Shown: positions 1 to 35,030 of the stretch, piece after piece
Numbering within the stretch: position 1 is the stretch's first letter
Layout: the number at the start of each line of letters is the position of its first letter
Notes under the pieces: generated by a model
What the model was told of the DNA's origin: nothing
The model's database searches: none
What the model saw: only the letters and a program-made list of their open reading frames with translations
Position numbers and translations under genes: made by a program
Assembly: GCA_017883065.1 (NCBI GenBank)
Contig: JADGOG010000013.1
Coordinates: 1 to 35,030, forward strand
Length of the DNA: 35,030 nucleotides
Direction of reading: 5' to 3'
Source: Acidimicrobiales bacterium
GTDB taxonomy: Bacteria; Actinomycetota; Acidimicrobiia; Acidimicrobiales; RAAP-2

Positions 1-402
1 CGGGTGCTGGTGGCGGTGCCCCAGACCTTCATGAACGAATCGGGCCAGGCGGTGGCCTCCCTGGTCCGCCGGGCGGGGGAGGGCGCGCGCCTGATCGTCA
101 TCCACGACGAGCTGGACCTGCCCTCGGGCCGGGTCAAGATCAAAGTCGGTGGCGGTACGGCCGGGAACAACGGTCTCAAGTCGATCGACGCCCACCTGCA
201 CACCAACGAGTATCTGCGGGTCCGGGTGGGGATCGGCAAGCCTCCCGGTCGTCAGCCCGGCGCCGACTACGTCCTGAAGAAGCCGGGTGCCGCCGAGCGA
301 GCCGTGCTGGTGGACGCCATCGACGCGGCTGCCGACGCAGTGGAGGCGATCATCGCCGACGGCCTCGAGATGGCTATGAACCGGGTCAACGCCGTCGGCT
401 GA
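1..402 (+). CDS. pth: Peptidyl-tRNA hydrolase, 3' part
   Basis: Releases tRNA from peptidyl-tRNA that drops off ribosomes, in the cytoplasm. The reading frame is open at base 1, so the first roughly 60 residues, including the catalytic His near the N-terminus, lie outside the window. Visible family motifs are PQTFMNESG (substrate-binding Asn), HDELDLPSG (catalytic Asp) and GGGTAGNNGLKSI, which holds the conserved Asn of the usual G-H-N-G-L-K motif. The His normally before that Asn is Asn here. The C-terminal helix ends normally at TGA 400-402. In actinobacteria pth lies in the same neighbourhood as mfd, as here, although an ABC exporter now separates them. Family assignment is firm; the effect of the His-to-Asn change is unknown. 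Confidence 0.95.
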   Translation, partial: RVLVAVPQTFMNESGQAVASLVRRAGEGARLIVIHDELDLPSGRVKIKVGGGTAGNNGLKSIDAHLHTNEYLRVRVGIGKPPGRQPGADYVLKKPGAAERAVLVDAIDAAADAVEAIIADGLEMAMNRVNAVG

Positions 403-432
403 TCGGGCGCGGAGGCCCCGACGGACGGGTCA

Positions 433-471
433 TCCGGCCGGTGCGGCCGCGCCTTCCGGCCGGTGCGGCCG
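433..471 (+). repeat. 17-bp direct repeat upstream of ABC exporter
   Basis: The 17 bases TCCGGCCGGTGCGGCCG occur at 433-449 and again at 455-471, so the copies are 22 bases apart, about two helical turns. The second copy covers the expected -35 region of the promoter whose -10 box is at 479-484. This suggests an operator for a regulator of the exporter; the function is inferred. Confidence 0.6.
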
Positions 472-478
472 GGCCCGG

Positions 479-484
479 TACAGT
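479..484 (+). promoter_or_regulatory. -10 box of ABC exporter, leaderless start
   Basis: TACAGT is followed by 8 bases and then GTG 493. This matches the actinobacterial TANNNT -10 element placed so that transcription would begin at or next to the start codon. No Shine-Dalgarno sequence precedes GTG 493. Confidence 0.45.
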
Positions 485-492
485 CGCCCTCC

Positions 493-1431
493 GTGGGCAC
501 CTCCGAAACAGCAGTCGATACCGAGATCGCCATCTCGGTTCGGGGGCTCACCAAGACTTACGGGAGCTTCGAGGCGTTGCGAGGCATCGACCTCGAGGTG
601 CGGCGGGGCGAGGTGCTGGCCCTGCTCGGTCCCAACGGTGCCGGCAAGACCACTGCGGTCGAGATCCTCGAGGGGTACCGCAAGCGGGACGGCGGGACCG
701 TCTCCGTCCTCGGTGCCGATCCCGAGCGCCGCGACCGGGACCTGCGGGCCAAGATGGGCATCGTCCTCCAAGAGTGTGCCGTCGACCCCTACCTGACCGT
801 CGCCGAAGCGGTCACCCAGCGGGCCGGCCTCTACCCCGCTCCCCGCTCGGTGGGTGAGGTCATCGAGCTGGTGGGGCTGGCCCCCAAGGCCAAGGCCCGG
901 GTCAAGACCCTGTCCGGAGGCCAGCAGCGCCGACTGGACCTGGGCCTGGCCCTCGTCGGGGACCCCGAGTTGATCTTCCTCGATGAGCCCACCACCGGGT
1001 TCGACCCCTCGGCCCGCCGCGAGGCCTGGGACGTGGTGCGGGGGCTGTGCGCCGAGGGCCGAACCGTGGTGCTCACCACCCACTACATGGACGAGGCCCA
1101 GGCGTTGGCCGACACGGTCACCGTGATCGCCGCAGGCCAGGTGGTGGCGTCGGGACCGCCCGACACGCTGGGTGGCCGAGACCACGGCGAGACCACTGTC
1201 CGGTTCATACTCCCCTCCGGGACCTCGCTCGCCGATCTGCCGCTCCCCGGCGGCGTGGTCCCCACGGCGCGTGGTGAGTTCGTCGAGTTCCATATCGCCG
1301 AGCCCACCTCGGTCCTGCACACGCTGACCGCCTGGGCCCTCGAGCGCGGCGAGGTGCTGGGTGGACTGGCCGTCTCCCGGCCGAGCCTCGAGGACATCTA
1401 CCTGGCCCTGACCGGAGAGGACCTCCCGTGA
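493..1431 (+). CDS. ABC-2 type exporter, ATP-binding subunit
   Basis: A 312-residue ATPase that would power the permease encoded next. Walker A GPNGAGKT is at residues 46-53, the signature LSGGQQRRL starts at 140, and Walker B LIFLDEP is at 160-166, followed by TTGFDP and the switch His in TTHYMDEA. The order and the C-terminal extension of about 90 residues fit the DrrA/CcmA-like family of drug, antibiotic or polymer exporters. GTG 493 was chosen because of the -10 box 8 bases upstream; GTG 463 in the same frame would add ten residues that look like read-through of the upstream repeat. Its stop overlaps the permease start as GTGA, so the two are translationally coupled. The substrate cannot be read from the sequence. 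Confidence 0.9.
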   Translation: MGTSETAVDTEIAISVRGLTKTYGSFEALRGIDLEVRRGEVLALLGPNGAGKTTAVEILEGYRKRDGGTVSVLGADPERRDRDLRAKMGIVLQECAVDPYLTVAEAVTQRAGLYPAPRSVGEVIELVGLAPKAKARVKTLSGGQQRRLDLGLALVGDPELIFLDEPTTGFDPSARREAWDVVRGLCAEGRTVVLTTHYMDEAQALADTVTVIAAGQVVASGPPDTLGGRDHGETTVRFILPSGTSLADLPLPGGVVPTARGEFVEFHIAEPTSVLHTLTAWALERGEVLGGLAVSRPSLEDIYLALTGEDLP

Positions 1432-2189
1432 ACGACCTGATGGTGGCCAAGGAGCAGGTCCGCTACGAGCAGAAGGCCTACTGGCGGAACCCGATGGCCG
1501 CCATCTTCACCTTCTTGTTCCCCATCGTCTTCCTGATCGTGGTGGGTACCTCGGCCGGAAGCGCCCGGGTCCCGGGCACCTCGCTCCGCTACGACCAGTA
1601 CACCGTGGTGGCCATGCTCACCTTCGGGCTGATCGCCGCCTGCTACACCAACCTGGCCATGGCCATCTGCAACCGCCGGGAGACCGGGGTGCTCAAGCGG
1701 ATGCGGGGAACACCCATCTCAGTGGGTTCGTACATCGGGGGGATCATCGGCAGCGTGCTGATCAACGTGGCCATCCTGGCCGTGGTGGTGGTGGGGATCG
1801 GCATGGCCTTCTACCACCTGCACTTCCCGTACCACGTGGGCGCCACCTTGGTCACCCTGGTGGTGGGCATCGTGACCTTCGGCGCCATCGGTGTGGCGGT
1901 CACGGTGATCATCCCCAACGCCGATGCCGCTCCGGCGGTGATCAACGGGCTCTACTTCCCGATCGTGTTCGTCTCCGGGGTCTTCTACCCGATCAGCAGT
2001 GGCTCGGTGCTGGCCCAGATCGCTGACGTGTTCCCCATCCGCCACATGATCACCTCCCTGGTCAGCGCGTTCGAGAGTGGGCCCGGCTCGGGGCTCCGCC
2101 CGGGCGACCTGCTGGTCATGCTGGCCTGGGCGGTGGGTGCCCTGGTCTTCGCCTCCCGGCGATTCCGGTGGGAGCCCAAGCACCGCTGA
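1428..2189 (+). CDS. ABC-2 type exporter, membrane subunit
   Basis: A 253-residue integral membrane protein of the ABC2_membrane family, the partner of the ATPase just upstream. An N-terminal cytoplasmic segment is followed by about six hydrophobic segments, for example AAIFTFLFPIVFLIVVGTSA and INVAILAVVVVGIGMAFY. The loop NRRETGVLKRMRGTPIS is the conserved cytoplasmic coupling region of this family. A re-entrant-like GLYFPIVFVSGVFYPISS segment precedes the last helix, as in DrrB-like permeases. GTG 1428 sits inside the GTGA overlap with the ATPase stop. A strong hairpin follows the stop. The two-gene unit lies between pth and mfd, where many actinobacteria carry other genes. Confidence 0.88.
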   Translation: MNDLMVAKEQVRYEQKAYWRNPMAAIFTFLFPIVFLIVVGTSAGSARVPGTSLRYDQYTVVAMLTFGLIAACYTNLAMAICNRRETGVLKRMRGTPISVGSYIGGIIGSVLINVAILAVVVVGIGMAFYHLHFPYHVGATLVTLVVGIVTFGAIGVAVTVIIPNADAAPAVINGLYFPIVFVSGVFYPISSGSVLAQIADVFPIRHMITSLVSAFESGPGSGLRPGDLLVMLAWAVGALVFASRRFRWEPKHR

Positions 2190-2203
2190 TGCTCCCTGGA
2201 CTC

Positions 2204-2233
2204 GTGCCGCTGGGCGATCAACGCCCCCGGCAC
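2204..2233 (+). terminator. Hairpin after ABC exporter operon
   Basis: The outer stem GTGCCG (2204-2209) / CGGCAC (2228-2233) and inner stem GGGCG (2212-2216) / CGCCC (2222-2226) enclose loop ATCAA. It starts 15 bases after the permease stop. There is no U tract, which is common for actinobacterial terminators, so termination is inferred. Confidence 0.5.
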
Positions 2234-2292
2234 CTTGGTGCAACGTGGGATCCAATGAGCCGATGTGCCGTTGCGGTCCGGGCGGTCTCGCC

Positions 2293-2325
2293 GTGGTCGG
2301 GGTCGGGGTCGTGGTCGTGGTCGGG
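2293..2325 (+). repeat. GGTCGK hexamer tandem repeat
   Basis: About five head-to-tail copies of GGTCGG or GGTCGT in non-coding DNA between the exporter and mfd. It is a simple-sequence tract that could vary in copy number; no role is evident. Confidence 0.6.
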
Positions 2326-2349
2326 CAGTATCCGCTCCTGCTTTTCTTC

Positions 2350-2384
2350 GCCTACATACCATTAGTACTTCAAAGTAGGTAGGC
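2350..2384. repeat. 10-bp imperfect inverted repeat in AT-rich islet
   Basis: GCCTACATAC (2350-2359) and GTAGGTAGGC (2375-2384) are inverted copies matching at 9 of 10 positions around a 15-base AT-rich centre. The arm and spacer lengths suit a dimeric regulator. It is 150 bases or more upstream of mfd, so which gene it would control is unclear. Confidence 0.45.
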
Positions 2385-2530
2385 AGATGCATACCAAAAG
2401 GATGCGCTGAGAATTATCACTGGCCCGGAAGAACGCGGACGACGGATGCCCACACGGTGGAGCGAGGTGTGGCGGCAACGCGTGGACCGTTCGGACAGCA
2501 CACCCGCCCGGGCCCTGGTGCCCACACCGG

Positions 2531-2536
2531 TACCCT
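2531..2536 (+). promoter_or_regulatory. mfd -10 box, leaderless start
   Basis: TACCCT is followed by exactly 6 bases and then GTG 2543, the spacing expected if the first base of the start codon is the transcription start. No good -35 hexamer or Shine-Dalgarno is visible. Confidence 0.5.
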
Positions 2537-2542
2537 GAGCGG

Positions 2543-5500
2543 GTGAGCCTCCGCTCGCTTCCCCCCCTGCTGCGCAACGAGCCCGCCATGACGCGGGTCG
2601 TCGGCGCGTCCAACGCCACCCTGGCGGTGGCCACGCCGGCACAGGCCATCGTCCTGGCCGGACTGGTCCGGCTCGGCACCAGACGGCCGGTGCTGGTGAT
2701 CACCCCGACCGGCGCGGCTGCCGACCAGCTGGCCCACGACCTCGAGGCATTCACCGGCGGTTCCCCGGTGGGCGCCGGTGCGCTCCCCGGAGTCGAGGTG
2801 TTCCCGGCCTGGGAGACCCTGCCCTTCGAGCGGGTGAGCCCCGACGTGTCCACCATGGGCCATCGACTCCGGCTGCTCTGGCAGCTGGACAGTGAGCAGC
2901 CTCCGGCCATCGTGGTGGCACCGATCAAGGCGGTGCTCCAGCGGCTGGGCCCGTGGCGCACCGCGGCGCGTCCCATCGAGGTGACCAAGGGAGATCGGCT
3001 GGACACCGGCGAGCTGACCGCCCGACTCGTGGCCATGGGCTACCGACGCGAGTCGATCGTCGAGCACCGCGGCGAGCTGGCCGTGAGGGGCGGGATCATC
3101 GACGTGTTCCCCTCGACATCCGACGAGCCGGTCCGGATCGACCTGTGGGGCGACGAGGTGGACCGGCTCACCCGGTTCGATGTGGCCGACCAGCGGTCGA
3201 TCGACGATCTCGACCGGGTCGAGCTGTTCGGCTGCCGCGAGCTGGTGGTCGACGACGACATGGCCAAGCGGGCCACCGACCTGGTGGGCGCGGCCCCTTG
3301 GGGGCGCCACCAGTGGGACCGGTTGGCCGACGGGGAACTGTTCGACGGCATGGAGTCGTGGCTGCCCTGGTTGGTCGACGCCGAGGAGCTGGTGACCGAT
3401 CTGCTCGGCGACGAGGCCCTCATCGTGCTGGTCGAGCCCCGTCGGGTGCGGGACCGGGCCGGCGAGCTGCTCGACGAGGAGTCGGCCCTGGCTGACGCCC
3501 TGGCGTCGACATGGGGACTGGAGGCCGGCGACGGAGCGCCCCGCCTGCACGTGCCCTTCGACCGGCTGTTGACCGATACGTCGGCCGGGGTGGTCACGTT
3601 GGTGCCGACGGCGGAGGGACCGGACATCCCGCTGGTGGAGAGCCGGGGTTGGGAGCCGATCCTCGGGGACGGGACGAAGTTGGCAAGTCAGGTTTCCGTC
3701 CTGGTCCATGACGGGTACTCGGTGGTGTTGTGTTCGTCGACGGCCGGAGGGGCCGAGCGGCTGGTGGGGATCCTGGCCGAGGAAGGCCTGACCGTCGCCG
3801 TGGCGACCACCCCGGCGGCAGGGAGCGATCTCGACCTGACCACACCGGGTGCCCGCGTTGTGGTGGCCACGGTCGACCGGGGCTTCGTGCTGCCCAAGGC
3901 CAAGGTGGCCGTGCTCACCGAATCCGACGTCACCGGTCGGCGCCGGCCCCACCGACAGGCCCGCACCCGGGCCCGCCCGGTCGACGGCTTCTTCGACGAC
4001 CTGGCCCCCGGGAGCTACGTGGTCCATCGCCAGCACGGCGTCGCCACGTACGGCGGCATGGTCACCCGGACCATGGCCGGTGCCACCCGCGACTATCTGC
4101 TCCTCGAGTACCGGGGCGGCGACAAGCTCTACCTGCCCACCGACCAGATCGAGCTGCTCACCCCCTACGCGGGGGGCGACTCGCCCTCGGTCAGCCGGCT
4201 GGGAGGTTCGGAGTGGCAACGGGCACGGTCCAAGGCCCGGGCCGCCGTGCACGAGATCGCCGAGGAGCTGGTGGCCCTCTACCGGCGCCGGCTCGAGGTG
4301 ACCGGCCACGCCTTCGGCCCCGACACCCCGTGGCAAGGGGAGCTCGAGTCGTCGTTCCCCTTCATCGAGACCACCGACCAGGTGCGGGCCATCGACGAGG
4401 TCAAGGCGGATATGGAGCGGACCCAGCCCATGGACCGGTTGGTGTGCGGCGATGTCGGCTTTGGCAAGACCGAGGTGGCCATCCGGGCGGCGTTCAAGGC
4501 GGTGCAGGACGGGTACCAGGCCGCGGTGCTGGTGCCCACCACCTTGTTGGCCAGCCAGCACGCCCAGACCTTCGCCGAGCGGTACGCACCCTTCCCGGTG
4601 AAGGTCGAGCTGCTCAGCCGGTTCCTGACCAACGCGCAGGCCAGGGCGGTACTGAACGGGCTGGCCGACGGATCGGTGGACGTGGTCGTGGGGACCCACC
4701 GCTTGTTGGCGGAGGACGTCACCTTCAAGAAGCTGGGCCTGCTTGTGGTGGACGAGGAGCAGCGGTTCGGGGTCTCGCACAAGGAGTCCATCAAGGCGAT
4801 GACCGACGGGGTGGACGTCCTCACCCTGACCGCCAGCCCCATCCCCCGCACCCTGGAGATGGCCCTCACCGGCATCCGCGACCTGTCCATGGTCAACACC
4901 CCACCCGCCGCCCGGCGCCCGATCCTCACCCACGTGGGCGAGTTCGAGGAGGCGGCCGCCTCCGAGGCCATCCGCCGGGAGTTGCTCCGTGAGGGCCAGG
5001 TCTTCTACGTCCACAACCGTGTGCAGGACATCGAGGCGGTGGCCGAGCGGGTCACCAGGATGGCCCCTGAGGCACGGGTAGCGGTGGCCCACGGCCAGAT
5101 GGACGAGGGCTCGCTGGAGAAGGTCGTGCTCGACTTCTGGGAGGGGCACTACGACGTGCTGGTGTGCACCACCATTATCGAGTCGGGAATCGACATGCCC
5201 TCGGTCAACACCTTGGTGGTGGACCGGGCCGACCTCCTCGGACTGGGCCAGCTTCACCAGCTGCGGGGGCGGGTGGGGCGGGCCGGGCAACGGGCCTATG
5301 CCTACCTGTTCCATCCGGTGGACCGGGTCCTGTCGGAGCAGGCCTATGAGCGCCTGCGGACCATCGGCGATCACACCGAGCTCGGCTCCGGGTTCAAGAT
5401 CGCCTTACGGGACCTGCAGATCCGAGGGGCGGGCAACCTGCTGGGCCGGGACCAGTCCGGCCATATCGCCGCCATCGGATACGACCTCTACGTCCAGATG

Positions 5501-6028
5501 GTGTCCGAGGCGGTCTCCGAGTTGAAGGGCGAGTCCCGGCCCCAACCCATCGACCTCAAGCTCGACCTGCCCGATGCCGCCCACCTGCCCGCCACCTACG
5601 TGGCCGCCGAGGACGTCCGGCTCGAGGCCTACCGGCGACTCACCGGGGTGCGAACCGCCGAGGAGATCGACGATGTGCGGTCGGAGTGGGAGGACCGGTT
5701 CGGGCCGTTGCCGGCGCCGGCCGGCGCCCTGATCGACGTGGCCCGGCTCCGGGTGGAGTGCCTGCGCCTCGGGATCACCGACCTGGCGGTGACCGTGCCC
5801 CGAAAGGGCATGGGAAGAGGCCCGAACGAGCGGGCCTCGGTCAAGCTCTCGCCGATCACCCTGCCGGCGTCGGCGGAGGTCCGGCTGCGACGGTTGGCGC
5901 CGGGGGCCACCTACCAGCCCGACCAGCACCGGCTCCTGATGCCGATGGCGGCTCCGACCCGCGGTTCGGAGTACGCACCGGGGTTGGTGGAGCTGCTGGC
6001 CGAGCTGGTGCCGGTGGACAGGGGATAG
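2543..6028 (+). CDS. mfd: Transcription-repair coupling factor Mfd
   Basis: An ATP-driven DNA translocase that removes RNA polymerase stalled at DNA lesions and recruits UvrA. At 1161 residues it has normal family length. The N-terminal third is the UvrB-like region (for example FPAWETLPFERVSPD, then RGGIIDVFPS). A CarD-like RNA-polymerase-interacting domain lies near 480-545 (FDDLAPGSYVVHRQHGVATY). The RecG-like helicase core carries Walker A GDVGFGKT at 636-643 and DEEQRFGV at 737-744, then LTASPIPRTL and the translocation motif with GRVGR. The C-terminal TRCF domain follows. GTG 2543 is supported by the -10 box six bases upstream. A hairpin with a short T run follows the stop, so mfd is probably monocistronic. 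No key residue appears to be missing. Confidence 0.97.
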   Translation: MSLRSLPPLLRNEPAMTRVVGASNATLAVATPAQAIVLAGLVRLGTRRPVLVITPTGAAADQLAHDLEAFTGGSPVGAGALPGVEVFPAWETLPFERVSPDVSTMGHRLRLLWQLDSEQPPAIVVAPIKAVLQRLGPWRTAARPIEVTKGDRLDTGELTARLVAMGYRRESIVEHRGELAVRGGIIDVFPSTSDEPVRIDLWGDEVDRLTRFDVADQRSIDDLDRVELFGCRELVVDDDMAKRATDLVGAAPWGRHQWDRLADGELFDGMESWLPWLVDAEELVTDLLGDEALIVLVEPRRVRDRAGELLDEESALADALASTWGLEAGDGAPRLHVPFDRLLTDTSAGVVTLVPTAEGPDIPLVESRGWEPILGDGTKLASQVSVLVHDGYSVVLCSSTAGGAERLVGILAEEGLTVAVATTPAAGSDLDLTTPGARVVVATVDRGFVLPKAKVAVLTESDVTGRRRPHRQARTRARPVDGFFDDLAPGSYVVHRQHGVATYGGMVTRTMAGATRDYLLLEYRGGDKLYLPTDQIELLTPYAGGDSPSVSRLGGSEWQRARSKARAAVHEIAEELVALYRRRLEVTGHAFGPDTPWQGELESSFPFIETTDQVRAIDEVKADMERTQPMDRLVCGDVGFGKTEVAIRAAFKAVQDGYQAAVLVPTTLLASQHAQTFAERYAPFPVKVELLSRFLTNAQARAVLNGLADGSVDVVVGTHRLLAEDVTFKKLGLLVVDEEQRFGVSHKESIKAMTDGVDVLTLTASPIPRTLEMALTGIRDLSMVNTPPAARRPILTHVGEFEEAAASEAIRRELLREGQVFYVHNRVQDIEAVAERVTRMAPEARVAVAHGQMDEGSLEKVVLDFWEGHYDVLVCTTIIESGIDMPSVNTLVVDRADLLGLGQLHQLRGRVGRAGQRAYAYLFHPVDRVLSEQAYERLRTIGDHTELGSGFKIALRDLQIRGAGNLLGRDQSGHIAAIGYDLYVQMVSEAVSELKGESRPQPIDLKLDLPDAAHLPATYVAAEDVRLEAYRRLTGVRTAEEIDDVRSEWEDRFGPLPAPAGALIDVARLRVECLRLGITDLAVTVPRKGMGRGPNERASVKLSPITLPASAEVRLRRLAPGATYQPDQHRLLMPMAAPTRGSEYAPGLVELLAELVPVDRG

Positions 6029-6037
6029 GCAAGGGGA

Positions 6038-6086
6038 GGGGCAGCGGGTAGTGGCCATGGCCTCCCACCCGCACTCTGGCCCCTTT
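6038..6086 (+). terminator. Terminator-like nested hairpin after mfd
   Basis: Nested stems start ten bases after the mfd stop: GGGGC (6038-6042) / GCCCC (6079-6083), GCGGGT (6044-6049) / ACCCGC (6067-6072), and the inner palindrome GGCCATGGCC (6053-6062). The T run TTT follows at 6084-6086. It is the most terminator-like structure in the window. Confidence 0.55.
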
Positions 6087-6114
6087 GGACGCCGCCTTGT
6101 ACCGGAGCGAGCTT

Positions 6115-6144
6115 CCTGACCCACCTGACCCACCTGACCAGGTG
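6115..6144. repeat. CCTGACCCA tandem repeat ending in a palindrome
   Basis: Nearly three copies of CCTGACCCA run from 6115 to 6140. The last one merges into the palindrome CACCTG-AC-CAGGTG (6131-6144). It is about 55 bases upstream of the methyltransferase -10 box, a place for an operator; the role is inferred. Confidence 0.45.
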
Positions 6145-6199
6145 ATCTGGGATACCCATCGCCAGATCGACGCGTCTCCCAAGGAACGGCGCTGACCAG

Positions 6200-6205
6200 T
6201 AGGTT
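6200..6205 (+). promoter_or_regulatory. Methyltransferase -10 box, leaderless start
   Basis: TAGGTT is followed by 7 bases and then ATG 6213. This spacing decides for ATG 6213 over the in-frame TTG 6204, which overlaps the box itself. Confidence 0.45.
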
Positions 6206-6212
6206 GCTCGGC

Positions 6213-6920
6213 ATGGATGCTGCTGAAGGCGTGGGGCACCGCCTGGAGATCGTCGAACAGTTGCTTGCCGCTCCGCCCGCAGTCCATCCCGATGCGCCCA
6301 ACCGGAAGGTTTGGAGTACGGACCGGCGCTGTTACGAGTTCATGGCAAGAGAGGTGCGTCCCGGCTACCGCACCTTGGAGACTGGGGCTGGCATCTCGAC
6401 GGTGCTCTTGACGGCTTGGGGCTGCACGCATGTTGCCGTCGTGCCGTTCCCTCACGAGTCAGAAGTCATCCTGGACTACTGCTCCGAGCACGGGATCGAC
6501 ACGTCGGCTCTGACCTTCGACCTGAGACCATCCGAGGTAGCACTGCCCGAGATGCTGGGAGCGGAGCAGCTGGACCTCGTCTTCATCGACGGGGCGCATG
6601 CGTTCCCACTACCGATCATCGATTGGTTCTACGGGGCGGGACTGCTTCGCAAGGGTGGGATCGTCGTCTTTGATGACGTGCAGCTTCCTGCCGTGGGAGC
6701 GTTCCTGGACTCTTACGTCGAACGGGACGACAGGTGGCAACACATCGATGGAACGGCCAAATGGCGTGCCTACCGGCGACAGTCAGAGGGGTCATTGTCC
6801 GAACATGAGTCGAATCAACCGTTCTTCGCCGGGCCGCAGCCACCTGTGTGGAAGAGGGCAGCTCGAAGCATCTGGCACTCCCTGCCCCTCGGTGTCCGTC
6901 GGCTCCTTCGTCCTCACTGA
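6213..6920 (+). CDS. Class I SAM-dependent methyltransferase
   Basis: A 235-residue protein of the Methyltransf_24 type. The SAM-binding glycine motif LETGAGIST is at residues 55-63 and the acidic FIDGAHAF motif at about 125-132, followed by KGGIVVFDDV. The C-terminal tail (VWKRAARSIWHSLPLGVRRL) is basic and amphipathic, like tails of surface-glycan glycosyltransferases, so methylation of a cell-surface sugar is a reasonable guess. Base use differs from its neighbours: sampled 60-base lines at 6421, 6721 and 6781 contain 35, 37 and 35 G/C, against 47 of 60 in mfd at 5221. It interrupts the usual mfd-to-eno order. Both points suggest acquisition by transfer. The substrate is unknown. Confidence 0.8.
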   Translation: MDAAEGVGHRLEIVEQLLAAPPAVHPDAPNRKVWSTDRRCYEFMAREVRPGYRTLETGAGISTVLLTAWGCTHVAVVPFPHESEVILDYCSEHGIDTSALTFDLRPSEVALPEMLGAEQLDLVFIDGAHAFPLPIIDWFYGAGLLRKGGIVVFDDVQLPAVGAFLDSYVERDDRWQHIDGTAKWRAYRRQSEGSLSEHESNQPFFAGPQPPVWKRAARSIWHSLPLGVRRLLRPH

Positions 6921-7218
6921 CTGACTCGATCATCGTCCACGTCGAGTGTCCCCGGGAGTGCCGGAGAGGTTGCCGTCCTGGCAGGTCAGGGGCGCCTCGT
7001 TGGGCGACTCCCTCGTGAGGATCAATGGTGGGACCCATTCCAGCACGTGACGCCCACGCCGGAAGTCGGGCCATACCCGCGCTCACTTCGCCGGAGTCGG
7101 AGCGGCACCAATGAGAGTCTCGGAGGGTTGCCCTCAAGGTGGATTCGGTAGGGGGCACCGTGCTTCGCCTTGCCGGATGCAAACGTCGGTCCTTCCACCA
7201 GCCAGTAGCATCGCCGCC
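6921..7218. other. Non-coding stretch between methyltransferase and foldase
   Basis: No gene recognised. Short inverted repeats are present: ACTCGA (6924-6929) / TCGAGT (6942-6947) just after the methyltransferase stop, and GAGGG-TTG-CCCTC (7123-7135). Either could be a weak terminator. The -10 box of the next gene ends the stretch. Confidence 0.4.
7206..7211 (+). promoter_or_regulatory. Foldase -10 box, leaderless start
   Basis: TAGCAT is followed by 7 bases and then GTG 7219. It decides for GTG 7219 over the more upstream in-frame start 7111, which would put 36 extra residues in front of the lipoprotein signal. Confidence 0.55.
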
Positions 7219-8376
7219 GTGAAGCGCCAACTCTCCGGGGCCGTCGTTGCCCTCGTCGTGATCGCCTCGGGTGCCCTGGCCTCGGCCTGTGACGTGACCC
7301 CCACCGCCGCCTCGGCCAACGGGGACTCGATCTCCACCAGCACGCTCAACACCCAGCTCAAGACCCTCGACACGACCGTGGCCGGCGGGTGCCTGCTCCA
7401 GCTGCAGAACGCCAACCTCGCCGTCGTCTCCGGCGCGGGAACCGGGGGGCCGGGCACCTACACCATGAAGTTCGCCAACGCCGTGCTCAACAACGAGGTC
7501 GGCAATCTGTTGGCCGAGCAGTATGCGGCGTCCAAGGGGATCACCGTTTCGGCGTCGGACCTGACCACGGCAACGTCGGACTTCGCGTCCACGCTCAACG
7601 GTGAGATCAGCCAGCAGGTATCGAGTGCCACGTCGCAAGGGGCGGTCTCGGACTGCCAGCTGTCCGACGGGTCCGTCATCACCGGAAAGCAACTCCTGGG
7701 CGCGCTGCCCGCCGAGGTGCGCGACGCCCAGGTCCGCAACCAGGCGGTGGACGAGAAGCTGCTGGCCCGGGGGGCGGACCTGTCCGACCAGGCAGTGTCC
7801 AAGTTCTACAACGCCAACATCGGGTTCTTCACCCAGGTCTGCGTGAGCGCCATCGCCACCGACACCCAGGTGCACGCCAACCAGCTCTTCACCCAGCTGA
7901 ACAACGGCGCCGCCTTTGCCGACGTGGCCAAGGCCAACTCGCTCGACGCCAAGTCGGCAGCCAACGGCGGGTCGCTCGGCTGCACCATCACCCTGTCGCA
8001 GCTGGAGCAGAACCTCCAGGTCCAGGCCGTCACCGTCGGTGAGCCCATCGCCCCCATCCAGAACTCGGCCGGCCAGTGGCTGATCACCGAGGTGACCAGC
8101 CAGCAGGTCGTGCCGCTGTCGTCGGCAGCCTCGCTGGTGAGGCGCGAGCTCGTCCAGGGCACCGCCAATGTGAGCCGGGTCAGCAAGGAGATCGTGGTCT
8201 TCGCCCGGCACTCCGAGGTGTCGGTCAACCCTCAGTACGGGACCTGGAACCGCTTGACCGTGGTGCCGCCCGTGGCCCCGCCGACACAGTTCCTGCTTGC
8301 CTCAGTGGGAGGCACCAGCACCTCCTCTGGCTCGTCGGTGCTGTCTACCGGGTCCGCCTCGTCCACCGGCGGCTGA
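7219..8376 (+). CDS. SurA-like lipoprotein peptidyl-prolyl isomerase
   Basis: A 385-residue exported protein. The N-terminus has basic residues, a hydrophobic stretch and a lipobox-like LASAC with Cys 24, so it is probably a lipoprotein on the outer face of the membrane. The N-terminal half resembles SurA/PrsA chaperone domains (helical, 'NGDSISTSTLNTQL...'). A parvulin (PpiC) domain lies near 205-305 with the pattern NQLFTQLNNGAAFADVAKAN, GGSLGC and VGEPIAPIQNSAGQWLI. It would help secreted proteins fold. The end is Ser/Thr/Gly-rich. In mycobacteria a lipoprotein gene (lpqU) sits near the same place, between mfd and eno, but it is a different family. The stop is 22 bases before mazG. Confidence 0.82.
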   Translation: MKRQLSGAVVALVVIASGALASACDVTPTAASANGDSISTSTLNTQLKTLDTTVAGGCLLQLQNANLAVVSGAGTGGPGTYTMKFANAVLNNEVGNLLAEQYAASKGITVSASDLTTATSDFASTLNGEISQQVSSATSQGAVSDCQLSDGSVITGKQLLGALPAEVRDAQVRNQAVDEKLLARGADLSDQAVSKFYNANIGFFTQVCVSAIATDTQVHANQLFTQLNNGAAFADVAKANSLDAKSAANGGSLGCTITLSQLEQNLQVQAVTVGEPIAPIQNSAGQWLITEVTSQQVVPLSSAASLVRRELVQGTANVSRVSKEIVVFARHSEVSVNPQYGTWNRLTVVPPVAPPTQFLLASVGGTSTSSGSSVLSTGSASSTGG

Positions 8377-8390
8377 TCCCCTTCGGGGAG
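8377..8390 (+). promoter_or_regulatory. Small hairpin holding the mazG ribosome binding site
   Basis: TCCCC-TTC-GGGGA (8377-8389) begins at the base after the foldase stop, and its right arm plus the next G is the GGGGAG ribosome binding site of ATG 8399. A ribosome ending the foldase gene would open it, so it may couple translation of the two genes. Confidence 0.45.
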
Positions 8391-8398
8391 CACGCAGC

Positions 8399-9871
8399 AT
8401 GACGGTCGAGCACCGGGGCCACGCTCGCGTCGACGTGGTGGGACTGGGGCCCGCCGGAGCCGGCCTGATCACCGCCGACACCATGGCCCTGATGGAGACG
8501 GCCGACGCCGTCTGGCTGCGCACCCGACGGCACCCCTCGGCCTCCGCCTTCCCCGAGGCCGGCTCATTCGACCACCACTATGAGCAAGGCGAGAGCTTCG
8601 ACCAGGTCTACCGGACCGTCGTCGAAGATCTGGTGGCCGCCGCCCTCGGCCCACCGCCGGCCGCGGTGGTCTACGCCGTGCCCGGCTCGCCCAACGTGGC
8701 CGAGCGGACGGTGACCCTGCTGCGTGAGCACCCTGCCGTGGTGGGCGGACAGGTCGAAGTCCGGATCCACCCGTCGGTCTCCTTCCTCGACCTGGCCTTC
8801 GCCCGTCTGGGAGTGGACCCGGCCACGGTGGGAGTGCGGCTGGTGGACGGTGAATCGTTCGCCATCGACGCGGCCGGCGAGCGGGGGCCGTTGCTGGTGG
8901 CTCAGTGCTGGAGCAGGGCGGTGCTGTCGAACATCAAGCTGTCGGTGGAGACTGCCCCCGACCGGCCGGTGACCGTCCTCCACCACCTCGGCTTGGAGGA
9001 CGAGGCGGTGTGGGAGGTGTCGTGGGACGACCTCGACCGATCCTTCGACCCGGACCATCTCACGTCGTTGTGGATCCCGCAGCTGGCCGCCCCGGTGGCG
9101 GCCGAGCTGATGCAGCTGGACGAGCTGGTCCGCACCTTGCGTCAACGGTGCCCCTGGGACCGGCGTCAGACCCACGGGTCGCTCTCCCGGCATCTCCTCG
9201 AGGAGTCCTACGAGGTGCTCGAGGCCATCGATGCGGTCACCGCCATCGACGGCGCCGACGACAGGGCCGCCATCGACGGCGCCTACAGCAGAGCCGACGA
9301 CGGGGGAGTGGGCGAGGAGCAGGCGGTGGCCCATCTCGAGGAGGAACTCGGGGATCTGCTCTTCCAGGTGTACTTCCACGCCACGCTGGCGGCAGAGGCC
9401 GGCCGCTTCACCTTGGCCGATGTGGCCCGGGGGATCCACGACAAGCTGGTGTCGCGCCACCCCCACGTGTTCGGTGACGTCAGTGCGGAGACCGCCGAAG
9501 ACGTGGCCACCAATTGGGAGGCGATCAAGAAGGTCGAGAAGGGCCGTTCCAGCGTGACCGAGGGGATCCCGGTGGCACTGCCGGCGCTGGCCGTGGCGGC
9601 CAAGTTGCAGCGCAAGGCGCTGGCCGTGGGCATGGTTCTCCCCACGGTGGCCGACGAGGCGGTGCGGGTGGCCGACGGCGTTGCCCTCCTCGGGGCGGCC
9701 GACACACGGGCCGCGGCCGACGGTGAGGGGGGAGCCAGGGACGACGCCGCCGAGGTGGGGGACCTGCTCTTCTCGCTGGTCAGCGTGGCCCGGTCCCTCG
9801 GGGTGGATCCGGAGACGGCCCTCCGTGCCCGGTCGACTGCGTTCCGCCGCACGGTCGAGGAGTGGGGATGA
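8399..9871 (+). CDS. mazG: Tetrapyrrole methylase-like / MazG pyrophosphohydrolase fusion
   Basis: A 490-residue fusion of the YabN type. Residues 8-220 form a TP_methylase-like domain (VDVVGLGPAGAGLIT, VVYAVPGSPNVAERT). A MazG nucleoside triphosphate pyrophosphohydrolase domain starts near 237 (LDELVRTLRQRCPWDRRQTH), with metal-binding EESYE at 268-272 and EELGD at 315-319. A second, weaker MazG half follows (LAVAAKLQRKALAVGM ... DDAAEVGDLLFSL). MazG enzymes hydrolyse non-canonical or excess NTPs; the role of the methylase part is unknown. About 20 extra residues with AIDGA repeats separate the two metal motifs. ATG 8399 has GGGGAG eight bases upstream. Its place before eno matches mazG in mycobacteria, where the N-terminal domain is absent. 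Confidence 0.9.
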   Translation: MTVEHRGHARVDVVGLGPAGAGLITADTMALMETADAVWLRTRRHPSASAFPEAGSFDHHYEQGESFDQVYRTVVEDLVAAALGPPPAAVVYAVPGSPNVAERTVTLLREHPAVVGGQVEVRIHPSVSFLDLAFARLGVDPATVGVRLVDGESFAIDAAGERGPLLVAQCWSRAVLSNIKLSVETAPDRPVTVLHHLGLEDEAVWEVSWDDLDRSFDPDHLTSLWIPQLAAPVAAELMQLDELVRTLRQRCPWDRRQTHGSLSRHLLEESYEVLEAIDAVTAIDGADDRAAIDGAYSRADDGGVGEEQAVAHLEEELGDLLFQVYFHATLAAEAGRFTLADVARGIHDKLVSRHPHVFGDVSAETAEDVATNWEAIKKVEKGRSSVTEGIPVALPALAVAAKLQRKALAVGMVLPTVADEAVRVADGVALLGAADTRAAADGEGGARDDAAEVGDLLFSLVSVARSLGVDPETALRARSTAFRRTVEEWG

Positions 9872-9917
9872 CCACCAATCCATTGGCGAATGCCCAGGTC
9901 CAGACGGTTCTGGGTGC

Positions 9918-12240
<2,323 letters not shown>

Positions 12241-12244
<4 letters not shown>

Positions 12245-12744
12245 CCCGACGGCCGCCGGCCGCTCCCGGAGCAGCGGACGGTCCGGACCCGACATCGGAG
12301 GACGCCGACCGAGCGGCCGTCGAGGAACTCCTCGGGCGCCGCCCGGCGGGGGAGTTCGAAGTGGTGGTGCGAGCCGACGACGGCCGGCCGGCGGTGATCG
12401 CCAACCAACCCTTCCTCTTCGACGGCACGCCCATGCCGACCCGCTACTGGTTGGTCGACCCCCACCTGCGTGAGGTGGTCAGCACCCTCGAGTCGAACGG
12501 TGGCGTGCGGCGGGCCGAGGCCGCGGTGCCCATGGAAGCGATCAGTGCGGCCCATGCCCGCTATGCCGCGGAGCGGGACGCACTCATCGACGCCGACCAC
12601 CGGGGACCGAGGCCGTCGGGAGGGGTCGGTGGGACGCGTCAAGGGGTCAAGTGCCTCCACGCCCACCTGGCGTGGTGGTTGACCGGTGCCGACGACCCGA
12701 TCGGCGAGTGGACCGCCCGACAGATCGGCCTCCACCCCACCTGA
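12241..12744 (+). CDS. DUF501 family protein
   Basis: A 167-residue cytoplasmic protein of unknown function, matching DUF501 by its RYWLVDP segment and the C-terminal GVKCLHAHLAWWL, whose Cys and His residues could bind a metal. The first 30 residues are Pro/Ala/Asp-rich and probably disordered. GTG 12241 overlaps the stop of the FtsB-like gene as GTGA. The order eno, ftsB-like, DUF501, ppx is the same as Rv1023-Rv1026 in M. tuberculosis, which supports the assignment and suggests a shared role in growth or division. Confidence 0.88.
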
Positions 12745-12804
12745 GCCGGACGGATCGACACCCCCGCAAGAGGAACACGGTGGTGGTGGGCACGTTCGCC
12801 GTGG

Positions 12805-12810
12805 TACGAA
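12805..12810 (+). promoter_or_regulatory. Possible ppx -10 box or ribosome binding site
   Basis: TACGAA lies 6 bases before ATG 12817, the spacing of the leaderless starts elsewhere here, but it lacks the final T. The overlapping AAGGATG could instead act as a ribosome binding site. The two readings cannot be separated by eye. Confidence 0.3.
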
Positions 12811-12816
12811 GGATGA

Positions 12817-13749
12817 ATGCTTCCTATCGGTCCGGTGGCGGCCATCGATTGTGGAACGAACTCGACCCGGCTGATCATCGCCGACTGGATGGGTCGTCCC
12901 CTCGAGCGCCTGATGCGGATCACCCGGCTGGGTGAGGGCGTGGATGCCACCGGCACGTTGTCACCGGATGCCATCGAACGGTGCCTGGCCGTCCTGCGCG
13001 ACTACCGGTCGGACATGGACCGGTACGGCGTGGTGCGCGGTCGGCTGGTGGCGACCTCGGCCGTGCGCGACGCCTCCAATGGTGACGAGTTCCTGGCCGC
13101 GGCGGGCGCCGCCACCCAGTTCGAGCCCGAGCTGCTGTCCGGCGCCGACGAGGGCCGCCTGTCGATGGCCGGCGCGGTGGCGGAGCTCGATGAAGCCGAT
13201 GGGCCGTTTCTGGTGCTCGACATCGGGGGCGGGTCCACCGAGCTGGTGGTCGGTTCCGGCCCGACGGACTGGGAGTTGGCCGAGGTCTCCCTACAAGTGG
13301 GCTGCGTGAGGATCACCGAGCGCTTCCTGCGGTCGGACCCTCCGACGGCAGCCCAACTGGCCGAAGGCGAGACGATGGTCAATGAGCTGCTCGACCAGGT
13401 CATCGCCGACCAACCGCACTTCTTGGACGCCAGACGGTTGGTGGGCCTGGCCGGAACGGTGACCACCTTGGTCTCGCTCAACCAGGGGCTGGACGAGTAC
13501 GACCGCGCCAAGATCCACCACGCCGTGCTCACCGCCGCGGAGGCCGACGCCTGGTACCGGACCCTGTCCGGCGAGGTACGCGAGGCCCGCCTCGACCGGG
13601 CCGGCATGGTCCTCGGCCGGGAGGACGTGATCGTCGGCGGTGCGCTGATCCTGTCGACGGTGATGCGGCGGTTCGGCTTCGAGGAGTGCCTGGTGTCCGA
13701 ATCCGACATCCTGGACGGGATGGTGGCGGGGCTACTGGTCAGGGAGTGA
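12817..13749 (+). CDS. Ppx/GppA family exopolyphosphatase
   Basis: A 310-residue single-module enzyme that splits terminal phosphate from polyphosphate or acts on pppGpp; it is the short form without the C-terminal HD domain, like mycobacterial Rv1026. The actin-like fold shows the phosphate loop AAIDCGTNSTRLI (D11), the catalytic-region motif SGADEGRLS with E112, LDIGGGSTELVVG, and GLAGTVTTL. ATG 12817 places AAIDCGTN close to the N-terminus, as is usual. Its last 11 bases overlap the 3' end of the converging glycosyltransferase. Whether polyphosphate or pppGpp is the main substrate cannot be told from sequence. Confidence 0.92.
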   Translation: MLPIGPVAAIDCGTNSTRLIIADWMGRPLERLMRITRLGEGVDATGTLSPDAIERCLAVLRDYRSDMDRYGVVRGRLVATSAVRDASNGDEFLAAAGAATQFEPELLSGADEGRLSMAGAVAELDEADGPFLVLDIGGGSTELVVGSGPTDWELAEVSLQVGCVRITERFLRSDPPTAAQLAEGETMVNELLDQVIADQPHFLDARRLVGLAGTVTTLVSLNQGLDEYDRAKIHHAVLTAAEADAWYRTLSGEVREARLDRAGMVLGREDVIVGGALILSTVMRRFGFEECLVSESDILDGMVAGLLVRE

Positions 13750-14944
13750 CCGCGGACCTGCTCGGTGCCGTGACCGGCCCGCAGGCGGTGGCCACCCGCT
13801 CGATGAAGTCGTCGGTGGACCCGTACTCCGACTGGGCGTAGGCGAGACCCAGGGCGCTGCAACTGTCGTGGGTGGAGGGATCGAGGAGCGCTTCGACCGT
13901 CCAGACCAACTCGCTGGGGTTGGTGAACCACAGGCCGCCCCTGCCCCGCTCGGCGTGCTCACGGGCCCGGCTGTGGGCGGGGACCACGATCGGTGTGCCG
14001 AACAGGAGCGAGGTGACGCAGCGCCGGGCGAACAGCGGTCCGGGGTCGAGATCGACGGTGACCCGGGCGAAGGCCAGCAGCCGGTCGAGGTCGCTCGAGC
14101 GTTCGATGGGCCAGCCCGAGGTGACCTGGCCGTGGCGCCAGGCGCAGAATGCGTCCCGATGGGCGACGCCCACCGTGATGTCGGGGAACCGCACCCGGAG
14201 GAGCCGGGCCAGTTCACTTTCTTCGTCGTCGGCGCCCTGATCCACGCCGGTGAGCACGAGGATGTTCTCGGCGTCACCGATCCAGGTGTTCGGCTCGGTA
14301 CGCGCGCTGGGATTGGCGGAGAGCGGGGCACCGATCCGGTGGACGCGCTCACCGCCACCGTGGTGGCCGACGACGGCGCTCCGCTCCGCCTCGGTGACGG
14401 TCAGGACCGAGGCGGCCCGCCGGAAGAGGGGATCGAAGTGGGGGAAGGTGAGGGTCGCCTCATCGGACCCGAGGGGGAGCAGGGCCACCGCCAGGTCGGG
14501 GTCGAACCGGTCGACGGCGGCCAGGGCGCCCACGTTGCCGGCGCCGACGATCACCGCCAGGTCGGGCGCGAGTGAGGCCAGCAGGTCGACGGCCCCCGCC
14601 CACGGTGCGATCATGCCCTCGTCGAGCAGCGTGCTCAGCTCTGGAGTCAGCATCGGAACGGGTGTTGCGCTGGTGGCCGCGATGCCCTCCACCAGCAGGT
14701 CGCGGCGCAGTTCGGCCGAAGGCGTGACCGGGCTGGCCAGTCGGTGGAGCGTGAAGACGCCGTCGCTCCCCGAGCCGGGCACGGAACCGTCGGGCGTGAC
14801 CACGTGCACGTCGGCCCGGTTGGCCAACGCCCCGGCCACCTGGCGCGCCATCCACCCCCCCTCGGACCTCGATTCCCAGTGGGTGGCCAAGACCACGGCC
14901 ACCGGTCGGTCGGGTGGTGCCGCCATCGACGACCGGGAGGTCAT
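13739..14944 (-). CDS. GT-B fold glycosyltransferase
   Basis: A 401-residue protein with a GT4-like two-domain layout. The N-terminal half begins with PVAVVLATHWESRSEGGWMA, the donor-half topology follows after residue 200 (ENILVLTGVDQG), and the C-terminal part has FARRCVTSLLFGTPIVVPAHSRAREHA, like the loop-and-Glu region of the family, though the usual E-x7-E pattern is not clear. It probably adds a sugar to a surface glycan. It starts 43 bases after the small coiled-coil gene on the same strand, so the two likely form an operon. The acceptor and donor are unknown, and the protein is divergent. Confidence 0.65.
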   Translation of the reverse strand: MTSRSSMAAPPDRPVAVVLATHWESRSEGGWMARQVAGALANRADVHVVTPDGSVPGSGSDGVFTLHRLASPVTPSAELRRDLLVEGIAATSATPVPMLTPELSTLLDEGMIAPWAGAVDLLASLAPDLAVIVGAGNVGALAAVDRFDPDLAVALLPLGSDEATLTFPHFDPLFRRAASVLTVTEAERSAVVGHHGGGERVHRIGAPLSANPSARTEPNTWIGDAENILVLTGVDQGADDEESELARLLRVRFPDITVGVAHRDAFCAWRHGQVTSGWPIERSSDLDRLLAFARVTVDLDPGPLFARRCVTSLLFGTPIVVPAHSRAREHAERGRGGLWFTNPSELVWTVEALLDPSTHDSCSALGLAYAQSEYGSTDDFIERVATACGPVTAPSRSAVTP

Positions 14945-14987
14945 CCCTGGTGCTTCCGGCGATCCCGGGTGGGAGTCGGGGGTGGTG

Positions 14988-15500
14988 TCATCGGGTCGAC
15001 GCGTTGTCCCCGTCGCCCGCCGACGCAGTGGAGGGTCGAGACGCCGCCGCCGTCGAGGGGGGGTCGAGGTTGAGCCACAGGGCCAGCTTGGCCTGGTTCT
15101 CCGCCTCCGCAGCCTGCCGGTCGACCATGTCCTGGTTGAGCTGCTCGCACCGGAGGACGAGCTCGTCGCACCGCTTCTCGAGGGCCTCGTTGACCCGGAC
15201 CAGATGGGAGAGGAGCTCCCGCTCCTCGCGCAGGTAGGGACCGAGGACGCGGTAGGTCAGGCGACCGAACAGGCCGACTACCTTCGCCTTCGGGCCGCCA
15301 CCGCCGGCCGTTGCCTGGTCGAAGGAGTCGGGGAGCGCCCAGTGGTGGTGGAGGTACTCGAGTGCCGCTCGACTGCGGACCTGGCTGCCGTCGGCGTACT
15401 GGCGCATCTTGACCGGGGGCAGGGGCTCCCAGGTGAGGATCCGGTGCTCGGCCTTCAGCCGGGCCAGCACCACCTCCGGATCGAATTCCGACTGCTCCAC
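14988..15500 (-). CDS. Small coiled-coil protein of glycan cluster
   Basis: A 170-residue protein with no recognised enzyme domain. Residues 1-60 hold a conserved-looking segment (ILTWEPLPPVKMRQYADGSQ), 70-90 a basic and hydrophobic stretch (KVVGLFGRLTYRVLGPYL) that could lie on the membrane, and about 90-145 a heptad-like coiled coil. Proteins of this shape often sit beside glycosyltransferases and methyltransferases in actinobacterial polysaccharide clusters and may scaffold them; this is inference. GTG 15500 was chosen because AGGAG lies eight to nine bases upstream; longer frames upstream run through the non-coding region and look random. A strong hairpin sits in its presumed leader. Confidence 0.6.
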   Translation of the reverse strand: MEQSEFDPEVVLARLKAEHRILTWEPLPPVKMRQYADGSQVRSRAALEYLHHHWALPDSFDQATAGGGGPKAKVVGLFGRLTYRVLGPYLREERELLSHLVRVNEALEKRCDELVLRCEQLNQDMVDRQAAEAENQAKLALWLNLDPPSTAAASRPSTASAGDGDNASTR

Positions 15501-15566
15501 GTCGTGGCTCTCCTCATCTCGACCATGCCCCGTGCATCGGCCTGCAGAGGCAGTGCGGTGAGCGTC

Positions 15567-15594
15567 CAGAGGGCGCCCCGTTGGGCGTCCTCTG
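15567..15594. promoter_or_regulatory. Strong hairpin in leader of coiled-coil gene
   Basis: Arms 15567-15578 and 15583-15594 pair at 11 of 12 positions around a 4-base loop (AGAGGGCGCCC / GGGCGTCCTCT core). On the minus strand it lies between a -10 box (15612-15607) and the start at 15500, so it would be in the 5' leader. It lacks a T run. A role in attenuation or RNA stability is inferred. Confidence 0.55.
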
Positions 15595-15606
15595 CTTCCG
15601 CGACCG

Positions 15607-15612
15607 ATGCTA
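15607..15612 (-). promoter_or_regulatory. Minus-strand -10 box TAGCAT
   Basis: TAGCAT read on the minus strand, about 107 bases upstream of GTG 15500. It would give a leader of roughly 100 bases that contains the hairpin. No clear -35 hexamer. Confidence 0.35.
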
Positions 15613-15673
15613 CCTGTGCTTCGGAAGCCCTCCGGGGACTCGCGGATGCCGAAGGCCGACGTCGGTCCCATGG

Positions 15674-15679
15674 TAGGTT
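15674..15679 (+). promoter_or_regulatory. Plus-strand -10 box TAGGTT
   Basis: TAGGTT points towards the tandem GT2 gene and would give a leader of about 90 bases. With the TAGCAT box on the other strand it makes a divergent promoter region. Confidence 0.35.
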
Positions 15680-15740
15680 TCGCCCGATTGTGCGGACCTC
15701 CCCCACCAGCCACCGGAACCGGGACCCCATGCTCCCCGCT

Positions 15741-15766
15741 GGCACTCCCCGGCGGCACTCCCCGGC
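15741..15766 (+). repeat. 13-bp tandem repeat before GT2 start
   Basis: Two exact adjacent copies of GGCACTCCCCGGC end nine bases before ATG 15776, where a ribosome binding site would normally be. No other ribosome binding site is visible. Confidence 0.6.
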
Positions 15767-15775
15767 GGGACGGCG

Positions 15776-17677
15776 ATGACCACTCCTGAGGACCCGACCA
15801 CATCGGTGCTCGGCTGGATGGCGCAACGTCTGGCCGAAGCCGCCCTTCCCGGAGCACCTCCGACCGACGAACAGCTCGAGGCGGAGCTGGACCGTCGCCG
15901 GCGGGAGTCCGAGTGGGGCCCGGATCCGTGGGCCACGCCCACCCGCTACTGGGAGTGGAAGCACCTCTGGCACGTCGAGCGGATCGAGCACCCCGAGAAG
16001 TTCGCCGACGACCTGCCCACCGACGGCCCGCTGCTCAGCATCGTCGTGCCGGTCTACCGGCCGTCCCCGTGGTTCTTCGAGGAGTGCGTGCTCTCGGTGA
16101 TCGCCCAGACCTACCGGAACTGGGAGCTCTGCCTGTGCGACGACGGATCGGGGGACCCCGAGCTGACCCGGGCGATGCAGGCGTTCGCCGCCCGTGACGG
16201 CCGGATCAAGGTGCTGGCCCTCGAGGAGAACGGGGGCATCTCCCGGGCCACCAACCGGGCGCTCGACGAGGCCGGTGGCGAGTTCGTGGTCTTCGTCGAC
16301 CACGACGACCTGGTGGAGGCCTCGGCTCTCGGCGAGATCGCCAAGGTGGTCCTGTCGGCCGACGACGCCGACGTCATCTACACGGACGAGGACAAGCTCG
16401 ACGGGGTCGACCGGCCGTACCATCCCCATTTCAAGCCGGACTGGGATCCCGACCTCCTGTTGGCCTATCCCTACCTCGGGCACCTGACCGCCATCCGGCG
16501 TGAGCTGGTCACCAGGGTCGGGGGGCTCCGACCGGAGTTCGACGGCAGCCAGGACTACGACCTGATGCTCCGGGCCACCGAGCAGGCGCGTCGGGTGGTG
16601 CACATCCCCAAGGTCCTCTACCACTGGCGCACGGTGGCCGGCTCGGCCGCCGGTGACCCCGATGCCAAGCCGTGGGCCCACGCCGCCAGCCGGAGGGCCC
16701 TCCAGGACGCGGTCCGTCGGAGGGGGATCGACGGTGCGGTGGAGTCAGGTCCGTTCACCGGGGCCTACCACGTGCGTCGGGAGGTCCAGGGCTCCCCCAG
16801 CGTGAGTGTGATCATCCCCTTCCGCGACCAGGCGGCACTGACCGTCACCTGCCTCGAGTCACTCGATCGCTCGCCCGGCCATCCGATCAGCGAGGTGGTG
16901 CTGATCGACAACGGGAGCGTGGAGCCCGAGACCCGCGAGTTGAGGCGTCGGCTGGAGGCGAGGCCGAGGACGCGGGTGCTCGAGTATCCGGGCCCGTTCA
17001 ACTGGTCCGCCATCAACAACCTGGCTGCCGCGAGCTGCACCACGGACATGCTGCTCTTCCTCAACAACGACATCGAGGCGACCTCGGAGGGTTGGCTGAA
17101 GGCCATGGTGGAGCTGGTCCAGCGGCCCGAGGTGGGGGCGGTCGGCGCCCGCCTGGTCTACCCGGACGGCAAGATCCAACACGCCGGGGTGGTCCTCGGG
17201 ATGCAGGGGATCGCCACCCACCTGTTCAGCGGGATGAGCGGCGACCTGGGCGGGTACATGGGCTGGGACCGCGTGGTCCGCTCCTACAGTGCGCTCACCG
17301 CAGCCTGCATGCTGGTCCGGCGCCCCGTGTTCGAGGAGATGGGCGGGTTCGACGAGGCCTATCCGGTGGCCTTCAACGACCTCGACTTCTGCATCCGGTT
17401 GACCCGGGCCGGGTATCGGCTCTTGTACACCCCCCACGCCGAGCTGACCCACTACGAGTCGGTGAGCCGTGGCCTGTCCGGGTACTCGGCCGACTTCCAG
17501 GAGTTCCTCTCCCGCTGGTGGAGCCTCCTCCAACAGGACGACCCCGCCTACAACCGGAACCTCGGCCGGTTCGCCACCTGGTGCCCGTTGCGCAACCCGG
17601 GGGAGGACGAGCAGTGGCTGGAGGAGATCGGCCGCCTGGTCCCGGTGACCGCGCCGGCCGACGGGGTCGGCGTCTAG
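15776..17677 (+). CDS. Tandem-domain GT2 glycosyltransferase
   Basis: A 633-residue cytoplasmic enzyme with two family 2 glycosyltransferase domains. The first starts near 86 (LLSIVVPVYRPS) with CDDGSGD at 121-127 and the metal-binding DHDD at 175-178. The second starts near 342 (SVSVIIPFRDQ) with NND at 430-432, KIQHAGVVLG, and the acceptor-side pattern FNDLDFCIRL followed by HYESVSRG. Such two-domain enzymes build repeat units of rhamnose-rich or O-antigen-like glycans by two activities. Residues 1-80 are charged and Trp-rich and could contact partners. Its stop shares the CTAG at 17674-17677 with the converging propeller gene. Sugar specificity is not readable. Confidence 0.9.
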   Translation: MTTPEDPTTSVLGWMAQRLAEAALPGAPPTDEQLEAELDRRRRESEWGPDPWATPTRYWEWKHLWHVERIEHPEKFADDLPTDGPLLSIVVPVYRPSPWFFEECVLSVIAQTYRNWELCLCDDGSGDPELTRAMQAFAARDGRIKVLALEENGGISRATNRALDEAGGEFVVFVDHDDLVEASALGEIAKVVLSADDADVIYTDEDKLDGVDRPYHPHFKPDWDPDLLLAYPYLGHLTAIRRELVTRVGGLRPEFDGSQDYDLMLRATEQARRVVHIPKVLYHWRTVAGSAAGDPDAKPWAHAASRRALQDAVRRRGIDGAVESGPFTGAYHVRREVQGSPSVSVIIPFRDQAALTVTCLESLDRSPGHPISEVVLIDNGSVEPETRELRRRLEARPRTRVLEYPGPFNWSAINNLAAASCTTDMLLFLNNDIEATSEGWLKAMVELVQRPEVGAVGARLVYPDGKIQHAGVVLGMQGIATHLFSGMSGDLGGYMGWDRVVRSYSALTAACMLVRRPVFEEMGGFDEAYPVAFNDLDFCIRLTRAGYRLLYTPHAELTHYESVSRGLSGYSADFQEFLSRWWSLLQQDDPAYNRNLGRFATWCPLRNPGEDEQWLEEIGRLVPVTAPADGVGV

Positions 17678-19716
17678 GACGTGGCCAGGGCGACAGCCGG
17701 CGCCGTGGCCACCCGACCCGCCAGCAAGGTCGAGCTGGCCGTGCCGTACCCGGTCACTACGCCGGTGGAGCTCATCACCCAGTAGCCGAAACCGTCGAGG
17801 GCCACGGCCATGTCCGCCACCGGGGCATCGTTGGCCACCGACGGGGCGCTGAACATCTTGGCGTCGCCGTAGGCGGCCAACGTCCCCTCCTTGGTGACCA
17901 GGTAGTACCCGAGCCCGTTCGGCGTGGTGGCCATGGCCGCCACCGTCTGGCCCGAGGGCACCGTGGCGCTGCCGTAGTCCTGGGCGTTGCCGAAGGCGCT
18001 GACCGTGCCGCCCGCCGTGACCAGGTAGTACCCCCGTCCGTTGGGGATGGCGACGATGCTCACCACCGGACCGCTGGTCGTGGTGGTCGTGGTCGAGCCC
18101 AGTGAGCCGGTGCCGAATCCCTTGACCGAGCCGTTGGAGCGGGCGACCCAGTAGCCGCCGCTGGTGGCATCCACCGCGATCCCGACCACGCCCGAGGTCG
18201 ATGCCGAGCCGCGGTTGACGGCGTCGCCGTAGGTGGTCACCCGGCCGTTGGCCGCCACCAGGTAGTAGCCGTGTCGGTCCGGGGTCAGCGCCATGCCGGT
18301 GATCGACCCGCCGGACCCCGAGCTGGGCAACGAACCGGCGTTGTGGGCGGCGCCCCCGGTGGTGACGTGACCCTTGGCGTCGACCACGGTCAGACCCTGG
18401 CAGGTGGCCGAGGCCGAGGCCACCGAGGTGGTCGACGGCCCACCGGAGATGGGTGCGCTGGTGTCCCACAGGCGGTAGTCCCACACGCCCCACTTGTTGC
18501 CGATGTTGTTGTCGGCCACCGCGTTGAGGACCTCGAGTCGGTTGGAGGAGGGGAGATCACCGTTTGCGGTCCGGACGATGCCGGAGTTGTGGTTGTACGT
18601 GTAGCCCGACAGGCACTGGCCATAGGTGCCTTGCGGCTTCCACGTCCCGCTCCCCTGGAGCAGGCCACCCAGCCCGATGGTGGCCTCGGTGACCACCGGG
18701 GTGACCGGCGGCCCGTTGGTGGTGGTGTCGTAGGGGCCATCGTCGAAGGACATGGCTACCCGACGAGCGGCCGGGTCGTAGGCGATCGAGGCGTCGTGGG
18801 GCCACACGCCCAGCCCGTTCAGGGTCACCGCCTCGACCTTCCCGCCGGAAGGCAGGGTGAGGAAGCACGTGGTGCACGGGCCGGCACTCGGGACGTTCGA
18901 GAGGTTGATCTCACGCAGCACCAGGCCCTCGGCCGGGTTGGCGTCGGTGCCCGGGCTCCCCGAGTTCCCCATGTAGGTGAGGAGGACGTGGCCGCCGCCG
19001 ATCGAGGTGGCTGCGGGTTCGCCGAGGCAGTAGAAGGTCTGGCCGGAGGCCTTGTCGACCGGGCAGTTGTTGGGATACGAGTTCTGGCCGAAGTCGGCGG
19101 AGGTCTCGATGAACGGGGTGAGGTCGGCCTTCCACGGGCCGGCGGGGGAGTTGGCGAAGGCCAGACCGATCACGTTGGTCGAGTTGCTGGCCACGGCCTC
19201 GGCGGTGAAGAACATCGCCCACTTGTAGGGCTTCCCACCGAAGTGGAACTGACCGCCGATGACCTCGGGCTCGCAGGTGTGGACGGAGAAGAAGGCGTTG
19301 GACGGACCGTTCTCGGGTCCGAAGACGATGGTGGGCTTGGTGTAGTGCCACTGGCCGTTGGACTGATGGCCCACCGAGAGGAAGATGTGGTCCTTCACGT
19401 AGTTGGTCTCCTGGTTCCCGCAGTAGAAGACGTAACGAGTGGTGGCGTCTGTCTGCACCGTGCTCGGGGCGTAGGTGTAGAAGAGCCCCTTGCCCGGGTC
19501 GATCCCGGTGTACGAGGTGTGGGTCGGCGTGTACGCCAGCAGGGTGGCATGGGCGGGGTGGGCGGCGGCCCCGGCGGCGGTGGGGACGAGCACGGCAAGC
19601 ACACCGAGGGCGGCGGCGACGGCAAGACGGATTCGGCGTGGAACGGGGGTCTCCTCTCGTCTCCGGCCCTGGTGATCGCTGGGGGGCGGAGGCAGATCTG
19701 ACGGTGGGGCAGGCAC
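17674..19716 (-). CDS. Secreted beta-propeller protein with six C-terminal repeats
   Basis: About 680 residues. A signal peptide (RRIRLAVAAALGVLAVLVPT, cleavage near AGAAA-HPAHA) precedes a glycosidase-like beta-propeller region with features such as FFSVHTCEPEVIGGQFHF, AFANSPAGPW and HDASIAYD, similar in style to GH43-type folds. After residue 440 come six repeats of about 40 residues with the pattern GYYLV..G.V..YG.A, as found in many exported actinobacterial proteins. It may bind or trim a surface sugar. GTG 19716 is the nearest canonical start and gives a long Pro-rich leader. A good ribosome binding site (19651-19657) instead precedes a GTT codon at 19644, right at the signal peptide. 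The start is therefore uncertain. Confidence 0.7.
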   Translation of the reverse strand: MPAPPSDLPPPPSDHQGRRREETPVPRRIRLAVAAALGVLAVLVPTAAGAAAHPAHATLLAYTPTHTSYTGIDPGKGLFYTYAPSTVQTDATTRYVFYCGNQETNYVKDHIFLSVGHQSNGQWHYTKPTIVFGPENGPSNAFFSVHTCEPEVIGGQFHFGGKPYKWAMFFTAEAVASNSTNVIGLAFANSPAGPWKADLTPFIETSADFGQNSYPNNCPVDKASGQTFYCLGEPAATSIGGGHVLLTYMGNSGSPGTDANPAEGLVLREINLSNVPSAGPCTTCFLTLPSGGKVEAVTLNGLGVWPHDASIAYDPAARRVAMSFDDGPYDTTTNGPPVTPVVTEATIGLGGLLQGSGTWKPQGTYGQCLSGYTYNHNSGIVRTANGDLPSSNRLEVLNAVADNNIGNKWGVWDYRLWDTSAPISGGPSTTSVASASATCQGLTVVDAKGHVTTGGAAHNAGSLPSSGSGGSITGMALTPDRHGYYLVAANGRVTTYGDAVNRGSASTSGVVGIAVDATSGGYWVARSNGSVKGFGTGSLGSTTTTTTSGPVVSIVAIPNGRGYYLVTAGGTVSAFGNAQDYGSATVPSGQTVAAMATTPNGLGYYLVTKEGTLAAYGDAKMFSAPSVANDAPVADMAVALDGFGYWVMSSTGVVTGYGTASSTLLAGRVATAPAVALATS

Positions 19717-19742
19717 ACCCAGACGGTGTACCCGACCGCCAG

Positions 19743-19748
19743 AGATTA
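19743..19748 (-). promoter_or_regulatory. Minus-strand -10 box TAATCT
   Basis: TAATCT read on the minus strand, 27 bases upstream of GTG 19716 and about 99 upstream of the GTT 19644 alternative. It is the only good -10 candidate for the propeller gene. Confidence 0.4.
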
Positions 19749-19857
19749 GCGCCCAGCCGGGGGCGCTCCCAGTCACCCCTCGCGGCTCCGCCTGGCCACG
19801 TGGCGATTCCTCCTGGTCAGCGCCGGTCCGCCACCCGTCGGTCCGAACCGGGTTGGC

Positions 19858-19863
19858 TAGAGT
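19858..19863 (+). promoter_or_regulatory. Plus-strand -10 box TAGAGT
   Basis: TAGAGT precedes the GT2 gene, giving a leader of about 45 bases to TTG 19916, with an AGAGGA ribosome binding site at 19901-19906. Confidence 0.4.
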
Positions 19864-19915
19864 CTGGGACGCTCCCCGGTGACCGACAGTGCCCGCGAGG
19901 AGAGGACGGAGTGCC

Positions 19916-21034
19916 TTGCCTGATCCAGCGACAGTGACCGTTGTCACCAGGACACAGGACCGCACCTTGTTGCTGGACCGGGCCATCCGGAGCGTCATGC
20001 AGCAGTCGATGGGCGATCTGGAGATGGTCATCGTCAACGACGGGGGTGACCCCGGCCCGATCGAGGCGGTGGTCGAGGCCCGCAGGCACGAGGTACGGGG
20101 GCGGGTCACCCTGGTCCACCACGAGACGGCCCGGGGCATGGAGGCGGCCACCAACGCCGGCCTGCGGGCCACCGACTCGCGCTATGTCGCCGTTCACGAC
20201 GACGACGACACCTGGCATCCGCGGTTCCTCGAGTTGGCGGTGGACGCCTCGGAGCGCACCGGCGCCATGGGCGTGGTCACCGCCACCGAGGCCGTCTACG
20301 AGAACACCGACTACGGGGACATCCGGCTCTTCGACTGGTTCCGCTTCGACCCGATGGCCGATGTGGCCCCGCCCGACGCCGGAGACGCGACCCGACCGCT
20401 CCTCCCGCCCACCAGCCTGTTCCGACTGCTCTCGGGCAACCAGTTCCCCCCCTGCTCGTTCGTCTACCGGCGGGAGGTGCTCGACGAGGTGGGCTACTAC
20501 GACGAGCGGCTCCCCGTGCTGGGCGACTGGGACTTCAACATCCGCTTCCTGTTGTCCCACGACATCCACTTCCTCGATGAGCCGCTGGCCTACTACCACC
20601 ACCGCAAGGGCCACTCGGGCGAGTTCGCGAACTCGGTGAGCAGCGACGGCAACGTCCACGACCGGGTGCGGGAGGAGTTGCTCAACCGCTACCTGCGCCA
20701 GGACCTCCAGCGAGGGGTGGTGGGCATCGGCGTGCTCGCCAACCTCCTCCACGACCTCCGGCGCCAGCGGGCCGACGACCTGGCCGCACAGCGGGCGGTG
20801 GCGACGACGATGGACTCGATCGACCGGTCGGTCGGGGCCCTGTCCGGCTACGCCGAGCAGCTGGTCCAGCGGGACGGCAGGTCGGGCGGGGTCTCGGACC
20901 CCGGTGCCGCCGGCCCGGCCGACACCTCGGTGCGGCCGCTCGCGGACCGGGGGTGGCGCAAGCTGCTCGGCTCCTCCCTGAAGGCGTCGGACCCGTCGAG
21001 GGGTGGACCGCCCCCGGCGGATCCCCCGGCATGA
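19916..21034 (+). CDS. GT2 family glycosyltransferase
   Basis: A 372-residue enzyme. The nucleotide-sugar domain begins at once (ATVTVVTRTQDR), with VIVNDGGD at about 38-45, ATNAGLRATDSRYVAVHDDDDTW and the metal-binding acidic cluster D95-D98. The pattern LPVLGDWDFNIRFLL and YYHHRKGHSGEFANSV is the acceptor-side half. The C-terminal 80 residues are charged and partly helical. TTG 19916 has AGAGGA nine bases upstream and GGAG four bases upstream; GTG 19889 in the same frame would add nine residues without a ribosome binding site. Its stop overlaps the next start as ATGA at 21031-21034, so it is coupled to the degenerate HAD-like protein. The two probably act on the same glycan. Confidence 0.85.
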   Translation: MPDPATVTVVTRTQDRTLLLDRAIRSVMQQSMGDLEMVIVNDGGDPGPIEAVVEARRHEVRGRVTLVHHETARGMEAATNAGLRATDSRYVAVHDDDDTWHPRFLELAVDASERTGAMGVVTATEAVYENTDYGDIRLFDWFRFDPMADVAPPDAGDATRPLLPPTSLFRLLSGNQFPPCSFVYRREVLDEVGYYDERLPVLGDWDFNIRFLLSHDIHFLDEPLAYYHHRKGHSGEFANSVSSDGNVHDRVREELLNRYLRQDLQRGVVGIGVLANLLHDLRRQRADDLAAQRAVATTMDSIDRSVGALSGYAEQLVQRDGRSGGVSDPGAAGPADTSVRPLADRGWRKLLGSSLKASDPSRGGPPPADPPA

Positions 21035-22590
21035 GCCGTCTGCACGACCTGACGGCCGACGCCGACGTCCTCGCCATCGAGTTGGTGGGCACCTTGGTGG
21101 TCCGTGACCTGTGTCGACCGACCGACGCGTTCCGGCTGAGCCAGGAGTGCTTCAACGCCGATTCGGGTCGCTACCTCGCCACTGAGCTGGCGCCGATCCG
21201 GATGTCGGCGGAGGCCGCCCTGCGCCACGAAGCCGAACGGGCCGGGCGCTCCCCGTCGTCGGTCGGCCTCGAGGCCATCTACGCCCGGGTGTCCGACCTC
21301 CTCCTGCTCGATCCGACCACCACCGCTTCGTTGGTCGCCTCCGAGCTCGAGACCGAGCGGCGCCTGCTCCGGGTGGACCCGGTGATGCTCGAGCTGTGCA
21401 TGGGCGCCGTCGGACGGGGGGCGGCGGTGGTGGCAGTGGGCGACACCCATCTGCCGGCCGCCTTTCTGGGCGAGGTGCTGTCCGACGCCGGGGCCACCGT
21501 CCCCTCCGACCTGTTGGTCTCCTGCGAGACGGGTACCTCGATCACCGAGGGGCCCCTGTGGGAGGACCTGGCCGGCCGGTTCGACGGACGGAGCGTCGTC
21601 CACGTGGGGACCGCTCGCCGCGCTCAGGCGGCGGCCGGGCAGCACGGGATCCGGACCTGCCTGGTGCCCGACGCGCTGGAGGAGTTCCGGCATCAGCGCG
21701 GGCGAGGGGCCGCGCTCAACGGCGACATCGTGTTCCGGCATCTCGGGACCGACGGGACCATGTTGAAGAACGTGCACCGGAGCCTGCTCAACGGTCTGGT
21801 GGCGCATCGGGAGGTCGACGGTGTCCCCGGGGACGGCGGTGACGGTGACCTCGCCGTCACCGCGTCCCAGGTCGGGTTCGGCGCCCTGGGCCCCCTGATG
21901 ACCGCCTTCGTCCAGTGGGTGCACCGGGCCGCCATCCGGTCCGGGTGCGACCGCCTGCACTTCGCCGAGGCGGACGGCGCCTTTCTGGCCTCGGCCTACC
22001 GCACCTGGTGGGGCGACCAGGCGCTGGCCACCGGCCCGACCGGCACCGAGCCGGCTGCCGGGGGCGGGTCCGCGGTGGTCGCCACCGGGTGGGAACCGGC
22101 CGCCCGATGGTGGGGTGACGGCGCCGGTTCCCGAGGTGCGACGGCCCTGCAGCCGACCACCCGGCTGTGCTTCGCGGTGGGAGAGGATGGCGGCGCGCCC
22201 GACTGCGACGTGGTCACCCGAGGGTTCATCGACGCCCGGATCGAGGACGAGCGCCCGCTCGTCTCCGACCTGCTCGAACGGTCGCGGGGCTTCCTCGAGC
22301 GGTGCCTGGTGGCAGCCCCGTCCGCGTCCACCACCGGGGCCCCGTCCGAAGGTGGTGACGTCGACCTGGTGGGCGTCCTCCAGCAAGGGGCGCTCGAGTA
22401 CCTGGCCAGGTTCCGCCGGTTGACCGAGAGGATGCCAAGCACCGTGTCGATCGTCGATCCGCATACCGCCTGTGACCCGATGGTGGCCGCCCTCGGCTCA
22501 CCCACACCCCGGACCGAGACGCTGGTGGACCGGGTGCGACGTGCGCCCGCCCCGCCCGCTCCCGCCTCCCAGCCCGGAGCGCCTCGCTAG
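21031..22590 (+). CDS. Degenerate HAD-like protein (predicted pseudophosphatase)
   Basis: A 519-residue protein that aligns by eye along most of its length with the HAD fusion encoded convergently next to it. The nucleophile motif VDVFDTLLWR of the partner is IELVGTLVVR here (Asp to E17, the second Asp to Gly). SDT becomes GDT (D138 kept), the motif III Lys becomes T172, and VGDNAEAD becomes VGTARRAQ (two acidic residues lost). The second domain also matches: TAFVQWVHRAAIRSGCDRL against the partner's GYAHWVRQKAVELGSERI. It therefore keeps the fold pattern but lacks most HAD catalytic residues, so it may be a regulator, scaffold or binding protein. It is not broken: there are no frameshifts or internal stops. 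ATG 21031 overlaps the GT2 stop. Confidence 0.7.
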   Translation: MSRLHDLTADADVLAIELVGTLVVRDLCRPTDAFRLSQECFNADSGRYLATELAPIRMSAEAALRHEAERAGRSPSSVGLEAIYARVSDLLLLDPTTTASLVASELETERRLLRVDPVMLELCMGAVGRGAAVVAVGDTHLPAAFLGEVLSDAGATVPSDLLVSCETGTSITEGPLWEDLAGRFDGRSVVHVGTARRAQAAAGQHGIRTCLVPDALEEFRHQRGRGAALNGDIVFRHLGTDGTMLKNVHRSLLNGLVAHREVDGVPGDGGDGDLAVTASQVGFGALGPLMTAFVQWVHRAAIRSGCDRLHFAEADGAFLASAYRTWWGDQALATGPTGTEPAAGGGSAVVATGWEPAARWWGDGAGSRGATALQPTTRLCFAVGEDGGAPDCDVVTRGFIDARIEDERPLVSDLLERSRGFLERCLVAAPSASTTGAPSEGGDVDLVGVLQQGALEYLARFRRLTERMPSTVSIVDPHTACDPMVAALGSPTPRTETLVDRVRRAPAPPAPASQPGAPR

Positions 22591-25286
22591 TCCCCCCGGT
22601 GGCCGAGCCGCCGCCGGAGTGACCCATAGGCACGACGGGGCAGGGCGCTCGCCCTGAAGAGACGGGTGCGGTAGACGGCATCGAGCTCGTTGCGGACGAC
22701 GGCCAGCTCGGCTTCGGCGCTGATCCCGGTCGAGGCGGATCCCCCCGGCACCGGCAGGAAGGCGCCGGCCAGCGCCATGCGGAGCGAGCCCTCGGTGCCC
22801 ACGGTCGGGAGGTCGACGACCAGAGCGCTGGCTCCGTCGGTGGCCAGCACCCCGGTGGCCGACCATCGGGCACCGGTCGCGGTGAGGTCGTCGGGGTCGT
22901 CCCCCTGCTGCCAGCGGTACTCGGCGGTCACCCCGCCGTCCACGTCGGTGGCCACCACCTCGAAGTGATCCAGCCGGACCAGGGCGGGGAGCTGGGCAGG
23001 CGACACCACCACCTGACCCACCCCGGCTGCCGAGCCGCTCCACTCGATGAGGCTGAGCCCATGGAGATTGATGGCGATCGGGAGCAGGGTGGTGCTCAGC
23101 TCGTCCCCTCCGCCGGGACCCCGGAGGGAGAGTCGGAGCTGCCCCGCTTCCGAGGTGGTGCTGAAGCGGCCGGGCTCGGCCCTGGCCTCGCGCATCAACA
23201 GGACCGAGTCCGCCGTCTCGTTGTCGATGAGGGCGGCGGCCCCCCCGACCCAGTACAGCTCACTCATCGGTGACCAGTGCAGGTTCTCGGCCGTGCGGTG
23301 GCGCAGGGTGGGCAGGTAGCGGGTCGGCACCAGCCGGTCGGAATCCTCGCTGCCGAAGTTCTCCTCGTGCTCCCACCAGCTGAAGGCCTCGGCCTCGTCG
23401 AGGTTGGGCTGGGAGACGAAGCGCCCGAGGATCCGCCGCAGCATGGCCCGTCCCGACGGTGAGGTCTCGAAGATCGTCGGGTGGCTCCGGTCGCGGCTGC
23501 GGTACTCGAGCCACTCGGCGTGGTAGGCGCCGACGCCGGCCTGGACCAGGTCGCGCATGGCCGTCTCCTCGGGCCCGGCGGACGACGGGGCCAGCACCGG
23601 CGTCCCGTCCTCGGCCATCTCGAGCAGGGAGCCCTGGCCACAGGTCGAGACCAGTTCGACGATCTCGGGTCCGCCGGTGATCGACGACACGTCGAAGGGG
23701 GCGGTGCCCACGGTGCCGAGGAAGCCTTCGATGACCACGCCGCGCAGGGCCCGGTCCGACGCACCGATGTGGGCCAGCAGGTAGAGGCCGCGCAGGGAGA
23801 GCTCGGACCCGTCGGCACGGAGCATGGCGAGGAGGGACTCTTGGATGGATCCGGACCATCCCACGTCGACCACCACCACCGGACCGCTCCCCGGGCCGGC
23901 CGCGTCGACGAAGTGGTCGACGAGCCGGCGACGGGCCCGGGCCGACCTGTCCACCACCTTGTCCACCAGGGCCGGTCGGCCGAGCACCAGGTCGACCAGG
24001 GCCTCGCCCGCCTGACGCCCCCGGCCGCTGGCCTCGAACCGTTCCATCAATTGGTCGAGCTCGGGGACGTCGGCGGCCTCCAGGCCCCACGACTCCAGGA
24101 TCCTGGCGGGCGACGGTGCCCGCAGCCGGTCGAGGAACGAACGGAGCTCGGCCTCGGATCCCTCGTAGATGTCGGCCCGGGCGCATGCCTCGCGGGAGAC
24201 CCAGGCCGTCGCCGTGTTCAGGTGGTGGCTGTCCGCCGCCGCAGCCTGGTCGATGAGGGTCTTGAGGAAGCGGCCTTCGCGCATCAGGCAGACGATCCGC
24301 TCGCTGCCCAGCTCGACCGCCTTCTGGCGGACCCAGTGGGCATAGCCGGTGAACACCGGGCCGAGGACCGCGGTGCCGGTCTCCCAGGCCACCTGGTCCT
24401 GTCCGGCCAGGGATCGAGGCGGCGGCAGGAAGGTGGCCCGCCGCCGCAGCGCGGTGAGCCCGCCGTCACCGTCCAACTCGTCGACCCACGGGCTCGGGTC
24501 ACCCGGGTACCCGAGGATCCGCTCTCGGGAGGCGATGGGGTCGTACCGGTCGGTGTTCAAGGGGTAGTGCACCGCCCGCACGCCGACCCGCTCGGCGCAG
24601 GCCACGTCGGCCTCGGCGTTGTCCCCGACGTGGACCAGTTGGTCGGGCTCGATCCCCAGATCGTCGACGACCGCCTTCCAGAGGCCGGCACCCTTGCCGG
24701 TGCCGTGGTCGCTCGAGGTGTAGACGTCGGAGAAGGCGAGCGTCCCGAGCGGATGGGCGGCGAACAGCCCACGCAGCTCGCCGGCGCTGAAGTAGGTGTC
24801 GGACACCGCGATGAGACGCAGTGACGGCGAGGCCCCCACGACCTGGTCGAGGTAGGCGGTCAGCCGCCCGTCGGCGAAGGTGACCTCCCGTTCGACCGCC
24901 ATCTCCAGGGCGGCCGTCCCTTCGCTTCCGAGGGGGGAGAGGATGCCCGGGGCCAGGACGGCGTGGATCTCGGCCAGGGTGACCTCGGTCGAGCCGTGCT
25001 CGTCCTGCTTCTTCCGCCGTGCCTCGGCCTCGGCCAGGATCCGCAGCCGCGAGTACCCGTACGCATCGATGTGGCCGACCAGGGCACCCTGGTCGGCCAG
25101 CCGGCGCCCGACCAGCAGGTGGACGTCGGTGGGCTTGGGCACCCGCCGCCACAAGAGGGTGTCGAACACGTCGACCGAGAGGACCCGGGTGCGGGCGGAC
25201 CGCACCGCCTCGTCGATGGGCTCGAAGCGTCGGTCCGGAAGCCGCGGGCGCTCGACATGCTCGTCGGAGGTGGTCAAGGGACGCAT
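22587..25286 (-). CDS. Large HAD hydrolase fusion (COG5610-like)
   Basis: An 899-residue protein of glycan clusters. The HAD domain (about 30-250) has motif I VDVFDTLLWR with D39 as likely nucleophile, motif II SDT at 162-164, Lys 198 in GTGKGAG, and motif IV GDNAEAD with D222 and D227, so it looks active. Phe at the second position after the nucleophile resembles haloacid-dehalogenase-type motifs. A long second region follows (GYAHWVRQKAVELGSERI ... MREGRFLKTLI; VVVVDVGWSGSIQESLLAML), typical of HAD proteins in polysaccharide clusters. The C-terminus has a beta-rich region and a basic amphipathic tail. ATG 25286 begins seven bases after the upstream glycosyltransferase stop. The substrate is unknown, probably a phosphorylated sugar or lipid carrier. 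Confidence 0.75.
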   Translation of the reverse strand: MRPLTTSDEHVERPRLPDRRFEPIDEAVRSARTRVLSVDVFDTLLWRRVPKPTDVHLLVGRRLADQGALVGHIDAYGYSRLRILAEAEARRKKQDEHGSTEVTLAEIHAVLAPGILSPLGSEGTAALEMAVEREVTFADGRLTAYLDQVVGASPSLRLIAVSDTYFSAGELRGLFAAHPLGTLAFSDVYTSSDHGTGKGAGLWKAVVDDLGIEPDQLVHVGDNAEADVACAERVGVRAVHYPLNTDRYDPIASRERILGYPGDPSPWVDELDGDGGLTALRRRATFLPPPRSLAGQDQVAWETGTAVLGPVFTGYAHWVRQKAVELGSERIVCLMREGRFLKTLIDQAAAADSHHLNTATAWVSREACARADIYEGSEAELRSFLDRLRAPSPARILESWGLEAADVPELDQLMERFEASGRGRQAGEALVDLVLGRPALVDKVVDRSARARRRLVDHFVDAAGPGSGPVVVVDVGWSGSIQESLLAMLRADGSELSLRGLYLLAHIGASDRALRGVVIEGFLGTVGTAPFDVSSITGGPEIVELVSTCGQGSLLEMAEDGTPVLAPSSAGPEETAMRDLVQAGVGAYHAEWLEYRSRDRSHPTIFETSPSGRAMLRRILGRFVSQPNLDEAEAFSWWEHEENFGSEDSDRLVPTRYLPTLRHRTAENLHWSPMSELYWVGGAAALIDNETADSVLLMREARAEPGRFSTTSEAGQLRLSLRGPGGGDELSTTLLPIAINLHGLSLIEWSGSAAGVGQVVVSPAQLPALVRLDHFEVVATDVDGGVTAEYRWQQGDDPDDLTATGARWSATGVLATDGASALVVDLPTVGTEGSLRMALAGAFLPVPGGSASTGISAEAELAVVRNELDAVYRTRLFRASALPRRAYGSLRRRLGHRGD

Positions 25287-25293
25287 CGTAGCG

Positions 25294-27171
25294 TCACCGA
25301 AGCGACGCCCAGGGGAGCCCGGGGTACTTGGAGCGGAAGTACTCCCGGCGCGCAGCGAGGTCGGGACCAGGGAGTTCGGTGACGCACGGGTCCACCGCCC
25401 GGGTCTGCCCCACCAGGGTGGAGGAGAGCTGGCCCCGGAGCCCCAACGCGGCAAGGTGGAGCCAGAGGTCGTACTCGACCGAGCTGCCCGGCTGGTCCGC
25501 ACCGGGGTCGAATCCACCGGCTCGGCGCCAGGCGTCCTTGCGGACCAGTGCCATGGCGCCGACACAGTCGTCCACGACCAGCCGGGACACGTCCCAGGGA
25601 AGGAACCCGTGCAGGCCGGGGTGATCGCCGAGGGTGGCGGTCACGCCATAGGCGAAGGCGGCGTCGGTGCCCTCCAGGGCGAGGAGGAGCCGCAACAGCC
25701 CACGGGGGAAGAGGGTGCTGTCCGGGTCGAGCAGGAGGACGACCGGGGCGCGGGCCGCCTCGATGCCGAGGTCGAGGGCGGCGGCCCGACCGGCTGCGGT
25801 CGACAGAGCGACCAGCCGGACGGGGAACCCGGGAGCATCCTCCATCAGGGTGCGGACTTCGCCGAGGGCGCGTTCGCTGGCGTGGTCGTCGACCACCACC
25901 ACATCGGCCCGTACCCCGTGGCCGGCCTTCACCGAAGCGACGGCTCGGCGGACGGACGGCGCATCCCCGGTGAGGGGGATGACCACGGTCACCTCGGGAT
26001 CGGCACCCGGCCACTCCGGTGTCTCGGCGGTCGGCGCGTCGAGCCCCGGCATGGGCGACCGCCCGCCATCTCGGACGGGTGGTGGCGGCCCCGTGACGGC
26101 CACGCGCCCGGTCGGCCCGCTCACGGCACCCGCGGACGGCGCACCGGAGCCGGTGTCCGCCGCCACCAGGGGTCGGCGCGTGGCGGGCCGCTGCAGGGCC
26201 TCGGGGATGGCCCGGTCGGCCGGCCGGGGGGCCGCCACCGGGCCTCGGGCCTGCAGGGTGTGCTCCACGGTGTCGAGGAACCGGTCGACGATGTCGACCA
26301 GGGCCAGGTCCTTGCGCACGAAGTCGTAGGCCCGCCGGGCCAGCTCGGCCCGGAGGGCCTCATCGTGGAGGACGGCATCCGCCCGGAGGGCCAGTGCGTC
26401 CAACCCGTCCTGGAGGAAGTGGACCGCCGGCACCAGGGGGGCGAACCCGCCCGACGTCTCGGTCACCACCAGGCACCCGTTGCTGATCGCTTCCAGCACC
26501 CGGACCCATTCGAAGTAGTCGCGCTCACCCTGGTGGACGTTGAGCAGCACGCGGCTGGCGGCCAGGACCTCGTACTTGCGCCGACCCGAGACGAAGTGGT
26601 CCGAGCCTGCGGTGATCGGCCGATCGATCTCGAAGAGCCGCAGGTCGCACTCCCATCCGGCCAGCACCGGTGCGGAACGCGCCAGGAACTCGTCCCGCCG
26701 GGGGGTCAGGGCACCGAGGAAGAGCAGGTCGCACCCCCGTGGAGCGCGGTCGTCACCGCCCCAGGCGTCCCAACCCGGGTGGTAGCCGAGCCGGAGGCGG
26801 TGGGCGTCCACGCCCCGGCGCTGCAGTTCGCGGACCCCTCGATCGTTGATGTCAGCGGCCATCGGTCCATACGAGGTGTACCGGGCGCCGTCCTCGAACC
26901 ACTGGGTGCCCGGCTGCTCGACCCCCACGCAGATGCTGTGCGACGCGGCGCGCACGATGTCGGCCTCGGAGGCACCCTCGTACCGGGTGAAGAACTCGTG
27001 GGGCGCGACCACCAGGTTGACCACGCCGGCCTCGGCTCGGGGGAGCCCCGATGGGCAGAGCTCGACCTCACGACCGGTGGCGCCCACGGACTCGGCCAGG
27101 GCGGCGGCGATCTCCGCCATGTAGACGTTGCCGACCGCACTCACGAAGACCCGGTAGGCGGGCGACGGCAT
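25294..27171 (-). CDS. GT-B / GT2 fusion glycosyltransferase
   Basis: A 625-residue enzyme joining two different glycosyltransferase folds. Residues 1-320 resemble the GT-B proteins of the CgeB/group 1 type (GCDLLFLGALTPRRDEFL, LLNVHQGERDYFEWVRVLEA, then SNGCLVVTETSGG). A Pro/Ala/Gly-rich linker runs from about 320 to 390. A GT2 domain occupies about 392-625 (PEVTVVIPLTGD, VVVVDDHAS, DPD at 482-484, then VGAMALVRKDAWRRAGGFDP). It could add two sugars in sequence to one acceptor. ATG 27171 starts 11 bases after the preceding propeller gene on the same strand, and the HAD gene follows seven bases after the stop, so the three form an operon. Confidence 0.83.
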   Translation of the reverse strand: MPSPAYRVFVSAVGNVYMAEIAAALAESVGATGREVELCPSGLPRAEAGVVNLVVAPHEFFTRYEGASEADIVRAASHSICVGVEQPGTQWFEDGARYTSYGPMAADINDRGVRELQRRGVDAHRLRLGYHPGWDAWGGDDRAPRGCDLLFLGALTPRRDEFLARSAPVLAGWECDLRLFEIDRPITAGSDHFVSGRRKYEVLAASRVLLNVHQGERDYFEWVRVLEAISNGCLVVTETSGGFAPLVPAVHFLQDGLDALALRADAVLHDEALRAELARRAYDFVRKDLALVDIVDRFLDTVEHTLQARGPVAAPRPADRAIPEALQRPATRRPLVAADTGSGAPSAGAVSGPTGRVAVTGPPPPVRDGGRSPMPGLDAPTAETPEWPGADPEVTVVIPLTGDAPSVRRAVASVKAGHGVRADVVVVDDHASERALGEVRTLMEDAPGFPVRLVALSTAAGRAAALDLGIEAARAPVVLLLDPDSTLFPRGLLRLLLALEGTDAAFAYGVTATLGDHPGLHGFLPWDVSRLVVDDCVGAMALVRKDAWRRAGGFDPGADQPGSSVEYDLWLHLAALGLRGQLSSTLVGQTRAVDPCVTELPGPDLAARREYFRSKYPGLPWASLR

Positions 27172-27182
27172 CGACGCGACCC

Positions 27183-27998
27183 CTAGGTCGCCGGCAGAGC
27201 GGCGAAGGCGGCCACCGGCGACGGCATCGAGCCCGGAGGGGCGTGGCCGAGGAAGTAGGCGTCACCGAAGGCCCGGACCGACCCCTTGGCGCTGGCCGTC
27301 TGGTAGCCGAAGGCGTGTCGAGAGGCGCTGAGGCCGATGATCGGGTCGTCCGGTCCGTGCCCCAGGTCGGCGGGGGAGCCGAAGAACGGGGCGTCCCCGA
27401 AGCACAGGACCTGCCCGTCGCCGGTGGCCAACCAGTAGCCGTTGCCGGTGGGCGAGGCGGCCATGGCGACAATGGTGGGGCCGAGCCCGATCCCCGAGGC
27501 CGATCCGCACTCCGGCGCGTTGCCGAGGGCGACGACCTCCCCGCCGGCCGACGCCAGCCAGTACCCGCTGGCGTCCGGGAGCACGGCCATGTCGACCACC
27601 GGCGAGCGCAGGGGTGCCCCGCCCAGCGAGCCGTGGAACCCGGCGTTGCCGAAGGTGAAGATGCCGCCGTCGGACGAGACCAACCAGTATCCGGTTCCGT
27701 CGGTCCGCGCCGTGATGCCGGCCATGGGTGCGGCCAGGTCGAGGTGGGCCGCGTCGCCGTGGACCGGGGCGTCGCCCACCGCCAGCACCGACCCGTCGGC
27801 GGTGGCCACCCAGTGACCGAGGCCGGTGGGAGCGATGGCCACCCCGACGACGCTCCGGCCGGCCAGCCCGTGGCGGACACTGGCGTCGACGGTCACCTTC
27901 CCGAACCCGAAGGTGGTCCCGTCCGTCCCCACCATCAGGTACCCGACGTGGCTCGCCGGACCCTCGTGTTGCGGTACGGCGAGGTCGGTCACGACCAC
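27183..27998 (-). CDS. Six-repeat beta-propeller protein
   Basis: A 271-residue protein made almost entirely of six repeats of about 43 residues, each with the pattern GYWLV..DG.V..FG.A.F.GS followed by a hydrophobic beta segment. Six such units would suit a closed beta-propeller. The same kind of repeat ends the secreted propeller protein at 17674-19716, but here no signal peptide is visible, so it may stay inside the cell or its start may be wrong. GTG 27998 and GTG 27992 are both possible; a 20-codon frame from ATG 28051 ends in a TGA that overlaps GTG 27992. It leads the operon with the GT fusion and the HAD protein. It may bind glycan or a partner protein. Confidence 0.68.
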   Translation of the reverse strand: MVVTDLAVPQHEGPASHVGYLMVGTDGTTFGFGKVTVDASVRHGLAGRSVVGVAIAPTGLGHWVATADGSVLAVGDAPVHGDAAHLDLAAPMAGITARTDGTGYWLVSSDGGIFTFGNAGFHGSLGGAPLRSPVVDMAVLPDASGYWLASAGGEVVALGNAPECGSASGIGLGPTIVAMAASPTGNGYWLATGDGQVLCFGDAPFFGSPADLGHGPDDPIIGLSASRHAFGYQTASAKGSVRAFGDAYFLGHAPPGSMPSPVAAFAALPAT

Positions 27999-28059
27999 GG
28001 CGATCGACAGCCATTCCGCAACGCGGCTGACCGCCGGTCGGCACGTCCCATGGTCGGCA

Positions 28060-28065
28060 ATCGTA
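28060..28065 (-). promoter_or_regulatory. Minus-strand -10 box TACGAT
   Basis: TACGAT read on the minus strand is followed by 8 bases and then ATG 28051, again the leaderless spacing. That ATG opens a 20-codon frame ending at the propeller gene start. Confidence 0.4.
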
Positions 28066-28108
28066 CCTGGTGCCTGGGACGATCAGCCGGCCATGGTCGC
28101 GATCCGGC

Positions 28109-30541
28109 TCAGGGATGGGGCGAACGGCGGCGTCGCCATCGCCTGATCACCGGCGGGACCACCAAGGCGGCCAGCCCCACCACGAACAGGGCCCCGGCCA
28201 GCTCCTCGTGCGGTGGAAGGTAGGCGAAGTGCAAGGTGGTGCGGCCGGCCGGGACGGAGACCTGTTGGAACAGTCCGTTCGGCGCGCCGCGGTCCTGGGC
28301 GACCTTGGTGGTGACCCCGTTGCCGGTCGCCTTCCATCCCGGGAAGTACTGGACCCGCCGGACCAGTACCGACGGGTGCGCGCAGTGCACGGTGGCCTCG
28401 TCGAACCCGGTCCCGGACACCGTGCACCCTCTAGACCCTCCCGTCGGCTTCAGCGAGAAGACCGGAGCGGGAGCGGGCAGCTGCCAGATCTCGGCGAACC
28501 CGTCCCGGTAGACCTCGCGGGGACCGGCCGGCCACGGTGGCGTGCCAACCGCCGGGAACGGCTGGCCCTTCAGGTCGAGGCCGTCGGCCGGCTCCACCAC
28601 GTAGCGGACGCCCACCGACTCGTAGTTGGGCAGGTACTTGGTCAGCGCTTGGGCCGGGGTCAGCCCGTGCGGGTCGACGGCGTTGCCGCCGCTGAAGTTG
28701 CGGTCGGGCGCGTTGGGATCCAGCGACGTGGCGATGTAGCGGGTCCATGCCTTGGGCAGCGGGAGGTCGATGACGTTGGCCTGGGCGATCTGGTAGTACG
28801 ACCCGTAGTCGGGCTGGATGGGGCCGAGGGTGGCGAACCGGTAGGCGCCGAGGTGGGCCTGGAGCCAGCTCACCGAGCCGGTCTGCAGCACGGTGGGCTT
28901 GGGGGCGGACAGGTAGGTGAAGCCCAACAGGGCGACCGACTCGACGCTGATGGCCACGGCCATCAGCACCCGCCCGCGCCGCCGGCTCCGGTCGCTCCGC
29001 TCGATGTGGGGTCCCCGCCCGTTCTCCGGGGAACCGGGTCGCCGCCCGGCCCACGTACCGCCGAGGGTCAACAGCGCCAGCAGGCCCACCGCCCCGGCCA
29101 GGCTGACTGCGGCGTAGATGTGGCGGTGGGCGGTCTGCGCCGGCGTGGGCCCGATGGCACGGGTGAGCAGTGGCCATGCGGTCACCGCGGCCCATCCGGC
29201 CAGGGCCGCGGTGACCAGGGCGCCGAAGGCGAGCATCCGTCGCCTGGTGGCGGCCCGGGCGATGTCGTCCAGGCCCAGTGCGGCCAGCAGCACCACGGCC
29301 AGCTCCCAGGTGGGAGGCGCGTACCGGTAGAAGGCGGTGACCCGCAGGCCGGGCACGACGGCGATGAGGTGGACCACCGGGGGGAAGCCGAACGACCGCA
29401 GCAGGCAGACGAGCACCCAGGCGCCCAGCCCGATCCGCAGCAGGCGCAGGCGGGTGCCGAGCAGCCCGACCAGCCCGGCGGCGATGATCGTCACCGAGAG
29501 GAACCCACCCACGCTTCCCCAGATCAGCGAGATGGTGTCGGTGCCCGCCGGTGCATGGAACCCGAAGATCGGGCCCAGCGAATACGGGAGCACCAGTTGG
29601 GTGAGGCCGGCGGTGGGGAGCGACACGTCGGCGAAGACCCCGTTGAGCGCCCCGGTCTCGGCGTGGGGCAGGTAGTCGGCGAAGGCGATCAGCAGGGGGG
29701 CGGACAGGGCCAGGCCGGTCAACAACCCACCGCCCAACTTGAGGGCCATCCGCGGCCAGCACCTCCACTCGGGTCCGGCCACCCGGAAGATCGACCACCA
29801 GGCCACGAAGACGCCGTCGATCAGGGTCGTCTCGGGGAAGCCGGCCAGGATGGACAGGGCGAGGGCCATCGCCAACAGGTGCCAACCGCCCGAGCGCCGG
29901 TGGCGGGCGGCGTCGAGGGCGTGCTCCACGCCGAGCAGGCACAGGGGCAGCAGGGCGACCGGTCGGATCGGTGCATGGGCCAGCCACGCGTAGGTCCCGC
30001 ACAGGCCGAAGGCCACACCGGCCGCGGTGGCCAGGGTGCGGCCGACCCCGAGCCGCCGGGCCAACGCGTACGTCGACCACCCGGTTACCAGCTCGAGCAG
30101 GAGCTGGAGCACCAGCATGCCCTGATGGAGGGCGAGCACGACGGTGGGCGGGAAGAACGCCCCGCTCTGCATCTCGCCGGCCAGCGGGGCGCCGATCCCC
30201 TCGAAGGGGTTCCACCAGGGGACGTGGCCGTGCAGCCAGTCGAGAGCGGCCAGGTGGCCGAGCGCCTGGGTGGTGTAGCCGGCGTTGGGGTCGATGTAGG
30301 GGAGGCCGGGGAGCCATCCCGCCGGCGGGACGGTCAGGTAGGCGTTGATGTACAGCGGGTTGGCGGTGACCAGATGGAGCAGCGCCGGGCCGTTGGCCAC
30401 CAGCACGGCGACAGCGATGCAGGCCACGGGGACCAGGTCGGTCGAGTGGGTGGCCATCCGGGCACGCAGCCCGTCGAGGAAGGGGACATCCCCAGGTGGG
30501 CCCGGCCCGAGGCGCGGGGTCGCTGCCGGCGGATCACCCAT
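28109..30541 (-). CDS. YfhO-like multi-pass membrane protein
   Basis: An 810-residue integral membrane protein with a dozen or more hydrophobic segments and a large extracytoplasmic C-terminal domain, closed by one last helix (GALFVVGLAALVVPPVI) and a basic tail. The pattern fits the YfhO family, related to GT-C glycosyltransferases: an early loop LPYIDPNAGYTTQALG, then HVPWWNPFEGIGAPLAGEMQSGAFFPPT. YfhO-type proteins are linked to glycosylation of cell-wall polymers, where lipid-linked sugars are used outside the membrane. ATG 30541 was chosen; GTG 30559 would add six residues, and longer frames run through the divergent promoter region. It ends about 58 bases upstream of the next gene's putative leader on the same strand. 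Confidence 0.8.
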   Translation of the reverse strand: MGDPPAATPRLGPGPPGDVPFLDGLRARMATHSTDLVPVACIAVAVLVANGPALLHLVTANPLYINAYLTVPPAGWLPGLPYIDPNAGYTTQALGHLAALDWLHGHVPWWNPFEGIGAPLAGEMQSGAFFPPTVVLALHQGMLVLQLLLELVTGWSTYALARRLGVGRTLATAAGVAFGLCGTYAWLAHAPIRPVALLPLCLLGVEHALDAARHRRSGGWHLLAMALALSILAGFPETTLIDGVFVAWWSIFRVAGPEWRCWPRMALKLGGGLLTGLALSAPLLIAFADYLPHAETGALNGVFADVSLPTAGLTQLVLPYSLGPIFGFHAPAGTDTISLIWGSVGGFLSVTIIAAGLVGLLGTRLRLLRIGLGAWVLVCLLRSFGFPPVVHLIAVVPGLRVTAFYRYAPPTWELAVVLLAALGLDDIARAATRRRMLAFGALVTAALAGWAAVTAWPLLTRAIGPTPAQTAHRHIYAAVSLAGAVGLLALLTLGGTWAGRRPGSPENGRGPHIERSDRSRRRGRVLMAVAISVESVALLGFTYLSAPKPTVLQTGSVSWLQAHLGAYRFATLGPIQPDYGSYYQIAQANVIDLPLPKAWTRYIATSLDPNAPDRNFSGGNAVDPHGLTPAQALTKYLPNYESVGVRYVVEPADGLDLKGQPFPAVGTPPWPAGPREVYRDGFAEIWQLPAPAPVFSLKPTGGSRGCTVSGTGFDEATVHCAHPSVLVRRVQYFPGWKATGNGVTTKVAQDRGAPNGLFQQVSVPAGRTTLHFAYLPPHEELAGALFVVGLAALVVPPVIRRWRRRRSPHP

Positions 30542-30768
30542 CGTGGTCTCGAGCGGCACGGTGCCGAGTTTCCCATGTGGAGCGAGCCGATCGGGGACAG
30601 GTCGGAACCCTCGGTGGTACAGGAGCCGCCGCCGAGCGTTGCCCCGAAGTGGTGCACCGTTGCGGGATGCGAGAAGATGGGGCCCCAGCCCGGTTGGACG
30701 AATCGGGCAGACCGGACCCTGGGGAGCAGACGGGTGATTGATCCAGACATGGTGGATGTCGGACGCTG
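30542..30768. other. Divergent intergenic region
   Basis: Separates the YfhO-like gene (minus) from the acetyltransferase gene (plus). Promoters for both are expected here, but no convincing -10/-35 pair or repeat was found by eye. Confidence 0.35.
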
Positions 30769-31395
30769 ATGAGTCCCAGCCTGCGCGCACCGATCGTGCG
30801 ATCCCTCGAACTCACCGGGTGGCGGATCCGCCTGGCCACCCTGGTCGAGAGCGACTACGAGGCCTGGCTCGCCGTGCGTACCCGCTGCCGGTCGTGGCTG
30901 GTCCCCTGGGAGCCCCGGTCGAAGGGTGCGCCCCTGGCACCGGAGGATCAGGCCAGCTTCGCCGCCCGCTGCGGGATGCGCGAACGGGAGCGCCAGTTGG
31001 GGAGCGGCTTCGGGTTCGGCATCTTCGTCGAAGGCCGGTTCGGCGGTGAGATCACCTTGTCGTCCATCCAGCGGGGTCCGTTCCAGAACGGGTCCATCGG
31101 CTACTGGATCGACGAGGAGCTGGCCGGCGCCGGCTTCATCCCCGAGGCGGTGGTGGTGGTCCTGCAGTTCGCGTTCGAGACGCTTCGCCTGCACCGGATC
31201 GAGGTGGCGATCATCCCCCGCAACACGGCCAGTCGTCGTGTGGTGGAGAAGCTCGGCCTGCGCAACGAAGGGGTGGCACTGGGCTTCCTCGAGATCAACG
31301 GCGAGTGGGAGGACCATGTCCGTTACGCCATGACCTCCGAGGAGTGGGCGGTCCGGGGTCCCGAGATGCGGGCGGCCTGGTTGCGGCGGTCCTAG
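30769..31395 (+). CDS. RimJ-like GNAT N-acetyltransferase
   Basis: A 208-residue cytoplasmic acetyltransferase of the GNAT superfamily, RimJ/RimL subgroup, which acetylates N-termini of ribosomal or other proteins, or small substrates. The early segment IRLATLVESDYEAWLAVR and the central FGFGIFVEGRFGGEITL ... IGYWIDEELAGAGFIPEAV match the family. The acetyl-CoA region HRIEVAIIPRNTASRRVVEKLGL is clear, and the end (EINGEWEDHVRYAMTSEEW) is typical. ATG 30769 gives normal length; no strong ribosome binding site is seen. A short hairpin follows the stop, and the next gene converges. It could equally modify a sugar, given the location, but the RimJ pattern is better. Confidence 0.88.
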   Translation: MSPSLRAPIVRSLELTGWRIRLATLVESDYEAWLAVRTRCRSWLVPWEPRSKGAPLAPEDQASFAARCGMRERERQLGSGFGFGIFVEGRFGGEITLSSIQRGPFQNGSIGYWIDEELAGAGFIPEAVVVVLQFAFETLRLHRIEVAIIPRNTASRRVVEKLGLRNEGVALGFLEINGEWEDHVRYAMTSEEWAVRGPEMRAAWLRRS

Positions 31396-31401
31396 CTCCG
31401 G

Positions 31402-31418
31402 CCGGGCACTCGTCCCGG
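31402..31418. terminator. Weak hairpin between convergent genes
   Basis: CCGGG (31402-31406) and CCCGG (31414-31418) with a 7-base loop, seven bases after the acetyltransferase stop. There is no T run; a bidirectional terminator is possible. Confidence 0.3.
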
Positions 31419-31451
31419 TGGACCCTCACCCCACCAGCCTCACCCTCGGCC

Positions 31452-32927
31452 TCAGCCCCCGCGCAGGGCGTACGGCCCCGTGTAGCTGAAGATGAGGAAG
31501 CCCCAGATGGCCACGGTCGACGCGGTAGCCCCTGCGGTGACCAACACGGGCAGGAAGCGCGGTCGCAGGACGTCGGTGGCTACCGCCACCAGCACCAGAA
31601 GGATCGGCACCGTGGTGAAGGTGTAGCGGACGTCGATGGCCCACTGCTCGCCGTAGCGGATGTACCAGAGCTCGATGATGTTGAGCACGAAGGGGAGGCC
31701 GAGGATGGCCGTCCGCACCGACCACAGTCGCCTCCCCAGTCCGGCGATCAGCACCAGCCCGGCGGGGACGATCAGCACGGCCAGCAGCCGGTCCAACTCC
31801 ATCAGGAACGGTTGGTGGGCCAGGGCGCGGGCCCACTCGGAGGGGAGGACCAACGGATCGACCAAGGTGGTGACCGTCTGGTTGGGGAGCTCTCCGATGG
31901 TGTGGTGGATGTGGTGCGGGTTGATGATGGCGGTCTGCTCGGCGATGGCGATGGGCCCGGCGGTGAGCATGTGGTAGGTCACCTCGTTGTAGGCAAACCA
32001 GGGCGCCATCACCGCCACCGGCACGGCCACCGCCACCAGAAGGGGGAGCCAGGTGCGGGTGCTCCGACGCCGCCAACCCTCGGCCACCAGCACCAGGGCG
32101 AAGATCGGGATCAACAGGGTCAGTTCGAGCTCGGAGAGGACGCACAGCCCCAGTACCAGTCCTGCCCCCACCAATCGTCGGGCCGAGTGCCGTTCCCAGG
32201 CGATCCACAGCTCGGTGGCGAAGAGGACGGCCAGGGGCACGGCCAGCGCCAGATCGGAGATGAAGATGAACCGGACCACCATGTTGGGAAGGGCGACGAA
32301 GGCCAGGACCATCGACCATCCGAGCAGCCACCGGTCGCCGAGCACCACCCGGGCCAGTCGGCCGATCAGCACCACCGACGCCACCAGAAGGACCACGTCG
32401 AACAGGCGGACCGCGTAGATCTTGTCCCGGTAGTTCGAGGTGCTCAGGAAGGCCGGTACGGCAGCGATGTAGTACAGCGGCGGCTGGAAGGCCTCGTAGC
32501 TGAGCTGCCCCAGTCCGTGGAGGTCGTTGAGGCCCGCCGGACGGGGATAGATGCCCTTGGCCAGGGCGATGGACTGCAGGCTGGTCTTGGTCCTGCCCAG
32601 CTCCGGCAGCGACCCGTGCTCGGCGATCTGCTGGATGTAGGTGTAGTGGGCGCTCTCGTCGATGGGTGAGAAGTAGGGCAGCTTGAACGCACCCACGATG
32701 CCGATCGACACGATCAGGACCAGCTGGATGGCGATCATCGCTCCCAGCACCCACCGCCAGAACGGGCTCAGGCCCGGCGGCATGGCCCAGAGCCGACCGC
32801 GGGCCCGTGCGGCGTGACGGTGGCGCTCCCGGTAGCCGGCTCGGGTCTTGGGGGTGGCCTCGGCGTCGGACGACTCTTCGACCTCGATCCCGTGGAGGGC
32901 CTGGTGCGACTCGATCTCGCTGCTCAC
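31452..32927 (-). CDS. GT-C-like polytopic membrane protein
   Basis: A 491-residue protein with about 60 charged cytoplasmic residues and then around ten or eleven hydrophobic segments. The first external loop after helix one has FSPIDESAHYTYIQQIAEHG, the acidic D-E-x-x-H loop seen in GT-C-like glycosyltransferases and DUF2142 proteins, which use lipid-phosphate sugars at the outer membrane face. Later helices alternate with short basic loops. GTG 32927 was chosen because TGGAG lies about 11 bases upstream. TTG 33002 in the same frame would add 25 residues and lies 11 bases from a TACCAT -10 box, so the start is uncertain. It lies downstream of the SDR gene on the same strand. Confidence 0.75.
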   Translation of the reverse strand: MSSEIESHQALHGIEVEESSDAEATPKTRAGYRERHRHAARARGRLWAMPPGLSPFWRWVLGAMIAIQLVLIVSIGIVGAFKLPYFSPIDESAHYTYIQQIAEHGSLPELGRTKTSLQSIALAKGIYPRPAGLNDLHGLGQLSYEAFQPPLYYIAAVPAFLSTSNYRDKIYAVRLFDVVLLVASVVLIGRLARVVLGDRWLLGWSMVLAFVALPNMVVRFIFISDLALAVPLAVLFATELWIAWERHSARRLVGAGLVLGLCVLSELELTLLIPIFALVLVAEGWRRRSTRTWLPLLVAVAVPVAVMAPWFAYNEVTYHMLTAGPIAIAEQTAIINPHHIHHTIGELPNQTVTTLVDPLVLPSEWARALAHQPFLMELDRLLAVLIVPAGLVLIAGLGRRLWSVRTAILGLPFVLNIIELWYIRYGEQWAIDVRYTFTTVPILLVLVAVATDVLRPRFLPVLVTAGATASTVAIWGFLIFSYTGPYALRGG

Positions 32928-33013
32928 GTCGATTGGGCTCCAGAAGTCGGACGGGCCTGCAGTACGCGGTGCGCGCCCGGGTCCGATCAGGTCAGGGGGC
33001 AATCGCCGCCCGC

Positions 33014-33019
33014 ATGGTA
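33014..33019 (-). promoter_or_regulatory. Minus-strand -10 box TACCAT
   Basis: TACCAT read on the minus strand, 11 bases before TTG 33002 and 86 before GTG 32927 of the GT-C-like gene. It supports separate transcription of this gene from the SDR gene upstream. Confidence 0.35.
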
Positions 33020-33082
33020 GTGGTTCGTGCCGGGAGCCTCGCGACAGGACAGGGGCCCACCCCCGACTGACCAGAGGCGGGC

Positions 33083-34129
33083 TCAGCCGTCGATGCCCCG
33101 TACCACCGCCGGTGAGTGGCGGAAGAACTGCTCCACATCCTGCTCGTAGCGGTAGACATCCGGGCCCGACCCGGTGGCACGGCGCAGGTTGTTGGCCCGG
33201 GCGAAGCTGTCGACCGTCCCGGCGCTGGTGTACCGGTAGTCGAAGCCGGCCTCGACCAGCCGGGTGGTGTCGATGCCCCGTCCGAACCGGGTCAGCCCCT
33301 CCATCTCCGGGGGGAACTGCACCAGGCCGAGGCGACAGAGCGGCGCCACGAAGGTCCGGGGCCGGACCGGGGAGAGGGGCAGCAGGAAGGCGCCGGAGAT
33401 GGACGCCACCTCGCTCCAGGGGAGCTTGCCCGCCCCGGCCACGTTGAACACCCCGGGGACCTGGTCCTTGGTGACGAACTCGAGGGCTCGGACGACGTCG
33501 TCCTCCTCGATGAACTGGACCAGGGGGTCGAACCCGGTGATGACCGGTAACAGCCGGTGGCGCAGGTTCACGCTGGTCGGGGTGACGATGTCGGTGCCCA
33601 GCACATTGGCGAAGCGGAGGACCGACACCACCAGGTGGGGGTTGTCCTCGGTGAAGTCGCGGACCAGCGACTCCACCTCGATGAGCGACCGCTCGAGGCG
33701 GGAGCGGACCGGGCTCTTGCGTCGGTCGGTCTCACGGAACCAGGTCGGGTCGGTCTCCGCCGCCCCGTAGACGTGGGCGGAGGACTTGACCACCACCTGG
33801 CGGACCGACGATCCCGAGGTGCCCGCCGCGGCCAGCAGGTTGAGCGTGCCGATCACGTTGATCTCGTGCAGGGTCCGGCTCGAGACGTTGACCGAGTTGG
33901 TCTCGAGGAAGGTGTGGACGATGGTGTCGACCTGGGTGGCCCGCACGATCCGGTTCAAGATGGAGTACTTCTGGTCGGAGCGGACGAACTCGGTGCGCTC
34001 GAGGGGCACCTTGGGCTCGTTGGCCCCCAGCCCGAGGATCATCTCGAAGTCAGGCTGGGCCTCGAGGGCCTGGGCCATCCGTCCACCCCAGAAGGTGTCC
34101 AGCCCGGTGATGAGGACGCGCCGACCCAC
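33083..34129 (-). CDS. NAD-dependent epimerase/dehydratase-like SDR, atypical active site
   Basis: A 348-residue extended short-chain dehydrogenase/reductase, similar to the GalE2-like protein Rv0501 of mycobacteria. The dinucleotide-binding start is RVLITGLDTFWGGRMA, with Gly 8, 14 and 15. NVIGTLNLLAAA and VVVKSSAHVYG (S116, S117) are the usual next motifs. The catalytic Y-x-x-x-K expected some 25 residues further on is not there; the region reads RSRLERSLIEVE. Substrate-half motifs (SVLRFANVLG, PGVFNVAG) are present. It may bind nucleotide without classical epimerase chemistry. GTG 34129 begins three bases after the acyltransferase stop, so the two are co-transcribed. Confidence 0.8.
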   Translation of the reverse strand: MGRRVLITGLDTFWGGRMAQALEAQPDFEMILGLGANEPKVPLERTEFVRSDQKYSILNRIVRATQVDTIVHTFLETNSVNVSSRTLHEINVIGTLNLLAAAGTSGSSVRQVVVKSSAHVYGAAETDPTWFRETDRRKSPVRSRLERSLIEVESLVRDFTEDNPHLVVSVLRFANVLGTDIVTPTSVNLRHRLLPVITGFDPLVQFIEEDDVVRALEFVTKDQVPGVFNVAGAGKLPWSEVASISGAFLLPLSPVRPRTFVAPLCRLGLVQFPPEMEGLTRFGRGIDTTRLVEAGFDYRYTSAGTVDSFARANNLRRATGSGPDVYRYEQDVEQFFRHSPAVVRGIDG

Positions 34130-34132
34130 CGG

Positions 34133-34981
34133 TCAGCCGAACCAGACGCTGCGGCGTTCGCGCAGCATGTCGTGGAGCGCGTCCTGCATGATGGCCCGGA
34201 TCCGCTCGGCCTCGTCCATCACCCGGCTCCTCGAGTAGCGCTCCTGGCCCGGCTCGACGTCGAAGGTCACCGGGTCGAGCACCCGCAGCTTGATCTTGGT
34301 CGGGAAGTAGGTCACGTAGCCGATGGGCCCCATCAACAAGCTGTTGACGGTGACCGGAAAGTAGGGAAGACCGAGCATCTTGGCCACGCCGGAGATCCGG
34401 AACACTGTGGGCATCGACTCCTCGGCTCCCACCACGGCGATGGGGATGACCGGCACCCCGGCCCGCATGGCGATCTCCACGAAGCCGCCCCGTCCGAACC
34501 GCCGCAGGCGGTACCGGTCGGCGTAGGTCTTGGAGGTGGCCTTGGTCCCCTCGGGGAACACCAGGGCGAGCTGCTTCTGGTCGTGGAGGATGCGGTAGGC
34601 GTTGTCGGGGTGGGCGGGCACGCCGCCGGTCCTCGACCACAGGGTGCCCACCACCGGCACGGTGCGGAAGAAGTAGTCGGCCAGGCCGTAGACCGGGCGG
34701 CCGAGCTCCTGCTCGATGCCGTGCATGATGGCTGGCGCGTCGGGGGGGATGGCTCCGGCATGGTTGGCGATGAGGAGGGCCCCGCCGTCACTGGGGATCT
34801 TCTCGAGTCCCTCCCACTCCACCCGGAACCAGTACTTGTACATCGGGTTGTAGACCCGCCGGAGGATGGAGCGCATGTGCTCGGAACGGCCCCACTCGTC
34901 CACGTCGGAGCGGCGCGGGTCGTTGGGCTGGAAACGGTCGTGGTGGTCGGAGGGCACGGCCATCAGGGACATCGACGGCAC
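34133..34981 (-). CDS. PlsC-like phospholipid/glycerolipid acyltransferase
   Basis: At least 282 residues. The acyltransferase motifs are NHAGAIPPDAPAI (the His-to-Asp block, with the Asp further away than in HX4D enzymes), FFRTVPVVGTLWSRTGGVPA, and FPEGTK, the phosphate-binding motif, followed by GVPVIPIAVVGAEE. It would move an acyl chain onto a glycerolipid at the inner membrane face. It resembles mycobacterial Rv0502, the neighbour of Rv0501. GTG 34981 is the first start in the window, and ATG 34972 follows it, but the frame stays open to base 35030 with a Pro/Ala/Glu-rich reading, so the gene may begin beyond the window. Confidence 0.82.
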   Translation of the reverse strand: MPSMSLMAVPSDHHDRFQPNDPRRSDVDEWGRSEHMRSILRRVYNPMYKYWFRVEWEGLEKIPSDGGALLIANHAGAIPPDAPAIMHGIEQELGRPVYGLADYFFRTVPVVGTLWSRTGGVPAHPDNAYRILHDQKQLALVFPEGTKATSKTYADRYRLRRFGRGGFVEIAMRAGVPVIPIAVVGAEESMPTVFRISGVAKMLGLPYFPVTVNSLLMGPIGYVTYFPTKIKLRVLDPVTFDVEPGQERYSRSRVMDEAERIRAIMQDALHDMLRERRSVWFG

Positions 34982-35030
34982 AGCCGGATCGGAGTCGGTG
35001 GAGGCGGCCGGGATCTCGACCTCCGGGGCC

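Follow-up and report, generated by a model that had tools for sequence, protein, structure and literature searches.

The protein described here, P0001, is a relative of the ribofuranosyltransferases that may well be catalytically dead and yet maintained, as a non-enzymatic subunit of a unit that assembles surface glycans; we hold this reading at about even confidence. It builds on homology to the HAD domain and to the start of the gPRT domain, on the loss of site residues and on constraint, all of which can be read in the sequence, and from these we infer a role that is not enzymatic. The gene lies on a 35,030-nucleotide stretch of DNA from an Acidimicrobiales bacterium (contig JADGOG010000013.1), which we call the window; its features are collected in Table 1. 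Throughout, G000 is the window genome and P0002 is the ortholog of P0001 in G007, a genome of the same genus.

Table 1. Coordinates of the features discussed, in window positions
Feature	Position	Strand	Evidence
Repeat protein, neighbour	17674..20172	-	beside the GT2 gene also in G007: 68% over 513 residues
GT2 glycosyltransferase, directly upstream of the P0001 gene	19889..21034	+	Pfam Glycos_transf_2, E 1.4e-19
P0001, degenerate homologue of PRP-gPRT ribofuranosyltransferases, 519 aa	21031..22590	+	BLASTP, profiles, model, alignment
P0001 HAD (PRP/CrpP-like) domain, residues 8-215	21052..21675	+	57-row alignment, model
Nucleophile position, E17	21079-21081	+	57-row alignment
Motif II Ser position, G137	21439-21441	+	57-row alignment
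Motif III Lys position, I171	21541-21543	+	57-row alignment
Motif IV positions, T194 and Q199	21610-21612 and 21625-21627	+	57-row alignment
gPRT (CriT-like) start, residues 272-324; loop 1 Arg replaced by A314, D315 kept	21844..22002	+	profile, alignment
Tail, residues 325-519, in place of the remaining gPRT	22003..22587	+	profile tests, model
Intact PRP-gPRT homologue, 899 aa, convergent with the P0001 gene	22587..25286	-	HAD and gPRT motif residues kept

A degenerate gene between a glycosyltransferase gene and an intact homologue

The frame of P0001 is real: 519 codons and a stop, uninterrupted by stop codons, as is the frame of P0002. Its start overlaps the stop of the GT2 gene (frame end 21034) in an ATGA, so the initial annotation was right to describe a long, uninterrupted frame coupled to a GT2 gene. 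The intact neighbour, whose orientation the initial annotation leaves out, is encoded on the opposite strand, with the 3′ ends of the two genes overlapping by 4 bases; its open frame continues to 25565, and the ATG at 25286 is an assumed start. BLASTP aligns P0001 with this neighbour at 26% identity (86/332 columns; E = 6e-9 for a single pairwise comparison) as far as residue 321 of P0001, that is, beyond the HAD domain and short of the C-terminus. The proposed homology through the HAD domain and the region that follows is thereby confirmed, although not to the end of the protein.

P0001 has no HAD match at E ≤ 1 in Pfam, NCBIfam or PHROGs, and no new domain either; the intact neighbour matches generic HAD models weakly (Pfam, NCBIfam); and region 17677-20100 of the repeat protein has no Pfam match. 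An origin of P0001 in a phage or a plasmid was considered and dropped, since tblastn found no match to it in the phage or the plasmid collection.

Family assignment and predicted structure

In the ribofuranosyltransferases described in PMC10299916, PMC11127046 and PMC12096443, a gPRT (CriT) domain transfers ribose 5-phosphate to the acceptor, with PRPP as donor, and a HAD (PRP, CrpP) domain strips off the phosphate. In a search of solved structures with single sequences, P0001 retrieved one such enzyme, Bcs3, at 0.015, and the intact neighbour retrieved 7SHG at 1e-8 and Bcs3 at 4.9e-6. A two-row profile of P0001 and P0002 matched Bcs3 at 1.3e-7 and 7SHG at 0.0054, the matches covering the HAD part, and a 32-row profile, A3 (P0001 plus 31 relatives, most of them motif-intact), matched the same two at 1.3e-67 and 9.4e-59. 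The two-row profile also hit antibodies, in the C-terminal region with a Gly-rich linker, and these matches were set aside as presumably spurious.

The AlphaFold2 model of P0001 (mean pLDDT 77.1, pTM 0.79) contains a HAD Rossmann fold with an alpha-helical cap, and the HAD fold is predicted with block means of 89-97 pLDDT over residues 51-210; structure prediction, which the initial annotation had put forward as a check, thus finds the fold in question. Foldseek ranks Bcs3 (2.6e-12) and 7SHG (2.9e-11) first, and the top eight alignments span 332-642 columns at an rmsd of 6.7-12.7 Å. The model of the neighbour (mean pLDDT 81.5, pTM 0.77), which has an additional C-terminal beta-rich part and a helical tail, likewise has Bcs3 and 7SHG as its top matches. 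Over both models the Foldseek rmsd runs from 6.7 to 15 Å, implying a domain-by-domain likeness rather than one rigid match. The model of P0001 also shows cap helices and a long helix (residues 272-303) equivalent to elements of Bcs3.

Judged by profiles and predicted fold, the family of P0001 is that of the two-step PRPP-dependent ribofuranosyltransferases, not merely that of HAD proteins at large. The earlier description of P0001 as a pseudophosphatase accordingly needs to be divided: the loss of the HAD site stands, but kinship to plain phosphatases does not, since the relatives are ribofuranosyltransferases. A key residue is missing from the gPRT start as well.

Loss of catalytic residues

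In a 57-row alignment, the nucleophile Asp, the motif III Lys and the second motif IV Asp are each found in 51/51 motif-intact rows, as are the loop 1 Arg and Gly, the loop 2 Arg and the loop 3 Asp and Gly of the gPRT domain; these counts describe a split rather than an independent test, because the six “degenerate” rows were separated after their motifs had been seen, and the alignment includes two nearly identical sequences (L123 and L124). In the same rows motif II has Ser in 50 and Thr in one, and the first motif IV position is Asp in 28 and Asn in 23. At the nucleophile, motif II, motif III, two motif IV and loop 1 Arg positions, P0001 has E17, G137, I171, T194, Q199 and A314; the corresponding residues of P0002 are D, S, I, S, A and P. 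At four of these positions, those of the nucleophile, the motif III Lys, the second motif IV residue and the loop 1 Arg, P0001 never has the conserved residue and P0002 has it once, at the nucleophile.

The alignment bears out E17 as the residue in the nucleophile position and Thr and Gln as the replacements for the motif IV acidic residues. The motif III Lys is lost as had been stated, but it aligns with I171 and not with T172. D138 does remain, but motif II cannot be called retained: the canonical motif II residue is Ser or Thr, and D138 follows that position, which is G137. The initial annotation had made its idea depend on homologues elsewhere not keeping the catalytic residues, and here P0002 gives a divided answer: it has kept its nucleophile Asp and the Ser of motif II, but lacks the Lys and the residues at both motif IV positions.

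By this alignment, four losses precede the split of P0001 and P0002, namely those of the Lys, of the loop 1 Arg and of the two motif IV residues; the nucleophile and the Ser of motif II disappeared in the window lineage only. The window genome is a draft in 235 contigs, and a base error at the nucleophile codon is possible. The decay appears to have been stepwise, since P0002 has most of the losses of P0001 yet retains the nucleophile. With the PRPP-binding Arg of loop 1 lost and loops 2 and 3 unrecognisable, P0001 is best regarded as a homologue and not as an active member of the family. For comparison, PMC10299916 reports that of the two DXD Asp residues of HAD proteins CrpP conserves the first alone, assigns K548 to motif III, and lists S678, R679, D680, S707, R708, R712 and E818 among the residues of CriT.

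Maintenance and selection

P0001 and P0002 are 53% identical (0.530) over 502 aligned codons, and the neutral expectation, simulated with the substitution pattern of 174 fourfold sites from the same gene pair, is 0.218 (sd 0.017), with none of 1000 runs above 0.275. Purifying selection thus continued after most of the site losses, as judged from n = 2 orthologs, and the claim of a maintained frame holds. A rough Nei-Gojobori comparison of the window with G007 gives a dN/dS of 0.40/0.73 = 0.55 for the P0001 gene, and 0.24/0.69, 0.20/0.55 and 0.20/0.61 for the intact homologue, the GT2 gene and the repeat protein, respectively (0.33-0.36). The gene is therefore constrained, but more weakly than its neighbours.

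That weaker constraint is one of the points in favour of a gene on its way out, one that lost its function recently and whose frame is still open because a GC-rich genome has few stop codons. The nucleophile has gone in one of the two genomes, and 19% of the neutral runs were also free of stops. This account has to contend with an identity far above the neutral value even though most of the losses precede the split, and with the degenerate relatives in another family (see below), which are constrained and keep a gene neighbour of their own, although they may be an independent case. We consider it unlikely that the gene is simply decaying.

Conservation is uneven along the protein. Stretches near the old sites remain conserved, for instance the loop before motif III (164-171) and residues 245-259, the latter modelled at low confidence. 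Conservation is lower in the tail than over the HAD domain. At the equivalents of the helices that make the dimer contact in Bcs3, the excess of conservation is not significant (36/59 vs 223/434, p = 0.21).

The C-terminal tail

A gPRT profile built from the 51 motif-intact rows matches P0001 at residues 276-324 alone (domain E 1.4e-11 among 306 sequences, of which 300 were shuffled). Past loop 1 the profile finds no match in P0001 and one at E 0.9 in P0002, both at the level of the shuffled controls, which leaves a tail of about 195 residues without detectable gPRT similarity. Loops 2 and 3 are unrecognisable in P0001, where the alignment shows a gap and A351, neither of them statistically supported; the loop spacing of 37 and 52 residues in P0001 and P0002 is likewise alignment-based and unsupported by the profile tests. 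This spacing had hinted at a gPRT deletion common to P0001 and the degenerate relatives in the other family, a proposal withdrawn when profile tests with shuffled controls gave it no backing for P0001 and P0002. The tails of P0001 and P0002 and those of the other degenerate relatives do not match in either direction. The model of the tail is of mixed confidence, with strands at 346-351, 377-383 and 395-401 plus helices. The tail may be a gPRT domain decayed beyond recognition, or something new; the Foldseek matches, at the rmsd given above, fit either.

If it is new, P0001 could be an enzyme or a binding protein in its own right, in which a HAD relic serves as the platform and the tail or a remodelled pocket catalyses a different reaction or acts as a sensor of a sugar or sugar phosphate, with no partner needed. 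Such a function would explain why 195 residues that are unrecognisable as gPRT are yet kept in both orthologs (94/205 positions identical over residues 305-512), and why stretches around the old sites are conserved. It fits poorly with the absence of the Lys and the motif IV residues from both orthologs, with the failure of Pfam, NCBIfam and PHROGs to reveal a new domain, and with the lower conservation of the tail, although two sequences are weak evidence either way; on balance we find such a new function improbable.

Distribution of the cassette and origin of the pair

In G007, the GT2 gene, the P0002 gene and the intact gene have the same relative order, the convergent overlap is again 4 bases, and the GT2 stop and the P0002 start codon are 5 bases apart. 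The only other genome found with the degenerate gene thus also has it beside an intact homologue within a glycan cluster. The three genes occur together in 2 of 14 genomes of the genus, the window genome and G007, and the GT2 ortholog (73%) is found in G007 alone among the 14, other matches reaching at most 42% and being mostly partial. G003 has a flanking gene with a YfhO-like match below the Pfam cut-off, and G001 has this gene in two pieces; no part of the cassette turned up in 6 kb of G003 or along 39.6 kb of a G001 contig, spans restricted by contig ends.

In wider searches, P0001 or profile matches at E ≤ 1e-3 occurred in 4 of 61 genomes, with G007 holding the sole ortholog besides the window's, and, considering the best few candidates per genome, in 2 of 172 genomes of the family; the corresponding searches of the order and the phylum, again with the best few candidates from each genome, gave matches in 25/397 and 8/396, those aligned being mostly motif-intact. 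A pattern search of genome_contigs gave 19 matches, one of which, the G007 locus, is a relative. The motif-intact profile matches 26 of the 172 family genomes, at full length in G000 and G007 alone; the matches in the remaining 24 are short and lie within the HAD region. Either type of PRP-gPRT gene was found in only two of the 172, both with the convergent pair (best few candidates per genome).

The rows were curated as follows. Partial frames (L036, L040, L049, L094) and a second frame in L030 were dropped before the counts, L041 was left out of the first tree and A3 only, and L088 and L093 were left out of the third tree. The duplicates L076, L078, L080 and L087 were removed, as were loci repeating existing rows (e.g. 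L004, L031, L044), and L052, L053 and L054 were unused.

In the trees P0001 and P0002 form a tight pair. Forcing this pair together with that of the intact neighbours was rejected in three trees, at AU p = 0.00819 (32 rows), 0.000544 (49 rows) and 0.00203 (55 rows), a test limited by long branches. The neighbour, which the initial annotation called the intact paralogue, is therefore not a sister copy of P0001, and a recent tandem duplication of the neighbour is rejected by the same tests. As far as the long branches allow, the adjacent genes appear to be old relatives with no recent duplication between them.

Degenerate relatives elsewhere in the order

In another family of the order, that of G513, a profile of two degenerate proteins matched 18 of 39 genomes, over most of its length in three: G241, G513 and G917. 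The degenerate proteins of these three genomes (523-601 aa) retain the HAD nucleophile, the Lys and the second motif IV Asp, but the motif II Ser is replaced by A, A and G and the first motif IV residue by E, P and P. The stretch between their gPRT loops 1 and 3 is 53-56 residues long, compared with 127-150 in 44 motif-intact rows and 123-139 in the eight rows added later, and past the resulting gap their tails match the gPRT profile, so a deletion that truncates the gPRT domain is clear in all three. They too are constrained, with pairwise identities of 0.412 and 0.332 against a neutral value of about 0.08.

In all three, the degenerate gene is divergent from an epimerase-family gene, which we take to encode GDP-L-fucose synthase; these neighbours are 68-78% identical to one another, and the G241 copy matches Pfam Epimerase. 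No intact PRP-gPRT gene was seen among the called genes in the 9-20 kb around the degenerate genes, and the one in G513 is on another contig. The notion of a degenerate protein paired with an intact copy is therefore upheld in G007 but not around these relatives.

A class-wide search with a five-row degenerate profile matched 25 of 395 genomes and yielded eight new rows for alignment (L123, L124, L126, L128-L132; repeated and short matches were omitted). One of these, L131 from G289, lacks the residues of motif IV and of gPRT loops 1 and 3 but carries no deletion. In the HAD-region tree, support for a clade of the window type with the three relatives was 28/0 (without G917) and 93/80 in the 49-row tree; the same five-protein clade was not recovered in the 55-row tree, where the alternatives tie at AU p = 0.508. 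The G241, G513 and G917 proteins may belong to one clade with the window type or be a case independent of it.

Possible roles

Known members of the family unite their glycosyltransferase, PRP and gPRT modules in a single polypeptide or dimer. Because a GT2 gene is here coupled to a PRP-gPRT-derived gene, the arrangement resembles the GT-PRP-gPRT unit of Bcs3 and Cj1432 laid out in two genes. P0001 would probably be produced together with the GT2 enzyme encoded upstream, and could position that enzyme, the intact PRP-gPRT enzyme or both, or the acceptor chain; one such module would then be catalytically dead and retained for its structure. The weaker constraint relative to the neighbours, the restriction of the gene to two genomes, the tail with no detectable gPRT similarity, the non-significant conservation at the Bcs3 contact elements and the relatives elsewhere with no intact copy in the 9-20 kb examined all weigh against a subunit role, and leave our confidence in it evenly balanced.

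P0001 could instead be a regulatory decoy or inhibitor, entering mixed dimers with the intact neighbour in place of its normal dimer. In Bcs3, as described in PMC10299916, the phosphatase of one protomer touches the ribosyltransferase of the other, and the cap helices and the long helix noted above are present in the model of P0001. Conservation at the contact elements is not significant, however, the neighbour is encoded on the opposite strand, and the relatives elsewhere have no intact neighbour in the 9-20 kb examined; we regard inhibition of this kind as very unlikely.

Returning to the non-catalytic subunit, a broader proposal, which we put forward as doubtful, is that non-catalytic relatives of PRPP-dependent ribofuranosyltransferases are an unrecognised group, conserved in the glycan loci of two or more families of the order and serving as structural co-subunits for other glycosyltransferases. 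The PRP-gPRT ribofuranosyltransferases are presented as active enzymes in the 2023-2025 papers that describe them (7SHG was released in 2022), and a literature search at the level of titles and abstracts, with subscription papers mostly outside its reach, returned no description of an inactive PRP-gPRT member or of a HAD pseudophosphatase in a glycan locus. If these dead homologues are indeed maintained, the PRP-gPRT fold would also have a non-catalytic role in glycan assembly, and the adjacent intact and dead copies would offer a direct test case for scaffold subunits in glycan assembly units.

Comparison with known systems

Fusions of GT, PRP and gPRT modules have already been published (PMC10299916, PMC12096443). 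The closest match is Bcs3 (CroT-CrpP-CriT; PDB 8A0C/8A0M/9H50), the capsule polymerase of Haemophilus influenzae type b, in which CrpP (the HAD domain) precedes a PRPP-dependent CriT: it is the first sequence-profile and fold match for both P0001 and the neighbour, and the second DXD Asp missing from P0001 is, according to PMC10299916, normally missing in the CrpP family. Unlike Bcs3, which is active, P0001 has lost the nucleophile, the Lys, the residues at the two motif IV positions and the Arg of loop 1; it shows no recognisable gPRT past that loop, and CroT and SH3b domains are absent. The polysaccharide ribofuranosyltransferase of Thermobacillus composti, 7SHG, described as a HAD-like phosphatase with a putative ribofuranosyltransferase (PMC10299916), is matched by profile and by fold, and again P0001 differs in lacking the site residues and any recognisable gPRT past loop 1.

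Campylobacter jejuni Cj1432 has a GT domain ahead of PRP and gPRT domains (PMC12096443), an order like that of the GT2 gene and P0001, but it is one fused, active polypeptide, whereas the window has two genes and a PRP part that is dead as far as its residues tell. For a non-catalytic partner of a glycosyltransferase, EryCII-EryCIII provides a parallel in principle only, the fold being unrelated: as reported in PMC3391682, a P450 homologue activates the glycosyltransferase within a heterotetramer.

Surroundings of the cassette

Past its gPRT domain, the intact PRP-gPRT homologue is modeled with a helical tail, and its structure model also shows a beta-rich C-terminal part there (approximately residues 716-845). 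For the protein adjoining it, which has Glyco_trans_1_2 and GT2 matches, no match over 60 residues was found within the compared 38 kb of the same-genus genome G007. The two repeat-containing proteins flanking the cassette have no Pfam matches, and both match one repeat region of a single G007 protein.

Coding features of the window and related loci
Feature	Position	Strand	Remark
Repeat-containing protein	17674-20172	-	one side of cassette
Intact homologue	22587-25286	-	
Glyco_trans_1_2 and GT2 matches	25294-27171	-	adjoins intact homologue
Repeat-containing protein	27183-27998	-	other side of cassette
Degenerate PRP-gPRT homologue, divergent epimerase-family gene	L051:7775-10592		
Same pair	L050:8253-11097		
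Same pair	L118:1232-4125		

Degenerate relatives

In three genomes from another family within the order, the PRP-gPRT homologue has a truncated gPRT domain, retains the HAD nucleophile and Lys, and lies divergent to an epimerase-family gene that we take to be GDP-L-fucose-synthase-like. The 1069-residue homologue at L131 (G289), kin to that at L012, has lost motif IV and, in its gPRT domain, residues of loops 1 and 3, with no shortening of the spacing between these loops; these losses possibly represent a further independent event.
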